From contig NZ_BMDH01000001.1 in the NCBI RefSeq assembly GCF_014635685.1, positions 186,001 to 250,000 of the forward strand: a stretch of DNA of 64,000 nucleotides, read 5' to 3'. A program made the translations under genes and the position numbers. The notes under the pieces were generated by a model, which saw nothing but the letters and a program-made list of their open reading frames with translations, was not told where the DNA came from and ran no database searches. Below are positions 1 to 64,000 of this stretch, piece by piece. Position 1 is the first letter of the stretch, and each line of letters starts with the position of its first letter. The DNA comes from Galliscardovia ingluviei. GTDB lineage: Bacteria; Actinomycetota; Actinomycetes; Actinomycetales; Bifidobacteriaceae.

Positions 1-1
1 T

Positions 2-544
2 ACGAGTAGCGAGTATGAGCAGGCTCTTGCTTATCGAGATCGTGCGCTGTTGGAATTTATGTATGCTACCGGTTGCCGCGTTTCTGAGGCGGTGGCGCTC
101 AATTTGCAGGATCTTGATTTGGAACGCGGTTTAGCTCGACTTACTGGTAAAGGCAATAAGCAGCGTCTCGTGCCAGTTGGTTCTTATGCTCGTGAGGCTT
201 TGCAAGTGTACCTATCTTCTGGGCGTACAGTATTAATGCAACGTGCCAAAACTGAAGCTGAATTACAAGCAGTCTTTTTGAATACGCGTGGCAAGCGACT
301 TTCTCGCCAACTCATGTGGAATGTGGTACAAGATGCCGGTAATCGTGCCGGTCTGCAAGTGCCGCTGCACCCGCACACCTTGCGCCATTCGTTTGCTACG
401 CACCTTATTCAAGGTGGTGCTGATGTGCGTACTGTGCAAGAATTACTGGGTCATGCTTCGGTAACGACTACGCAGATTTATACTCATGTTTCTCCGCAAT
501 TACTGATGGAATCGTATATGTTGGCACATCCTCGTGCTCGATAA
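2..544 (+). CDS. xerD: Tyrosine recombinase XerD, C-terminal part
   Basis: Site-specific recombinase that, with XerC, resolves chromosome dimers at dif during division. The frame is open to the left window edge, so the start and the N-terminal SAM-like domain lie outside. All catalytic residues are visible: Arg in ATGCRVSE, Lys in GKGNKQR, His-x-x-Arg in [11 protein letters not shown], His in [10 protein letters not shown], and the nucleophile Tyr in IYTHV. Its place directly before parA-scpA is the usual context of chromosomal xerD in Gram-positives, which is why I call it XerD and the paralogue at 28.0 kb XerC. No recombination target is visible beside it. Confidence 0.93.
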
Positions 545-602
545 GTTATACAATGCAAAACACGATTTCACAAAGCGGAAGCCATGTTGGTACTCTGAGA
601 GT

Positions 603-1442
603 ATGCCAACTGATCTTTTGGGACGTGAATACGAAACATTTGCTGCACCAGCAGCATTAGACCACCATGGTCCAGCAACTATTATTGCTATGTGCAATCA
701 AAAAGGTGGTGTAGGAAAAACCACATCATCAATCAATATCGCTGGTGCTTTAAGCGGGTACGGTCGCAAAGTCTTGATTGTTGATTTAGATCCGCAGGGA
801 GCTACATCGGTTGGATTAGGTATTAACGCCAATAGTATTGATACCACGATTTATACGGCAATGTTTGATACAACGCTTAATCCACATGAAGTAGTGCATC
901 ATACGCGCTTCCCGGGGCTTGACGTTATTCCGGCGAATATTGATTTATCTGCCGCAGAAGTGCAGTTGGTAACTGAGGTAGGTAGAGAACGTGTACTAGC
1001 AAGCGTCCTCGAACCATTGCGCGACGAGTATGATGTTATTATTATTGACTGCCAGCCATCTCTTGGTTTGCTTACTGTTAATGCTCTCGCTGCTGCTGAT
1101 GGCGTAATTATTCCAGTGGCTGCTGAATTCTTTGCATTACGTGGTGTGGCATTGCTTATGCAGTCGATTGAAAAAGTGACATCACGTATCAATCCGCGAT
1201 TGAAAGTACAAGGTGTACTCGTCACCATGTATACGCGCACGCTACACTCTCAAGAAGTATTAGACCGTATTTATGAAGCATTCCAAGATAAGGTGTTCCA
1301 CACGGTAATTACGCGATCTATTAAGTTGCCTGATGCCACAATTGCAGCAGCACCAATTACCATGTATGCGCCTGAGCATAAAACGGCAAAAGAGTATCGT
1401 GAGGTTGCGCGTGAGCTCATTGCCAACCATGTCGTAAGGTAG
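603..1442 (+). CDS. ParA/Soj-family chromosome partitioning ATPase
   Basis: ParA-type ATPase likely to act with ParB-like partners in chromosome segregation. It has the deviant Walker A KGGVGKTT, Walker A' (VLIVDLDPQG) and Walker B (VIIIDCQPSLG). I chose ATG 603 because actinobacterial homologues begin with a similar DLLGREYE leader before the P-loop. A GTG at 534 inside xerD would add 23 residues with no ribosome binding site. Seven bases separate its stop from scpA, so parA-scpA is an operon, probably with xerD. No parB is nearby, so this is the orphan ParA seen beside scpA rather than a full parAB locus. Confidence 0.93.
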   Translation: MPTDLLGREYETFAAPAALDHHGPATIIAMCNQKGGVGKTTSSINIAGALSGYGRKVLIVDLDPQGATSVGLGINANSIDTTIYTAMFDTTLNPHEVVHHTRFPGLDVIPANIDLSAAEVQLVTEVGRERVLASVLEPLRDEYDVIIIDCQPSLGLLTVNALAAADGVIIPVAAEFFALRGVALLMQSIEKVTSRINPRLKVQGVLVTMYTRTLHSQEVLDRIYEAFQDKVFHTVITRSIKLPDATIAAAPITMYAPEHKTAKEYREVARELIANHVVR

Positions 1443-1449
1443 GGCAGTA

Positions 1450-2313
1450 GTGCCGGTTGGGCAGCAATCTCATGAGCAAAGCACTCGGCGTACTCAAGAC
1501 GATCGTGTTGAGCGTGAGTTTCTCGTAGCACTTGATGCGTATAGCGGTCCATTTGATGTACTACTTAATTTGCTGGCACAACATGAGCTTGATATTACTG
1601 AGCTTGCATTAGCGCAGATTACTACCGAATTTGTGCAGTATATTGCGCAGTTTGCCGGTGATGAGCTTACGCAAGAGGCTAGTGCTTTTATTGATGTGGC
1701 GTCAATTTTAGTAGAAGCGAAAAGTGCTGCAATTTTGCCAGATGCTAACGGACAAGAGCCGGTAATGCATGATATTGAAGCCTTGCGTGAACGTGATTTG
1801 CTTATTGCAAGACTGTTGCAATATAAGGCTTTTAAGAATGCTGGAGAAGATTTCCGTAGGCGTGTGCGAGAGCATTTAGGCAACCGCACGCATCCTGCAT
1901 CCCCGATAGTTACGAGTGCTCCCATTGTGTCCCAGCTGAAGTGGACGCTGAGCGCTGAAGATTTAGCGCGACTTGCTGCGAGGGCTCTTGCGTTAGCGCC
2001 GCCAGATCATGTAGTCGTACATCAATTGCATGCGCCACTGGTGGATTTACGTCATGAAGCTGGAGTAGTTCGAGACCGTTTACTAGGTGTTCCAGCAGGG
2101 CAGGCGGTGCGGTTTAATACGTTGATTGCTGATGCAAGCTCAACATTAGAGATTGTGGCACGATTTTTAGCAGTTTTAGCGTTTATGAAACAGGGTGTCG
2201 TGCAGTGTAAGCAGCAAGCAGCATATGACGAATTGCTCGTGCGATGGGTGACGCATGATGATGGCACCAGACCCACGGATAATCTTGATGTGATTACCGA
2301 ATGGAACGAATAA
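1450..2313 (+). CDS. scpA: Segregation and condensation protein A (ScpA kleisin)
   Basis: Kleisin subunit of the SMC-ScpAB condensin complex, which compacts and segregates the nucleoid. The N-terminal SMC-binding region is clear (residues about 24-70, with YSGPFDVLLNLL and the LDITELALAQIT stretch). The C-terminal winged helix is at about 205-265. Length 287 is normal. It starts with GTG just after parA. Its partner scpB is usually the next gene but here lies at 15.1 kb, beyond a redox block and rpsO-pnp. The complex itself should still be encoded. Confidence 0.94.
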   Translation: MPVGQQSHEQSTRRTQDDRVEREFLVALDAYSGPFDVLLNLLAQHELDITELALAQITTEFVQYIAQFAGDELTQEASAFIDVASILVEAKSAAILPDANGQEPVMHDIEALRERDLLIARLLQYKAFKNAGEDFRRRVREHLGNRTHPASPIVTSAPIVSQLKWTLSAEDLARLAARALALAPPDHVVVHQLHAPLVDLRHEAGVVRDRLLGVPAGQAVRFNTLIADASSTLEIVARFLAVLAFMKQGVVQCKQQAAYDELLVRWVTHDDGTRPTDNLDVITEWNE

Positions 2314-2516
2314 ATACAGCAGTTGCATAGAATTACAAAGCATATATGCAATAGAAGCGTTGATTTTAAAAAACGCTCGGCGTGCCCTACCTTCAGCGCG
2401 AGTGAAATGTACTACAGTGGTCTACGTTGAACGAAGATGATCAACGAGCTAGACCGTGTCTTGCTGACCATACGGGTACACAGTGGTACTCTCTCACGAA
2501 AGTGAAAGAAGGAATA

Positions 2517-3302
2517 ATGGCAGAACGTAAAGTTGCTGTAGTTACAGGTGCTGCACAGGGTATTGGCGAAGGTATTGCCATGCAGCTTGCGAAAGATGGA
2601 TTTGATATTGCTATTGGTGATTTGGAACAGCAGCGGCAGAAGGCTCAAGGTGTGATTGCCGCTATTGAAGAACTTGGTCAGCGAGCATGCTTCCATGCAG
2701 TTGACGTATCGCAGCGCGATTCTATGTTTGCGCTGATTGATGCTGCAGTAGATGAGCTAGGTACGCTTGATGTGCTGGTTAATAATGCTGGTATTTGTGA
2801 TGTTGTGCCAATTGCTGATGTGACCGAAGCGCAGCTTGAGCGTATTTTTAGGATTAACGTATTCTCTGTAGTCTACGGTATTCAAGCTGCATCAGCAAAG
2901 TTTGAAGCACTGGGTAAGGAAAAGGGCAAGATTATTTGTGCTTCCTCAATTGCCGGTTTTGAAGGATTCCCAATTCTTCCAGCATATTCTGGTACCAAGT
3001 TTGCTGTTCGCGGTATTTTGCAGGCTTCCGCTCAAGAGTTAGCGCCAAAGCATATCACTGTTAATGGTTATGCGCCTGGTATTGTGGCAACTCCAATGTG
3101 GGATTATATCGATCAGGAACTTGGCAAGCTCAATGGCAAGCCAAAGGGTCAGAATATGGCTGATATGCTTGATTCTATTGCGTTGCATCGGTTTGAGTAT
3201 CCAGCTGATGTAGCAGGCGTCGTGTCATTCTTGGCAAGCGATAAGGCTGATTATGTCACCGGTCAAACCGTCATCGTTGACGGCGGTATGCAGTATCGCT
3301 AA
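2517..3302 (+). CDS. Short-chain dehydrogenase, (S)-acetoin-forming diacetyl reductase type
   Basis: NAD(P)-dependent oxidoreductase predicted to interconvert diacetyl, acetoin and 2,3-butanediol. Classical SDR motifs: TGAAQGIG cofactor loop, NNAG, catalytic Ser in CASSIAG, and Tyr-x3-Lys in AYSGTKFA. The stretch GYAPGIVATPMWDYID and the C-terminal DYVTGQTVIVDGG match the butanediol/acetoin dehydrogenase subfamily. ATG 2517 has a GAAAGAAGGA ribosome site; an in-frame TTG 90 bases upstream does not. A related 3-ketoacyl reductase specificity cannot be excluded. A hairpin follows at 3377. It is the first gene of a redox block that separates scpA from scpB. Confidence 0.88.
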   Translation: MAERKVAVVTGAAQGIGEGIAMQLAKDGFDIAIGDLEQQRQKAQGVIAAIEELGQRACFHAVDVSQRDSMFALIDAAVDELGTLDVLVNNAGICDVVPIADVTEAQLERIFRINVFSVVYGIQAASAKFEALGKEKGKIICASSIAGFEGFPILPAYSGTKFAVRGILQASAQELAPKHITVNGYAPGIVATPMWDYIDQELGKLNGKPKGQNMADMLDSIALHRFEYPADVAGVVSFLASDKADYVTGQTVIVDGGMQYR

Positions 3303-3376
3303 ACCAACCCCTTGCTGTTTGTAAGCTTTCAATGACGAAAGACCGATTGGACTTCAGGTTGGGAAGTTTACAGGCT

Positions 3377-3395
3377 TGAGTGGGTTTCCCACTCA
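3377..3395 (+). terminator. Probable terminator after the SDR gene
   Basis: Perfect 8-bp inverted repeat TGAGTGGG / CCCACTCA around a TTT loop, 75 bases after the SDR stop. It is followed by TTTCGGGGG rather than a clean T run, so efficiency is uncertain. Confidence 0.5.
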
Positions 3396-3585
3396 TTTCG
3401 GGGGTTCAGGGCTTCTCTTGTGCATGGTATGTGTGCGGTGTATAAGAGAAGCCTCTTCTATAGGTGCAGGCGTTGGTGATTCTAGTGACTCTGGTGATTC
3501 CAGATTATGAAAGTGCCAAGTGTATTGAGCTGACAAGCAATTGGCGTGACACGGATGTATGGGTGTGTTGAGCATGCGTGTTGGT

Positions 3586-3616
3586 TTGACTTCAAGTGGA
3601 CTTGAAGTTGCACAAT
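3586..3616 (+). promoter_or_regulatory. MerR-type promoter/operator upstream of the NAD(P)H oxidoreductase
   Basis: Perfect dyad with 9-bp arms ACTTCAAGT / ACTTGAAGT around GG (3589-3608). It sits between a -35-like TTGACT (3586-3591) and a -10-like CACAAT (3611-3616), with the 19-bp spacer typical of promoters twisted open by MerR activators. The dyad centre is 12.5 bases from the start of the -35, exactly as at the merR promoter at 7983-8013. It would give a leader of about 190 bases before the gene at 3817. Confidence 0.65.
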
Positions 3617-3816
3617 GCATAGCAAGTATATTGCAAACCACTAAAAGAGAGTGGCATGGTGCTGCAGAAGATTCATGGTTTAGTCATATTGCTATTGCTG
3701 TTCCAGGAGTTGTTACCAGCAATGAATGGCTTGAACCGGTAGTATTGCAGTAAACATCTTTACAATATTTCACAATATAATGCAACAGGAATAATGAGCA
3801 ATAGGAGTAGTAGTTC

Positions 3817-4332
3817 ATGAATACACTAGTTGAAGTTTTTCATCCAGCATTATCAACTGGATCAGTAGTCAATCGTGCACTTGCACAAGCTGCTGGCACT
3901 GTAGACGGGGTGCAAGTTCGTGATGAGTACGCGTTATATCCGAATTTCCAGATTGATGTGGCAGCGGAGCAGGAAGCATTGGCTTGGGCTGATCGCATTG
4001 TATGGCAGTTCCCTATGTATTGGTACAGCTCTCCGGCCTTGCTTAAGCAATGGGAAGTCATGGTATTGAGTTATGGCTGGGCGTATGGTACGAATTTCGC
4101 GCTTGAGGGTAAGGAATTGATGATTGCGGTCAGCTGTGGTGCAGATCGTGATAAGTATCGTGAAGATGGCGAGTATGGGGTTAATGGTAGTGATTTGCTT
4201 TTGCCATTTAAGACCACAGCAAGGTACACCAAGATGCAGTGGGCTCAACCATTTGTAGTGCATAGTGCGATGAATATCAGTGATGCTCAAGTACAGGCAG
4301 CGTGTGAGGAATATGTTCAGCGTTTGCAATAG
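3817..4332 (+). CDS. Flavodoxin-fold NAD(P)H oxidoreductase (quinone reductase-like)
   Basis: Cytosolic flavoprotein of the NQO1/KefF/YwrO family, which passes two electrons from NAD(P)H to quinones or other electrophiles. Diagnostic motif FPMYWYSSPALLKQW at about residues 67-81, followed by the GWAYG segment. Length 171 fits the small bacterial members. The N-terminus lacks the usual long phosphate-loop lead-in but begins in the beta-1 strand. ATG 3817 has AGGAG 10 bases upstream. The MerR-type operator at 3586 suggests induction by electrophiles, quinones or aldehydes. It converges on the surface-protein gene, with a shared terminator between them. Confidence 0.87.
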   Translation: MNTLVEVFHPALSTGSVVNRALAQAAGTVDGVQVRDEYALYPNFQIDVAAEQEALAWADRIVWQFPMYWYSSPALLKQWEVMVLSYGWAYGTNFALEGKELMIAVSCGADRDKYREDGEYGVNGSDLLLPFKTTARYTKMQWAQPFVVHSAMNISDAQVQAACEEYVQRLQ

Positions 4333-4402
4333 TAGTACGTGCAATAAGTAATAAGTATTGATAAATATTTGTAAATATTAGTAAATTTTGCGCGTATGAA
4401 TA

Positions 4403-4435
4403 GGGCTTCCCTTTTGGGGAAGCCCTTAGTGTTTT
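4403..4435. terminator. Rho-independent terminator between convergent genes
   Basis: 9-bp stem GGGCTTCCC / GGGAAGCCC with a TTTTG loop, then TTAGTGTTTTT. It lies between the oxidoreductase (+) and the surface protein (-) and could serve both. Confidence 0.85.
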
Positions 4436-4464
4436 TGTACTTTGTGCTGTTGTACTACTGCAAA

Positions 4465-7400
4465 CTACTCTTCAGTGTGTTGCGACTGAGTAGCAGTAGT
4501 AGACTTGGCGGATCGCACGCGCAATGCGATACCAACAGCTAGAGCAAGCACAGCGAGCACTACAATGGCTGCAATGGCAGCGCCAGTAGCTGCAAGCGTG
4601 GTGCTTGGTTTGCTCTGTGTAGCCGACTTTGCTGGAGTAGACTGCTGATTTGTGGAATTGTTCTTGCCAGTTTGCTGGTTATCGGCTGGCTTTGAATCCG
4701 GCTTCTGCTCAGGTTCAGGCTTTGGCTCTTCCTTAGCCTTGACTACCACTTTTACGCTCACGTTGAAGGTTTGGCTATCTACGGTAACCGTGCCTTGTTC
4801 AGTGAATTCGCCAGCTTGGGCTACTGCATTATCGCTGATGGCATCCCATGATGGCATTACCGACTCGGTATCACCATTGGACCAAGTGACTGTCGCTGAT
4901 GGAAGGGTTGCAGGTGCCGTTCCTGCTATGGTTTCCACAGTTTGTGTTTGAGGAACAACGGAAACAATAGCTGCAGCATGAACCTTTACTGTTACTTTCA
5001 CTGGCGATCCAGCAGCAGTGCCATCAACCTCGAATGTACTGGCATTACGCGTGGAATAGAGTGCTGTATCGAGCTTATTCCATGTGATTGATTCATTCGT
5101 GGTCTGTCCATTGGACCACGTAACCGATGCTGTTTCTGGCAGCTTTGGTGCAACACCAGAATCAGTGGATACATCAGGTAATGGAGCAATACTTCTGACA
5201 GTAGCAGGTGTGACATGCACAGTAATAGTGACATCGTCTGTGGATGTGGCTTCGCCAGTTACTGCTGCAAACAGTCGCATCAGTAGGCGTGGCTGAGGCT
5301 TAGTGTAGCCTGCCACATCGCCACCGAGTGTGAAGCTACCTCCCTTGATTGAAGTGAGAATAACTTTCTGCTCATCAGTCAGTGCATTCCACTGTACTGC
5401 AGCTTCACTGGTGCTTCCGTTGCTCCAGTGCACGGTAACTGTTGCAGGTAGTTGCAACTCATCTGCTGTAGTGCCGGAATTGACGGTGATGTCATCAGGA
5501 GAAACAATACCAGTAATTGTTGCTGCGATTACCTTAATAGTAAGAGTGACGTTCTTGTTTTCAGCAGTACCTGAAAGGGCGAATGAACCCTCATCTTTTG
5601 CAGCAAGCACTTCCTTTTGCTCGTCAGTCAGCGCATTCCATTTTACTGGTACGGTAGCAGCAGTACCATCAGAATAGTGTGCCACTACAGTTTTTGGTAG
5701 CTGTAAATCGGCCTCTTTGGTGCCAGATGCCACAGTGATGGCAGTCGGATTATCTACTTTATCAAGAGTTGCTGGAGTGACATGCACTGTAATGGTAGCT
5801 GGCAATGTTGTGCCTGCTACAGTTCCTGTCAGCTGATATGAACCACCCTTGGTTTGGGTGTACTGGTCCTTGCTGCTATCAGCCCATGTGACGGCAACTT
5901 GTTCACTTTCATCATCAGAGTAGGTGACGGTGACTTGCTGTGGCAGAAGATCTTTTGGATCCGTACCAGATGGAGTAGTTACAGCTTCTGGATTATTCAC
6001 CTTGACGATACTCGCAGTGACGGTCAGCGTTGTTGTAACAGTCTGCTCATGCTTTGTGCCAGTAAGAATGGTGCCGCTAATTTGCTTTTCACCACGCTTG
6101 GCATAGTCAGCATTGGTGATATTCCAAGTAATCTGCTCATCAGAAGTGTCACCATTTGACCATGTGACTTTGGCAGTTTCAGGTAGTTTCGGTGCAGTTT
6201 TTGCCTCGGTAGTTACTGGAGCAATTGGTGCAATGTTAGATACCTTGGCAGGAAGCACGGTAACAGTGGTCGTTACTGTTTTGCCAGCAAGCTTGCCTTG
6301 AACGGTGAATGTGCCTCCATTGCGCTTTGTATACTGCGACTTTTCTATTGCATTCCATTGCACATCTGCCATCTCAGTATCGCCATTAGACCACACTACT
6401 TGACCTTGCTTGGCGAGTGCAGGTGCTGTGCCAGATGGAGTTTGTACTTGCTTGTCGGCATTTGAGATATCAGCACTAACTACAGTGGCAGGAGATACGG
6501 TAACGGTAATTTGCAGCGGCTTATCCCAACCTGCAACAGTACCGGAGAGAGTAAACGAACCGCCTTGACGAGCTTTCAACGTCTGCTGTTGCTCGGCAGT
6601 TAACTCATTCCATGAAACAGGCACATCATCAGAAGTGTTGTTGTCAAAAGTCGCGTGAACTGTTGTTGGTAGGCCAAGGTCAGCTACTGTAGTACCTGAT
6701 TTGACGGTAATGCCGTTTGGATTGCTAATACCGGTAATCTTAGCCGCAACCACATTAACAGTAATATTTCGTGTTTGATCACCTGATGCTACAGTAATTG
6801 TTGCTGTTCCCGGTTTAATGCCAACAATTTTATCGCCATCAACACTAACAATATTTGTGTCACTGCTCTTAAGTGAAAGAATATAGCGAAGATTGGTGTC
6901 ATTATCATATTGACCACCAGAGTAGACTTCACTCATTGCAATAGCGTGTGTTTGTCCAACAGAAAGGCTAACAGGGCTTTGAAGCTCTGCATTTTGGAAA
7001 TGACTGGCTTCCATTGGGAGGGTGAATGTTAAATCGCCTGACCAGTTTGTTGGATTGTCGTTATCGGAACGTGTTGTAGCTTCACCGGCCCAGCGCCACT
7101 GATTCGCGCCAGCAAAACCATAAGAGGAATACTTAGGATTAATCAAAGTAGTGTAATGCCCAGTAACTCCACCGGTTTTTCCAACCCAATCTGCTTTTTC
7201 AGTTGCCCAATGATTGATGGCCTGCGCTACTGTCGAATCGCCCCAGGAGAGTATCTCACTACCGCTTTGAATACCATTGTAGGAGACTGTCCAAGGAGAT
7301 CCTCCATTCGGACGTGTATGACCAAGCTCATATGATAAGACTTCAGCGATGCGTTGAATAGCCAAGCGCTCCATAGCGTATGACCATTTCGGATTAAGAT

Positions 7401-7764
7401 ATTCTTCGCGAGAAATCCCCATTGTTGTGAGTGCATCAGCAACTGTTTTTTCTTTGCCGTTAACTACCCATCGTACGTTAGTATCCAGTGCGTCCTGACG
7501 CCATTTTTTCACAGCAGCAAGAGCTTCTTCTTTAACACCGACTTGATTAATAGAAACGGTAGATGTAACACGAGCTCCAGAACCAAGTTCAAGTCCTTCA
7601 CTCGTATCAATACCTCGACTAGCAGTAGTAGATGCAGTCACAGTATTAGTTGATGTATCTTGACCTAAAGCCAGATTTGGTGCTGTAATCGCGAAAGTGC
7701 CGCAAGCAGCTACTGTGGCTACTCCTGCAACAGCGCGAGCTATTGTTCGTTTAAGTTGAATCAT
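4465..7764 (-). CDS. Wall-anchored CAP-domain surface protein with Ig-like repeats
   Basis: Secreted 1099-residue protein. It has a signal peptide (residues 1-35, KRTIARAV then a hydrophobic core). A CAP/SCP-like domain covers about 75-250 (AMERLAIQRIAEVLSYELGHTR, RPNGGSPW, GHYTTLINPKYS). One Big_2-type Ig domain follows at about 265-345. Then come eight Ig-like repeats of about 80 residues that carry the recurring WSNGDT..W motif (about 345-995). A Pro/Glu/Lys spacer leads to the sorting signal LAATG, a hydrophobic helix and a basic tail. LAATG rather than LPxTG fits class E sortases of Actinobacteria. Function is probably surface adhesion or matrix interaction; the CAP domain substrate is unknown. 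One repeat near residue 860 carries an about 20-residue insertion (QPRLLMRLFAAVTGE). It is monocistronic. Confidence 0.86.
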   Translation of the reverse strand: MIQLKRTIARAVAGVATVAACGTFAITAPNLALGQDTSTNTVTASTTASRGIDTSEGLELGSGARVTSTVSINQVGVKEEALAAVKKWRQDALDTNVRWVVNGKEKTVADALTTMGISREEYLNPKWSYAMERLAIQRIAEVLSYELGHTRPNGGSPWTVSYNGIQSGSEILSWGDSTVAQAINHWATEKADWVGKTGGVTGHYTTLINPKYSSYGFAGANQWRWAGEATTRSDNDNPTNWSGDLTFTLPMEASHFQNAELQSPVSLSVGQTHAIAMSEVYSGGQYDNDTNLRYILSLKSSDTNIVSVDGDKIVGIKPGTATITVASGDQTRNITVNVVAAKITGISNPNGITVKSGTTVADLGLPTTVHATFDNNTSDDVPVSWNELTAEQQQTLKARQGGSFTLSGTVAGWDKPLQITVTVSPATVVSADISNADKQVQTPSGTAPALAKQGQVVWSNGDTEMADVQWNAIEKSQYTKRNGGTFTVQGKLAGKTVTTTVTVLPAKVSNIAPIAPVTTEAKTAPKLPETAKVTWSNGDTSDEQITWNITNADYAKRGEKQISGTILTGTKHEQTVTTTLTVTASIVKVNNPEAVTTPSGTDPKDLLPQQVTVTYSDDESEQVAVTWADSSKDQYTQTKGGSYQLTGTVAGTTLPATITVHVTPATLDKVDNPTAITVASGTKEADLQLPKTVVAHYSDGTAATVPVKWNALTDEQKEVLAAKDEGSFALSGTAENKNVTLTIKVIAATITGIVSPDDITVNSGTTADELQLPATVTVHWSNGSTSEAAVQWNALTDEQKVILTSIKGGSFTLGGDVAGYTKPQPRLLMRLFAAVTGEATSTDDVTITVHVTPATVRSIAPLPDVSTDSGVAPKLPETASVTWSNGQTTNESITWNKLDTALYSTRNASTFEVDGTAAGSPVKVTVKVHAAAIVSVVPQTQTVETIAGTAPATLPSATVTWSNGDTESVMPSWDAISDNAVAQAGEFTEQGTVTVDSQTFNVSVKVVVKAKEEPKPEPEQKPDSKPADNQQTGKNNSTNQQSTPAKSATQSKPSTTLAATGAAIAAIVVLAVLALAVGIALRVRSAKSTTATQSQHTEE

Positions 7765-7982
7765 TTTTCCCCGCTTATCTCTCTACTTTGCAACGTGTTG
7801 CAAAGTATGAATCCCCAATGAATCCTAGAGAATTACAACGCTCCTATTATATCGAATATAAAAAATTCATGTAGGGAAAACTCAAGAAAATGCAGCATAA
7901 ATACTGCGTAATTAAATATCTGTAATCGATAAGATGACATAGGTAACAACATGGTATTAAACGACACGCCAAGAGCGAGAAC

Positions 7983-8013
7983 TTGAACTTCAAGCGCTTG
8001 AAGTTCATAGGGT
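7983..8013 (+). promoter_or_regulatory. MerR autoregulatory promoter/operator
   Basis: Perfect 22-bp palindrome with 10-bp arms GAACTTCAAG / CTTGAAGTTC around CG (7985-8006). It lies in a 19-bp spacer between TTGAAC (7983-7988) and the -10-like TAGGGT (8008-8013). The start codon is at 8020, so the transcript would be leaderless or almost so. This is the textbook layout of a MerR-controlled promoter. Confidence 0.78.
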
Positions 8014-8019
8014 AGAACT

Positions 8020-8547
8020 ATGAGCACTACGCAAACTTGGTACACGATACGAGAGGCATCCGAATTATGCGGTATGCCAGAAAGCACACTGCGATACTAC
8101 GAGCAAGCTGGCATTATTGGACCGATTGCACGTGATCCAAGCTCCAGACACCGAGTCTATACAGATACGGATATTCACAATTTAGTAGCAATCTCTTGTC
8201 TACAAGCTACAGGAATGCCATTAGCAAGTATCCGCCAATACATGCAAGAAGCACCGCAGGGTAAAGCTGCAGCACTTCGGCAAATTGAACTTTTAGAAGA
8301 ACAAGCAGAACGCTTACACGAGCAGATGGAAGATTTGCTTAATCAACAACGCTATGTGGCATTCAAACAGCGGTATTGGCGAGCTATTGCTCAAGGTGAA
8401 ACTGATGAAGCGGATCGACTTGTGAAAGGACATCAAGATTTGATTCATGAAGTCTCACACCAGCAACGCCAGCGCATTATTGAACAGTCGCGGTTTACTA
8501 CGCGCCGTATTGCACAGGAATCTGAGCAAGCTCAAGCATACGTATAA
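8020..8547 (+). CDS. MerR-family transcriptional regulator
   Basis: DNA-binding activator/repressor. The N-terminal winged helix is typical (YTIREASELCGMPESTLRYYEQAGII, residues about 5-31) and is followed by the wing (DPSSRHRVYTDTDIHNL). A long dimerisation coiled coil covers about 75-145. There is no cysteine-rich metal loop at the C-terminus; the only cysteines are in the N-terminal third, so an aldehyde or electrophile sensor of the AdhR/NmlR kind is more likely than a metal sensor. It is followed after 54 bases by a zinc alcohol dehydrogenase, its probable target, and preceded by its own operator. Confidence 0.9.
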   Translation: MSTTQTWYTIREASELCGMPESTLRYYEQAGIIGPIARDPSSRHRVYTDTDIHNLVAISCLQATGMPLASIRQYMQEAPQGKAAALRQIELLEEQAERLHEQMEDLLNQQRYVAFKQRYWRAIAQGETDEADRLVKGHQDLIHEVSHQQRQRIIEQSRFTTRRIAQESEQAQAYV

Positions 8548-8601
8548 ACACTGATATATACAAACCAATCGAATAAGCAGATACACACTGATAGGAGTAT
8601 T

Positions 8602-9648
8602 ATGAAAGCAGCAATATTCAAAGGCAAAGGGCAAATGGCGTGTGAAGAACGACCAATGCCAGAAATTCAAGAATCAACAGATGCCATTATTCGCGTAGTG
8701 CGCGCATGCGTATGTGGATCTGATATGTGGTGGTTTAGAAGTGGAGAAAAGACTGCCGATTCTCAAGCAGGACATGAAGCCATCGGCATTGTAGAAACTA
8801 TTGGGCAAAATGTGACCATTGCCCAAGCTGGAGATTTGGTTATTGTTCCATTCCCATACAGCTGTGGTCAGTGCCCAGTATGCCGAGCAGGCTTTGAATC
8901 AAGCTGCCCACACGGCGGATATTTTGGTAGTAATGACGGCATGGGATGCCAAGCAGAGTATTTGCGCGTACCGTTGGCAAACGGCACATTAGTACCAGTA
9001 CCAGCCAATCCAAAAGACCTTAGCGACGCGCAATTGGCATCACTACTCACATTATCTGATGTGATGGCCACTGGTTACCATGCAGCGGTAAGTGCTGCAG
9101 TCAAGCCGGGAGATACTGCTGTGGTATTTGGCGATGGGGCAGTAGGATTGTGTGGTGTACTTTCAGCAGATATGCTAGGAGCCTCACGCATTATTGCTAT
9201 GAGCCGTCATGCGGATAGGCAAGCCTTAGCCCGAGAATTTGGTGCCACGGATATTGTCGAAGAGCGCGGTGATGCTGCTGTCGAGCGTGTGCTTGCACTA
9301 ACAGACGGCTACGGCGCAGATGCTGTTCTTGAATGTGTAGGATCTGAGCTTTCCAATGAAACTGCAATGAAGGTAGCTCGTGCGGGTGCGATTGTCGGTC
9401 GCGTTGGATTACCTCAGGGGCAAGTGGATACCATTGCAAACTTCTATCGTAATGTCGGATTGCGCGGCGGCCCTGCTCCAGTGCGCACCTATGATATGCA
9501 GCGTCTTGTCGAAGCTGTGTTGAGCGGCAGTATCAATCCTGGGCGCGTATTTACTAGCGAATACTCATTAGATCGAGTCCAAGAGGCATATGAAGCTATG
9601 GATCAGCGCACAACGATTAAAGCCCTGCTGCGTGTAAGCGAAATCTAA
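8602..9648 (+). CDS. Zinc-dependent medium-chain alcohol dehydrogenase
   Basis: NAD(P)- and zinc-dependent oxidoreductase of the MDR superfamily, 348 residues. Catalytic zinc ligands: Cys in ACVCGSD and His-Glu in AGHEAIG. The structural zinc site is the four-cysteine lobe SCGQCPVCRAGFESSC. The Rossmann domain starts near VVFGDGAVGLCGV. Ribosome site AGGAG precedes ATG 8602. Linked to a MerR gene and its operator, it resembles regulator-reductase pairs that remove toxic aldehydes, but the substrate (aldehyde, acetoin, threonine-like) cannot be read from sequence. Confidence 0.9.
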   Translation: MKAAIFKGKGQMACEERPMPEIQESTDAIIRVVRACVCGSDMWWFRSGEKTADSQAGHEAIGIVETIGQNVTIAQAGDLVIVPFPYSCGQCPVCRAGFESSCPHGGYFGSNDGMGCQAEYLRVPLANGTLVPVPANPKDLSDAQLASLLTLSDVMATGYHAAVSAAVKPGDTAVVFGDGAVGLCGVLSADMLGASRIIAMSRHADRQALAREFGATDIVEERGDAAVERVLALTDGYGADAVLECVGSELSNETAMKVARAGAIVGRVGLPQGQVDTIANFYRNVGLRGGPAPVRTYDMQRLVEAVLSGSINPGRVFTSEYSLDRVQEAYEAMDQRTTIKALLRVSEI

Positions 9649-9659
9649 CCAGCTTGTTA

Positions 9660-9690
9660 CTCAGGTTTGCTTACTGACCGCAAGCCTGAG
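9660..9690 (+). terminator. Hairpin after the alcohol dehydrogenase
   Basis: Stem CTCAGGTTTGC / GCAAGCCTGAG (11 bp, one G-U) with a 9-base loop, 12 bases after the stop. There is no T run, so it may be a Rho-dependent or weak terminator. Confidence 0.55.
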
Positions 9691-9771
9691 CATCCAGCTA
9701 CGATTCATTAGTTGTTAGCGCTATTGCCACGGTGATCGCTCTGCAACGATGAGTGATATGCAGTTACTGAC

Positions 9772-9801
9772 CAACTTGATGCTATGCAACTTGATGCTAT
9801 G
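9772..9801. repeat. Perfect 15-bp tandem duplication
   Basis: CAACTTGATGCTATG occurs twice head to tail in the spacer upstream of the membrane-protein gene at 9899. It looks like a recent slippage duplication; no function is evident. Confidence 0.8.
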
Positions 9802-9898
9802 CAACACTTCCCGCATATGCTCGAATTTGCGTGTACACTAGTACGCGAAGTTGAGTACGGATTAGTACAGTAGAGTATATGCGGGAGTTTGTGTCAGT

Positions 9899-10558
9899 AT
9901 GGTTGCCAACATGCAAGCGAATGAGCGCCAGCAAGAGCAGCAGGTGCGTGTCAGTGATCCTGCGCTTTCTCATCCTCGTGAGTTGTCTTTAGCTGAGCAA
10001 GAGCGCCGCAGCACACACAAGTGGCGTATTATTGCTTATACTCTTGCACTTATTGTTGTTGCTAGTGCTCCTTATGGGTTTGGGCGCTCGCTTGCCATGA
10101 ATCAAACCGACCGTATTCTCAGTATTACTTCACATATTACTGCGCAAGGAATGGCCTTACTCGGCTGGAGTATAACAGTCATTATGCTGCTCATTTTGGC
10201 AATGGCAGTGCTTGAATCACGACACGTATTGTGGAGAATACTCTTTTTACTTGCCCTTGCTGCAGAGCAGTTTATTGGCGGTATTGCGTTATTGCGTCTA
10301 AACTTTTGGACAGCAACATTCGTTATCTACGGTAAAGAAAGTCTTGGTGTTAATGCGCTTAATATGGGTATTATCGCCGCTGGTGCTGCGCTTGCAGTTT
10401 TTGCTGTCGTATACGTGGGTATGTTAGTGCTTATTAAAAAAGATTCTAAAATCAATATCTTGACGCGATCTTGGTCGGCAATGACTCTGTTTTTCCTCAT
10501 TGAAATACTGGCACTGCTAGTGGCGATTTTTGGTGGTTTGCCAATGCTTATGCAGTAA
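9899..10558 (+). CDS. Integral membrane protein of unknown function
   Basis: 219 residues. A charged Gln/Glu/Arg-rich cytoplasmic N-terminus of about 38 residues is followed by five predicted membrane helices, beginning near IIAYTLALIVVA, LLGWSITVIMLLI, ILFLLALAAEQFI, IIAAGAALAVFAV and MTLFFLIEILALL. I recognise no family motif. ATG 9899 lies behind GGGAG. It stands alone between the adh terminator and the convergent aldo/keto reductase. A transporter or a small signalling membrane protein are both possible. Confidence 0.72.
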   Translation: MVANMQANERQQEQQVRVSDPALSHPRELSLAEQERRSTHKWRIIAYTLALIVVASAPYGFGRSLAMNQTDRILSITSHITAQGMALLGWSITVIMLLILAMAVLESRHVLWRILFLLALAAEQFIGGIALLRLNFWTATFVIYGKESLGVNALNMGIIAAGAALAVFAVVYVGMLVLIKKDSKINILTRSWSAMTLFFLIEILALLVAIFGGLPMLMQ

Positions 10559-10596
10559 AGGCTGCGATAAATTTTTACTATTCTCCATATATAAAA

Positions 10597-10621
10597 GCGA
10601 AAAGGGGAGGCGAACCTCCCC
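10597..10621 (-). terminator. Terminator of the aldo/keto reductase gene
   Basis: Perfect stem GGGGAGG / CCTCCCC with a CGAA (TTCG on the minus strand) tetraloop. Read on the minus strand it is followed by TTTTCGCTTTTA, so it mainly serves the minus-strand gene, perhaps also the membrane protein. Confidence 0.85.
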
Positions 10622-10732
10622 AAACGGCATTAGTGCGGTATGCTATTGCTCTGACACAAGCTCTGACGCAGTACACTACATTAGATGTAGCTAGAAGTAG
10701 CTGATGCCATGCATGGCGTGCTGCAAGGTATA

Positions 10733-11566
10733 CTAGAAATTAAAATTATCTGGGTCAGCGCCATTACGCTTTCCAGTATTCATTGCATCAATGGCATGCA
10801 TATCTTCATCACTAAGAGCAAAATCAAACACATCAAAATTCTGTGCAATACGCTCCGCATGAACTGACTTTGGTAGCACTACCACACCATGCTGCACATG
10901 CCAGCGAATAACCACCTGGGCTGGGCTCTTGCCATAGCGCTCGCCAATAGCTGCCAACCGTGGATCAGCAAGCAAACTACCACCAGTACCACCAAGTGGA
11001 CTCCATGCCTCAACAACAATACCGTGAGCCGCGCAATAATCAGCAAGTGCACGGTTATCAAACTGTGGCGAGGATTCAATCTGGTCGGCAGCTGGGGTAA
11101 CAGTAGCAAATTGAGCAAGCTCTTCAAGATGGTGCCGCTGGAAATTGCTCACACCAATTGCCTTAACCTTACCTTGCTGATAGAGGTCTTCCATGTCTTT
11201 CCATGCTTGCTGCCAACCGGCTGCAGGCCAATGGACTAAATACAAATCTACATAGTCAAGTCCAAGACGGTCTAGGCTTTCCTGATAGGCTTCTTTGGCA
11301 CGTCCTGCGCGAATATCATTATTCCACAGCTTGGTAGTAACAAAAATATCTTCACGAGCAATGCCGCTTTCGCGAATTGCGGCGCCGACAGAAGCCTCAT
11401 TGCCATAAATCATTGCGGTATCAATATGACGATATCCGGTTTCAAGTGCTGCAAGCACAGCCTGTTCGGTAGTTTCACCATCTGGCGTCTGGAATACGCC
11501 TAAACCGATTTGTGGAATCACAGTGCCGTTGTTAAGCGTAAGCAACATTGGATTTTCTATAGACAT
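10733..11566 (-). CDS. Aldo/keto reductase (2,5-diketo-D-gluconate reductase-like)
   Basis: NADPH-dependent carbonyl reductase with a TIM-barrel fold, 277 residues from the chosen start. Catalytic tetrad visible: Asp and Tyr in HIDTAMIYGNE, Lys in VTTKLWN, His in LYLVHWPA. The cofactor segment GVSNFQ and the C-terminal VLPKSVHAERIAQNF are typical of AKR5 enzymes. ATG 11566 has AAGGAG upstream; a longer in-frame start at 11596 would place the ribosome site inside the coding region. It is probably another aldehyde/ketone scavenger of this redox block. No dyad of the MerR type lies upstream. Confidence 0.92.
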   Translation of the reverse strand: MSIENPMLLTLNNGTVIPQIGLGVFQTPDGETTEQAVLAALETGYRHIDTAMIYGNEASVGAAIRESGIAREDIFVTTKLWNNDIRAGRAKEAYQESLDRLGLDYVDLYLVHWPAAGWQQAWKDMEDLYQQGKVKAIGVSNFQRHHLEELAQFATVTPAADQIESSPQFDNRALADYCAAHGIVVEAWSPLGGTGGSLLADPRLAAIGERYGKSPAQVVIRWHVQHGVVVLPKSVHAERIAQNFDVFDFALSDEDMHAIDAMNTGKRNGADPDNFNF

Positions 11567-11800
11567 ATACTGCTCCTTATAAGAGATAGCAATCAATATG
11601 CAAGTTATGCATACATACGGGCAGATAGTTGCATTGTAATAATTCTTCGTAAAGTCAAGCAGTAGTTATGCAACAAGCATAGAGTGTCATTGGACAGGAT
11701 GTAGTTTTCGCAAACCAAGCTGTGTTGCTTATATGTATTTCTTTTTGCGAGTGCATAGGACATGTTCAACACGGTTTCGCAGTAATGACAAAGGGTTGTG

Positions 11801-11806
11801 TATAAT
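11801..11806 (+). promoter_or_regulatory. Likely -10 element for rpsO
   Basis: TATAAT, preceded by G-T-G-T, lies 92 bases before rpsO. I see no good -35 at 16-18 bases. The 11597-11892 gap holds nothing else I can name beyond the rpsO leader with its GC-rich segment GCCCGCGG. Confidence 0.5.
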
Positions 11807-11892
11807 AGTCGATTGGCGTGATTTCGCCCGCGGATTCAGAGCGCTATAGCCAGTGTGGTTGTAGCACCGCGCAACGAGTATAAGGAGGAGCT

Positions 11893-12162
11893 GTGGCTCT
11901 TAGCAATGCTGAAAAGCAAGCAATTATTAGTGAGTACGCAACACACGAGGGTGACACAGGTTCCCCTGAAGTCCAAGTTGCACTGTTGTCCAAGCGTATT
12001 TCTGACTTGACTGAGCACTTGAAGTATCACAAGCATGATCACCACTCCCGTCGTGGTATGCAGTTGATGATTGGTGACCGTCGTCGCCTTCTCGACTACC
12101 TCAAGCGCGTTGACATTGAACGTTACCGTTCCTTGATTGAGCGCCTTGGTTTGCGCCGATAG
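11893..12162 (+). CDS. rpsO: 30S ribosomal protein S15
   Basis: Primary-binding small-subunit protein that contacts the 16S rRNA central domain. 89 residues, the canonical length. Conserved [23 protein letters not shown] stands at about residues 46-68 and [12 protein letters not shown] at the end. GTG start with a strong AGGAGGAG site. It is followed by its own terminator and then pnp, the widespread rpsO-pnp pairing. The leader may carry S15 autoregulation, but I cannot identify the structure. Confidence 0.98.
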
Positions 12163-12170
12163 TTTTGTTA

Positions 12171-12197
12171 CGCCCGGGCATATGCTCGGGCGCTTTT
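12171..12197 (+). terminator. rpsO terminator
   Basis: Stem CGCCCGGGCA / TGCTCGGGCG (one G-U) with a TA turn and a CTTTTG tail, 9 bases after the stop. Confidence 0.85.
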
Positions 12198-12364
12198 GCA
12201 TATAAGCTATAACAGTTAGAAGTATTCAACAGCGTGTGATGTACAAGATGTAACAGGGTGTGTAGAAGGGTTCTACATATCCTTCCAGCAGGTTTAAACA
12301 GGTTTAAGATGAAGTTATGTTGAGTGTGCTGGTAAAGAGGTTATGAACATGTAAGGAGGAACCC

Positions 12365-14965
12365 GTGGAGGGTCCCGAAATCAAAGCCGTAGAGGCAATT
12401 ATTGATAATGGTTCGTTTGGTAAGCGCGTATTACGATTTGAAACCGGTCGCTTAGCACAGCAGGCAGATGGTGCAGTAGCAGCTTATTTAGATGATGATT
12501 CTATGATCTTGAGCACAACAACTGCAGGCTCAAGTCCAAAAGAAAACTATGATTTCTTCCCACTAACTGTGGATGTGGAAGAAAAAATGTATGCGGCAGG
12601 ACGTATTCCTGGCTCTTTCTTCCGCAGGGAAGGACGCCCAAGTTCGGAAGCTATTTTGGCATGCCGTATTATTGACCGCCCACTTCGTCCTCTGTTCCCA
12701 CACACTTTGCGCAATGAGGTGCAGGTTGTAGAAACAGTACTTTCCATCAACCCAGATGATGCCTACGACGTAATCGCGCTGAATGCTGCATCAGCATCCA
12801 CTATGATTTCTGGCCTGCCATTTACTGGTCCAGTTTCAGGTGTGCGTTTAGCATTGATTGATGGTCAATGGGTGGCGTTCCCACGTTGGAGCGAACGCGA
12901 ACGCGCAGTATTTGAGATTGTTGTAGCTGGTCGTGTTATCGAAAATGGCGATGTTGCTATCGCTATGATTGAAGCAGGTGCCGGACACAATGCTTGGAAG
13001 CTAATTTATGAAGATGGGCAGACCAAGCCAGATGAAACCGTTGTAGCAGGTGGTTTGGAAGCTGCAAAGCCATTCATTAAGACCATTTGTGAAGCACAAG
13101 TAGAATTGCGCCGTATCGCAGCTAAGGAAACTAAGGAATTCCAGCTGTTCCCAGAGTATACCGACGAGCTTTACGCACGTATTGATGAAATTGCTCATGC
13201 TGATTTGGATGAAGCACTTTCTATTGCGGAAAAGCTCCCACGCCAAGATCGTATTGCTGAAATCAAGCAGCAGGTCAAGGATACCTTAGCATCTGAATTC
13301 ACTGATATGGATGACGATGAGAAGGAAAAGGAATTAGGCAACGCATTCAAAGAGTTGCAACGCCAGATTGTTCGCCGTCGTATTTTGACACAGGATTGGC
13401 GTATTGACGGTCGTGGATTGCGCGATATTCGTACGCTTTCTGCAGAAGTAGATATTGTGCCTCGTGTTCACGGTTCTGCGCTCTTCCAGCGTGGTGAGAC
13501 TCAAATTCTTGGTGTTACCACACTTGGCATGCTGAAGATGGAGCAGCAGGTTGATGCATTAAGTGGTCCACAAAATAAGCGCTATATGCATAACTATGAG
13601 ATGCCTCCATACTCAACTGGTGAAACCGGTCGTGTAGGCTCTCCAAAGCGTCGCGAAATTGGTCACGGTGCTTTGGCAGAAAAGGCATTGGTACCAGTAC
13701 TTCCAGATCGCGAAGCCTTCCCATACGCTATTCGCCAAGTATCTGAAGCCATTGGTTCTAATGGTTCTACATCAATGGGTTCTGTCTGCGCTTCTACATT
13801 GAGCTTGTTGGCAGCAGGCGTACCATTAAAGGCTCCAGTCGCAGGTATTGCTATGGGTCTGGTTTCTGGTGAAGTTGATGGCACCATGATCTATAAGACC
13901 TTGACTGATATTCTTGGTGCAGAAGATGCTTTTGGTGATATGGACTTCAAGGTAGCTGGTACTGCTGAATTTATCACCGCATTGCAGCTTGATACTAAAC
14001 TTGATGGTATTCCAGCTGATATTCTGGCAGCAGCACTGCAGCAGGCTAAAGAAGCTCGTACTACTATTTTGGAAGTAATTACCGAGTGCATTGATGAGCC
14101 AGCTGAAATGAGTGAGTTTGCTCCACGCATTATCACCACCAAGGTTCCAGTGGATAAGATTGGTGAAGTTATCGGCCCTAAGGGCAAGACCATTAACCAG
14201 ATTCAAGAAGAAACTGGTGCAGAAATTGCTATTGAGGATGATGGTACCGTATTCATCTCTTCTGAAGGTGGTCAGGCTGCAGATAAGGCTCGTGAGCTGA
14301 TCGATCAGATTGCTAACCCTCATGTGCCTGTTGCTGGTGAACAGTATAACGGCAAGGTAGTTAAGACTACTAGCTTTGGCGCTTTTGTGAACTTGGCACC
14401 TGGTACTGATGGGTTGCTTCATATTTCTCAAATTCGCAATCTTGCCAATGGTGAGCGCATTGACACTGTAGAAGATGTGCTTAAAGAGGGCGATAACGTT
14501 GAAGTTATAGTACAGGGCGTTGATGATCGCGGTAAGATTTCTCTTGCCATCCCAGGTTTTGAGGAATCTGAGGATAACGCTCGTCCTGAGCGTGGCGAGC
14601 GCCGTGGTCGTGCTGACCGTGGCGACCGAGGCGAACGTGAGCACCGTTCTCGTCGTGATCATGGCTATGATCGCGACCGTGAAGATCGCAGTGATCGTCC
14701 GCGTCGTCGCCGTCGTTATGACAATGATGATCGCACTGATCGTTATGAGGATGATGACCGTTTCGAGCGTGATGAGCGTCCGCGTCGTCGCCGTACCGAG
14801 CGTGACTATGATCGCGAGGATCGCTATGAGCGTCGCCCACGTCGTGAGTCTCGCTATGCTGTGGATGATGCTTATGACGAATATCGACAGAGCCGTGAAG
14901 AGCGTAGCGAACGTCCGCGCCGCCGCGTTCGTCGTGACTTTGACCCATTCGATGACGAAGAGTAA
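12365..14965 (+). CDS. pnp: Polyribonucleotide nucleotidyltransferase (PNPase)
   Basis: 3'-to-5' phosphorolytic exoribonuclease and tailing enzyme. It has two RNase PH domains (about 15-230 and 330-570), a linking helical domain, a KH domain (about 592-655, [19 protein letters not shown]) and an S1 domain (about 660-730, [17 protein letters not shown]). GTG start behind AAGGAGG. The last 115 or so residues are a tail made almost only of Arg, Asp, Glu and aromatic residues ([18 protein letters not shown]). Actinobacterial PNPases often have charged tails, but this one is long and strongly patterned; it is probably disordered and RNA-interacting. Confidence 0.97.
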
Positions 14966-15014
14966 ATCGCTCTCAAAGAGATAGTATTGTAACTACTATC
15001 AGTCGTGTTAAGCT

Positions 15015-15047
15015 AAGGTGCATGCGCTTAAAAGGCGTATGCACCTT
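15015..15047 (+). terminator. pnp terminator
   Basis: Stem AAGGTGCATGCGC / GCGTATGCACCTT (13 bp, one G-U) with a TTAAAAG loop, followed by ACTTCAT. It lies about 50 bases after pnp and before scpB. Confidence 0.75.
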
Positions 15048-15095
15048 ACTTCATAGTTGAACCACCCATGTATGTTGCCGCCCTGAGAGGTATGA

Positions 15096-15770
15096 ATGAG
15101 TCAACGCACTGACGAAAATGAACCGTCGCAGTCAGACGAATTACCACTTGGTTTACAAGCGCCAGGTGGATTAGCAACTGCTGTAGAAGCGGTGCTTATC
15201 GTGGCAGCCGAGCCGCAAACTGCTACGCATCTCGCGCATATTCTTGAGGTATCGGTTGATGAAGTAGAACAAGTACTGTTGCAATTACAGCAAGAATATG
15301 CTGGAAATGTGCAGTTTGACGAGCAAGAGCAAACAGCCCACATTACTAGACCTCGCGGCTTTGCGCTGCGGCATCAAGATAATACATGGCAATTAGTCAA
15401 TAGTGCATCCACTCAAGATATTGTTGCCGCTTTTATTTCAGGAGATCGTACAGCTAAACTTTCTGCTGCTGCTTCAGAAACGCTGGCTATTATCGCATAT
15501 CAGCAGCCTATTACACGTGCAAAAATCGCGGCAATTCGAGGCGTTAATGCAGATGGAGTAGTGCGTTCTCTACTAGTACGTGGGTTAATTGAGGAGCAGG
15601 GTATGGATGAGCAATCACATGCCGCTACTTTGGTCACTACGAATGAATTTTTAGAGCGACTGGGATTGCACTCACTTGATGATTTACCAGCATTAGCACC
15701 ATTTTTGCCACAATCTGCACAAGAAGAACCGAAAATGGAGCAAGGCACTTTAGCTCTGAGCAATGCATAG
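15096..15770 (+). CDS. scpB: Segregation and condensation protein B (ScpB)
   Basis: Winged-helix partner of ScpA in the SMC condensin complex. Tandem winged helices are visible: ATAVEAVLIVAAEP (about 27-40), TAKLSAAASETLAIIAYQQPITRAKIAAIRG (about 117-147) and VNADGVVRSLLVRGLIEE. Length 224 is typical. Of two overlapping starts, ATG 15096 is in frame; AGAGG lies upstream. Unusually it is 12.8 kb from scpA rather than adjacent, and sits alone after the pnp terminator. Confidence 0.93.
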   Translation: MSQRTDENEPSQSDELPLGLQAPGGLATAVEAVLIVAAEPQTATHLAHILEVSVDEVEQVLLQLQQEYAGNVQFDEQEQTAHITRPRGFALRHQDNTWQLVNSASTQDIVAAFISGDRTAKLSAAASETLAIIAYQQPITRAKIAAIRGVNADGVVRSLLVRGLIEEQGMDEQSHAATLVTTNEFLERLGLHSLDDLPALAPFLPQSAQEEPKMEQGTLALSNA

Positions 15771-15872
15771 GACTATATAGCAATGCTGAAGACTATGCGA
15801 CAATAGTATGAGTATCTAGTGAAGAATTACAGTGAACAATCATAGTGAAAAACGTCGAGTACAGGAGAGTAC

Positions 15873-18686
15873 ATGCTACGCATAGAACATATTACGAAGC
15901 AATATAAAACTGGTGATTTTGTGCAACGTGCACTCGATGATGTGTCGCTAACACTTCGTGATAATGAATTTGTTGCTATACTTGGACCTTCTGGCTCTGG
16001 TAAAACAACATTGCTTAATATTATTGGTGGGCTGGACCGCTACGATAGCGGCGACCTGGTGATTAACGGTATTTCAACTACTAAATATCGTGATCGCGAT
16101 TGGGATTCCTACCGTAATCACACTATTGGTTTCGTATTTCAAAGCTATAATCTTATTCCTCATCAAAATATTCTTACCAATGTAGAGCTCGCACTGACTA
16201 TTAGTGGGGTCAGCAAAAAAGAACGCACAGAGCGTGCGCGCAAAGCCTTGGAGCAAGTAGGATTAGGTGAGCATATTCATAAAAAACCTAATCAGCTTTC
16301 TGGCGGTCAAATGCAGCGTGTGGCAATTGCACGTGCCTTGGTCAATGATCCTGATATTGTGCTTGCTGACGAGCCAACTGGCGCTCTTGATACAGCAACT
16401 TCAGTGCAGATTATGCAATTGTTGAAAGAAGTAGCTCAAGATCGACTGGTAGTTATGGTTACTCACAATCCAGAGCTTGCCGAACAGTATGCAACGCGCA
16501 TTGTTAATCTCAAAGACGGGCATATTTTAGGCGATAGCAATCCATACACAGTAGATTCATCTGAACAAAAAGCTCCTGTGCATCGCACGATGGGCAAAGC
16601 ATCTATGTCACTAGCCACATCAATCGCCTTGAGCTTTACGAATCTGCGCATGAAAAAAGCACGCACTATATTAACGTCATTCGCTGGTTCGATTGGTATT
16701 ATTGGCATTGCGCTGATTCTTGCAGTGTCTACAGGCGTGAATACTTATATTGTCAATCTCCAGCGTGAAACAATGACTTCGTACCCGATAACAATTGACG
16801 CGCAAAGCTGGGATTTGCAGTCACTTATGGAAAATAGTGCGAAGCGCGGGGAGAAGAAAGACCCAGGGCACGGCACGGATAAAGTGTATGCGGATAGCAC
16901 GGCATTTACCCAAGCCTCAAGCATCACCACGAGTATTGCGCATAATAATCTCACCAAATTCAAGCAATATCTTGATAATCCTAAGAGTGAAATTCGCCAA
17001 TATGTTGGTGATAATGGTGTGCACTACTCCTATGATATGCGCTTTCAAGTAGTAAGCAATGACCCTGACAATAAGCTTGTAACTGCTAATGGTGTAACCT
17101 TTGGTCAATCAGCTAAAGGCATGACGAACCAAATGGTGATGGCATCAGGCTCACGCACAACGATGTCAGATATTACCTCCATGCAAATGGGCGAATTAAC
17201 CGGTAATAAAAAGCAAAATGCTGCTCCATCATCATTTGAACAGTTGATGCCGGGACGTAGTGCCAATGAGCTGATAAGCCCAGTCATTACCGATAATTAC
17301 GAAGTAGTTACCGGTGCTTGGCCGAAGAATGCTCACCAAGTAGTACTGATTGCCGATCGCAATAATGAAGTACCAATGGATGTGCTCTATGGAATTGGGT
17401 TACTACGATCTGCCGATTATCAGCAGATTATGAATACGATTGCCGATGGCAAAAAAGTGTCTATTGATACGACGAGCTTAAAGTATGACGACGTCGTAGG
17501 GCATACGATGAAGCTGATTACAGCAAGTGACCAGTATGTACTTGGTAGCGATGGACACTATACCTATGTTGGTGATAATGAGCAAGAGATGAGCAAACTT
17601 GCCAATTCTGACGCGGCGCAACAGCTCGAAATTGCAGGTGTAATTCGTCCAAAAGCAGATGCAAAAACAACCATGCTTACCGGATCCGTAGGCTACACAA
17701 GTGCGCTCACTGATGTCATTATTGATCGCACAGCACAAAGTGCTCCAGTTCAGGCTCAGGAAGCTTCAAAAGATGTCAGTGTCATTACAGGATTGACGTT
17801 CTCGCCAAGTGATGATGCGACAAAAATTGCTGATGCACGTCAATATGTTGCAGGATTGGGTGTGAGTGAAAAAGCCAATATGGCGAAATCACTGATGACA
17901 CAAGCCGCCGCAGCGCAAGGTGCGACAGGTTCAGCAGGCGAGTCAAGTGCAGCCGGATCGGGCGCCATGCCAGCCTTAAGCGAAGATCAGATTGCCTCGC
18001 AGTTTGATGCATACTTAGCTACGGCTGATAATCAAGTACTGTTGCAAATTTATGATCGCTATGTATCTACAGGCACATATGACGATACCCTTGCTGATTT
18101 TGGATTAGTAGACCGCAATGCGCCAAGCGAAATTCGCATTTATACGGATAGTTTTGAAGCAAAAGACAAGGTTTCTGACGCTATTAAAGCCTATAATGAC
18201 AAGGCAAGCGAGCCAGATCGCATCGTGTATGTAGATTATGTTGGTGCTTTAATGAGCTCAGTGACGACTATTGTTAATGTGATTACATATGTGCTGATTG
18301 CATTCGTGTCAGTCTCTCTTGTGGTATCGTCCATTATGATTGGCATTATTACCTATATTTCTGTGCTTGAACGCACGAAAGAAATTGGAATTTTGCGCGC
18401 AATGGGCGCTTCAAAGCGTAATATTGCACAGGTCTTTAATGCGGAGACTGGCATGATTGGATTGTGTGCTGGCTTAATTGGTGTAGGAGTGACGTGGCTG
18501 TTATTGCTGCCGGGCAATGCATTACTGCATTCACTGATGGGTAATACGGAAGTTAATGCTGTACTTGAGCCGCTTCCTGCGCTGATATTGGTAGTGCTGA
18601 GTGTCATCCTTACCCTTATCGGTGGCATTATTCCAGCTGGTCAGGCTTCGCGTAAAGATCCTGCTACCGCGCTACGCACTGAGTAA
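15873..18686 (+). CDS. Fused ABC transporter ATPase-permease (MacB/FtsX type)
   Basis: A LolD/MacB-like ATPase (residues 1-230: Walker A GPSGSGKTT, signature LSGGQMQRVAIA, Walker B IVLADEPTGALD) is fused to an FtsX-type permease. The first membrane helix is at about 265-290, a large extracytoplasmic domain at about 295-790, and the last three helices near YVLIAFVSVSLVV, GLIGVGVTWLLLL and LVVLSVILTLIGG. The conserved ERTKEIGILRAMGAS loop sits between helices. Length 937. Such mechanotransmission transporters act in peptide or drug efflux or in wall hydrolase control; the substrate is unknown. AGGAG precedes ATG 15873. No response regulator is adjacent. Confidence 0.92.
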   Translation: MLRIEHITKQYKTGDFVQRALDDVSLTLRDNEFVAILGPSGSGKTTLLNIIGGLDRYDSGDLVINGISTTKYRDRDWDSYRNHTIGFVFQSYNLIPHQNILTNVELALTISGVSKKERTERARKALEQVGLGEHIHKKPNQLSGGQMQRVAIARALVNDPDIVLADEPTGALDTATSVQIMQLLKEVAQDRLVVMVTHNPELAEQYATRIVNLKDGHILGDSNPYTVDSSEQKAPVHRTMGKASMSLATSIALSFTNLRMKKARTILTSFAGSIGIIGIALILAVSTGVNTYIVNLQRETMTSYPITIDAQSWDLQSLMENSAKRGEKKDPGHGTDKVYADSTAFTQASSITTSIAHNNLTKFKQYLDNPKSEIRQYVGDNGVHYSYDMRFQVVSNDPDNKLVTANGVTFGQSAKGMTNQMVMASGSRTTMSDITSMQMGELTGNKKQNAAPSSFEQLMPGRSANELISPVITDNYEVVTGAWPKNAHQVVLIADRNNEVPMDVLYGIGLLRSADYQQIMNTIADGKKVSIDTTSLKYDDVVGHTMKLITASDQYVLGSDGHYTYVGDNEQEMSKLANSDAAQQLEIAGVIRPKADAKTTMLTGSVGYTSALTDVIIDRTAQSAPVQAQEASKDVSVITGLTFSPSDDATKIADARQYVAGLGVSEKANMAKSLMTQAAAAQGATGSAGESSAAGSGAMPALSEDQIASQFDAYLATADNQVLLQIYDRYVSTGTYDDTLADFGLVDRNAPSEIRIYTDSFEAKDKVSDAIKAYNDKASEPDRIVYVDYVGALMSSVTTIVNVITYVLIAFVSVSLVVSSIMIGIITYISVLERTKEIGILRAMGASKRNIAQVFNAETGMIGLCAGLIGVGVTWLLLLPGNALLHSLMGNTEVNAVLEPLPALILVVLSVILTLIGGIIPAGQASRKDPATALRTE

Positions 18687-18705
18687 GTTGCATAGTCAAA
18701 GCCAA

Positions 18706-18807
18706 AAGTCAGGGAACATCGCTAAACTTAGCCAAGGTTACGCTGGTCAGACCAGTTGATACAGAGCATGTGTACACTGTCTACGTTTGGTGTTGTATCC
18801 CTGACTT
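18706..18807. other. Structured intergenic segment upstream of typA
   Basis: A perfect 10-bp helix AAGTCAGGGA (18706-18715) / TCCCTGACTT (18798-18807) closes an 82-base interior that contains the small dyad CTGGTCAGACCAG (18743-18755) and the palindrome TGTACA. It lacks tRNA or known riboswitch hallmarks. It could be the terminator of the ABC transporter gene, a typA leader or a small RNA. Confidence 0.45.
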
Positions 18808-18931
18808 ATATGACATCGGTCATATCGAAGTCATGTGCAGCACTGCTTGCGAACGAGATGATGTGCTGCTCTGCATAGTGGCATAAGTGTTGTATGACCG
18901 GTGACGTTTGGTATAACAAAGAGAGGTTTCA

Positions 18932-20857
18932 ATGGCGGTACGCGCGGATATTAGAAATGTGGCAATCGTGGCACACGTTGACCACGGCAAAACCACATTA
19001 GTGAACGCCATGCTTCAGCAGTCTCATGTATTTAATGAGCGTGAAGAAGTACCCGATCGTGTTATGGATTCCAATGATTTGGAACGCGAAAAGGGCATTA
19101 CAATTCTTGCAAAGAACACTGCAATTCAATACACTGGTCCACTTGCTCAAAAGTTAGGTCAAGAGCACGGCATTACTATCAATGTGGTCGATACACCAGG
19201 TCACGCTGATTTTGGTGGTGAAGTTGAGCGTGGTATTTCTATGGTTGACGGCGTGGTACTGCTCGTCGACGCATCAGAAGGTCCATTGCCACAAACTCGC
19301 TTCGTCTTGCGTAAGGCTTTAGAAGCTAAACTTCCTGTGATTTTGTGTGTGAATAAAACTGACCGTCCAGATGCTCGTATTGAAGAAGTAGTTTCTGAAT
19401 CTACTGACTTGTTGCTCGGTCTTGCACAGGATGTAAGTGAAGAGGGCGTGGACCTTGATCTTGACGCTTTGCTGGACTTGCCAGTGATTTACTGTGCAGC
19501 AAAGGCTGGTCATGCATCTACCGAGCAGCCAGCAAATGGTAGTGTTCCAGAAAATGATAATTTAGAGCCACTCTTTGAGGCTATTATTAACACTATTCCT
19601 GCCCCAGAATATGATGAGGGCGCGCCATTACAGGCTCATGTCACCAATATTGACGCTTCTGAATATTTGGGTCGTCTAGGATTGGTGCGTATTTATAACG
19701 GTACACTGCAAAAGGGTCGCCAGTATGGCCTTTCTCGTGTAGATGGTTCTATTGAGTCTTTTAAGCTGACGGAAATTTTGGTTACCAAGGGCCTTGACCG
19801 AGAGCCTGCAGAAAGCGCAGGTCCTGGTGATATTGTGGCTATTGCTGGTGTGAATGACATTATGATTGGTGAAACTATTGTTGATCCAACTAATCCACAG
19901 CCACTGCCACTTATTCATGTTGATGAGCCAGCTATTTCTATGACTTTTGGTACTAATGATTCTCCATTAGCTGGTACAGAAGGCAAAGATCACAAGCTGA
20001 CAGCGCGTATGCTGAAAGACCGTTTGGATCGTGAGCTGATTGGTAATGTATCCATTCGTGTGCTACCAACGGAGCGTCCTGACGCATGGCAGGTTCAAGG
20101 TCGTGGTGAGCTTGCTTTGGCTGTGCTTGCTGAAGAAATGCGCCGCGAAGGCTATGAGCTTACTGTTGGTCGTCCACAGGTAGTGACCAAAACTATTGAT
20201 GGCGTGATTAACGAGCCAATGGAAAGTACCACTATTGATGTGCCAGAAGAATATATGGGTACGGTAACCCAGCTGTTGGCAGATCGTAAGGGTCGCATGG
20301 AATCCATGACTAATCATGGTTCTGGTTGGGTGCGTATGCAGTTTACTGTGCCATCTCGTGGTTTAATCGGCTTCCGTACAGCATTGTTAAGCTCCACACG
20401 TGGCACTGGTATTGCAAGCTCTATTTCTGCGGGTTATGCTCCTTGGGCTGGTGCTATTACCATTCGCCAGAACGGTTCTATGGTTTGCGATCGTCAGGGT
20501 AAGGCAAGCCCATACGCTATGCAAAAGTTGCAGGCGCGTGGCAACTTCTTTGTCGATCCACAGTCCCCAGTGTATGAGGGCCAGATTGTTGGCGTTGCGA
20601 ATAAGCCTGGGGATTTGGATATTAACATTACCCTAGAAAAGCATATGACGAATATGCGCTCCTCAACAGCAGATGTGCTAGAAACGCTCACTCCTCCAAT
20701 TAAGATGAGCTTGGAAGAAGCACTTGATTTTGCTAATGAGGACGAGTGCGTGGAAGTTACTCCAGAGTCGGTGCGTGTGCGCAAGATTATCTTGGATCGT
20801 GAGCAGTGGTACAAGTGGAATGCGAAGCAGCGCCGTCAAAATAAGAATGCACAATAA
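18932..20857 (+). CDS. typA: Ribosome-associated GTPase TypA/BipA
   Basis: Translational GTPase that binds 70S ribosomes and helps large-subunit assembly and stress growth. G domain at about 1-205 with G1 AHVDHGKTT, switch [16 protein letters not shown] and G4 NKTD. EF-G-like domains II, III and V follow, then the TypA-specific C-terminus ([30 protein letters not shown]). Length 641. ATG 18932 has an AGAGAGG site. An overlapping pair of inverted repeats follows the stop. Confidence 0.97.
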
Positions 20858-20872
20858 TAATATCTCTGTCAT

Positions 20873-20920
20873 CGCAATACGCTATGTGCTGTGCAACGTA
20901 TTGCGTGATTACACATAGCG
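20873..20920. repeat. Two interleaved inverted repeats downstream of typA
   Basis: CGCAATACG (20873-20881) pairs with CGTATTGCG (20897-20905). CGCTATGTG (20880-20888) pairs with CACATAGCG (20912-20920). The two 9-bp stems interleave and share two bases, so they are mutually exclusive or form an H-type pseudoknot. It could be a terminator or a regulated leader. Confidence 0.7.
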
Positions 20921-20955
20921 ATAACCTCAAGTGCTGTTAAGAGTAACGAGGTTAT
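20921..20955 (+). promoter_or_regulatory. Hairpin covering the ribosome site of the gene at 20959
   Basis: ATAACCTC (20921-20928) is complementary to GAGGTTAT (20948-20955). The right arm contains GAGG, the only ribosome-binding sequence placed correctly for the TTG start at 20959, so folding would hide it. Confidence 0.5.
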
Positions 20956-20958
20956 GTT

Positions 20959-21447
20959 TTGAGCCGGTGGTGTGGCATGGTAGAACAACTAACACAACAT
21001 GCTGATGGTCAACAGCGTCAGTCTCAGGGGTCGGTAATTGTTCGCCGTGTATTGCGCACCATCGGCTCTGCGCTTGCTGTAGCATGTATTGGTGCTGCGG
21101 CACACCGCACTGGTGCACAATATAATTTTCCTTACGGTTTGGCGCTATCACTGCTATTAGTGGCTGGATCGACGTATGCTGCACGCAGACGCGGAGGCGC
21201 ACTTCATGTGGGATTACATTTACTATGTTCCACAATAGTAACCGGCGTTATTTCACAGACTGCAACCCATACTCGTGCACTGATTATTTTAGGATTCGCT
21301 GATACCTCATACCCATATTGGACGCAACGAGTGGGTATTTGGTGGATGCTTGGTATGGTAGTGGTACAAATAATAATCCTAGTGTTACCAAGTCGGTGGG
21401 TAGTAGATGATAACAGCCAAACAACAAACCACAAGCACAACAGGTGA
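20959..21447 (+). CDS. Small integral membrane protein before pheA
   Basis: 162 residues with about four predicted helices, centred on VLRTIGSALAVACIG, GLALSLLLVAGSTY, LLCSTIVTGVI and GIWWMLGMVVVQIIIL. An Arg-rich loop (AARRRGG) lies between helices 2 and 3. I do not recognise the family. I chose TTG 20959 because GAGG is 7 bases upstream; ATG 20977 has no good site. Its 3' end overlaps the pheA start by 41 bases, so the two are translationally linked and it probably belongs to the pheA-tyrA operon. Confidence 0.65.
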   Translation: MSRWCGMVEQLTQHADGQQRQSQGSVIVRRVLRTIGSALAVACIGAAAHRTGAQYNFPYGLALSLLLVAGSTYAARRRGGALHVGLHLLCSTIVTGVISQTATHTRALIILGFADTSYPYWTQRVGIWWMLGMVVVQIIILVLPSRWVVDDNSQTTNHKHNR

Positions 21448-22468
21448 TGTGTCTGATACAGTACCCCTGTATTTTTTGGGGCCGCAAGGATCCTTCACCC
21501 ATCTTGCTGCTCGCCGTGCAGTTGCGGCATTAGCGCAATATCACATACATGTTCAACCTCAGCCTGTCGAAACAGCTCGCGAGATTATCGAGCAAGTACA
21601 AACTGGTCATGGCCTTGGAATTGTGGCATGGGATAACACTGTAGAAGGTGTAGTTGTCCCCAATTTGGATATGCTTATGGACGCGCAATGCGCTGGATTC
21701 TTGAGATTAAGCGTACCGATTACCTTTGATGCTTTTGTGACGCCGCATACGGCACAATTACTCGGCGATATTCCGCTTGCGCAGGTGGCACACACAGTGC
21801 ACGCTCACCCTCATGGATTGGCACAGTGCAATGCCTTTATTCGTGAGCATCAGTTAGCAGCGATAGCCAGTGCTTCCAATGCTGCTGCATGTAGAGATAT
21901 CCAAGATGGACAAGTGGCATTAGCTCCACCGATTTGTGCAGAACTCTATGATGTTGTTCCCGCATACCAATCAGTACAAGATTATGATGGTGCGCGAACG
22001 GACTTCCTAGTACTAGCTCCTAGAACAACTGCAATATCGAGCATTGCTCGCGTGCGAGAGCAGGGTAATAGTGGTGGTAACACATGGGAGTCCATTGTGG
22101 CATGTGCTCCCTTAAGCACAGGACCTGGAGTATTAGCGAATTTGCTTGACACTATTCGCGATGCCGGGTTGAATATGACGTCGTTTATGTCCCGTCCTAT
22201 TAAAGGCAATGCTGGTACTTATAGTTTTATTATTACCATGGACGCGGCCCCTTGGGAGCATTCCTGCAAAGCTGTGCTACAAGGCATGATAGAGCATGGC
22301 GATTGGGTAAAAACACTAGCAGTGTATCCGCGAGGTGAGCGTCCAAATCCTCCAGTAGATGCATGGATGCTTCCTGAAGGTGGTGTTTGTTCCAACCCAA
22401 GCCAAGAAGGACAACAGCCACAACAGCAGGGCGTGGAACATATCGTGCAACGCGCATTATTGTGGTAA
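21407..22468 (+). CDS. pheA: Prephenate dehydratase
   Basis: Converts prephenate to phenylpyruvate in phenylalanine synthesis. Periplasmic-binding-like catalytic domain at about 20-205, starting with YFLGPQGSFTHLAA, with the catalytic region YDGARTDFLVLA where most enzymes have T-R-F. An ACT regulatory domain follows at about 228-315, with GPGVLANLLDTIRDAGLN and the Phe-binding MSRPIKG in place of ESRP. The last 30 residues are a Gln-rich extension. Start ATG 21407 lies within the preceding gene. tyrA follows after about 100 bases, giving the two branch enzymes in order. Confidence 0.93.
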   Translation: MITAKQQTTSTTGDVSDTVPLYFLGPQGSFTHLAARRAVAALAQYHIHVQPQPVETAREIIEQVQTGHGLGIVAWDNTVEGVVVPNLDMLMDAQCAGFLRLSVPITFDAFVTPHTAQLLGDIPLAQVAHTVHAHPHGLAQCNAFIREHQLAAIASASNAAACRDIQDGQVALAPPICAELYDVVPAYQSVQDYDGARTDFLVLAPRTTAISSIARVREQGNSGGNTWESIVACAPLSTGPGVLANLLDTIRDAGLNMTSFMSRPIKGNAGTYSFIITMDAAPWEHSCKAVLQGMIEHGDWVKTLAVYPRGERPNPPVDAWMLPEGGVCSNPSQEGQQPQQQGVEHIVQRALLW

Positions 22469-22570
22469 TAAGGGTTATGTAATTGGTCTGACATATGCAG
22501 CACTGACAAATAGTAAAACAGCAAATACAGTAAAACAGCAAGTGGTAGTTGGTAGTAAGGGTGAGTAAGG

Positions 22571-23599
22571 ATGAACAGCGCATACACATCATGGCAGGAG
22601 GCAATGCCTAAAACGGTTGCAATTGCTGGACTTGGGCTTATTGGAGGCTCTTTAGCTTTGCGGCTTGTTGAGCGTGGCATTCGAGTTGTGGCTTGGAATC
22701 ATCGAGAAACTCCTTACGCCAAGGCGCAGCGTATGGGTATTGAAACAGTGGATCGCGTGGAAGATTTGGTGCTTGCTCACCCCGATATTCTGATACTGTG
22801 TACGCCACTAACCACCATGGAACAAGTGTGCAGCACGCTTTCACGAGTGTGGGATGCCAATATTACGCTCACAGATGTGGGTAGTGTAAAGCGACAAGTT
22901 CGTGCCAGTGTTGAGCGTGCAGGTCTGGGAGCATCATATGTCGGCGCTCACCCTATGGCAGGCAATGAACATAGTGGTTTCGATGCAGCATATGCCGGAC
23001 TGCTCGACGATGCACTCTGGGCAATTACTATCGATGAGCGCTCGCCGCTTACTCGAGTACAGCAGTTGCTTGCGCTTATCGTTGGTGCATTGGAAAACCG
23101 CGCTATTGTGCTTGATGATCTAACTCATGATCGTGCTGCTTCACTTATTTCTCATATGCCTCATGTTGTGGCTACAGAGCTTGCCAATGCTATGCAATCA
23201 AGTCCGCTGCGTTTTGTTGCACAAGCCTTGGCTGCCGGCTCTTGGCGTGATATGACTCGTGTTGCGCTCACCGATCCTGCGCGTACGCGAGCGATGGTGG
23301 AAGAAGATGGTGATACTGTAGCGCCACTGTTGCGTCAGATTGCGTCTGATTTATTAGTGATGGCTGAGGCTTTGGAATCTGGTGAGACGCTGGCAAGTCA
23401 AGAGTTCTTTAGTTTTGCGCAACCATATAGGAATTTTAGACAAGAACAGTGCAATCAGCCTAAACACGACACTGAGCTACTGCACATAGAAGAAGAGCAG
23501 TGGCAAGAACAACTTGTAGCGCTCGCCTTTGCCGGTAAGCAAATACAAAGTTTAGAAGGTGAGCGCGGTCTCGGTGTTAATACTGTGACTGCATGGTAA
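22571..23599 (+). CDS. tyrA: Prephenate dehydrogenase
   Basis: NAD(P)-dependent enzyme that makes 4-hydroxyphenylpyruvate (or arogenate to tyrosine). Rossmann motif GLGLIGGSLALRL at about 20-32. The conserved catalytic region GAHPMAGNEHSGFDAA lies at about 125-140, and the helical dimerisation half contains LTHDRAASLISHMPHVVATEL. Length 342. The GTAAGG ribosome site is close to ATG 22571; an internal ATG 12 codons later could also serve. It pairs with pheA. Confidence 0.94.
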   Translation: MNSAYTSWQEAMPKTVAIAGLGLIGGSLALRLVERGIRVVAWNHRETPYAKAQRMGIETVDRVEDLVLAHPDILILCTPLTTMEQVCSTLSRVWDANITLTDVGSVKRQVRASVERAGLGASYVGAHPMAGNEHSGFDAAYAGLLDDALWAITIDERSPLTRVQQLLALIVGALENRAIVLDDLTHDRAASLISHMPHVVATELANAMQSSPLRFVAQALAAGSWRDMTRVALTDPARTRAMVEEDGDTVAPLLRQIASDLLVMAEALESGETLASQEFFSFAQPYRNFRQEQCNQPKHDTELLHIEEEQWQEQLVALAFAGKQIQSLEGERGLGVNTVTAW

Positions 23600-23620
23600 A
23601 ACTAGAACGCGCAGCATTTG

Positions 23621-23697
23621 CACATGAGTTGCAAGCTGCAAGCCGCAAGTTGCGATTCATGTGTTGCTGGTCGCGATTTGTAAGTTACTAGCAACTA
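23621..23697. terminator. Double hairpin between convergent genes
   Basis: CACATGA (23621-23627) pairs with TCATGTG (23657-23663) around a GC-rich inner part. A second stem, GTTGCTGG / CTAGCAAC, follows directly. This is probably the bidirectional end of tyrA and the small gene at 23728, though there is no T run. Confidence 0.45.
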
Positions 23698-23727
23698 CTT
23701 GCTCGATGCTCTTATTCGTACATTGTG

Positions 23728-24069
23728 CTAGGAGCGTGCTATAGGATAATGCTTCGGGCGTTCTGGCACTGGTTTAATACGCACAATAGTTTTGCCTTCG
23801 ATAGTTATGATTTGCGCAGGTCGCGCACCATTAGCTGATTCATCACGCAATAGGGTGAGCGTACTCCCATCCCAATTGATGACGTGTCCTACAGCGTCAC
23901 GCAGTATTGTCCGACCAGTCTCTTCGTCTATACCCGCAGAGCGGCGAACTACTACGCGAATACCCGTCGGAATATGCTCTGGTAACTGCTGAATTGCATA
24001 CTGTGGTTGTTGTGTTGCGTTCTGGCGATCTTTGTAGTTATGGTCAGGTAGTTGTGATGAATTTCGCAT
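23728..24069 (-). CDS. Small bifidobacterial conserved protein (DUF6725-like, SH3-like fold)
   Basis: 113 residues from ATG 24069, which has GGAG 8 bases upstream; an earlier in-frame start at 24108 does not. The core (PTGIRVVVRRSAGIDEETGR, GHVINWDGSTLTLLRDES, IRIKPVPERP) resembles the SH3-like domain found at the N-terminus of actinobacterial GNAT enzymes such as the Rv0428c type. Here it stands alone and is preceded by a Gln-rich leader. Its function is unknown. Interestingly, a GNAT protein is encoded two genes away. Confidence 0.7.
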   Translation of the reverse strand: MRNSSQLPDHNYKDRQNATQQPQYAIQQLPEHIPTGIRVVVRRSAGIDEETGRTILRDAVGHVINWDGSTLTLLRDESANGARPAQIITIEGKTIVRIKPVPERPKHYPIARS

Positions 24070-24159
24070 AATACTCCAGACTTGCAAATAACTTCGCATG
24101 TACTGCAATTACATACAGGTATACTGTAATCAATGGCGATGAATAGCCGTAGCAGTTCG

Positions 24160-26091
24160 CTACGCTGTTTGATATGCCGCCTGCATAGCAGCTGGAATCC
24201 GTTCAATAATATCGCTGGCGATAATTGGTTTTCCAGTATTGCGCATTGTTGATCGCAACCAAGCATGTAGTGCGGGTTGAGGCTGCTGTGGATTACATGG
24301 CGGATAAACCACGCCGTGACTACGGTCAGCACCACTAGCTAGGCGACCGGCAAAACCATGCCAATGCGCTCCAGCAGCAGCAAGTATCGGCATAAGATGG
24401 GCAAAATCTACAGCATATTGCGCATCAGCACGATACTCAGGTGTGCTATGACGTGCTATCCATTCACTAGCACTTGCGCAAATTGCCCCAGTAAGTCCTG
24501 CAAGCACATCGCCGCTACCGGCAGTGGCCATCCAACTACATGCATTATCAGCAACAATAATGGTTGGTTCCTGCTCTCTTGGCCCGCCCACAATAACCGT
24601 ATGCGCGCCTTTAAGCAGTACTGTAGCGCCGGTAGTCTGCCATAATTGTAGTGCACTTGCTACAGGATGATTAAGCACATCATGCACGCTAACTTGGGTA
24701 AGCTGTGCAGAAGACTGAGATTGCAAGGTATTGAGCAATCGAGCACACTCTGCAGCGTGTGGGGTCACTATTGTGTGGGAGAGTTGCTGTGTATGAGGGT
24801 CAATAAGGTCCAACGCTCCAGCATCAATAACCATAGGGCGTATTGGTTGAGCCATATATGATGGCTCAACAGGCAGTTGCTCAGCGGGCATTTGCTCGGT
24901 ATGAGACTGCTGTGCTTCATGGTCAGTCTGACCGAGAGCACAATACTCCTGTAACAGCGTTGCAATCGCTTGTCGCTGCTGTTCGTCCCCAACAGAGTTT
25001 TGACTATGGCGACTATCTGGGACACCAGATCCAACAACCCAAGCACTTGCTGTGCCAGATCCAAGAACAGCCTCCGGTACTTGTGCAAGCAGCATAGCAC
25101 GCACATGCTCTGGTCCGCAGTAGCGTACCATACCCACACCGGCGCGACTTGCTGCTCGTACAGACAGCAATGCAGCACCTAGATATGCTACAGAGCCAGT
25201 GACCAGTCCTGCAACCCCACGTGAATATTTACTATCGTCGAAACGTGTAGGACTCATACACCAATGTGCTACTAAATCAGCATGAACTACGCTTGGATCA
25301 GATAATGTCAAGTCAAAATCAAGATCTGCAACAATGATATCGCCGCAGACATAGGCTGCTGGAGGCAGCAGATGACAAGGTTTCAACACGCCACATGCTA
25401 CGGTAAGTGTGGCATCCAGAATAGGTCCATCGCAAGAACCGTCATCAACGCCCACACCTGAAGGGGTATCTACCGCTAATACTGCGGGAAAATGTTGGGC
25501 AGTGTATTGCGCTTCTCGTAATTGTTGCACCAAATTACCGGTAACCCCGCGTAACGATCCCTTAATACCGATGCCAGCAAGAGCGTCAATAATGACGTCG
25601 GCATCACAAATTGTTGTAAGCACTTGAGCAATATCTTGATCAGTGTGCAGCGTAATGCAATCACAGCCTGCTTGCTGTGCTGCTGCTAAACCTTGAGCAT
25701 GTGGTGCATCGCTGGTGCATACCAGAGTAACGGTTGCTCCTAATGTGCGTAATTCGCTTGCTGCAAATAATCCATCACCACCATTATTGCCGCCACCGAT
25801 TGCAGCAATAATACGAGCTTGCTCAAGCCGAATACCACGTGATTGAAGTAGTGCTACGGCACTTTGTGCAATGCAGTGCGCTGCTTGTGCCATCAGTGGT
25901 CTACCAGCTTCCAGTAGAGGCTGCTCCATAGCTCGCACATGCTTAACATTCCATGCTGCATGAGTGAGTAGCATATCGGTATTGCTGGCGCTCTGGTCGG
26001 TATTAGCGATATTGCCGGTATTACGATATTGGGATGAAGGAACTCCAGCATATAGACGTTGGTATGCTGCTCGTGCTGCAGAAAAACTCAT
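24160..26091 (-). CDS. nnr: Bifunctional NAD(P)H-hydrate epimerase / ADP-dependent dehydratase
   Basis: Repairs hydrated NADH and NADPH. The N-terminal YjeF_N epimerase domain spans about residues 40-270 (GGGNNGGDGLFAASEL near 100). The C-terminal ribokinase-like dehydratase domain follows (YSRGVAGLVTGSVAYLGAALLS near 288, PHAAECARLL, LKGAHTVI, and the anion-hole/catalytic TAGSGDVLAGLTGAI). A Gln/His/Glu-rich linker of about 50 residues interrupts the second domain. ATG 26091 is preferred over an upstream TTG. It is divergent from the GNAT gene, about 80 bases apart. Confidence 0.93.
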   Translation of the reverse strand: MSFSAARAAYQRLYAGVPSSQYRNTGNIANTDQSASNTDMLLTHAAWNVKHVRAMEQPLLEAGRPLMAQAAHCIAQSAVALLQSRGIRLEQARIIAAIGGGNNGGDGLFAASELRTLGATVTLVCTSDAPHAQGLAAAQQAGCDCITLHTDQDIAQVLTTICDADVIIDALAGIGIKGSLRGVTGNLVQQLREAQYTAQHFPAVLAVDTPSGVGVDDGSCDGPILDATLTVACGVLKPCHLLPPAAYVCGDIIVADLDFDLTLSDPSVVHADLVAHWCMSPTRFDDSKYSRGVAGLVTGSVAYLGAALLSVRAASRAGVGMVRYCGPEHVRAMLLAQVPEAVLGSGTASAWVVGSGVPDSRHSQNSVGDEQQRQAIATLLQEYCALGQTDHEAQQSHTEQMPAEQLPVEPSYMAQPIRPMVIDAGALDLIDPHTQQLSHTIVTPHAAECARLLNTLQSQSSAQLTQVSVHDVLNHPVASALQLWQTTGATVLLKGAHTVIVGGPREQEPTIIVADNACSWMATAGSGDVLAGLTGAICASASEWIARHSTPEYRADAQYAVDFAHLMPILAAAGAHWHGFAGRLASGADRSHGVVYPPCNPQQPQPALHAWLRSTMRNTGKPIIASDIIERIPAAMQAAYQTA

Positions 26092-26171
26092 AATGCCTCG
26101 ATTTCGCAATGCTTGTGCAAAGAATGTATGCTTCTTGCCTCAGCACAGTGCAAGTATGTTAGGTTAGCAAT

Positions 26172-26948
26172 ATGCATAATCATAGCAAGCAATCATATCG
26201 TGTACATATTCGTGCTGTTCAACCATCTGATATTAAGCCATTAGCACGTATGGTACAAGAAGCTTGGCATACGGATGATAATCTCGACGCTTTTGCGCAA
26301 GCACAATTAGGGATGTTAGATGCTGTCGGATGCATGTTTCGCAGTACTCAAATTCTTGTAGCAACACTGATTGATAACAAGACTGGGCAAGAGCAAATTG
26401 CTGGGTGTGCAGCAGTTGTTGATCGTCGTCACCCTGAACACAAGCCATATCGTACACTCTTTGCTCATCATGCAGTGCGTGCACTGTGCGCATTGGCAAA
26501 ACAGCCAGCATATGTGGTGCGCAATGGTAAGCAAGTTGCTGAGCTGTTGCAGTATCAGCATAATGATCATCGCATGCTTCGCCAAGCGCAACGTGAACAT
26601 ATGGGATACCAAGGCGAATTGGCGCTGTTTATTGTTGATCAACGCCTGCGTGGTTTTGGCTTAGGCAAACGATTATGGCAGGCAGCTATGCAATGGTTTG
26701 ATCGTCGCCAAATTGCACGCTTTTTCTTATTTACTGATTCCACGTGTGATTGGCAATACTACGAGTATATTGGTTTAACTCGCAGAGTAACCTTACCTAC
26801 CCGTATCCTAGCCCAAGTGGAGCATGAACATAATCCAGACCGTGCGGTATTCGCGCAAACGGATACGGGCATGATGACTATGATGTTATATGACGGTTTA
26901 GTTCACGCCAATAAACCTATGAGCAATACCGTATCCAACATGAATTAA
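26172..26948 (+). CDS. GNAT-family N-acetyltransferase
   Basis: 258 residues. The acetyl-CoA binding motif A is visible at about 150-178 (LALFIVDQRLRGFGLGKRLW), followed by the beta-bulge region YYEYIGLTRR. The N-terminal strand HIRAVQPSDIKPLARMVQEAW is typical of GNAT domains. The middle region (about 75-135) is a longer helical insertion than in small GNATs. The substrate is unknown. Its last 51 bases overlap the 3' end of the convergent glycosyltransferase gene, an uncommon antisense overlap. Confidence 0.85.
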   Translation: MHNHSKQSYRVHIRAVQPSDIKPLARMVQEAWHTDDNLDAFAQAQLGMLDAVGCMFRSTQILVATLIDNKTGQEQIAGCAAVVDRRHPEHKPYRTLFAHHAVRALCALAKQPAYVVRNGKQVAELLQYQHNDHRMLRQAQREHMGYQGELALFIVDQRLRGFGLGKRLWQAAMQWFDRRQIARFFLFTDSTCDWQYYEYIGLTRRVTLPTRILAQVEHEHNPDRAVFAQTDTGMMTMMLYDGLVHANKPMSNTVSNMN

Positions 26949-27952
26949 GCCACGACCCAAAGCCCCTGGCACAGTTAGCAGACGACCGATAAGCGTATGA
27001 GTTACTGCATCATATGCCTTCGGGTTTTGGGTACGCAGCGTATTCCACAATTGAGCCTTGTGCTCATAGTGTTCTGGATTTTTTGACAATACCATGAATA
27101 CCGAGTCAATACCCATATTGATAGTGAGATAGTGAATCATATACCGGTATAGTCCAGCAGGTACGCCTTCTGGTTGAGGGGTGGCATAAATCATGGCTTC
27201 TACTACTCGAATAAGCTGATCGATGCGGGAAATCATGGTTTTTTCTTCTACAGATTGACCGTCTCTACCAATGAAATACTGGTATAAATCTACATCTAAA
27301 TACAGCATAGTACGCACATGAGGTAGTGGTACGTATGCGTAGAGATTATCGACATAGAAGGTGTGTTCCGGTAATACAAGTTGTGTTTTTCACGCAAAAT
27401 AGCTGTACGGTAGGTAAAAGAGTGCATGAGCAGGTTTTGATCTGGAGCCATGCGCTTGACTTCATTCCATGTAAATGGGCGACCTACTGGCATGACATTG
27501 CGATAACGCACTGTTTTTTTGACACGTTTGCCCTGTTTATCATAGCGATAATTGGTAATCAGCAAATCAATAGGTGCAGGGCTGACGCTTTGTTTACGCA
27601 CTTCATCAAGTACGACGCGCAAGGCTTCTTGATCGAGCCAATCATCAGCGTCAACTACTTTAATATAGGTGCCACGAGCATTGGCAATACCAGTATTAAC
27701 AGCACCTCCATGGCCTTTATTTGGCTGGTCGATAACGCGAATCACATCAGAGAATTGTTCTTCGTAATCATGAGCGAGTTGCAGTGTGCCATCGGTTGAA
27801 CCATCATTGACTACCAGAATTTCCACGCCAGTGTGGTCTTGTTCAATAAGTAATGATGATAAGCAACGACCTAAATACTGCTCTACATTGTATGAAGGGA
27901 TAACAAACGTAATAGCAATAGAGGTAGCATCTTGGCTTGTGGTTTCTTGCAT
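26898..27952 (-). pseudogene. Family 2 glycosyltransferase, disrupted by a frameshift
   Basis: The N-terminal GT-A domain is intact (ITFVIPSYNVEQYLGRCL, VNDGSTDGT, nucleotide-sugar DxD region VVDADDWL). The reading frame breaks near a run of five A on the minus strand (27386-27390). In the next frame the protein continues smoothly (LVLPEHTFYVDNLYAYV) for about 160 more residues to a stop at 26898. Restoring one A gives one protein of about 350 residues, normal for bifidobacterial GT2 proteins. This is a true pseudogene, phase variation or a sequencing error; the intact downstream frame suggests the lesion is recent or artefactual. Confidence 0.8.
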
Positions 27953-28002
27953 AATTGTACGCTAATCGAAAACATAGACGTTTATTACTATGCTTGGGTG
28001 TT

Positions 28003-29133
28003 ATGCGCCAAAACCAGTGTGACTCCAAAAGTAGCAACGCTATGCATAATAGCTCTGTGACCAGCGATACTAAGAATAGTAAAACTGTTAGTAGTAATAC
28101 TGTCAGTAGTGCTTCGACGTGTAGTGATTGCGCAAGTGCTGATAGTGCATACTTTGATGCAGCACTACATCAGTATGCCACATATTTGCGAGTAAATCGC
28201 GGTCGTGCTGCACACACGGTACAGGCATATATCAGTGATATTCGGCAGTGTCTTATACAACTTGAGCACTATGGAGTGAAAACACTGCAGGATGTTTCCG
28301 CAGCAAATTTACGCATGTGGATGGCTTGGCTTTCAGATAATCACACGCGAAGTAGCGTAGTGAGGAAGCTTGCAGCAGCACGCGGGTTTTTTGAATTCTG
28401 CCAAGACCGGCACATGATTACACATAATCCTGCAGGACTGTTGAAAACACCGAAGCTACCACAGGTGCTACCCACGGTATTAGATGAAAGTCAAGCGCAG
28501 CAGTTGATGGAGTGTAGCGAACAGCATATAGCGCGAACGACATCTTCTACGCACGATAAAGCTACTGAACCTACTGAACGCACCGATTATGCGTGTGCGC
28601 TGCGCGATGCAGCCATGGTCGAACTGCTCTATGCTACAGGAATGCGCGTAGGCGAGCTGGTATCGTGCAATATTTCCAGCATAGATTGGGATAATCATAT
28701 GGTGCGTGTGCTTGGTAAAGGTAATAAAATGCGCGTGCTGCCGTTTGGTATTCCGGCATTACATGCATTGCAAACGTGGATTGAAGAGGGGCGTCCAATA
28801 CTACAGGCGGCATTGCAGGTGGGCAGTGCCCGTGATAAGGCTACAGCGGATGATGCAAGTCAAGCACTGTTTCTGGGTGTTCGTGGACGGCGTATTGGTG
28901 TCAGACAAGTGCGTACGATTGTCCACCGACTTTCACATGAAGCTGGAGTACCTGATATTGCACCTCACGCATTACGCCATAGTGCAGCAACGCATATGCT
29001 TGATGGTGGTGCAGATTTGCGAGAAGTACAAGAATTATTGGGTCATGCCTCGCTTGCTACTACGCAACGCTATACCCATGTGTCCATTGGTCAGTTACTA
29101 GAACGCTATGATCAGGCTTTTCCTAGAGCGTAG
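28003..29133 (+). CDS. xerC: Tyrosine recombinase XerC
   Basis: Partner of XerD at dif. N-terminal core-binding domain at about residues 45-130 (LRVNRGRAAHTVQAYISDI). Catalytic domain with Arg in ATGMRVGEL, Lys in GKGNKMR, His-x-x-Arg in HALRHSAATHML, His in LLGHASLAT and Tyr in RYTHV. The first 40 residues are Ser/Thr/Asn-rich and unlike the family, and the start is uncertain: TTG 27955, ATG 28003 and ATG 28042 are all in frame. There is no excisionase or phage gene nearby, so I read it as housekeeping, not as an integrase of the 33-42 kb island. Confidence 0.88.
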   Translation: MRQNQCDSKSSNAMHNSSVTSDTKNSKTVSSNTVSSASTCSDCASADSAYFDAALHQYATYLRVNRGRAAHTVQAYISDIRQCLIQLEHYGVKTLQDVSAANLRMWMAWLSDNHTRSSVVRKLAAARGFFEFCQDRHMITHNPAGLLKTPKLPQVLPTVLDESQAQQLMECSEQHIARTTSSTHDKATEPTERTDYACALRDAAMVELLYATGMRVGELVSCNISSIDWDNHMVRVLGKGNKMRVLPFGIPALHALQTWIEEGRPILQAALQVGSARDKATADDASQALFLGVRGRRIGVRQVRTIVHRLSHEAGVPDIAPHALRHSAATHMLDGGADLREVQELLGHASLATTQRYTHVSIGQLLERYDQAFPRA

Positions 29134-29220
29134 CTTTATGAGCAATTGCGATTGCTGACAAACTGTGATTTGTAGACAACATACTTTCGTAAACGCGCGA
29201 TACTCGTTAGACTTAAGTTC

Positions 29221-30081
29221 ATGAGTATTTCCATTACTACAGCGAATTTGAACGGTATTCGTGCAGCGAATAGAAAACATGTGGGACAGTGGGTTAGTGA
29301 ACATACGCCAAATATTTGGTGTATGCAGGAGGTGCGTGCTCCACAGAGTGAAATTGATCCAATTCTTGATGATTTTGCCTCTCGCTATGTTGCTGCTGGC
29401 GCAATTGAGCAAGAAGATCAATTAACGCGTATGAATGAAGTCTGTCGCATTAAAGGTAGAGCAGGAGTGGCATTGCTGTCTACGCTACCAGTAGTGGATA
29501 TGCGTTATGGACTTGGTGATTTACACGAGGATGTGGATTCCGGTCGATGGATTGAAGCCGATATTCAAACCCCTGAAGGTTACACTATTACGGTAGTTTG
29601 CGTGTATGTGCATGCGGGCAATGTTGATGATGAAGTGAAGATGACACAAAAGTATCGCTTCCTTGATGCGATGGTTGTGCGTATGCGTGAGCTTAGGGAT
29701 ATTGCTGCAAACGGTGGTAATCAGGCTGTATTATGTGGCGATTTTAATATTGCTCATACGCCAATAGATATTAAAAATGCAAAATCCAATGAAAAGAATT
29801 CTGGTTTCTTGCCACAAGAGCGTGCTTATATTGACCGCTGGCTTGATGAGCTGGAATTTGTTGATGTGATGCGTAATTTGGCAGGAGATATTCAAGGACC
29901 GTATACGTGGTGGTCACAGCGTGGTCGTGCGTTTGATAATAATACCGGTTGGAGAATTGACTACCAGTTCGCTACCCCTGAACTTGCTGAGGCAGCACGT
30001 GGATGGCGTATTGATAAAGCGCCAAGTTATGATATGCGCTGGTCGGATCATGCTCCGCTGACTATTGAATACCAAGTATAG
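29221..30081 (+). CDS. xth: Exodeoxyribonuclease III
   Basis: AP endonuclease/3' exonuclease of base-excision repair, 286 residues. Endonuclease/exonuclease/phosphatase fold with ITTANLNGIRAA (Asn), the metal-binding Glu in IWCMQEVRAP, the central GDFNIAHTPIDI and the catalytic Asp-His in WSDHAPLTIEY. ATG 29221 is the natural start. It reads with xerC but is separated by about 90 bases, so it may have its own promoter. Confidence 0.94.
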   Translation: MSISITTANLNGIRAANRKHVGQWVSEHTPNIWCMQEVRAPQSEIDPILDDFASRYVAAGAIEQEDQLTRMNEVCRIKGRAGVALLSTLPVVDMRYGLGDLHEDVDSGRWIEADIQTPEGYTITVVCVYVHAGNVDDEVKMTQKYRFLDAMVVRMRELRDIAANGGNQAVLCGDFNIAHTPIDIKNAKSNEKNSGFLPQERAYIDRWLDELEFVDVMRNLAGDIQGPYTWWSQRGRAFDNNTGWRIDYQFATPELAEAARGWRIDKAPSYDMRWSDHAPLTIEYQV

Positions 30082-30179
30082 AGTTTTACTTTGAACCAAG
30101 TTGTGTTGGGCTTTGAGTAGACGGCATTGAGTACATCTGTAACCGGTACAGGGTAGTGTAGTAGCGGTTACAGTAGTAT

Positions 30180-30221
30180 GTATAGGCAATACTTTGTATA
30201 AATACTTTGTATAGGCAATAC
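30180..30221. repeat. Direct repeat in the DUF3710 promoter region
   Basis: GTATAGGCAATAC occurs at 30180-30192 and 30209-30221, 29 bases apart, with TTTGTATA motifs between. It may be a duplicated promoter or binding segment upstream of the gene at 30246. Confidence 0.7.
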
Positions 30222-30245
30222 ATACGCCCATATATGTAAGGAGAC

Positions 30246-31067
30246 ATGATGGGATTCTTTGGCTTTGGTCGTAAGGCGAAGAAAGAGCAGGCAGCACTCG
30301 ATGACGAGCATGCTGGTGAAGTAGCTGAGCAAGAGACAGCAGAAACTACGCAGGATACGGCAGATAATGCAAATGCTGCAAACGCTGATGACGTGCGAGG
30401 TCAAGATTGTGGACCATGGGATGTTGATGATGACAATATTCCAAATTACGACGACTATCTAGATATTGGAGCATTGTATTTACCATATCTCGATGGCATT
30501 TCCCTTAGACTAAAAGTCAATCAAGATGATGGTTCTGTTGTTGGAGCTAATGTTTCTGTCAACGGTGCATCATTGGAATTAGAGGCTTTTGCAGCTCCAA
30601 AATCACAAGGTCTTTGGGACGGAGTGCGTGCAGATTTACTCGCTGCTAATCCTGAGGCTGAAGAAGTTGATGGCACCTTTGGTAAGGAACTGATGCTTCC
30701 AGTTCACGTCGGTAAGCATACTGTGATGACTCGAGTAGTTGGTATCGATGGGCCACGATGGATGCTCAGAGGTATTTTCTCTGGTGAAGCAGTTCATGAT
30801 GGCGAAATGAAGGACACTTTTGACCAATATTTCAAGGATGTAGTAGTAGAGCGCGGTGAGGAACCATTAGCCCCACGCGATCTGTTGCCAATGCATGGTC
30901 CTATCACTCCTTCACAGCGTCGTAAGCTGGCTCAAGCTCAAGCAGCAGAGCAAGAAAGCGAGGATGCAACAATCCCAGGTCAGCCAGACGGACCATTAAC
31001 ACCAATGCAGCAGGTAGAAACGCAAACTACTTTGAAGCGTGGTCCACTCTTCTCCGAGGTTCGCTAA
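30246..31067 (+). CDS. DUF3710 domain protein
   Basis: 273 residues. An acidic Glu/Asp/Ala-rich N-terminus of about 60 residues precedes the conserved DUF3710 core (LEAFAAPKSQGLWDGVRADL, VDGTFGKELMLPVHV, VVGIDGPRWMLRGIFSG). The family is nearly confined to Actinobacteria, has no known activity, and typically sits beside DUF3159 and a TRAM RNA methyltransferase, as it does here. Soluble; no membrane segment. AAGGAG precedes ATG 30246. Confidence 0.88.
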   Translation: MMGFFGFGRKAKKEQAALDDEHAGEVAEQETAETTQDTADNANAANADDVRGQDCGPWDVDDDNIPNYDDYLDIGALYLPYLDGISLRLKVNQDDGSVVGANVSVNGASLELEAFAAPKSQGLWDGVRADLLAANPEAEEVDGTFGKELMLPVHVGKHTVMTRVVGIDGPRWMLRGIFSGEAVHDGEMKDTFDQYFKDVVVERGEEPLAPRDLLPMHGPITPSQRRKLAQAQAAEQESEDATIPGQPDGPLTPMQQVETQTTLKRGPLFSEVR

Positions 31068-31177
31068 ATACCGATAACACGAAGTATCATGTGCATTCAG
31101 CATGGAGCTTTGCTCCAACTACTGCACAAGTGCTATGGGAATGTGAACTCGTAATTCGTGGCATTGAAGCGCATAAG

Positions 31178-31206
31178 TAGCCTACTCGAAGGTCTCGGGT
31201 AGGCTA
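31178..31206 (+). terminator. Terminator after the DUF3710 gene
   Basis: TAGCCTAC / GTAGGCTA stem with an inner CGA..TCG extension, followed by TTGTTG. It lies 110 bases after the stop and 36 bases before the next start, so it may also act as an attenuator-like barrier. Confidence 0.6.
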
Positions 31207-31241
31207 TTGTTGAATTCGTAGTGTAATGGAGTAAATGAAGT

Positions 31242-32063
31242 ATGGCGCACACCCAAGCAGAGCATCAAGCCAGTAATACCCAAGACGGTAATACCCAGTC
31301 GGTGACTGGTCAATCTCAGCAGACTGATGAGGCTCAACAAGCTAGTCAGGCTGATCAAACTACTCAATTAAAGGGTAGTGCGACACCACGAGCTGGTCTA
31401 GCAAGTCTGGCTAATGATGACTTTACGGTAATGCAGGCTATTGGCGGGCCTCGAGGAATTGTGGAATCGATTTTGCCCGGTCTTGTGTTTGTGGTGCTTT
31501 TTGTAGTGACACATAATGTGTTGATTACTGTTGCTGTTTCTGCAGTACTCGCGGTATTACAGCTTATTGCACGCCTTATTCAACGACAGTCTGTGACGGG
31601 AGCACTTACTGGTCTACTTGCTGTCGGTATTTGCTTGGTTTGGGCATGGTTAAGTCATGATGCTCGAAACTATTATGTTCCCGGGTTTATTGTTAATGCG
31701 TTTTGGATTGTAGTGCTTAGTATTTCGCTTATTGCGCGAATTCCAGGGCTGGGTGTGTTAGTGCAATGGGTGTCGCATCCAGTTACTGAGCATTTTTCTG
31801 CGTGGCTACATGATTGGCGTGATGATAAGCCACTGTGGCGTGCTTATATGCAAACCACAGTATTGTGGGTTGCTGTATTTACCTTACGACTGGCAGTGCA
31901 AGTGCCGGCTTATCTGATGGGTAGCGTTGGCTGGCTTGGAACATTGCGCCTCATTATGGGAGTGCCATTATTTGCGTTGGTAGTGTGGGTTTCTTGGTTG
32001 ATTATTGCTACACCATTGCATAACCACAAAGCATCAGCGCATAAGGAGTTGTCGTGCAATTAG
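31242..32063 (+). CDS. DUF3159 integral membrane protein
   Basis: 273 residues. A Gln/Thr-rich cytoplasmic N-terminus of about 60 residues precedes the conserved MQAIGGPRGIVESILPGLVF and then about six membrane helices in three hydrophobic pairs. The family is actinobacterial and uncharacterised; homologues resemble the intracellular-septation/YciB fold. Its last 10 bases overlap the methyltransferase start, so the two are co-translated. Confidence 0.88.
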   Translation: MAHTQAEHQASNTQDGNTQSVTGQSQQTDEAQQASQADQTTQLKGSATPRAGLASLANDDFTVMQAIGGPRGIVESILPGLVFVVLFVVTHNVLITVAVSAVLAVLQLIARLIQRQSVTGALTGLLAVGICLVWAWLSHDARNYYVPGFIVNAFWIVVLSISLIARIPGLGVLVQWVSHPVTEHFSAWLHDWRDDKPLWRAYMQTTVLWVAVFTLRLAVQVPAYLMGSVGWLGTLRLIMGVPLFALVVWVSWLIIATPLHNHKASAHKELSCN

Positions 32064-33364
32064 AAGTACGTATTGAACGGTATGCCGATCAGGGCAGGTG
32101 TGTAGCACATATTGACGGTCGTGTAGTATTTGTGCGTTTCGCGCTCCCCGGCGAGCTGGTAGAAATTGAGTTGGATGAACCGCATAATCGCAAAAATCGT
32201 TTTGCTACAGGGGAAGTAGTTCGAGTTATTGAGCCAAGTCCGTATAGGGTTGACCCTGTGTGGCAGCTAGCTGGACCTGCAGCGTTAGGCGGCGGTGGCG
32301 TAGGTGGCGCTGATCTCATTCACGTATCGTTACCCGGTCAAATTGAGTGGAAAAGCACGATGGTACGTGAGCAAATGGAGCGGCTTGGTAAAGTCACTCT
32401 TGATACTGTGCCAGTCACTCGACTTGACTGTGATACTAAGACGCAAGGATTATACTGGCGTACGCGCATCGAAATGGTGACGAATGGTGAGGGGCGAGTC
32501 ACTATGCGTAAGCGCGGCACGCATGTGGGTGTGCCAATTGACACCATGCCGTTAGCAAGTAGCGCTTTACTTGAAGTTGCTGAACGTTACCATGTGTTTG
32601 ACGGCGGTGCGAAGCCTAATGCCCGTGTGCGTCTTGCAGTACCCGAACCGCGTGAGGGACGGTCTATCGAAGATAATTTCGCTTGGATAGTTAACGATAA
32701 GCTTATGGCCGGAACTGAGCTGGTTACCGAGCGAGTGAGCGTGCAGGGGCGTGAGTTTACTTACAAAGTACACGCTGGTGGTTTTTGGCAGATGCATCGT
32801 ATGGCGCCGCTGGTACTAGTGGATTACGTGCTTTCGCTGGTGCAGCAGCAATTGCGTGAGTTACGTAAGTCGAGCGGGGAACGTGCGAAGAATGCGCCGG
32901 TACTATGGGAACTTTACTCTGGTTCGGGACTGTTTACGCTTCCGATGGCAGCATTGGCGACGGGCGACGGTACTCAGCCGCGAATTTTTACGGTGGAAGG
33001 TGCGCGACCGGCAGTAGAGCAGGCGCGTGCGAACGCTGCCGCAATGGGTTTTGATAGTATCGACGCAAGGATTGGCGATGTTGCGAAAACCTTACGTCAC
33101 GTACCTCGAGAGTTTGCCCATCCGCAGGTTGTGGTGCTTGACCCGCCTCGAGCAGGTGCTAAAGCTGAAGTTTGTCGTGCGATTGCCGCTTCTGGAGCTG
33201 AGTCAGTGGTGTATGTTGCGTGTGACCCAGCAAGTTTGGCGCGTGACACCGCTACATTGCAGGAGCTTGGCTACCGGCTTGAGTCGATTCAAGCCTTCGA
33301 CATTTACCCGCACACCCACCATGTGGAGACGGTAGCGTTGATGTCAAGGGTCGAAGGAAAATAG
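32054..33364 (+). CDS. TRAM-domain class I RNA (uracil-5) methyltransferase, RumA/TrmA family
   Basis: SAM-dependent m5U methyltransferase of rRNA or tRNA, 436 residues. N-terminal TRAM domain at about 1-62. The SAM fold is visible at LWELYSGSGLFTLPMA, then VVLDPPRAGAK and the catalytic Cys in VYVACDPASLARD. The family's C-terminal DIYPHTHHVETVALM is present. The four N-terminal iron-sulfur cysteines of true RlmD are absent. GTG start behind AAGGAG. The 3' end is the left border of the foreign region at 33.4-42 kb. Two variant copies of its CATGTnGAGACG end sequence occur inside that region, so this gene looks like an integration target. Confidence 0.92.
   Translation: MQLEVRIERYADQGRCVAHIDGRVVFVRFALPGELVEIELDEPHNRKNRFATGEVVRVIEPSPYRVDPVWQLAGPAALGGGGVGGADLIHVSLPGQIEWKSTMVREQMERLGKVTLDTVPVTRLDCDTKTQGLYWRTRIEMVTNGEGRVTMRKRGTHVGVPIDTMPLASSALLEVAERYHVFDGGAKPNARVRLAVPEPREGRSIEDNFAWIVNDKLMAGTELVTERVSVQGREFTYKVHAGGFWQMHRMAPLVLVDYVLSLVQQQLRELRKSSGERAKNAPVLWELYSGSGLFTLPMAALATGDGTQPRIFTVEGARPAVEQARANAAAMGFDSIDARIGDVAKTLRHVPREFAHPQVVVLDPPRAGAKAEVCRAIAASGAESVVYVACDPASLARDTATLQELGYRLESIQAFDIYPHTHHVETVALMSRVEGK
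33319..33336 (+). repeat. Att-like sequence, copy 1 (in the methyltransferase 3' end)
   Basis: CCATGTGGAGACGGTAGC encodes HVETVA of the host methyltransferase. Copies 2 and 3 at 37989 and 38161 share CATGT-GAGACG and encode HVETMA and HVETVA. This is the expected host end of an element that integrates into rumA-family genes. Confidence 0.6.
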
Positions 33365-33479
33365 CTGCGAAAGCTCGCTAATACTACGGTTTTCGGGCAG
33401 TTGGGCAAATTGGGCGCCGAACAGGACAAACGCTTCTCGGCAACTTATCCAAAGAAAAATTTCGAATCAGACAACCGAG

Positions 33480-33718
33480 GAGGGAATGCCATATTTATCA
33501 GGGAATGTTATATATATAGTCTGCGCTGTTCTTTGCTGCATGAGGGAAATCCGAATGTAGATAATGTGCAATTGACTCGAAAAAATGCTTCTTTACAAAT
33601 TGATTACTTTGTTCTTAAGGTAGAGAAGAAAAAAAGATTTTGACATTTACGCTGATTCAAACGGTATTCCTGACATTTTAGGGCAGCATAGACGCGAGTA
33701 TACTATGAGTATTAGGTG
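33480..33718 (+). pseudogene. Decayed C-terminus of a Firmicutes hypothetical protein
   Basis: Three pieces in different frames read as one protein: PYLSGNVIY, then SLRCSLLHEGNPNVDN and IDYFVLKVEKKK, then DFDIYADSNGIPDILGQ up to REYTMSIRCYV and a stop. The breaks fall at a TA repeat (33509-33518) and at a run of seven A (33629-33635), so at least two indels have occurred. Leu-Arg-(C/N)-S-(L/F)-L-H-x-G-N-P is a motif I have seen in mobile-element hypothetical proteins of Firmicutes. Function unknown. The N-terminal part is absent at the methyltransferase junction. Confidence 0.55.
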
Positions 33719-33779
33719 CTATGTTTAATGATGTGTTGTGTATCAGAAAAGTTTTACAAGGATGATAAATAGAAATTTC

Positions 33780-33972
33780 AATTTATTTATGAAATTCTTG
33801 ATTGGGATAAGGCGACGGAACATTTGCCTAAGATTGATATGGCGCTCAGAGCGCGGCATATTCGGGTGGCTTGGGATTCCTTGATATATGTGATGCTGAA
33901 GATGCATCAAATGAACAGCTGTTGCAGATGGCAAGAAGAGAGGGATTCAACCTCAGCACATACAGAAAATAG
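33780..33972 (+). pseudogene. Short degenerate coding remnant
   Basis: One frame reads EILDWDKATEHLPKIDMALR and the next reads DAEDASNEQLLQMARREG followed by FNLSTYRK and a stop, consistent with a frameshifted gene tail just before the 800-residue gene. I do not recognise the protein. Base composition matches the Clostridia-like block. Confidence 0.4.
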
Positions 33973-34011
33973 CATTTATCATTTATTATGATGCAAGGAG
34001 GCTTTGTTCTT

Positions 34012-36414
34012 ATGGGAAGTAATGAATTGGTAAAAAAGGGTTCCACAGCTGTAGCAACTATAAGTGATCAGAATGCCATATTTAGCGAGGTGCCGGTTGT
34101 CAAGTATTCTTTGATAGATCACTCAAAGTATGCTTTTGAATATAAGATCGACGATGGTATCGATGTAAATATGTTTGAGTCTGACAGGACTTTTGGCAGC
34201 GATGAATTTGTAGATGCTGAATTTGACGATGCAGTAAATGAGAAAGACTATTCATATTATGTCGTTGCGGTTGCAAGTGGAATAGTTACCGGTTTGTTCA
34301 GCCAGCTTAAGCTATCTGCTGAAGCTCTTGAGAAAATTAACGACTGGAAGAACAAGGACTGGGAGAAATATATCACCATAGCTGCCAAGATGGCAGGTTA
34401 TAAGAAGACTGGTTATAAAGGCGCATCTGCTTTCATGAAGGACAGATTTGTTCCATTTGTTGAGGAGAATCTTAACATAGAAGTACAGGCAGGTATAGAG
34501 GAATGGCTAAACATATTATCAAACCATCCTTCTGTTGCGGGATTTGTATTTTCTATGTTTACACAGTTTAGTGGTAACAGATATAAGTTCGGCGATAAAG
34601 GTATTATTGCGGAAAAGGCACCGGATTACTATGCCATTGGAAGAAATACAACGGAGAAGCTTACATACGGTTTCTTATACTGGGTATTTAGTCTTGCTGT
34701 TGATGCAGCCATATCAAAGAGAGCGCTCATAGATGATTTAAATCTTCCTAAGGAAGTACTAAAGCTTCTTAAGGAGTTATATAAACTGCCTGTATTTAAG
34801 AATATTTCTAAGAACTTTGAAGAGGCAGAAAAACTATATTCATCATGGCTGATTAAGCTGTTTGAAAACAGCAGATTTACAGATGAAAACGGTCAGGAGC
34901 GGACTTTTAATTTAGAAGAAGAGATTGCAAACCTGGGGTCTGTAGGAACTGTTGTTTTTGAAAAAAGTTTTCCCATACTCATAAATGAGTGTCTGGTAAG
35001 GGGCTTTTATGTAGTAAAGAAGCTTGCTATTGAAATCAAAGAAAAAGAAATAAGATCTTTTGAGGAGCTGGATAAAGCGGATGTAGTCAATATCATTCCG
35101 TTTAATAACAGGCTGATTTCAAGGATGGTTCTGATATCAAGCGGATGTTTTGTAGGGATAAATGTTGCCGGGGCTACATTAAAAGCTGTCTTAAACAAAG
35201 ATAAGAAGAGCGGCAAGTTTGCAGGAACATTGCTTGCAGATGTAGACATTGCAGGAGTAGGAAGATTTATATTTGCCTGTGTGGCTGACAGTAAGTATTG
35301 GAGTGATGACATAAAAGTATTCTTCCAGAGAAAAGCCAAAAATAAATCAAACATAAATGAAACTGAGGCAGAGGAAAGGATAGCAGAGGATATGATGTCA
35401 AATGATTGCTTTAACGTCTTTTCTTTAACTCCGGCACAGACAAGGGCTTTATATTCTCTTGAATCGATAGCTATCACAAAAGATATCGAACATACTGATA
35501 AGGAAGATATCAAAGAAAAGAAAAAGCTGTGGCTTGAAACATGGCAGCAGAATGTCCTGGCAGGAATGGAAATTGATGGCGGGGACTATTTTGTGACAGA
35601 TGAAAAGGGCATATATGATGCTATCTACTCTTTACCTGATACAGAAGAAAACCGCAGATGGTTCTATCTTCTTACCTGTGAACTGGTTGTGTTTAAGCCA
35701 TATTATCCTCTTGGCTCAAAAAATGATGGAGCCTTTAAGGGGCTCGGAAAAGGTAAGTACGATTATATCGATGATCAGTTTGCACGCAGACAGACTATTG
35801 TAAATCAGACTGAGATTAATGCAATCAGGGAAGCATATAAAAAATACGAGGCTGTTATCAGCGGAAGTACGCAGAATAAGATCATAGCTGCTGGAATTGT
35901 AGCTATTACGGCCGTAGCTACAGGGGGTCTGGCATTTGCTTTCGCTCCCGGTATAGCAACTCTCATTGCTGGTGAAGCAGTAGTTGGACTGCATGGAGCA
36001 GCACTTACAAGTGCCAGCTTGGCTTTTGTGGGTGGTGGATCGCTTGCTGCCGGAGGGCTTGGTATGGCAGGAGGAACAGCTATTATAACAGGTGGAGGAG
36101 CGTTGCTTGGAATAGCCGGTTCCGGAAGTGCATCTATGGCAGCTATTCTATCCCAAACCAATAGTGGATACTGGCTCAGGCAGACTGTAAAACTGCTCGT
36201 ATTTAGTAAATGTGCTCTGAAAGATGCACTTAATGATGTAGATGCCATAAAGAAACTATCATCTGAAACCAGCCTTACAATTAAGAAAGTTGAAGCCAAT
36301 ATAAAAGAGCTTGAAGATGAAAAATGCTCGCTGGATAAGGATGCAATAAAGAACTCAAAAGAGTGTCTTAAATACTTGGGTAAGTGCAAGGCTGAGCTGG
36401 ATAAATTGCTTTAA
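34012..36414 (+). CDS. Large protein of unknown function with a glycine-zipper membrane segment
   Basis: 800 residues from ATG 34012, which has AAGGAGG 10 bases upstream (an earlier ATG at 33988 does not). Visible parts: an acidic N-terminus; a hydrophobic stretch at about 80-97; a long helical middle with IPFNNRLISRMVLISSG and DVDIAGVGRFIFACVADS near 365-425; a Lys/Glu-rich helix near 490-530; a very Gly/Ala-rich hydrophobic segment at about 622-710 with repeated G-x3-G spacing; and a C-terminal coiled coil (about 741-800). AT-rich codons differ from the host and suggest a Clostridia (Lachnospiraceae-like) donor. It is the only large intact gene of its block. No known domain is recognised; a membrane-active effector is only a guess. 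Confidence 0.8.
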   Translation: MGSNELVKKGSTAVATISDQNAIFSEVPVVKYSLIDHSKYAFEYKIDDGIDVNMFESDRTFGSDEFVDAEFDDAVNEKDYSYYVVAVASGIVTGLFSQLKLSAEALEKINDWKNKDWEKYITIAAKMAGYKKTGYKGASAFMKDRFVPFVEENLNIEVQAGIEEWLNILSNHPSVAGFVFSMFTQFSGNRYKFGDKGIIAEKAPDYYAIGRNTTEKLTYGFLYWVFSLAVDAAISKRALIDDLNLPKEVLKLLKELYKLPVFKNISKNFEEAEKLYSSWLIKLFENSRFTDENGQERTFNLEEEIANLGSVGTVVFEKSFPILINECLVRGFYVVKKLAIEIKEKEIRSFEELDKADVVNIIPFNNRLISRMVLISSGCFVGINVAGATLKAVLNKDKKSGKFAGTLLADVDIAGVGRFIFACVADSKYWSDDIKVFFQRKAKNKSNINETEAEERIAEDMMSNDCFNVFSLTPAQTRALYSLESIAITKDIEHTDKEDIKEKKKLWLETWQQNVLAGMEIDGGDYFVTDEKGIYDAIYSLPDTEENRRWFYLLTCELVVFKPYYPLGSKNDGAFKGLGKGKYDYIDDQFARRQTIVNQTEINAIREAYKKYEAVISGSTQNKIIAAGIVAITAVATGGLAFAFAPGIATLIAGEAVVGLHGAALTSASLAFVGGGSLAAGGLGMAGGTAIITGGGALLGIAGSGSASMAAILSQTNSGYWLRQTVKLLVFSKCALKDALNDVDAIKKLSSETSLTIKKVEANIKELEDEKCSLDKDAIKNSKECLKYLGKCKAELDKLL

Positions 36415-36447
36415 GTAAGTGCAAGGTTGCAGAGGTAGATATTCGGG

Positions 36448-36700
36448 TTATAGGCCAAAATGTGTGTCCGGTGCTGGGTCAGTCGGGGCGCCGTGGTATT
36501 CGGTTGGGGTGTGGAATTCGTCCCAGTCGATGCCGGTGCCGTATCGCATCGGGATCACGGTCGTCTGCCATGCACCCAGCGGGCTGTGTTCCTGGGCTTC
36601 CCGGTAGATCGCCTTGATCCGCCGCACCAGGGACAGGCCCCGGTGCCGCAGCGGCAAGTCGCGGATGCGTGCGTTCCTTGAACTCCAATGGAGGGTGGAA
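36448..36700 (-). pseudogene. IS256-group (IS1249-like) transposase, C-terminal fragment
   Basis: GC-rich remnant. The minus strand reads NARIRDLPLRHRGLSLVRRI, then KAIYREAQEHSPLGAW, TVIPMRYGTGIDWDEFHTP and a stop at 36448. The NARIRD..HRG..RRIKA pattern is the tail of mutator/IS1249-type transposases common in bifidobacteria. The catalytic N-terminal two thirds are missing. The fragment ends abruptly against the hydrolase remnant near 36.71 kb. No terminal inverted repeat could be identified. Confidence 0.6.
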
Positions 36701-36719
36701 TGTCGTCGGCTGCGAGTCT

Positions 36720-36974
36720 TTACTAAATCAGCCAATCCTTCAGTACAGCAATGAAATTCGCTCCGCTGTCCTGATCGTTCACGGAGAGAAGGCACACTCC
36801 TGTTATTTCAGCCGGGATGCCTACGCCAACATGGTAAAGGACAGTAAATACACGGACAACAAGGAACTGATGATCATTCCGGATGCAGTTCATACGGACC
36901 TCTATGACGGTGGCGGTAAGGATGCGATCCCCTTTGAGAAGCTGCAGAGCTTCTTTGAGGAATATCTGAAATGA
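36720..36974 (+). pseudogene. Alpha/beta hydrolase, C-terminal fragment
   Basis: In-frame tail PILQYSNEIRSAVLIVHGEK, AHSCYFSRDAYANMVK, ELMIIPDAVHTDLYDGGG and IPFEKLQSFFEEYLK is the last 80 residues of a Firmicutes alpha/beta hydrolase, including the catalytic His region (VHTDLYD). The nucleophile Ser and all upstream parts are gone, cut at the transposase remnant. Not functional. Confidence 0.75.
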
Positions 36975-37197
36975 AAATCATGGGATGAGAGAGAAATGCA
37001 GAATGGCTGGGAAAACGGATATCAACTTGTCCGGCGGCTGGTTTGCGATCCTCTACGGCGGTGAAGAACAGTCGGCGTCCTATCGCAGGTGATTGTGGCT
37101 CCATCTAACGGAGGAAGGCAATCAGTTGATCCAGATGCTTCCCCAACAGGCCACATTCCAGTTGTCTCTAGAAGAACTCTACAGGAGGTAAGCTGCA

Positions 37198-37689
37198 TTG
37201 AGAAAACCGGCTATTCTGATGGCTTCTATATTGCTCGTCCTTTCGGGATGTGCGGCGCAAAAGAGTATCTCTACGGAGCCTCAAACGATATCTTCCCAAA
37301 TAGAGAGTGTGATACCGGTAGAACCGTCCGATGAAGAAAAGCAGAAAGCAGAGGATACCATGCGATTATTGATCGGTGAAATAGAGGTTCCCGTAACTTG
37401 GGAAAACAATGCGTCTGTAGAGGAGCTGAAGGAATTAAGCCCTGTTACAATTCAGATGTCGATGTACGGCGGCTTTGAGCAGGTCGGTTCGATTGGGTAG
37501 AGCATCGTGCGGAATGATGTACAGACCGAAACAAGCTATGGAGATATCGTTCTTTACTCCGGAAATCAGATCGTGATCTTCTACGGTTCCAATTCCTGGG
37601 CCTATACCAGGCTGGGACATGTTGATCTGTCGCAGCAGGAAATGAGAGAGATGCTTGGTATCGGAGATGTTGCGATTACATTAGAATAA
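37198..37689 (+). pseudogene. Cyclophilin-like-fold lipoprotein with an in-frame amber codon
   Basis: Encodes a lipoprotein signal (ILMASILLVLSGC lipobox), a short linker and a cyclophilin-like domain (IGEIEVPVTWENNASVEELK, DIVLYSGNQIVIFYGSNSW, TRLGHVDLS). A TAG at 37498-37500 interrupts the frame exactly where relatives have Gln in the G-Q-S-x-x-R-N-D motif, so a single C-to-T change inactivated it. The frame then continues to the natural stop. TTG start with AGGAGG upstream. Firmicutes-like codon use. Confidence 0.75.
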
Positions 37690-37711
37690 TCTACGAATAA
37701 TGGCAGGAACA

Positions 37712-37754
37712 AGGCTGCGCTGTTGAAAAGATATCAACAACGCAGCCTATTTTT
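37712..37754 (+). terminator. Strong terminator after the cyclophilin-like pseudogene
   Basis: Two stacked stems, GGCTGCG / CGCAGCC and TGTTGA / TCAACA, with an AAAGATA loop and a TATTTTTC tail. Confidence 0.9.
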
Positions 37755-37988
37755 CATGACAATGGCCTTTCCTTGATTGATTTTGCAGCAAATGGGACAT
37801 TTCACGTCATATGCTCTCAAATTCCAGACACCACCTCTCAACGGGTTCACCCAAGTGCTTTGATGACATGCTTTGCCCTGATTTGAACCGGACGGCAAGG
37901 TGGTCGTCGTGAACGGTGATCCACCGGATCCCAAGTTGACGGCATACTGGGCCTAGACCTTGATCATAAACCGATTGGGCAGGGGAGG

Positions 37989-38007
37989 GCATGTTGAGAC
38001 GATGGCC
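37989..38007 (+). repeat. Att-like sequence, copy 2
   Basis: GCATGTTGAGACGATGGCC, encoding HVETMA followed by a stop 24 bases later. Compare the methyltransferase end at 33319 and copy 3 at 38161. Confidence 0.55.
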
Positions 38008-38160
38008 TCCCTCCAGCCCGCCGTATTATAGGTAAAAAAGCATGTGGACCAGTTCCCTCAAACGGAGAGCACCTGTAAAAGCGCCGTTTTTGGCTTTGAG
38101 CAGTTCCCGCGAACGGACGGAAATGTGTACGGAATCCAGACATTCAGGTGCTTGTATCAT

Positions 38161-38180
38161 GCCATGTTGAGACGGTGGCC
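38161..38180 (+). repeat. Att-like sequence, copy 3
   Basis: GCCATGTTGAGACGGTGGCC, encoding HVETVA, then VLTKE and a stop. It is one base different from copy 2 over CATGTTGAGACGnTGGCC. Together they bracket a 170-base remnant. Confidence 0.55.
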
Positions 38181-38224
38181 GTGCTGACGAAAGAATAACT
38201 TAGTCGGTCGACTGACCAAGATAA

Positions 38225-38247
38225 GCGACTAAGTTACCGACTAAGAT
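38225..38247 (+). repeat. CGACTAAG repeat pair, left side of the metal module
   Basis: GCGACTAAGT (38225-38234) is followed directly by TACCGACTAAGAT (38235-38247). An inverted copy, ACTTAGTCGGT, lies at 38207-38217. The same two units occur in swapped order at 41976-41998. Confidence 0.75.
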
Positions 38248-38255
38248 AAAGAAGA

Positions 38256-38289
38256 GTCCCTTCATGTTTAAGCGTGAAGGGACTTTTTT
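38256..38289 (+). terminator. Terminator upstream of the metal module
   Basis: Perfect stem GTCCCTTCA / TGAAGGGAC with a 10-base loop and a TTTTTT tail. Its own gene is missing, so it is probably a left-over from the donor locus. Confidence 0.9.
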
Positions 38290-38427
38290 GTCCCATTATT
38301 TGCGCTTTCGTGCAAAATCGGGAAGAATCTGACCAAGTATTGCGCCGACTGAAACTAAGCCATTCAGAGGATCAAATTCCCCTGGGTGGCTATTTTCGTA
38401 AAAAAAATTTTTGCAAAAATCCCGATC

Positions 38428-38469
38428 TTGATAGAAATCATTTGGGGAAACATGTTTTCCCGGTATATT
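38428..38469 (+). promoter_or_regulatory. FNR-type box and promoter of the metal ATPase
   Basis: TTGATAGAAATCAT (38428-38441) matches TTGAT-N4-ATCAA at nine of ten positions. The -10 TATATT is at 38464-38469, placing the box centre near -41.5, the class II activation position. A near-palindrome GGGGAAACATGTTTTCCC (38444-38461) lies between. Confidence 0.75.
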
Positions 38470-38501
38470 AAAAGCCTCAAAGCAAGGAGGTCAAAAGATC
38501 A

Positions 38502-40358
38502 ATGCAAAAATGGTTAATGAAAAATCGCAACCGGCTGACGGCCGCTACGGGCATCTTAATCATCCTGGCCTTTGCCGCAAAATGGTTATTTAAAAGTGAA
38601 ACAGCAGAGTCTGGCCTGCTCCTGGCCGCCTCCCTCATCGGCGGCTTCCCGATCGCCGCATCCGCTTGGCAGGCCCTGAAAGTCAAAGTCATCAGTATCG
38701 ACTTGCTGGTGACCCTGGCCATCTTAGGTGCCTTCATCATCCAGGAATTCGAAGAATCCGCCATCGTGGCCTTCCTCTTCTTGTTTGGGGCTTACCTTGA
38801 ACAAAAAACTCTGGCCAAGACCCGGTCAGCCATCAAGGAACTGGTGGAGATGGTGCCAGAAACCGCCCTTCGGCAAACTGAAGACGGCGACTTTGAAGAA
38901 GTTGACTTAGACGACCTGGACGAAGGGGACATCCTTTTGGTCAAGACCGGCGGCAAGATCCCGGTTGACGGGGAAGTCGTCTCCGGTTCCGGGACGGCCA
39001 ACGAAGCCAGCATTACCGGTGAGTCCATGCCTTTAGGCAAAAAGCCCGGTGACCCGGTCTATGCCGGTACTATTTTGGAAAACGGGACCATCCGGATCAA
39101 GGCGGAAAAAGTCGGGGATGAAACGACTTTTGGCAAGATCATCGAACTGGTCGAAGAAGCCCAGGACTCCAAGTCCCAGGCTGAGCGTCTCATTGACCGC
39201 TTCTCCAAGTACTACACCCCAGTCGTCCTGCTCCTGGCCATTATTGTTGGCATTATCAGCCAAGACCTGGAACTGGCTGTAACCATCCTGGTTCTCGGCT
39301 GCCCAGGCGCCTTGGTTATCGGGGTTCCGGTCTCCAACGTGGCCGGGATCGGGAACGGGGCCAAGCAGGGGATCCTTTTTAAAGGCAGTGAAGTCATAAC
39401 CAAGTTCAGCAAGGTCGACACGATCATGTTCGACAAGACCGGGACCTTGACTTACGGCGACCCCCGGGTCAGCCAGGTGAAAAAGTACGGCCAGGGACAG
39501 CTGGCTGAACAGCTTTTGGTCAGCGTGGAAAAAGAATCTGCCCACCCTTTGGCGAAAGCTATCACTGGCTACTATGAAGACCTAGAAGCTAAAGAAGTTG
39601 AAGCTTCCCAGGTCCTCCAGGGCGGCGGGATCGTTGCTCAAGTAGCTGGCCAGCAGGTCCTGGTCGGCAACCGCTACCTGCTTGACCAGTACCATGTCCC
39701 AGTCACAAAAGAAATGAAAAGGGACATGGAAGAGCTGGCAAGTGCTGGTAATTCCCTGGTTCTGGTGGCTGTTAACAGACAGCTGGAACTTGCTTTAGGC
39801 TTAAAGGATGAGATCCGGGCCGGGGTCAAGGAAGACCTGGCTGCTTTAAAGAAGCTGGGCGTTAAGAACCTGCTCCTCTTGTCCGGGGACAACCAGAAGA
39901 CGGTTGACCTAGTAGCGGAAGAACTGGGCCTCACTGAGGCATATGGTCAGCTTTTGCCAGAAGACAAGGCCGAATTTGTCAAAAAGCGGCAGGCAGCCGG
40001 TGAAATCGTGGCCTTTGTCGGCGACGGGATCAACGACAGTCCGTCACTGGCCCGTGCAGATATCGGGATTGCCATGGGCAGCGGGACTGACGTGGCAATT
40101 GAGACTTCAAACGTGGTCCTCATGAACGGCAGCTTTGACCGGATTCCGCGGTCCCTGGCCCTAGCTAAGGCCACCCGGCGGAACATGATTGAGAACATCA
40201 CCATCGCCCTGGCTGTCGTAGCCGTCCTGCTGGTCAGCGTGTTAGCCAGCTCATGGATGAACATGGCCATCGGGATGTTTGTCCACGAAGGCAGTATCCT
40301 CGTTGTAATCTTAAACGCCATGCGCCTTCTGGCCTACCGGTCAAAATTACAAAAATAG
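38502..40358 (+). CDS. Heavy-metal P1B-type ATPase with a CPG transmembrane motif
   Basis: Metal efflux pump, 618 residues. About eight membrane helices. The transmembrane metal site reads LGCPGALVIGVPVS: Cys-Pro-Gly where copper pumps have CPC or CPH. Actuator TGES, phosphorylation DKTGTLT, HP motif SAHPLA, hinge GDGINDSPSLARADIG and the C-terminal HEGS membrane segment are all intact. There is no N-terminal metal-binding domain; that role falls to the separate HMA gene downstream. GC-rich codons (GGCC-type) and Lactobacillus-like sequence contrast with the host. AGGAGG precedes the ATG. An FNR-type box lies upstream. The metal (Zn, Cd, Co, Fe or Cu) cannot be assigned. Confidence 0.92.
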   Translation: MQKWLMKNRNRLTAATGILIILAFAAKWLFKSETAESGLLLAASLIGGFPIAASAWQALKVKVISIDLLVTLAILGAFIIQEFEESAIVAFLFLFGAYLEQKTLAKTRSAIKELVEMVPETALRQTEDGDFEEVDLDDLDEGDILLVKTGGKIPVDGEVVSGSGTANEASITGESMPLGKKPGDPVYAGTILENGTIRIKAEKVGDETTFGKIIELVEEAQDSKSQAERLIDRFSKYYTPVVLLLAIIVGIISQDLELAVTILVLGCPGALVIGVPVSNVAGIGNGAKQGILFKGSEVITKFSKVDTIMFDKTGTLTYGDPRVSQVKKYGQGQLAEQLLVSVEKESAHPLAKAITGYYEDLEAKEVEASQVLQGGGIVAQVAGQQVLVGNRYLLDQYHVPVTKEMKRDMEELASAGNSLVLVAVNRQLELALGLKDEIRAGVKEDLAALKKLGVKNLLLLSGDNQKTVDLVAEELGLTEAYGQLLPEDKAEFVKKRQAAGEIVAFVGDGINDSPSLARADIGIAMGSGTDVAIETSNVVLMNGSFDRIPRSLALAKATRRNMIENITIALAVVAVLLVSVLASSWMNMAIGMFVHEGSILVVILNAMRLLAYRSKLQK

Positions 40359-40364
40359 CGAAAC

Positions 40365-40406
40365 TTGATAGAAAACAATGTTTCGCAAGCAGCAGGCCCG
40401 TATACT
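40365..40406 (+). promoter_or_regulatory. Second FNR-type box and promoter, for the HMA-Ric-regulator genes
   Basis: TTGATAGAAAACAA (40365-40378) matches TTGAT-N4-ATCAA at nine of ten positions. The -10 TATACT is at 40401-40406. The distance from box to -10 (36 bases, start to start) is identical to that at the ATPase promoter. The box lies in the loop of an inverted repeat, GCGAAAC / GTTTCGC (40358-40364, 40380-40386), which may also end the ATPase transcript. Confidence 0.75.
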
Positions 40407-40447
40407 AAGGGCATCGAAAGCATCCAATAGAAAAAGGACAAGAAATC

Positions 40448-40675
40448 ATGCAAAAAGCAATTTTACAACTTGAAACATTGGCCTGCCCGACCTGCATGCA
40501 GAAGATCGCAGGGGCGATCGCCGATGTCGACGGGGTTGAAAAGACCAGCGTCAAGGTCCTCTTCAACGCAAGCAAGGCCAAGGCCAACTTCGACCCGGAA
40601 AAAACCAATGTGGACACGATCACTCAAGCCGTGAAGAATATCGGCTATGACGTCTTGAAGGCCAGCGCTAAATAA
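40448..40675 (+). CDS. Heavy-metal-associated (HMA) metallochaperone
   Basis: 75-residue ferredoxin-like HMA protein with the soft-metal site ACPTCMQKI (Cys-x2-Cys) at about residues 12-20 and the conserved ISxA-like strand replaced by VEKTSVKVLFNASKA. Probably hands a metal to, or senses it with, the P-type ATPase encoded just upstream, which lacks such a domain. It has its own FNR-box promoter and is followed by the Ric gene after 46 bases. Confidence 0.9.
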   Translation: MQKAILQLETLACPTCMQKIAGAIADVDGVEKTSVKVLFNASKAKANFDPEKTNVDTITQAVKNIGYDVLKASAK

Positions 40676-40721
40676 GAGAAAAGCAAAAAAGAAAAACGAC
40701 TAATCAAGAAAAAGGAGAAAA

Positions 40722-41003
40722 ATGATGATCAAGGAATTTTTTACCAAGAACGATGAAATGTTAGACTTATATACGAAGGCAATTACCAAGGCCCACGGCT
40801 CCCACCACCCGGAAGTTTTTGAAGTCCGCAAGGTTTATGAAGACATCCAAAAGAAGGTGAAAGCAGGCCAGGAAGACTTGACTGCCGACTTCAGCAAGCT
40901 GCGGTCCTTGACCGCGGATTACGCCATTCCGGCCGACGCCTGCGGTGCGATGACTAAGACCTATCAGACCCTGGAAGAATTCGACCACTTGGTCTTGGGC
41001 TAA
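40722..41003 (+). CDS. Ric-family hemerythrin-like di-iron protein
   Basis: 93 residues. Resembles the small lactobacillar Ric proteins annotated for iron-sulfur cluster repair: HGSHHPEVFEVRKVYEDI (His and Glu ligands at about 26-43) and YAIPADACGAMTKTYQTLEEFDH (Cys, Glu, Asp, His at about 67-89). It is shorter than the E. coli YtfE protein. Its place between a metallochaperone and a Crp/Fnr regulator suggests a role in nitrosative, oxidative or metal damage of Fe-S proteins. AAGGAG precedes tandem ATG codons. Confidence 0.75.
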   Translation: MMIKEFFTKNDEMLDLYTKAITKAHGSHHPEVFEVRKVYEDIQKKVKAGQEDLTADFSKLRSLTADYAIPADACGAMTKTYQTLEEFDHLVLG

Positions 41004-41027
41004 TTTTTACCAGCAGAGGAGAGCAAA

Positions 41028-41678
41028 GTGCAGCATACGTGTGTCAGCCTGGTTCCCTTATTCATGGACCTGCCAGAAAAAGACCAGCTTAAGATCAATT
41101 CCCTGGCCATCCACCGGCGGTATCAAAAAGGTGAGACGATTTTTCAGCCAGGGGATGAAAAGCTGCAAATCGTGGCCCGGGGAAACATGAAGGTTTACCA
41201 GCTGACCTCCAGCGGCCGTGAGCAGCTGCTCCGGGTTGCCCAGCCGGGTGACTATGAAGGGGAAAAGCAGCTTTTTGGCCTGGAAAACGACAGCTTCTTC
41301 GGCCAGGCCATGGAGAATACGGAAATCTGCAGCTTGAGCAAGGCCGACTTCAACCGGGTCCTCCTAGAAAATCCCCAGCTCTCCCTCAAACTGCTGGAAC
41401 TAAGCACCCAGAAGCTGCTGGCCACGGAAAGGCAGACCCAGTTCCTGGCCATGGAGCGGGTCGAAGAAAGGCTGGCCAGCTACCTGCTCGACTTGGCTAA
41501 AGTGGCTGGAAGCGACCAGGTCCAGCTGTCCATGAAGATGAAAGATATCGCCTTCTACTTGGGAACTACTCCCGAAACCCTCTCCCGCAAATTCAAACTC
41601 CTCGAAAAAATGGGCTATCTGAAAAGGACAGGCAAACAGGTGAAAATCCTTGATGAAGATGGTCTGCTGGACTTGTAA
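41028..41678 (+). CDS. Crp/Fnr-family transcriptional regulator (FLP-like)
   Basis: 216 residues: a cyclic-nucleotide-binding-like beta-barrel (about 8-120), a dimer helix (about 120-150) and a winged helix-turn-helix (about 165-200). The recognition helix TPETLSRKF contains E-x2-S-R, the residues with which FNR reads TTGAT half-sites. That agrees with the two TTGAT-N4-type boxes in this module. Only one cysteine (residue 5) is present, so it is not a 4Fe-4S FNR; a thiol or metal signal is possible. GTG start with AGAGGAG upstream. It is the last gene of the module, followed by a terminator. Confidence 0.9.
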   Translation: MQHTCVSLVPLFMDLPEKDQLKINSLAIHRRYQKGETIFQPGDEKLQIVARGNMKVYQLTSSGREQLLRVAQPGDYEGEKQLFGLENDSFFGQAMENTEICSLSKADFNRVLLENPQLSLKLLELSTQKLLATERQTQFLAMERVEERLASYLLDLAKVAGSDQVQLSMKMKDIAFYLGTTPETLSRKFKLLEKMGYLKRTGKQVKILDEDGLLDL

Positions 41679-41687
41679 TAGACAAGA

Positions 41688-41724
41688 AAAATCTCCCTCT
41701 AGATTACTAGGAGGAGATTTTTTT
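41688..41724 (+). terminator. Terminator of the metal module
   Basis: AAATCTCC / GGAGATTT stem followed by TTTTTT just after the regulator stop. Confidence 0.88.
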
Positions 41725-41752
41725 ACTATCGAAAAAGAAAGATGAAGACGGC

Positions 41753-41875
41753 TTAGTGCAAGGCGGTTACAAAAGTGATCAGGCCGAAGATAATGCCAGG
41801 GACATTGGCAATAAAGACCGGCCAGTCCTTGTACTTCTGCAAAAGGGCGTAGCTGCACCAAAAGGAGCTGTTGAA
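41753..41875 (-). pseudogene. SemiSWEET sugar transporter, C-terminal fragment
   Basis: The minus strand reads NSSFWCSYALLQKYKDW then PVFIANVPGIIFGLITFVTA and LH before a stop: the last helix and PQ-loop-like segment of a Lactobacillus-type SemiSWEET. Full proteins have about 85-100 residues; the first half is lost near 41.88 kb. It marks the right flank of the Lactobacillus-derived DNA. Confidence 0.6.
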
Positions 41876-41975
41876 GGATATATCGTGATGACGTTTTCGG
41901 ACAAATCCAATAGTCGGTATCAGCGTTATAGAGTATTACAGGAAGCTTTTCCGATTTTATCCGGTGTTACATACC

Positions 41976-41998
41976 TACCGACTAAGATGCGACTAAGT
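41976..41998 (+). repeat. CGACTAAG repeat pair, right side of the metal module
   Basis: TACCGACTAAGAT (41976-41988) followed by GCGACTAAGT (41989-41998): the same two units as at 38225-38247 in swapped order, about 3.7 kb apart. Host-like sequence resumes within about 70 bases. Confidence 0.75.
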
Positions 41999-42067
41999 AA
42001 GGGTAATAGGTCAAAACTGAAGTATATGCAACTGCTGTATGTACAATATGGAGTTTGAGGATAGAGC

Positions 42068-42724
42068 ATGAAAATAGTGCATCATTTGCATATCACTATA
42101 TGCCGTGTAATAGCAGGTGCTCTCAGTGTATGCTTGCTTATTGGTGTTGGTGGCTGCAGTCAAGAACAGCTTTGGCCGAAAGTTGCACAAGAGTCTGCAA
42201 TTGGAGATACACCGCATCTTGAGCCATATCCTGCACATGATGGTGTTGATTTTAGTGATATGCAAGTTGCGATTATTGCGCACTCAAGCGAACACCAAGA
42301 TACTGATCGGCGCAGTGCATTCATTGAATCTGCCGTCAACATTCAGGATATGAAAGCTATTGTCATGCAATCGCATGGTGATGCTGGCGGTCAGCAGCGG
42401 CTTGTACAAGATGCTATAACTCGAGGAGTAAGCGCTATTATTCTTGCATACGATAGTGCTCAAGGTTGGGATGATACTTTAGCAAAAGCCCGCGCTGCTG
42501 GGATTCCAGTTATTTTGCATGAAGAGTATGCGCAAAAGGGTGAAGAAATAGATCAATACATTGCAAATAAACTCTATGCTGCAAGGATTGTATGGCAGGA
42601 AAGTCACCAGTCAACTACTGCTGACCAAGCAAAAACACAACTTGCACAGACCATTGCCGATGTAATCAATAACGAGCCTCATGCTCGAACACTTACCTTA
42701 GATACTGCTTGGTTAAGCGAATAA
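42068..42724 (+). CDS. Lipoprotein with one lobe of a sugar-type periplasmic-binding fold
   Basis: 218 residues. Signal with lipobox LIGVGGC (Cys about 30), then a domain like Peripla_BP_4 N-lobes: MQVAIIAHSSE, then VMQSHGDAGGQQRLVQDAIT, GVSAIILAYDSAQGW and AAGIPVILHEEY. Typical sugar-binding proteins have 320-350 residues and a second lobe, which is missing here; there are no ABC permease genes next to it. It may be a truncated or specialised sensor lipoprotein. Codon use is host-like, so it marks the right end of the foreign region. Confidence 0.75.
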   Translation: MKIVHHLHITICRVIAGALSVCLLIGVGGCSQEQLWPKVAQESAIGDTPHLEPYPAHDGVDFSDMQVAIIAHSSEHQDTDRRSAFIESAVNIQDMKAIVMQSHGDAGGQQRLVQDAITRGVSAIILAYDSAQGWDDTLAKARAAGIPVILHEEYAQKGEEIDQYIANKLYAARIVWQESHQSTTADQAKTQLAQTIADVINNEPHARTLTLDTAWLSE

Positions 42725-42829
42725 AGGCTATGCGTACAAGTGCAGTCAAGTAATGCTGGTAAAGGCAAAGAAGTATTCGGTAAGTATTTCACGAAGCTTC
42801 ACCTAACCTCATACTACAAACCCGATATT

Positions 42830-42844
42830 CATGTAGACTACATG
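42830..42844. promoter_or_regulatory. Dyad upstream of the cation ATPase
   Basis: CATGTAG / CTACATG inverted repeat around a single A, about 35 bases before the ATPase start. It overlaps a CTACATGTAG palindrome. Possible operator; no binding protein is suggested by the context. Confidence 0.4.
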
Positions 42845-42876
42845 TAGTTGATATGCGGTTAAGGCATGGGGGTGCC

Positions 42877-45504
42877 ATGGACACAGAACAATCGTTGCCA
42901 CAAGTAGCCACAATTGGTCTCACCTCGGCGCAAGTACAAGAAAAAGTACGAGCAGGTCAAAGCAATATTGTGCAAAATCGTTCCACGCGCACACTCGGGC
43001 AAATTATTACAGCGAATGTATTCACCTTATTTAATGGCATTGTGCTCACTGCGATGGTGCTAGTACTACTGACCGGTCAGTGGAAAGACTCCGTATTTGG
43101 ATTCGTTATTATTATCAACACGGGAATTGGCATTATTACTGAGCTTAAAGCCAAGCGCACTCTGGATAAACTCGCTATTTTAGTGGCTGCACAATATACT
43201 GTGCGACGGGATGGTCATGATATCGAAGTTGCCAGTGAAGATATCGTACTTGGCGATACTCTGTGGATTCGTGCAGGGCAGCAGGTTCCAGCTGATACGC
43301 GCATTGAACAAACCTGGGGGTTAGAGCTGGATGAATCCATGCTCACTGGTGAATCAAATACTATTCGTAAAGGTGTAGGAGATATTGCTCACTCCGGTTC
43401 AACAGCAGTGTCTGGATTAGCTATAGGTACAGTTCATGCGGTTGGAGAGCATAGTTATGCAGCAAAACTTACTGCACAAGCAAAGGTATATCAGCGTACA
43501 CATTCTGATCTGGTAACCGGAATCAATACCATCTTAAAGTGGATGACGGTAGTAGTGGTTCCATTATGCGCGTTGCTGGTATGGACACAGATTCGTACGG
43601 TTGGCGGTTGGGATATTGCCATACAAACTGGCGCTTGGAAGCAGGCAGTAGTCTCTTCGGTTGCTGGTGTCGTTGGAATGATTCCAGAAGGTCTGGTTTT
43701 ACTGACATCACTTAATTTTGCTGTTGCTGCCATGCGTCTTGCCCGTCATAATACGCTGGTTCAAGAATTAGAAGCAGTAGAAACGCTCGCGCGTGTAGAT
43801 GCGCTGAATCTTGATAAAACAGGTACGCTTACGGATGGTGGTATTGCATTAGAACGTGTGACACTGCTTGACGATGTATCGCTTAATGCAACCGAACTTT
43901 CAAAACATGGTGCACAACAAAATAGTGAACATAGTGCTTTTAGTACCTATAGTGCAAGCCAAGTTTACCAAGTATTATTTGATATCAGTAATGAGGGGCA
44001 GCCCAATAGTACAGCGCAAGCGCTACTCGCTTCGCTCCGTGAGCAAGGCTATGCGGGGCGCGAACCATTGGCTCGAATTCCATTTTCTTCTGCGCGAAAG
44101 TGGAGTGCGATTATTACCGATGCAGTTATGCAAAACGAGCCAAAGAGTCCCGTGCTATGGATTATGGGAGCTCCTGAAGTTGTGCTTGCACAGGAGGCTG
44201 AGCGATATCAAGCACTATTAGCACAAGTTGGTAGTCTTGCCGATGCAGGTTCACGTGTGCTTATTCTTGCAGCAGTGCCATTGCAACAGCTCAATCAGCA
44301 CCAACAGCAGCAGGATGCAGCGCAAGATACTTCACAAAATAATGCTACTCAAGATAATGCGATGCGCCATACAATAGATGCATTCGTAGATCAGCCATCA
44401 TTACCTGCGCAGATCACGCCTATTGCGCTGGTAACATGTGCAGAGCGTATTCGTGAAGATGCCAAAGACACGCTTGCATGGTTTAGAGAGCAAGGTGTGC
44501 GATGCCGTGTTATTTCTGGTGATAATCCACGTACAGTAGCAGCCATTGCTCGAAAAGTTGCTTTAACAGGTGAGCGTGAACCCATTGCCATGGATGCGCG
44601 AGAACTTCCAGATGTCCAAAATATTGAGGCACTTGCTGAAGTATTAGAACATGTTGATGTGTTAGGGCGTGTGCTGCCTGAACAAAAACGCGCTATAGTG
44701 CAAGCCTTACATTCGCGAGGATCGGTTGTTGCAATGACCGGCGATGGCGTTAATGACGCATTGGCATTAAAAGAGGCTGACCTAGGTATTGCTATGGGCA
44801 ATGCTGCGCCCGCCACCAAAGCCGTGGCACAAGTTGTGCTTGTCGATTCACTGTTCTCACATATGCCTGATGTTGTTGCACGAGGCAGGCAAGTGATGGC
44901 CAATATGGAACGCGTGGCAAGCCTATTCTTAGTAAAAACCGTGTATTCTGCGCTGATTTCCTTAGCTATGGTATTGCTGCAATTACCATTTCCGTACTTA
45001 CCACGGCATATTACCTATGTTGGCGCATTAACCATCGGCATGCCTGCATTTATTCTGGCACTTGCTCCAAATACAAGGCGTTACATCCCAGGATTCTTGG
45101 GGAGAGTTATTCGCTTTGCACTCCCGGGAGGTATAGCGATTGCTATAAGCATTGTACTTACAACGCTAATTGTGCCACAGGTACTTGGTCTTGATGTCTT
45201 TACTGCAGGTGATTTAGCACAGTTGCGCTCGCTATGTGCCATAATTTTATTTGCTCTTGGTGTGCTCGTATTAGCACGAGTGGCACGACCGTTGCGTTCT
45301 TGGCGAGGTTGGCTGGTTCTCGCATTTGCGCTTGCTGGAGTAATTGGCGTGTGTATTCCGTTTATTGCCAGGTTCTTTGCTTTTATTCCTCCAACAGGTT
45401 CTGCAATGTGGGTGGCTATAGCATGTACGGGGTGCGCATTCGGAATTTTTGCGTTATGCATGTGGGTATTCCACAAATTGGGCGGATTGTCTCATACTAA
45501 GTGA
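42877..45504 (+). CDS. Cation-transporting P-type ATPase, CtpE-like
   Basis: 875 residues from ATG 42877 (GGGGGTG upstream; an alternative ATG at 42853 adds 8). About ten membrane helices. It has the MIPEGLVLLTSLNFAVA segment in M4, actuator TGES, phosphorylation DKTGTLT and hinge TGDGVNDALALKEADLGIAMG. The M4 motif and length match the actinobacterial CtpE group, described as Ca2+ importers in mycobacteria. There is no metal-binding Cys motif. A Gln/Asn-rich insertion (about residues 470-505, HQQQQDAAQD) is unusual for the nucleotide-binding domain. Host-like codon use; acnA follows. Confidence 0.88.
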   Translation: MDTEQSLPQVATIGLTSAQVQEKVRAGQSNIVQNRSTRTLGQIITANVFTLFNGIVLTAMVLVLLTGQWKDSVFGFVIIINTGIGIITELKAKRTLDKLAILVAAQYTVRRDGHDIEVASEDIVLGDTLWIRAGQQVPADTRIEQTWGLELDESMLTGESNTIRKGVGDIAHSGSTAVSGLAIGTVHAVGEHSYAAKLTAQAKVYQRTHSDLVTGINTILKWMTVVVVPLCALLVWTQIRTVGGWDIAIQTGAWKQAVVSSVAGVVGMIPEGLVLLTSLNFAVAAMRLARHNTLVQELEAVETLARVDALNLDKTGTLTDGGIALERVTLLDDVSLNATELSKHGAQQNSEHSAFSTYSASQVYQVLFDISNEGQPNSTAQALLASLREQGYAGREPLARIPFSSARKWSAIITDAVMQNEPKSPVLWIMGAPEVVLAQEAERYQALLAQVGSLADAGSRVLILAAVPLQQLNQHQQQQDAAQDTSQNNATQDNAMRHTIDAFVDQPSLPAQITPIALVTCAERIREDAKDTLAWFREQGVRCRVISGDNPRTVAAIARKVALTGEREPIAMDARELPDVQNIEALAEVLEHVDVLGRVLPEQKRAIVQALHSRGSVVAMTGDGVNDALALKEADLGIAMGNAAPATKAVAQVVLVDSLFSHMPDVVARGRQVMANMERVASLFLVKTVYSALISLAMVLLQLPFPYLPRHITYVGALTIGMPAFILALAPNTRRYIPGFLGRVIRFALPGGIAIAISIVLTTLIVPQVLGLDVFTAGDLAQLRSLCAIILFALGVLVLARVARPLRSWRGWLVLAFALAGVIGVCIPFIARFFAFIPPTGSAMWVAIACTGCAFGIFALCMWVFHKLGGLSHTK

Positions 45505-45581
45505 AAACACGCTAGAAATATAAATACGCTATACCTTGGTAGTGTCCAATTTCTGATGCGCTTTCGCAGACAGGAGGCAAG

Positions 45582-48284
45582 ATGAGCCTACTCGATTCTT
45601 CATTAGCCACGCTGCATATTGGTGAACAAACCTATGACTATGTTGATATTGCGCAATTTGAGCAAATTCAACATTTACCATATGCGCTTAAAGTTCTTGT
45701 AGAGAACCTTATTCGCAATATTGATGGCGCAAATATTACAGACCAGCATGTGCATGCGCTCTTGGATTGGAATCCACAGGATATGCCAAGCCACGAAATT
45801 CAATTCACGCCATCGCGCGTGGTAATGCAGGATTTTACTGGTGTGCCATGTGTAGTGGATTTAGCGACTATGCGTGATGCGGTCAGTGATCTTGGTGGTG
45901 ACCCAGAGGTTATTAATCCGCAAGTACCAGCTGATTTGGTTATTGATCACTCTGTACAAATCGATACCTATGGCGTGCCAGGTGCTGTTGCAGCCAATAT
46001 GGATAAAGAGTATGAGCGCAATGGTGAACGTTATCGTTTCTTGCGCTGGGGACAGCAAGCGTTTAAGAATTTCCGTGTAGTGCCTCCTGGAACGGGTATT
46101 ATCCACCAGGTTAATATTGAGTATTTAGCAAGTGTGGTGATGCATAAAGCCCAAGAGCAGCGCCAGCATGAGCTCGCATATTTGGATTCTTGCGTGGGCA
46201 CTGATTCTCATACCACTATGGTTAATGGTTTAGGTGTGCTCGGCTGGGGCGTCGGCGGTATTGAAGCTGAGGCAGCAATGCTGGGGCAGCCTATTTCTAT
46301 GCTAGTGCCGCGGGTAGTAGGTTTTAAACTTAAGGGCAGTATTCCACAAGGGGTTACTGCTACTGATGTGGTATTAACTATTACTGATATGCTGCGTAAG
46401 CATGGTGTGGTTGGCAAGTTCGTAGAATTCTACGGAGATGGCGTAGCTTCAGTGCCACTGGCGAACCGTGCCACCATTGGTAATATGAGCCCTGAGTTTG
46501 GTTCAACATGCGCTATTTTCCCAATTGATGAAGTAACGCTTGACTATTTGCGTTTAACTGGTCGTAGCGAACAGCAGGTAGCGCTAGTTGAAGCCTATGC
46601 TAAAGCTAATAAGTTATGGCATGATACTGCTGCTCCAGATTATGTTGAGCCTCAATATAGTGAGTATTTGGAACTTGATCTATCTACAGTAGTGCCTTCT
46701 ATTGCTGGTCCTAAGCGCCCGCAAGACCGCATTGTACTGAGTGATGCGAAGCATACGTTTGAGCAAACTTTGCCGGACTATCTCACGGATGCCACTGATA
46801 AGCAGCCTGTGGAGGTTTCTACTGATTTTAGGGGCGATTTTGCTTTAGAAAACGGCAATGTTGCTATTGCTTCTATTACCAGCTGTACTAATACTTCTAA
46901 TCCATCGGTGATGATGGCAGCTGGATTATTAGCACGTAATGCTGTTGCAAAGGGCTTGAAACCTAAGCCATGGGTAAAAACTTCTTTGGCGCCTGGTTCA
47001 CAAGTAGTTGCTGACTATTTGCGCAAGGCAGGGTTGCAAGATGATCTTGATGCATTAGGCTATGAGTTGGTTGGCTTTGGATGTACTACGTGCATTGGTA
47101 ATTCAGGACCATTGCTGCCAGAGATTTCTCAAGCGATTAACGAGCACGATTTAGCTGTTACCGCAGTATTGTCAGGTAATCGCAATTTTGAAGGTCGAAT
47201 TTCTCCAGATGTGAAGATGAACTATCTGGCATCGCCTCCTTTAGTTATTGCGTACGCTTTGGCTGGCACTATGGATTTTGATTTTGAAAACCAGCCACTT
47301 GGTACCGATCAGGATGGCAATGACGTGTATTTGCGCGATATTTGGCCTTCTAATGAAGAAATCGACCGTATTGTTGCTGATACGGTTAGCCAGGATATGT
47401 TTGTTAATGATTATGCTTCTGTTTTTGACGGTGATGAGCATTGGCGTGCGCTTGATGTGCCTCAAGGTGAGCGATTCGCTTGGGATGCTGATTCTACATA
47501 TGTGCGCAAGCAAACATTCTTCGATGGCATGAGTGCCCAGCCTGATCCAGTAACGGATATTCATGATGCGCGAGTACTCGCATTATTGGCAGATTCTGTT
47601 ACCACTGATCATATTTCTCCTGCTGGTGCGTTTGCGGCATCAAGTCCTGCCGGTCAGTATTTAACTGAGCGTGGGGTAGCACAGCGTGACTTTAATTCCT
47701 ATGGTTCACGCCGTGGTAATCATGAGATTATGGTGCGTGGCACATTCGCCAATATTCGCCTGCGCAATCAACTATTAGCCTCCGTGGGGCAAGAAGTGGT
47801 TGCAGGCGGATACACCTATAATTTTATTACTGGTGAGCGCTCTACTATTTTTGATGCTGCGCAAGATTATCGTAATGCTGGCATTCCTTTAGTGGTGCTG
47901 GCTGGTAAAGAATACGGTACTGGCTCTTCGCGCGATTGGGCGGCTAAGGGTACGCTGATGCTTGGTGTTCGTGCAGTACTTGCGCAGAGTTTTGAGCGTA
48001 TTCATCGATCGAATTTAATCGGTATGGGTGTGCTTCCTTTGCAATTGCCAGAAGGTGAAAGTGCTGCAAGTCTTGGCTTGAATGGTACTGAAGTCTTTGA
48101 TATTGAAGGCATTACTGCGCTCAATACTGGTGATATTCCGCAAACGGTGGCTGTTCGTGCTACGCGTGGTGATGGTTCAACGGTGAATTTTGACGCAGTA
48201 GTACGTATTGATACGCCGGGTGAAGCTGAGTACTATCGCCATGGCGGCATTTTGCAGTATGTATTACGTAATTTGATGAAGTAA
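45582..48284 (+). CDS. acnA: Aconitate hydratase
   Basis: 4Fe-4S enzyme that isomerises citrate and isocitrate; in bifidobacteria it is part of an incomplete citric acid cycle that feeds glutamate synthesis. 900 residues. Cluster ligands lie in [14 protein letters not shown] (about 430) and [13 protein letters not shown] (about 500). Early signature [21 protein letters not shown]; the swivel domain has [12 protein letters not shown] and [16 protein letters not shown] 45582 has AGGAGG. It ends in a strong hairpin. No citrate synthase or isocitrate dehydrogenase lies next to it. Confidence 0.97.
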
Positions 48285-48316
48285 TACTTGCCATGATAAT
48301 GCTATAGATAATGAGG

Positions 48317-48364
48317 CACCTCGTTATCTGTTACTGAATAAGTAATGGGTAACGGGGTGTTTTG
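48317..48364 (+). terminator. acnA terminator
   Basis: CACCTCGTTA / TAACGGGGTG (10 bp, one G-U) enclosing a smaller hairpin, then TTTTG. Confidence 0.8.
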
Positions 48365-48379
48365 TATATATACGATATG

Positions 48380-48410
48380 CAAAAGCTCCCTGCAAATTTG
48401 CAAGGAGCTT
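48380..48410 (-). terminator. Terminator of the BI-1-like gene
   Basis: AAGCTCC / GGAGCTT around TGCAAATTTGCA-type inner pairs. On the minus strand it is followed by TTTTGC. Confidence 0.8.
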
Positions 48411-48462
48411 GTGGCGATGAGTATCACATGCTGTTTAGCAGTGCTGCTTTGAAATAAGCAGT

Positions 48463-49374
48463 TTAGCGTTCGCTACCAACTAAGCGCAGCACATACATAA
48501 ACATGTTAATAAAATCAAGATAGAGATTTAATGCGCATAGGATAGATACGCGCTTCATCATCGTAGTATCACCTGCATATTGCTGGAATAATGCACGAGT
48601 GCTTTGTGCATCATAGGCGGTAAGACCTGCAAAGAGCAGAATACCGATACCAGTAAAGAGCATCGTACCCAAAGCGCCAGGGGCTACAAACATCAAAATA
48701 ACTTGTGCCACAACAAACACAATCAGCGCAGTCAGCAAGATAGGACCAGCTTTAAGCATATCAATTTTTGTGGTAAGCGCCAGCATAGTCAGGCATAGGA
48801 AGAATCCTGCAGTAAGTGCTAATGCCAATACAATACTACCGAGACTATAGACAGCAAAAATTGAGCTTAATGTCAAGCCCATAAGCGCTGCATACACATA
48901 AAACAGTACGCGTGCAGTGCTTGGATTCATACTCATTACTTTGGCGCCAAGAGCAATAGCAAGTGCTACTTGTGCAATAGCTAAACCAATCCAACCAAAT
49001 GCACCAGTAGCGGAAAGAATGGTATAGAGTAACCCTGTAGCTTGGCTCATAAGAGCAACTAGCGCGCTAATTGCAATACCAATAGTCATTTCTCCATAGG
49101 CGCGTGCTGTGGAAATTTGCGTGGCGCGGAAAATAGTATCGCTACTACTGACCGCTGTTGCATCCATGACGGTTGGACCGCCTTGCGCAGTGGGATTGAC
49201 ATATTGCTGGTTAAATTGTTGCTGCCCGTATGATTGCCCGTATGGCATTTGCGTATTTGGTTGCCCGTATTGTGGTTGCGCTTGCTGAGCATACTGTTGC
49301 TGAGCGTATTGCCCGTATTGTGGCTGACCGTTAGGCTGTCCGTATGGAGACTGCGGACGAGAATTATAATTCAT
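48463..49374 (-). CDS. Bax inhibitor-1/YccA-family membrane protein with a Gln/Tyr-rich N-terminus
   Basis: 303 residues. The first 75 are a low-complexity Gln/Tyr/Pro/Gly segment with repeated QPQYGQ and QQYAQQ units. The BI-1 fold follows (about 90-300) with seven hydrophobic helices, including VALMSQATGLLYTIL, MGLTLSSIFAVY and the C-terminal ALNLYLDFINMFMYVLRL. Relatives conduct Ca2+ or modulate membrane stress. The actinobacterial subfamily often has such disordered N-termini. Single gene, own terminator. Confidence 0.9.
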   Translation of the reverse strand: MNYNSRPQSPYGQPNGQPQYGQYAQQQYAQQAQPQYGQPNTQMPYGQSYGQQQFNQQYVNPTAQGGPTVMDATAVSSSDTIFRATQISTARAYGEMTIGIAISALVALMSQATGLLYTILSATGAFGWIGLAIAQVALAIALGAKVMSMNPSTARVLFYVYAALMGLTLSSIFAVYSLGSIVLALALTAGFFLCLTMLALTTKIDMLKAGPILLTALIVFVVAQVILMFVAPGALGTMLFTGIGILLFAGLTAYDAQSTRALFQQYAGDTTMMKRVSILCALNLYLDFINMFMYVLRLVGSER

Positions 49375-49465
49375 AGTTCCTCACTTCACATCGCTTTAAC
49401 ACTAGCGTACCTGAAATTGCTGGTGAATATCTGAAAAGCTCATGGAGAAACTGTAAAGCACAAGC

Positions 49466-50182
49466 CTAGCCTAAATCTTGATGAATATGCTGCATGCGCT
49501 GTTCAATATCAGCAAGATCATGAGCGCAATCAAGCAGTTCCTGTGCATGTGCAAGTTTACGCGACTCGTCAATATCATTCTTGTATCGCAACCGATGTTC
49601 CAAACTAGCCCAGTAATCCATAGCAATAGTGCGTAATTGCACTTCTACTGCGGTCAGGCGTGGACCAGTTGATAAAAATACTGGTACTTGAACAATCAGA
49701 TGTAAACTGCGGTAACCATTTGGCTTTGGCTTGGCAATATAGTCTTTTGTACGAAGCACAGTTATATCTGATTGCGCAGCCAAGGTTTGTGCCACATTGT
49801 AGACATCATCAATATAGTTGCAAATTACTCGAATACCGGCAATATCGGTTAATTCATATTCAATAGAATCACAATTTATAGGTAAATGTTTACGCTTGAG
49901 CTTGTCTATCGTCGATTCAATGCTTTTTAAGCGACATTCCATGTGATGAATAGGATTGTGGAAATTGCGCACATGGAATTCTTCATCTAGATTTTCGAGT
50001 TTGGTTGATACTTCACGCATTGCTCCTGAATACACTTGCATCAGTTCGGCATATCGAATAATTTCATCTCCTGAAAAGTATGTGGTGCCCAATACTGCAC
50101 TAATACGTTCAATTGATGCTCGAATCTGAGGAACAGTTAACGTAAAATCATGCTCTAAAATCACATACTCATTGTAGAGCAT
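49466..50182 (-). CDS. Small alarmone synthetase (RelQ-type GTP pyrophosphokinase)
   Basis: 238 residues with only the synthetase domain: substrate loop IEYELTDIAGIRVICNYIDDV (about 110-130), KPKPNGYRSLHLIVQVPV (about 150-170), VEVQLRTIAMDYWASLEHRLRY (about 184-205). No hydrolase, TGS or ACT domain, so it makes (p)ppGpp without degrading it. NFHNPIHHMECRLKSIEST is typical of RelQ/YjbM proteins that form tetramers. Divergent from miaB. No convincing ribosome site at ATG 50182, so initiation may be leaderless. Confidence 0.92.
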   Translation of the reverse strand: MLYNEYVILEHDFTLTVPQIRASIERISAVLGTTYFSGDEIIRYAELMQVYSGAMREVSTKLENLDEEFHVRNFHNPIHHMECRLKSIESTIDKLKRKHLPINCDSIEYELTDIAGIRVICNYIDDVYNVAQTLAAQSDITVLRTKDYIAKPKPNGYRSLHLIVQVPVFLSTGPRLTAVEVQLRTIAMDYWASLEHRLRYKNDIDESRKLAHAQELLDCAHDLADIEQRMQHIHQDLG

Positions 50183-50319
50183 ATGCCGTATGAGAGTGAT
50201 AACCAGTTGCCAGAGTTACATGCTGTGCAGTTGGTCGGCTGTGCAGTTGACTGGCAAAACACAAGTTTTCGGCTTGGCAATGCAAACCGCTAGACTTATC
50301 AATCATGAACGAGGACATG

Positions 50320-51756
50320 ATGACACAAGTTGAGCGTAACCCACAGGCACATGTACAGGGGGATGCTCGAGGCACTGCACGTGGAACATATATGGTGCAT
50401 ACGCTTGGTTGTCAGATGAATGTGCATGATTCTGAGCGTATTGCAGGCATATTGGAAGATCACGGATATAGTGCGGCAACTGAAGCGCAACGCGAGAGTA
50501 AAGACGTTGATGTGATTGTGCTTAATACCTGTGCTGTGCGCGAAAATGCTGCCGAGCGTATGTATGGCACACTCGGACTTTGGGCGCAGTATAAGCGTCG
50601 CAATCCGCATATGCAAATTGCTGTTGGCGGATGCATGGCACAACTTGACCGTGAAAAAATCGCTCAACGTGCACCGTGGGTTGATGCTGTATTTGGTACA
50701 AAAAGTATTGGAGCACTACCACATTTGCTTGATGAAGCGCGACTTAGCGGACAAGCACAGGTTGCAACAGGAACAGCTGGCACTGGTTTTGCTAGCCAGT
50801 TACCGGTATCGCGTGCATCAGATACATCAGCTTGGGTGTCTATTTCTGTAGGATGCAACAATACTTGCACATTTTGTATTGTTCCAGCAACAAGGGGGCG
50901 TGAGCGCGACCGTAGACCTGGAGAAATTCTCGCGGAAATTCGCTCTTGCGTGGCACAAGGTGTTAAAGAAGTAACCTTACTTGGACAGAATGTGAACTCG
51001 TATGGTCGTGGGTATGGTGATCGCACTGCATTTTCAAGATTGCTGCGCGCCTGTGGCGAAATTGAAGGACTGGAGCGCGTGCGGTTTACTTCACCACACC
51101 CAGCAGCGTTTAGTGATGACGTTATTGAAGCGATGGCACAAACGCCGAATGTTATGCACCAACTGCATATGCCACTGCAGTCTGGCTCAGACAAAGTATT
51201 GCGTGCTATGCGACGCTCATATCGGACGAAAAAGTATATGGAAATCTTAAGCAAGGTGCGTGAGGCAATGCCGGATGCGCAAATTACCACTGATATTATT
51301 GTGGGCTTTCCTAGTGAAACAGAGGAGGATTTCCAGCAAACTATGGATCTTGTGCGTCAGGCAAGATTCCAGTCAGCGTATATTTTTGAATACTCGCCAC
51401 GTCCTGGCACTCCTGCTGCTGCAATGGAACAGGTGCCTCAGGAGGTTATTCGCGATCGCTTTAACCGGTTGCATGCGTTGCAAGAGGAGATTACTGCGCA
51501 ATGCATGCATGAGTTCGAGGGTAAAAGCGTTGAAGTATTGATTACCGGTCATGCTGGTAAAAAAGATGAGCAATCGCATCGTGTGACTGGTCGTGAGCGT
51601 ACAGGTGTGCTTGTTCATATTGGCGTACCTGAAGGCTATGCGTTACCGCAGGTTGGTGATGTGGTCACATGTACGGTAACGCGCGGTGCAAAGCATTATC
51701 TGATTGCTGACCCTGATGTGCAAGCTGGACAGGTATATGCAGTACGACACAAGTGA
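50320..51756 (+). CDS. miaB: tRNA-2-methylthio-N6-isopentenyladenosine37 synthase
   Basis: Radical-SAM methylthiotransferase that completes ms2i6A37. N-terminal UPF0004 cysteines in [14 protein letters not shown] and GGCMAQ bind one cluster. The radical SAM motif is [18 protein letters not shown] (about residue 180), and a TRAM domain ends the protein. The start is ambiguous: ATG at 50305, 50317 and 50320 are in frame. GAGG at 50311 best serves 50320. The next gene, miaA, makes its substrate, and their frames overlap. Confidence 0.95.
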
Positions 51757-52867
51757 TGTGGCAGATGCTCATTCGAATGCGAGTACAGATCCAAATGTGA
51801 GCACGAATATTGGCGCCAACGCAAACTCAGGTTTAGGCTCAAGATCAAACTCAAACGCAGTAGCTGAGAGTAACGATGCGTTTAAGCGCTCGCATCGTGT
51901 AGTATCTATTGTTGGACCTACTGCTTCTGGCAAAACTGGTTTGGGTATTGCATTGGCTCAAGCACTTGAAAAAGCTGGGGAGCGTGCAGAAATTATCAAT
52001 GCTGATGCCTACCAAATGTATCGGTATATGGATATTGGTACAGCAAAAGCAAGTGTCCAAGAGCAGCAGGCTGTTCCTCACCATTTGCTCGATATTATCG
52101 ATCCAAGTGAGACGATGAGCGTTGCATGGTTTCAACAGTTGGCGCGGGATTGTATGAGTACGCTCTATAGTCAGCAGATTCGACCGATTCTTGTCGGCGG
52201 ATCGGGGCTATATGCGCGTGCTGCTGTTGATGCCATATCATTTCCACCAACTGATCCGCAAGTTCGCGCTAGACTTGAGCAGCATGCACAGGAGGTTGGT
52301 GCAGGCGTGCTGTTTCAAGAGCTGGAGCGCAAAGATCCTCAAGCTGCACAACATATGGATGCGAGAAATATGAGGCGAGTAGTGCGGGCGCTTGAAGTGA
52401 TTGAGATTACTGGCGAAGCATTTTCTGCTCATTTGCCGCAATATCGCTATGTTGTACCTTGTGTGCAAATTGGTTTAGATATTCCAAGAGCACTGCTCGA
52501 TCAGCTTGTTGATAAACGCACCCGTGCTATGCGCGAAGCAGGTTTAGTCGATGAAGTGCGCCGTGTGCGCGATCGTTTGGGACAGACTGCAAGTCGTACA
52601 CTAGGATATAGCGAAATTATTAGCTATTTAGATGGGCAAATAAGTCAAGACGAAGCATTTGATCTTATTGCGCAGCATACTAAGCGGCTTGCTCGTAAGC
52701 AAATGGGCTGGTTTGGCAGAGACTCACGTATTCATTGGTTGAATGCGACAAGTGAAACCTTGCTAGAGGATGCGCTGGATATTGTTCGGCGTGCGGATGC
52801 TGGAGAATTTGATGCAGCTGATACTCAGGCACAAGCGGTAGTGCATCATTTAGGACAGATTGAGTAA
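51737..52867 (+). CDS. miaA: tRNA dimethylallyltransferase
   Basis: Transfers dimethylallyl to A37 of tRNAs reading U-initial codons, the step before MiaB. P-loop [11 protein letters not shown] near residue 57. [31 protein letters not shown] and the C-terminal [10 protein letters not shown] are conserved. ATG 51737, 20 bases inside miaB, has AGG upstream. The first 45 residues are an Asn/Ser/Thr-rich leader absent from most MiaA proteins, perhaps because the true start lies later; no good alternative is visible. Confidence 0.94.
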
Positions 52868-52951
52868 GCGTACGCAGTTGTTTTTCTGGTAATGCGCTAT
52901 AGTGGGTTGAGCACGAGGTCACATAGGTAGGCAGTAGAGTAGAGAAGCGTT

Positions 52952-55876
52952 ATGGCACAGCAACGTAAATCGAGAAAAACTTCTTCGCAAACCAATCGTA
53001 GTCAGACATCGGCTCATGATACTTCTTTTGAGCAGCAGTCTGATTGGCAACGTACTGCGATTTGCTTTGCATCTATTCTTATGGCCATATTATGTATTGC
53101 CAGTGAGTGGTTTAGAGTTCCTGGGGCGCTGAGCGTGGGCTTGCATATTCTTGCTTCTTCACTTTTTGGCATGATGAGTGTGCTGTTGCCGCTTATTCTT
53201 TTTGCTGTGGCTATTCATGTTTTTCCGCATCAACATGGTAGATTCAGCACGCCTCGCGCTTTTGCAGGTTGGGTGCTACTGATTTGGTCATTATGCTCTA
53301 TTGCTGATGCCGCAATAATTGGCAATGATACGCAATTTAATATGGAACGTGTGCGTCAAGCAGGCGGTCTACTTGGTTTTATTGTCGGATCTCCACTTGC
53401 TTGGGGACTTTCTTCTGTTTTTGCCATTATTGTTTTTGTACTCGTTGCGTTGTTCTCACTACTACTTGTCACTGGTATCACCATGACTGATATAGCAACA
53501 TGGTGGTCGAATTATCGCGTGCGTGCTGCTGAGCGAAGAGCACTCGATAATGAGCAGGCGCAAATGCGTCGTGAAGTAAGTGCACAAGCCAAACAAGAGC
53601 GTGAAGCAGCACAGCGTGAATCTGCATCAAGCCAATCAACCAGTGCTTTTGCCGATGACGAGCCGCTTGAGTTCGCAGAACGTGTTCCTCGCCATGATGG
53701 CACCGATGACAGGGATACTGTCTCTCAGCGTCGTTCGCCATTGGGCAAAATGCAGCAAGCTTTTGCCGGATTCTTCAAAAAATTTGGCAAGCGCACACAG
53801 GAAGAGTCCTCAGAGCAACTCGATCATTATGCTGCTGATCAAGCATTCGATAAAGCGGCACAAGTTCATGGTGACGGTGAAGAAACACGAGTTGATACCA
53901 CGCCACATGCTGGTCGTATTCTTGGCTCTGCTGCTGCAGCACAATTATATGGTACAGATACTATTCCTGCATATGCGCAGCAAATGCAAAATATGGCTGG
54001 AGCCGCTACTATGGGTTCAGCCGCTCAAGAGACAGACGCAGGAGCTCATTATGCTACACAGAGTGTGCCAGCAGGTAGCGCGTCTGTAACCGATGTGTTG
54101 CCGACAGCAATGCCAGCTGCTGAGGCAACGCTTGATGACGATGACGATGATGATACGCGAGCTATGCGCTCTGGAACTATGCCTGCTGTAGCTGCGGCAA
54201 CCGGTACGGTTCCAGTAGCCACTGCTACAGCGCCAACGAATGTAGCCACTGCTACAGCGCAAGGGGTAGCAGAACCACAAAATGCAGACCAAAGCAGCCA
54301 AGTAGATAGCGCAAAATCGGTTGTAGCTGATATGAGTTTGGCAGCCAGCTACCAATTGCCGAACCTCAATATTTTGACCAAAGGTAAGCCTCATGCTGTA
54401 AGAACACCAGAAAATGACAGAGTTACTGCAGCATTGCGCGAAACATTTGAACAGTTCAAAGTCGATGCACAAGTGGTTGGTTTCTTACGTGGACCTTCGG
54501 TTACTCAGTATGAAATTGAGCTCGGTCCCGGCGTGAAAGTTGAAAAAGTAACTAACTTGCAGCGTAATATTGCCTATGCTGTAGCAAGTTCTGATGTTCG
54601 TATTCTTTCGCCAATTCCAGGCAAGTCTGCTATTGGAATTGAAATTCCAAATAAAGACCGCGAAATCGTTCATTTAGGTGACGTGTTGCGCTCGCCAGTG
54701 GCTCTGAATGATCCTAATCCAATGCTTGCTGGAGTTGGTAAAGATGTGGAAGGTAAGTTTGTTACCGCAGACCTTACCAAAATGCCGCATTTGCTTGTTG
54801 CAGGAGCTACAGGTTCTGGAAAGTCCAGCTTTATCAATTCGATGCTGACTTCTATTATTATGCGTGCTACTCCAGAGCAAGTACGTATGATTATGGTTGA
54901 TCCTAAGCGTGTAGAACTTTCCGCATATGCTGGTATTCCGCATTTGCTTACGCCAATTATTACGGATCCAAAAAAAGCTGCCCAAGCATTGGAATGGGTA
55001 GTTAAAGAAATGGATTCGCGCTATGATGATTTGCAGTATTTCAAATATCGCAATGTGAAAGATTTTAATAAGGCCGTTATGGAAGGCAAAGTACATGCTC
55101 CTGCCGGTTCCAATCGCATTGTTGCGCCGTATCCATCAATTCTCGTGGTTGTCGATGAGATGGCTGATTTGATGATGGTTGCAAAAAATGATGTAGAAAG
55201 TTCTATCCAGCGCATTACACAGTTAGCTCGAGCTGCAGGTGTGCATTTAGTTTTGGCAACGCAGCGACCCTCTGTTGATGTAGTAACTGGTTTGATTAAG
55301 GCAAATATTCCTTCTCGCTTAGCGTTTGCAACATCTTCCTCTACGGATTCAAGAACTATTCTTGATGCTGCTGGTGCAGAGTCGCTTATTGGTCAGGGTG
55401 ATGCGCTCTTTATGCCGATGGGTGAGGCCAAGCCACGGCGTGTACAAGGGTCTTGGGTTTCTGAATCAGAAATTCGTAGTGCCGTCGAATTTGTGCGCAC
55501 TCAGCGTAAGCCAAAATATCGTCAGGATATTGAACAAATGGCAAAAGAGGCAGAATCTCAATCTGTTGCTCCTGCAGAAGATATTGGCGATGATATGGAT
55601 GTGTTGTTGCAAGCGGCAGAGTTGGTTGTTAGCGCACAATTCGGATCGGTATCCATGTTGCAGCGCAAACTGCGTATTGGTTTTGCTAAAGCAGGACGTA
55701 TGATGGATTTGCTTGAATCACGTGGCGTTGTCGGTCCGTCTGAGGGTTCTAAAGCACGTGAGGTATTGGTGCAGCCTCAGGATTTGCCTCAAGTGTTGAA
55801 GTTTATTAAGGGCGAAAGCTCATCACTGACAGTGCCACAAGGACCAAGTGAACCTCCTGCTGAAGGTGTGGCATAA
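52952..55876 (+). CDS. ftsK: DNA translocase FtsK/SpoIIIE
   Basis: Septal ATPase that pumps chromosomes and activates XerCD. 974 residues: N-terminal membrane domain with about four to five helices (35-185); a disordered Ala/Gln/Thr/Asp-rich linker (about 190-470); a RecA-like motor (about 490-870) with Walker [13 protein letters not shown] near 617 and Walker [13 protein letters not shown]; and the gamma winged helix (about 885-945) that reads polar KOPS-like sites. A 19-bp repeat lies in the linker. xerD and xerC, its partners, are also in this window. Confidence 0.96.
54215..54260 (+). repeat. Short direct repeat in the ftsK linker
   Basis: GTAGCCACTGCTACAGCGC occurs at 54215-54233 and 54242-54260 (period 27, in frame), encoding VATATA units. 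A change in copy number would keep the frame. Confidence 0.8.
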
Positions 55877-55959
55877 AGTTGCAGATTAGTCAAAGGTAAC
55901 GCTCGCTTAGTTGTGGGCTTGGTTTATCGTAGTAATACATCCGAACGTGCGAGGTTACG

Positions 55960-56607
55960 ATGAGTTCATCAAAGAAGCAATCACAGCAATCATCCCTGTT
56001 AGAGGGCTGGAATACCCCTGCAAATCTGGTGACATTTGCGCGCATTATTTTAGTAGTTATTACGTTAATACTTATGATTATGGCAGGGCCGTTTGGTTCT
56101 GAGAATCCTGCTTTGCGTTGGACTGCAGCAGTGCTGTTTATTGTTGCTGCCAGTACTGATAAGCTCGATGGCTGGCTGGCAAGGCGCAATAATCAAGTTA
56201 CTGAGCTGGGTAAATTGATGGACCCTATTGCTGATAAATTGCTCATGTGCGCAGTAATGATTGTGATGAGCGTATTTGGAGAGCTTGCATGGTGGATTAC
56301 TGTGCTTTTCCTAGTGCGTGAAATTGGTATTACAGTGATGCGCTTGGCTATTGTTGACGGTGGCGGTAAGGTGATTGCAGCTGCTTGGCCAGGTAAATTA
56401 AAGACAGTTTTCCAGTCTATTGGTTTATCCATGATTATGGTTCCGTTGTGGACGCTTACTACTGCAAGTGTTGATAGTGCGCGTGCTGGTTGGTATGGCC
56501 GGTATTTGTGGCTTTCATTGATTGTTGTGCTCGTGGCATTGGTAATGTGCTTGTACTCCGGGTATTTGTATGTCAAACCAGTACTTGCTTCCCGCACTAA
56601 GCGCTAA
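55960..56607 (+). CDS. pgsA: CDP-diacylglycerol-glycerol-3-phosphate 3-phosphatidyltransferase
   Basis: Membrane enzyme making phosphatidylglycerophosphate, the precursor of phosphatidylglycerol and cardiolipin. CDP-alcohol phosphotransferase motif D-x2-D-G-x2-A-R...G-x3-D-x3-D is complete (STDKLDGWLARR then GKLMDPIADK at about 66-90). Five to six helices. 215 residues. Follows ftsK after 83 bases. The phosphatidylinositol-phosphate synthase alternative is less likely given the neighbourhood with cinA and clgR. Confidence 0.93.
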   Translation: MSSSKKQSQQSSLLEGWNTPANLVTFARIILVVITLILMIMAGPFGSENPALRWTAAVLFIVAASTDKLDGWLARRNNQVTELGKLMDPIADKLLMCAVMIVMSVFGELAWWITVLFLVREIGITVMRLAIVDGGGKVIAAAWPGKLKTVFQSIGLSMIMVPLWTLTTASVDSARAGWYGRYLWLSLIVVLVALVMCLYSGYLYVKPVLASRTKR

Positions 56608-56750
56608 ACGTGCATATGATGCATCTTTCTGCGGCTATAGATGCTTGCAACATATAAAGTTGCATACAATGCTGTATATGTATGAAGAATTGAGTTGAAG
56701 CATCAGCTTCATTGAAGATTCAACTTTTAGATAATGCAAAGCTGTGTGAT

Positions 56751-57341
56751 ATGACACTACAGGACGATACGGCTTCACAAATTTTAGAGATATGTAAGCG
56801 TGACGGATGGTATATTGCTGCTGCAGAATCGCTCACGGGAGGCTTGCTGGCAGATGCTTTTGTGCGTATTAGCGGGGCATCGCAAGTGTTTCTTGGTTCT
56901 GCTGTAACCTATGATATCGCTGCAAAAGCTCATCTATTACATGTTGATACTTCTGTATTAAAACAATTTGGTGCTGTATGTGAGCCTGTTGCACGTGCTA
57001 TGGCATTAGGAACGGTGCAAGCCTATGCCAATACTGCAATTACTGATGATTCCAGTATCAGCAATGTGCGTAAAGGGCGCGTGATTGGACTTTCGACTAC
57101 TGGAGTCGCAGGTCCAGGTCCAGATGGAAATAAGCCTGCTGGTGCCGTGTTTATTGGTTTGGCAGTGCCTCAAACTTTGAATACTGCTGCGGGTTTTGCG
57201 CAGGTGGAAAGTGATACTGGAGAGCAGCAGAATTCCTATGTGACGCATGTATGGCGATTGTCGTTGCAGGGTGATCGTGAAAGTGTACGTCGGCAAGTTG
57301 TGCAAGCTGTTTTAGATCGTTTATTGGCAGCGCTCCAATAA
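56751..57341 (+). CDS. cinA: CinA-family nicotinamide-nucleotide amidohydrolase
   Basis: Stand-alone C-terminal CinA (PncC) domain that deamidates NMN in pyridine nucleotide salvage. Conserved AAAESLTGGLLADAFVRISGAS at about 19-40, GSAVTYDIAAK, and STTGVAGPGPDGNKPAGAVFIG at about 121-142. 196 residues from ATG 56751. An upstream TTG at 56712 would add 13 residues but sits beside a TGAAGC/GCTTCA hairpin and has no ribosome site. Located between pgsA and clgR as in other Actinobacteria. Confidence 0.92.
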   Translation: MTLQDDTASQILEICKRDGWYIAAAESLTGGLLADAFVRISGASQVFLGSAVTYDIAAKAHLLHVDTSVLKQFGAVCEPVARAMALGTVQAYANTAITDDSSISNVRKGRVIGLSTTGVAGPGPDGNKPAGAVFIGLAVPQTLNTAAGFAQVESDTGEQQNSYVTHVWRLSLQGDRESVRRQVVQAVLDRLLAALQ

Positions 57342-57405
57342 ACTTGAGTGTATGTGGCTCAAGTTCACTGTGAGGTGTATCACATTTTGCAAGTCGTAGG
57401 GAATA

Positions 57406-57423
57406 AATTCGCTGAGCGCGTGT
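57406..57423 (+). promoter_or_regulatory. Possible ClgR binding site upstream of clgR
   Basis: AATTCGCTGAGCGCGTGT contains the CGC-T-n-A-nn-GCG core described for actinobacterial ClgR sites, with about two mismatches to the full consensus. It lies 44 bases before the start, consistent with autoregulation. Confidence 0.35.
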
Positions 57424-57466
57424 TGTACCTCTTAGTGAACGATGAGGCATAGTTTAGGAGGCTACG

Positions 57467-58057
57467 ATGGCACTTGAAACATCTTCAACAATGACCGCAC
57501 CACTCGCAGCAACAACTCGTTATGCACAGGAGACAGCACAAGATCTTGATCGTATGCACAATACTGCTTCTGTAGTTGCCGATGGTAGCACTATGGCTTC
57601 TACGCTTACTCCTGCACAAAAGCGTGCAGTATTGTTTGCTCAACAGCAAATCCTGCGTGCGCGTGCTGCGCGTAAGGCTAAGGATGATCGTCAGGCTGCA
57701 TTACATCGCATGTGGGCTAATGCAGATAGGGAAGAAGAGCCAGTAAGCCGTGTCAACGACGCAGAGCGCACACGTGTTGTTGTTCGCGAAGATGCACCAA
57801 TTTCTTTACGTAAGATTAACGGCGAAGTATTGCGTTCCTTGCGTACTAAAGATCATAAGACCTTGCGTGAAATCAGCAGTAAGGCTGGTGTCTCTTTAGG
57901 ATACCTCTCTGAGGTAGAGCGTGGTCAGAAAGAAGCGAGCTCAGAATTATTGGTATCCATTACTCATGCTCTTGGTGTGCGTTTAAGTGATATGTTGATG
58001 ATGGTTGCTGACCGTGTTCGTGAAGCAGAGTCAGCTACGCCTATGAGCATTGCATAA
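57467..58057 (+). CDS. clgR: XRE-family regulator ClgR
   Basis: Actinobacterial activator of clp protease genes and of itself. 196 residues: a poorly conserved, charged N-terminal half (1-105) and a helix-turn-helix at about 115-170 (LRTKDHKTLREISSKAGVSL, GYLSEVERGQKEASSELL). The N-terminal extension is longer than in Streptomyces or Corynebacterium ClgR. AGGAGG precedes ATG 57467. Sits between cinA and DUF3046-recA as usual. Confidence 0.9.
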   Translation: MALETSSTMTAPLAATTRYAQETAQDLDRMHNTASVVADGSTMASTLTPAQKRAVLFAQQQILRARAARKAKDDRQAALHRMWANADREEEPVSRVNDAERTRVVVREDAPISLRKINGEVLRSLRTKDHKTLREISSKAGVSLGYLSEVERGQKEASSELLVSITHALGVRLSDMLMMVADRVREAESATPMSIA

Positions 58058-58071
58058 GTTATATATCGTAT

Positions 58072-58305
58072 ATGTGGGAACGAGAATTTTGGCAGTTGCT
58101 TGAAGAAGTGTTCGGGCGTTCGTATGGACGTGCTCTTGCACAAGATCAGGCTATCGCAGCTCTTGATAACCGCACAGTACTGGAGGCTCTCGCCGATGGT
58201 GTAGAGCCTCGTATTGTGTGGAATTACTTGTGTGACCAGATGGATATCAGCGATGACTTGCGCTGGGGAGCGGATCACAATGCTCCTCCACTTCCTGCAT
58301 CGTAG
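58072..58305 (+). CDS. DUF3046 protein
   Basis: 77-residue actinobacterial protein with the conserved FWQLLEEVFGRSYGRALAQD and GVEPRIVWNYLCDQMDI. It almost always lies just before recA. Function unknown. It starts 14 bases after clgR, so the two are probably co-transcribed. Confidence 0.92.
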   Translation: MWEREFWQLLEEVFGRSYGRALAQDQAIAALDNRTVLEALADGVEPRIVWNYLCDQMDISDDLRWGADHNAPPLPAS

Positions 58306-58383
58306 TGTGCTACTTGCAAATTACATGCGATATAACGGGTAAAATGCGCTATACTGTGGTGCTGTTGGTAAGACACGCGATAC

Positions 58384-58411
58384 TTGACTCGAACATTTGT
58401 TCGTATATAGT
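58384..58411 (+). promoter_or_regulatory. LexA-controlled recA promoter
   Basis: TTGACT (58384-58389), 16-bp spacer, TATAGT (58406-58411). The spacer contains CGAACATTTGTTCG (58390-58403), a perfect match to the Gram-positive/actinobacterial SOS box CGAAC-N4-GTTCG. LexA bound here would block RNA polymerase. Confidence 0.9.
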
Positions 58412-58513
58412 CTTATCAGAAGCATAAGCTTGTCCACCACAGCAGCATACGCAGCAAGAGTTAATACATAATACTACGCTGATATGCATAGCATTATGTA
58501 ATAAGGAGAGAGT

Positions 58514-59632
58514 ATGGCACAGCAAAAAAATAGTGTTGATACTAAACAAAATCAAGAAAAACAGCGCAAAGCTGCGCTTGATACCGCTCTTGCACAAGTA
58601 GAAAAGCAATTTGGCAAAGGCTCTGCTATGCGCTTAGGTGATAAGCCTGTGCAACATGTCGAAGTCATTCCTACGGGCTCATTAGCCTTGGATATGGCAT
58701 TAGGTATTGGAGGATTGCCCCGTGGTCGTATTGTAGAAGTTTACGGTCCAGAATCTTCTGGTAAAACCACACTGGCACTTCACGTAGTTGCCAATGCACA
58801 AAAAAATGGCGGTGTAGCTGCATTTATTGACGCTGAGCACGCTTTGGATCCAGAATATGCGCGCAAACTTGGCGTAGATACAGATTCTTTAATTGTTTCG
58901 CAGCCAGATAATGGTGAGCAGGCTCTAGAAATTGCCGATATGCTTATTCGTTCTGGAGCATTGGATGTTATCGTTATTGACTCTGTAGCAGCTTTGGTGC
59001 CAAAAGCAGAAATCGATGGCGATATGGGCGATAGCCATGTTGGTTTACAAGCCCGATTGATGAGCCAAGCACTACGCAAGATGACAGGCGCACTAGCACA
59101 GGCTGGCACCACTGCTATTTTTATCAACCAGTTGCGTGAAAAAATTGGTGTATTCTTTGGTAATCCAGAGACAACAACCGGTGGTAAGGCGCTGAAATTC
59201 TATGCCTCAGTACGCTTGGATATTCGCCGTATTCAAACCATTAAAAATGGTGATGAAGCAGTTGGTAACCGTACCAAGGTGAAAGTTGTTAAAAATAAAA
59301 TGGCACCGCCATTTAAGACGGCAGAATTTGATGTGTTGTATGGCGAGGGATTCTCTCGCGAAGGCACTATTTTGGATATGGCTATCCAAGGTGGTGTAGT
59401 CAAGAAATCTGGCTCATGGTTTACCTATGAGGATGATCAACTTGGACAGGGACGCGAGAATGTACGTCAGTTCTTGAAAGATAATCCTCAATTAACTGAT
59501 GAGATTGAGCATAAAACTCGTGTAGCATTTGGGCTTGAATCAGATGATACACAAGAAGGTGCGGCTGTCTCAGATGATACTATTCAAGAAACTGCTGCAC
59601 AGGAACAAGCAACAGAAACTAAAAAAGGATAG
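58514..59632 (+). CDS. recA: Recombinase A
   Basis: Strand-exchange and SOS coprotease ATPase, 372 residues. Walker [10 protein letters not shown], Walker [22 protein letters not shown]1/L2 region [15 protein letters not shown]. The acidic Gln/Glu/Thr-rich C-terminal tail is typical. AAGGAG precedes the ATG. LexA box promoter upstream. recX follows after 48 bases. Confidence 0.98.
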
Positions 59633-59680
59633 CTACAAGTTCAAAGTGTACAGGTAGTTAAGTTGAGTTTGTAATTTCTT

Positions 59681-60334
59681 ATGATTTCTGCTGATGAATT
59701 TTTAGCTGGCTATCGTGGTCAAGATGTCAAGAGTAATCAAGCTGCAATAAACGGCGCTGAAGAACCACCATCTCATGATGCAAAAGATAGCCAGCATATA
59801 GGGCTATGTGCAGAGTCGGCTATTGAGTGCAAGGCGCAACAATCGCATCAGTCATATTTTGATCAGTTTATTGATGAAGATTTTGATGCGTGTAAAGAAG
59901 CTGCACTACGTCTACTTGATGCGGCCCCGCGATCAAGTGGAGCATTGCGCAAGCGTCTTGAACAAAAAGAGTATGATGACGAAGTTATAGAACGCGTTAT
60001 TGAACGTCTTACTGCGATTCAACTACTTGATGACTACGAATATGCTCAATCAGTATGCAGACAGTGTGTAGCTCGAATGATGGGAGCAGCAGGGGCACGT
60101 ATGACGCTACTGCGTAAAGATGTCGATGCTGCTCTTGCTTCGCAAGTAGTGCAAGAGATGCAAGAAACTGGAGCATTTGACGAGGCTGCATGGCAATTAG
60201 GTCATCAGAGTGCTCGAAAAACGCAAGGGCTGGATAGCAAAGTGCGCAAGCGCAGATTCTGGTCTGCAGCTGGTAGAAAAGGGCATAACCCTGCAATTAT
60301 TACACAGATTGCACATGAACTCTTCGATGAATAA
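59681..60334 (+). CDS. recX: RecA regulatory protein RecX
   Basis: Modulates RecA filaments. 217 residues: an unconserved 70-residue N-terminus, then RecX three-helix repeats (ALRLLDAAPRSSGALRKRLE, YDDEVIERVIERL, LLDDYEYAQSVCRQ). Its place after recA is diagnostic. No clear ribosome site, suggesting coupling to recA or low expression. Confidence 0.9.
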   Translation: MISADEFLAGYRGQDVKSNQAAINGAEEPPSHDAKDSQHIGLCAESAIECKAQQSHQSYFDQFIDEDFDACKEAALRLLDAAPRSSGALRKRLEQKEYDDEVIERVIERLTAIQLLDDYEYAQSVCRQCVARMMGAAGARMTLLRKDVDAALASQVVQEMQETGAFDEAAWQLGHQSARKTQGLDSKVRKRRFWSAAGRKGHNPAIITQIAHELFDE

Positions 60335-60354
60335 ATTACAGTATTTTAATAAGT

Positions 60355-60719
60355 GGAGACCTCTTATACCCCGGGTTCTGTCGGCTTGCGCCGGATGATC
60401 ATCCATCTCGACTTATTGTTACCAATAAGCTCTAGCAGTCTACCCGAAGACACGAGCGAGCAGCTCTTAACGCCTTCTGCTTGACCTTGCTCCCAATGAG
60501 GCTTGCCATGCGGTTCCTGTTACCAGCAACCCGGTGGTCTCTTACACCGCCGTTTCACCCTTACCGCTTGCATCAATGATTCAAGCGGCGGTCTATTCTC
60601 TGTTGCGCTATCTCTCAGGTCACCCTGGGCGGACGTTATCCGCCATTGTGCTCTGCGGAGCCCGGAAGTTCCTCAACCTCAAACTACTGCCTGAAGTCGC
60701 GATCATCAAGAGGTCTCGG
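60355..60719 (-). ncRNA. rnpB: RNase P RNA, bacterial class A
   Basis: Catalytic RNA of tRNA 5' maturation. On the minus strand the 5' helix GAGACCTCTT (60708-60717) pairs with AAGAGGTCTC at the 3' end (60356-60365), giving P1. Universal elements are visible: GAGGAACTTCCGGGCTCC near the 5' end, GGTAAGGGTGAAACGGCGG, and ACAGAACCCGGGG near the 3' end. Length about 365 bases. It is opposite in direction to recX and hpf. The three tails of RecX and rnpB converge near 60.34 kb. Confidence 0.95.
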
Positions 60720-60908
60720 CGCTCAACCATAGCACAAGATATGGCTAAGCGTGTCGCTAGTAGTAGTAAGGCAAATACAACATGGAAATAACGTTAACAG
60801 AATAATTACACCAAAAACATAATTTGTACGTTACAATCGAAGTAACCTTTCGCATTGACGCGAACAGGTGTCCACAGTGGTACACCCACTTTGATAAAGG
60901 AGGATCAC

Positions 60909-61562
60909 ATGGAAATCGTCGTTACCGGACGTCATACGCAAATTAAGCAAAGGTTCCGTGATGTCGTTGACAGCAAGATGAATCGTGTGACCGCTATTGC
61001 TCCAGATGCACAACGTGCACAGATCGTAGTTACATTTGAAGGCAATCCACGCCAGGCTGATACTGCAAAGAAAGTTGAAATTACAGTAATTGCAGGGCGC
61101 ACAGTGGTCCGTGCTGAGGCTTCAAGCACTGATGAATACAGCGCACTTGACTTAGCGCTTGATAAGCTGACTTTACGTTTGCGCCGTACTCGTGATCGTC
61201 GTAAGGATCATCGTCGTGGATACACCAATCCTCAGCCAGTTGATTTAGGTGTGGTTGAACCAGTTGAGGAGCCAGCAGTAGAAGAAGAGCCAAGCAATTC
61301 TCCAGCTGATGCTGTTTCTGCAGACTTAGGTCCTGGCGAGTCTGTAGAGGTGCAAGTAGGCGATACTCCTATTGTGATTCGTCGCAAGCTGCATATTGCT
61401 GAGCCAATGACTATTGATGAAGCACTCTATGAGATGGAACTCATTGGTCACGATTTCTTCCTCTTCGTGAATAAGGATACTAATCGTCCATCCGTGGTGT
61501 ATCACCGTCATGGATGGAGCTATGGTGTCTTTGAAATTGACACTCCCGAAAATGTGCAGTAA
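60909..61562 (+). CDS. hpf: Ribosome hibernation promoting factor, long form
   Basis: Binds the 30S subunit and drives 100S dimer formation in stationary phase. 217 residues: N-terminal HPF/YfiA domain (1-100, EIVVTGRHTQIKQRFRDVV), an acidic linker, and the C-terminal dimerisation domain (about 155-215, IVIRRKLHIAEPMTIDEALY, MELIGHDFFLFVN, WSYGVFEID). ATG 60909 has AAAGGAGG; an upstream in-frame start at 60855 is not needed. Followed by a terminator and secA, as in many Actinobacteria. Confidence 0.95.
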   Translation: MEIVVTGRHTQIKQRFRDVVDSKMNRVTAIAPDAQRAQIVVTFEGNPRQADTAKKVEITVIAGRTVVRAEASSTDEYSALDLALDKLTLRLRRTRDRRKDHRRGYTNPQPVDLGVVEPVEEPAVEEEPSNSPADAVSADLGPGESVEVQVGDTPIVIRRKLHIAEPMTIDEALYEMELIGHDFFLFVNKDTNRPSVVYHRHGWSYGVFEIDTPENVQ

Positions 61563-61590
61563 CTAGAAGTAACTAGCATATGTGTTTGAG

Positions 61591-61617
61591 AGCACCTGCC
61601 GAAAGGCGGGTGCTTTT
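61591..61617 (+). terminator. hpf terminator
   Basis: AGCACCTGCC / GGCGGGTGCT (10 bp, one G-U) with a GAAA tetraloop and a TTTT tail. Confidence 0.88.
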
Positions 61618-61754
61618 ATGTTATGAGATATAAACTCAATATGCGGCGTGCCTGAATGTCAATATCGGTGCAATCGCGTAGTATGGAGGGCAGTGTGTGT
61701 TCAGCGTGGGTGCTGGCACAGTTGGTGTAGTCGCATCAGTTAGGGAGATGACTC

Positions 61755-64000
61755 GTGGTAAACGTTCTGGACAGGGTCCTGCGAATTGGCGAGGGGCATC
61801 AGCTCCGTAAGCTCCAAGCCGTGGCTGAGGCCACTAATGCTCTTGAAGATACTATCAAGGCAATGACAGATGAAGAGCTTAAGGGACAGACTGCAAAATT
61901 TAAGCAGCGTCTTGAGCAGGGCGAGTCATTAGATGACTTGATGCCAGAAGCTTTTGCAACTGTGCGTGAGGCTTCACGCCGTACTCTTGGCATGCGTCAC
62001 TTTGACGTGCAGCTTATGGGTGGTGCCGCCTTGCATTGGGGCAATATTGCAGAAATGAAAACCGGTGAAGGTAAAACATTGGTAGCAACATTGCCAAGCT
62101 ATTTAAATGCTTTGGATGGCAAAGGCGTGCATGTGGTAACCGTCAATGATTACCTTGCAAGCTACCAGAGCGAGCTTATGGGTCGTGTGTTTAGATTCTT
62201 AGGCATGACCACTGGCTGTATCTTAACTGAGCAGAAGCCAGCAGAGCGCCGTCGTCAGTATGCCGCAGACGTAACCTATGGCACCAATAATGAGTTCGGC
62301 TTTGATTATTTGCGCGACAATATGGCGTGGAATAAGTCTGATTTGGTGCAGCGCGAGCATCATTATGCCATTGTCGATGAGGTTGATTCCATTCTTATCG
62401 ATGAAGCGCGTACACCATTGATTATTTCTGGTCCTGCTGAGGGCGATGTGACCCGTTGGTATGCACAGTTCGCCAAATTAGTAACTCGCCTAGACCGTGA
62501 TGTTGACTACGAAGTTGATGAGAAGAAGAAGGTTGTCGGCATTCTTGACCCTGGTATTACTAAGGTTGAGGATTATCTGGGTATTGACAATCTCTATGAA
62601 CCAGCAAATACTGCACTTATCGGTTATCTGAACAATGCAATTAAGGCTAAAGAACTCTTTATTCGTGATAAGGACTACGTGGTCACTCACGATGAAGTTT
62701 TGATTGTTGATGAACACACTGGTCGTATGCTGCCAGGTCGCCGTTACAATGAGGGATTGCATCAGGCTATTGAAGCTAAGGAACATGTTAAGGTTCAGGC
62801 TGAAAATCAGACCTTTGCAACGATTACTTTGCAGAATTACTTCCGCATGTATGACAAGCTTGCTGGTATGACTGGTACTGCTGAAACTGAGGCAGCAGAG
62901 TTTATGAATACCTACAAGCTTGGCGTTATTCCAATTCCTACGAATAAGCCAATGATTCGTGAGGATAAAGATGATTTGATTTTCCGTACTCAGAAGGAAA
63001 AGCTTTCTGCAATCGTTAAGGATGTTATTGCCCGCCATCAGAAGGGTCAGCCGGTTTTGCTTGGTACTGCTTCTGTTGAATCATCAGAAGTAGTTTCAAC
63101 GTTGCTGGATGTGGCTGGTATTGAGCACGAAGTGCTGAACGCTAAGCAGCATGAGCGTGAAGCTGCAGTGGTTGCTGTAGCAGGTCGTAAAGGCGCAGTT
63201 ACTGTAGCAACCAATATGGCCGGTCGTGGTACCGATATTATGCTTGGCGGTAATGTGGAATTCTTGGCTGATAAGCAGCTTAAGGCTCAAGGATATTCGC
63301 CAGAGGACACTCCAGAAGAGTATGAGAAGCTTTGGCCTGAAACATTAGAAGCTGTTCGCCAGCAGGTCAAAGATGAGCATGAGGAAGTTGTCAAGCTCGG
63401 TGGCTTGTATGTACTCGGTACTGAACGTCATGAGTCTCGTCGTATTGACAATCAGCTTCGTGGTCGTTCCGGTCGTCAGGGTGACCCTGGTGAGTCTCGC
63501 TTCTACTTAAGCCTCGAAGATAATTTGATGCGTTTGTTCAATACTCAGCTGGTTGCTCGTGTGATGGCGAAAGGTATGCCAACTGGCGAACCAATTGAAG
63601 CAAAAAGTGTGTCTAAGGGCGTGCGCAATGCGCAGAAGGCAGTAGAGTCGCGCAATTACGAAATTCGTAAGAACGTGCTGAAGTATGACGATGTGATGAA
63701 TAAGCAGCGTACTGTGATTTACGCAGAGCGTCAGGCTGTGCTTAAGGGTGAAGATATTGCCGAAGATGTGCAGCGCTTTATGACAGACACCATCGAGTCA
63801 TACGTGCGTGGAGCAAGCCGCACCAGCGATAAGCCAGCGGAGTGGGATTTGGATGCGCTGTGGAAGTCCTTCGGACGCTTGTATCCAATTACGGTAGAAG
63901 TTGAAGATGGTAAGCAGGCTATTGCTGAGATTCGCAAGGCTGATAAGGCTGTAGAAGTACTGCGTGATCTGATTGTGAAGGATGCTACTGAGCAGTATCG
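61755..64000 (+). CDS. secA: Preprotein translocase ATPase SecA (3' end outside window)
   Basis: Motor of general secretion through SecYEG. The frame is open from GTG 61755 (AGGGAG upstream) to the right edge, 748 codons. NBD1 has the Walker A region [13 protein letters not shown] and Walker [13 protein letters not shown]. The preprotein cross-linking domain follows. NBD2 has [13 protein letters not shown]-like [15 protein letters not shown] and [21 protein letters not shown]. The helical scaffold has begun ([14 protein letters not shown]). This is the housekeeping SecA1 type judging by its place after hpf. Confidence 0.96.

What the first reader, a model, noticed from the sequence alone, without database searches (positions are those of the whole stretch)
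38428..40406. Two FNR-type boxes with identical spacing mark a self-contained regulon in the metal module
TTGATAGAAATCAT (38428) and TTGATAGAAAACAA (40365) each begin exactly 36 bases before their -10 elements (TATATT at 38464, TATACT at 40401), the class II activator position. The module's own Crp/Fnr protein has the E-x2-S-R recognition helix that reads TTGAT. The regulator therefore probably activates the ATPase and its own HMA-Ric-regulator transcript.
Basis: partly seen in the sequence, partly recalled or inferred. Interest (0 to 1): 0.66.

Follow-up and report, generated by a model that had tools for sequence, protein, structure and literature searches.

The report
Mobile Flp-controlled metal-transport cassette
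Two matching control sites, each at exactly the same distance before a promoter, appear to switch on a small metal-transport gene cassette that carries its own regulator and has recently moved between lactobacilli and bifidobacteria; the regulator type is known, but the fixed layout across two phyla is newly shown here.

Summary
TTGATAGAAATCAT (38428) and TTGATAGAAAACAA (40365) each start 36 bases before their -10 hexamer, so each box is centred at -41.5, the class II activator position. This is not chance. In the 2.09 Mb host genome these are the only near-perfect box/-10 pairs outside coding sequence. Across 73 non-redundant promoters of homologous modules (Lactobacillaceae, Enterococcus, Lactococcus plasmids, Bifidobacteriaceae) a TAnnnT hexamer lies at exactly +36 in 90%; any other offset reaches 16% at most. 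The promoters have no -35 above shuffled level and no extended -10, as expected for activator dependence. All 70 linked regulators keep Cys5 and Cys101 and, with one exception, the E-x2-S-R helix; the E. coli FNR four-cysteine cluster is absent. This fits the L. casei FLP type (recalled). The module (CPG-type P1B ATPase; HMA chaperone, Ric-like protein, Flp) is a recent import: 94-95% nucleotide identity with L. delbrueckii and a Faecalicatena-labelled record, inside an 8.7 kb island after rlmCD that congeners lack. Best reading: a travelling FLP/FlpA-type metal regulon activated by its own Flp. Binding, transcription starts, the signal and the metal are untested. New member of a known kind.

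The parts
38163..38198 (+). extra rlmCD (rumA) C-terminal fragment (HVETVAVLTKE*) followed by a sequence ~90% identical to the region just after rlmCD in L. delbrueckii
38428..38441 (+). Flp/FNR-type box upstream of the ATPase gene (TTGATAGAAATCAT; near-identical relatives have the perfect ATCAA half-site)
38464..38469 (+). -10 element TATATT, 36 bases from box start; predicted +1 near 38476
38502..40358 (+). P1B-type heavy-metal ATPase, 618 aa, with GCPGALVIGVPV in place of the usual CPC
40365..40378 (+). Flp/FNR-type box upstream of the HMA gene (TTGATAGAAAACAA)
40401..40406 (+). -10 element TATACT, 36 bases from box start; predicted +1 near 40413
40448..40675 (+). HMA-domain metallochaperone, 75 aa, CPTC
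40722..41003 (+). Ric-like 93-aa protein (matches only the C-terminal part of the di-iron Ric family); most relatives carry a ferritin-like protein here
41028..41678 (+). Crp/Fnr-family regulator of Flp type (GTG start), Cys5 and Cys101, helix TTPETLSRK
41687..41722 (+). inverted repeat with T-run after the regulator, likely terminator
   Evidence: I10

Best explanation
This is a horizontally acquired, self-regulated metal-homeostasis cassette of the FLP/FlpA type. The last gene makes an Flp dimer that, in its DNA-binding state, sits on TTGAY-N4-RTCAA at -41.5 of two class II promoters lacking a usable -35. It contacts RNA polymerase there and switches on (a) the P1B ATPase and (b) its own HMA-Ric-Flp transcript, a positive feedback loop. 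Activity is probably set by a thiol switch between Cys5 and Cys101 (disulphide, or a metal bridging the pair). Shown: boxes, spacing, promoter weakness, helix and cysteine conservation, import into an 8.7 kb island. Inferred: binding, activation, the signal, the metal and function in this host.
For: TAnnnT at exactly +36 in 66/73 non-redundant promoters. An unbiased scan of 101 Lactobacillaceae recovers same-strand box/-10 pairs about 1.9-2.0 kb apart in at least 18 genomes, my hand count from the listing; window pair 1937. Host genome has no other credible site. -35 no better than shuffled (2.36 vs 2.50 matches), TG of an extended -10 in 0/66. Cys5 and Cys101 in 70/70 regulators; E183, R187 in 70/70. 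ATPase-HMA-third gene-Flp order kept in most modules at 45-60% protein identity. FNR box, contacts and -41.5 position: PMC4505428, PMC7349173. PMC3616900 (RegPrecise) places FlpA under metal homeostasis.
Against: No start site, binding or expression data. The ATPase box in the window has lost one conserved base (ATCAT) that nearest relatives keep. The HMA box starts 7 bases after the ATPase stop, so read-through could make its promoter partly redundant. Seven of the 73 promoters lack TAnnnT at +36, and some modules have no HMA box or none with a +36 hexamer (L061, L063, L065, L067, L068, L105). The metal is unassigned.
Confidence: 0.83

Rival explanations
1. The regulator represses: bound at -41.5 it blocks RNA polymerase, and metal or redox change releases it.
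For: The box overlaps the -35 region, where a bound protein can also occlude polymerase (geometry); many metal-efflux genes are controlled by derepression (general knowledge).
Against: Without the protein the promoters would be very weak: -35 at shuffled level, no extended -10. A spacing fixed to the base in two phyla fits activator-polymerase contact better than occlusion.
Confidence: 0.1
2. The cassette is inert or miswired in this host: the geometry is inherited from lactobacilli but not used by bifidobacterial RNA polymerase.
For: Recent import (93-97% nucleotide identity with copies in other genera and phyla); one degraded box position in the window copy.
Against: More divergent bifidobacterial modules (about 36-56% identical regulators) keep the same box and +36 spacing although most other promoter bases changed, so selection has held it in this family. 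All four frames in the window are open.
Confidence: 0.1
3. The regulator is an oxygen sensor with an FNR-type [4Fe-4S] cluster.
For: FNR-type recognition helix and box; best solved-structure sequence matches are FNR regulators.
Against: Only two cysteines in nearly all 70 orthologues; FNR uses four essential cysteines (PMC4505428). Caveat: a cluster with non-cysteine ligands has been described for L. lactis FlpA (cited in PMC5039431).
Confidence: 0.08
4. The matching spacing is coincidence.
For: Lone boxes with up to 2 mismatches are common by chance.
Against: 66/73 promoters share it against 1.5% background.
Confidence: 0.005

Closest known systems
L. casei FLP (Gostick et al. 1998, cited in PMC5039431 and PMC4505428)
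   Same: Crp/Fnr family without the four-Cys cluster; two-cysteine pair near residues 5 and 102 (position from memory; here 5 and 101); FNR-type helix
   Different: The published L. casei sequence was not on hand for direct alignment; its reported target consensus (memory) may differ at the outer bases
L. lactis FlpA/FlpB operons and the RegPrecise FlpA metal-homeostasis regulon (PMC3616900; Scott et al. 2000 on zinc, cited in PMC6196286)
   Same: Module on L. lactis plasmid pGdh442: ATPase, HMA protein, third helical protein, Crp/Fnr regulator, both boxes with -10 at +36
   Different: Third gene is ferritin-like (181 aa) there, Ric-like (93 aa) here; proteins about 45-53% identical; host phylum differs
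E. coli FNR class II promoters
   Same: Box TTGATNNNNATCAA at -41.5; E-x2-S-R contacts (PMC4505428, PMC7349173)
   Different: No [4Fe-4S] cysteines; local regulator of two promoters, not a global anaerobic regulator
ZntA/CadA/CopA P1B ATPases
   Same: Above NCBIfam cut-offs for heavy-metal P-type ATPase
   Different: Membrane motif is CPG in nearly all modules, so the metal cannot be read off from CPC-type rules; ZntA and CopA equivalog cut-offs not reached

Membership tests
FLP/FlpA regulon (Lactobacillales) | Crp/Fnr regulator encoded last, behind HMA and a small helical protein, next to a P-type ATPase | tested here: met
   Gene order in window and relatives incl. Lactococcus plasmids
FLP/FlpA regulon (Lactobacillales) | Two conserved cysteines (N-terminal and about residue 101) for a thiol switch | tested here: met
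   Cys5 and Cys101 in 70/70; that they form a disulphide here was not tested
FLP/FlpA regulon (Lactobacillales) | FNR-like box at both promoters in activator position | tested here: met
FLP/FlpA regulon (Lactobacillales) | Redox-dependent specific DNA binding and transcription activation | not testable with these tools
   needs purified protein and start-site mapping
E. coli FNR (oxygen sensor) | Four cysteines binding an O2-labile [4Fe-4S] cluster | tested here: not met
   two cysteines only; definition from PMC4505428
E. coli FNR (oxygen sensor) | E-x2-S-R recognition helix and TTGAT-N4-ATCAA target | tested here: met
Class II activator promoter | Site centred at -41.5 with poor -35 | tested here: met
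   the start site itself is not mapped
Canonical CPC-type ZntA/CopA exporter | CPC metal-binding motif in the membrane helix | tested here: not met
   GCPGALVIG(V/A)PV in nearly all modules

The most novel reading that the evidence does not exclude
A regulator-plus-promoter cassette has crossed between phyla more than once (Bacillota and Actinomycetota) and works on arrival because it brings both its activator and promoters whose only strong elements are the activator box and a -10 fixed at +36, making it largely independent of host promoter preferences; it serves a P1B ATPase class (CPG) of still unknown metal.
Probability: 0.4. Interest if true: 0.55.

Novelty: new member of a known kind. 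Interest (0 to 1): 0.42.

Why it matters
It gives an exact, testable promoter rule (TTGAY-N4-RTCAA, then -10 at +36) for finding Flp metal regulons in lactic acid bacteria and bifidobacteria. It shows one such regulon moving between gut phyla with its control sites intact, and it flags a widespread CPG-type metal ATPase family whose substrate is open.

Tried and rejected
Chance spacing. FNR-type Fe-S sensing by the four-cysteine rule. Extra regulon members in the host: the additional pattern hits lie inside reading frames or lack the second half-site. Sigma-70 consensus scan: does not pick up either promoter, 4 sites against 3.3 expected, consistent with missing -35s. No structure prediction was run, because coordinates, and so a Cys5-Cys101 distance, would not be returned.

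Full report
Observation. Both boxes and both -10 elements are at the stated coordinates, and the box-start to -10-start distance is 36 in each. A 14-bp site at that distance is centred 41.5 bp before a start site placed seven bases after the -10, the standard class II FNR position (PMC7349173). A box alone is common in a 64 kb window: 62 at up to 2 mismatches, 43 expected. The combination with a -10 at +36 is not: the whole 2.09 Mb genome has three hits to TTGATNNNNANCA-N23-TANNNT, two of them these. A looser pattern adds only two sites that lie inside reading frames.

What surrounds it. The two boxes head a P1B-type ATPase gene (38502-40358) and an HMA chaperone, Ric-like protein, Crp/Fnr regulator run (40448-41678) ending in a terminator-like repeat. 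The nearest copies, about 92-98% identical in regulator protein, are in Aeriscardovia aeriphila, Bifidobacterium pseudolongum and choerinum, Lactobacillus delbrueckii, L. pasteurii, L. nasalidis and a Faecalicatena-labelled record. More distant modules (about 36-60% identical regulator) occur in other Bifidobacteriaceae, Enterococcus dispar, Lactococcus plasmids and many Lactobacillaceae. The family of the window's genome is Bifidobacteriaceae, since the same-family genomes include the Aeriscardovia and B. pseudolongum ones.

Conservation of the layout. I extracted the upstream regions of ATPase and HMA genes from 70 loci, chose the best box without reference to the -10, and kept one per 75%-identity cluster: 73 promoters (37 ATPase, 36 HMA). 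TAnnnT lies at exactly +36 in 90%; the next best offset is +41 with 16%, and offsets 21-35 never exceed 3%. Background TAnnnT frequency is 1.5%. The box consensus is TTGAY-N4-RTCAA, usually followed by KT. At perfect promoter boxes 69 of 80 have the hexamer; at one-mismatch boxes elsewhere 8 of 316 do. Some promoters share ancestry, so the binomial figure overstates the significance, but the contrast between offsets does not depend on it. A scan of 101 Lactobacillaceae genomes that ignored the module still returned same-strand box/-10 pairs about 1.9-2.0 kb apart, one ATPase gene length, in at least 18 genomes by my count of the listing. In the window the two boxes are 1937 bases apart.

Activator dependence. 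In the 66 promoters with a +36 hexamer the best -35 match averages 2.36 of 6 against 2.50 in shuffles, and none has the TG of an extended -10. Promoters of this kind normally need an activator (established knowledge).

The regulator. All 70 orthologues have Cys5 and Cys101, in most the only cysteines, and the helix TTPETxSR: E183 and R187 invariant, S186 in 69. In FNR the matching Glu209, Ser212 and Arg213 make the main box contacts (PMC4505428). FNR's four-cysteine cluster is absent. The cysteine pair matches what I recall of the L. casei FLP disulphide switch (Gostick et al. 1998; the paper itself was not readable here). The host's other Crp/Fnr protein has another helix.

How it got there. 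In three congeners rlmCD is followed closely by the lipoprotein, P-type ATPase and aconitase genes; in the window an 8.7 kb insertion separates rlmCD (ends 33364) from the lipoprotein gene (42068). Inside it, at 38163, is a second rlmCD C-terminus, followed by sequence about 90% identical to the region just after rlmCD in L. delbrueckii. B. pseudolongum and Aeriscardovia carry the module at the same chromosomal place, although the flanking host genes are only about 65-72% identical in DNA while the module is 95-97%. rumA/rlmCD is a known target of serine-integrase ICEs in streptococci (PMC4701971). I found no integrase in the ORF lists I read and did not search for one systematically, so the vehicle is inferred.

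Mechanism and limits. Most likely Flp activates both promoters, the second being its own. The signal (redox through Cys5-Cys101, or a metal bound there) and the metal are open: the ATPase has CPG instead of CPC in nearly all modules. The third gene is ferritin-like in most relatives and Ric-like here, which points toward iron or oxidative stress without proving it. L. lactis work on FlpA/FlpB points to zinc (Scott et al. 2000, cited in PMC6196286). PMC3616900 lists FlpA under metal homeostasis.

Novelty. The regulator type and its link with metal homeostasis are known in lactic acid bacteria. The exact 36-base rule over two phyla, the presence in bifidobacteria and the recent transfer did not turn up in the papers I could search, a library that omits most subscription journals.

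Noticed in passing
window 33365-42067: 8.7 kb island between rlmCD and a lipoprotein gene; three congeners have these genes close together. It also holds an 808-aa protein (33988-36414) with no Pfam or NCBIfam match.
   Followed up: partly
L014 1870-3478: In the Faecalicatena-labelled record a transposon with a TnpB-like gene (426 aa) splits the ATPase promoter from its gene near codons 4-7, moving the box about 1.6 kb away. Its upstream rlmCD end resembles that of L. delbrueckii, so the record may be mislabelled.
   Followed up: partly
window 40722-41003 versus L141 4767-5309: The third gene of the module is swapped: Ric-like (93 aa, lacking most of the Ric family profile) in this clade and a few others, ferritin-like (about 180 aa) in most.
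   Followed up: partly
window 38502-40358: ATPase membrane motif is GCPGALVIG(V/A)PV in nearly all Flp-linked modules, unlike CPC-type ZntA or CopA; metal unknown.
   Followed up: partly
L133 5848-7439 and L139 5687-7268: In these two Lactobacillaceae loci the HMA and third genes lie on the opposite strand to the ATPase and regulator, yet the HMA gene keeps its own box and -10 at +36.
   Followed up: no
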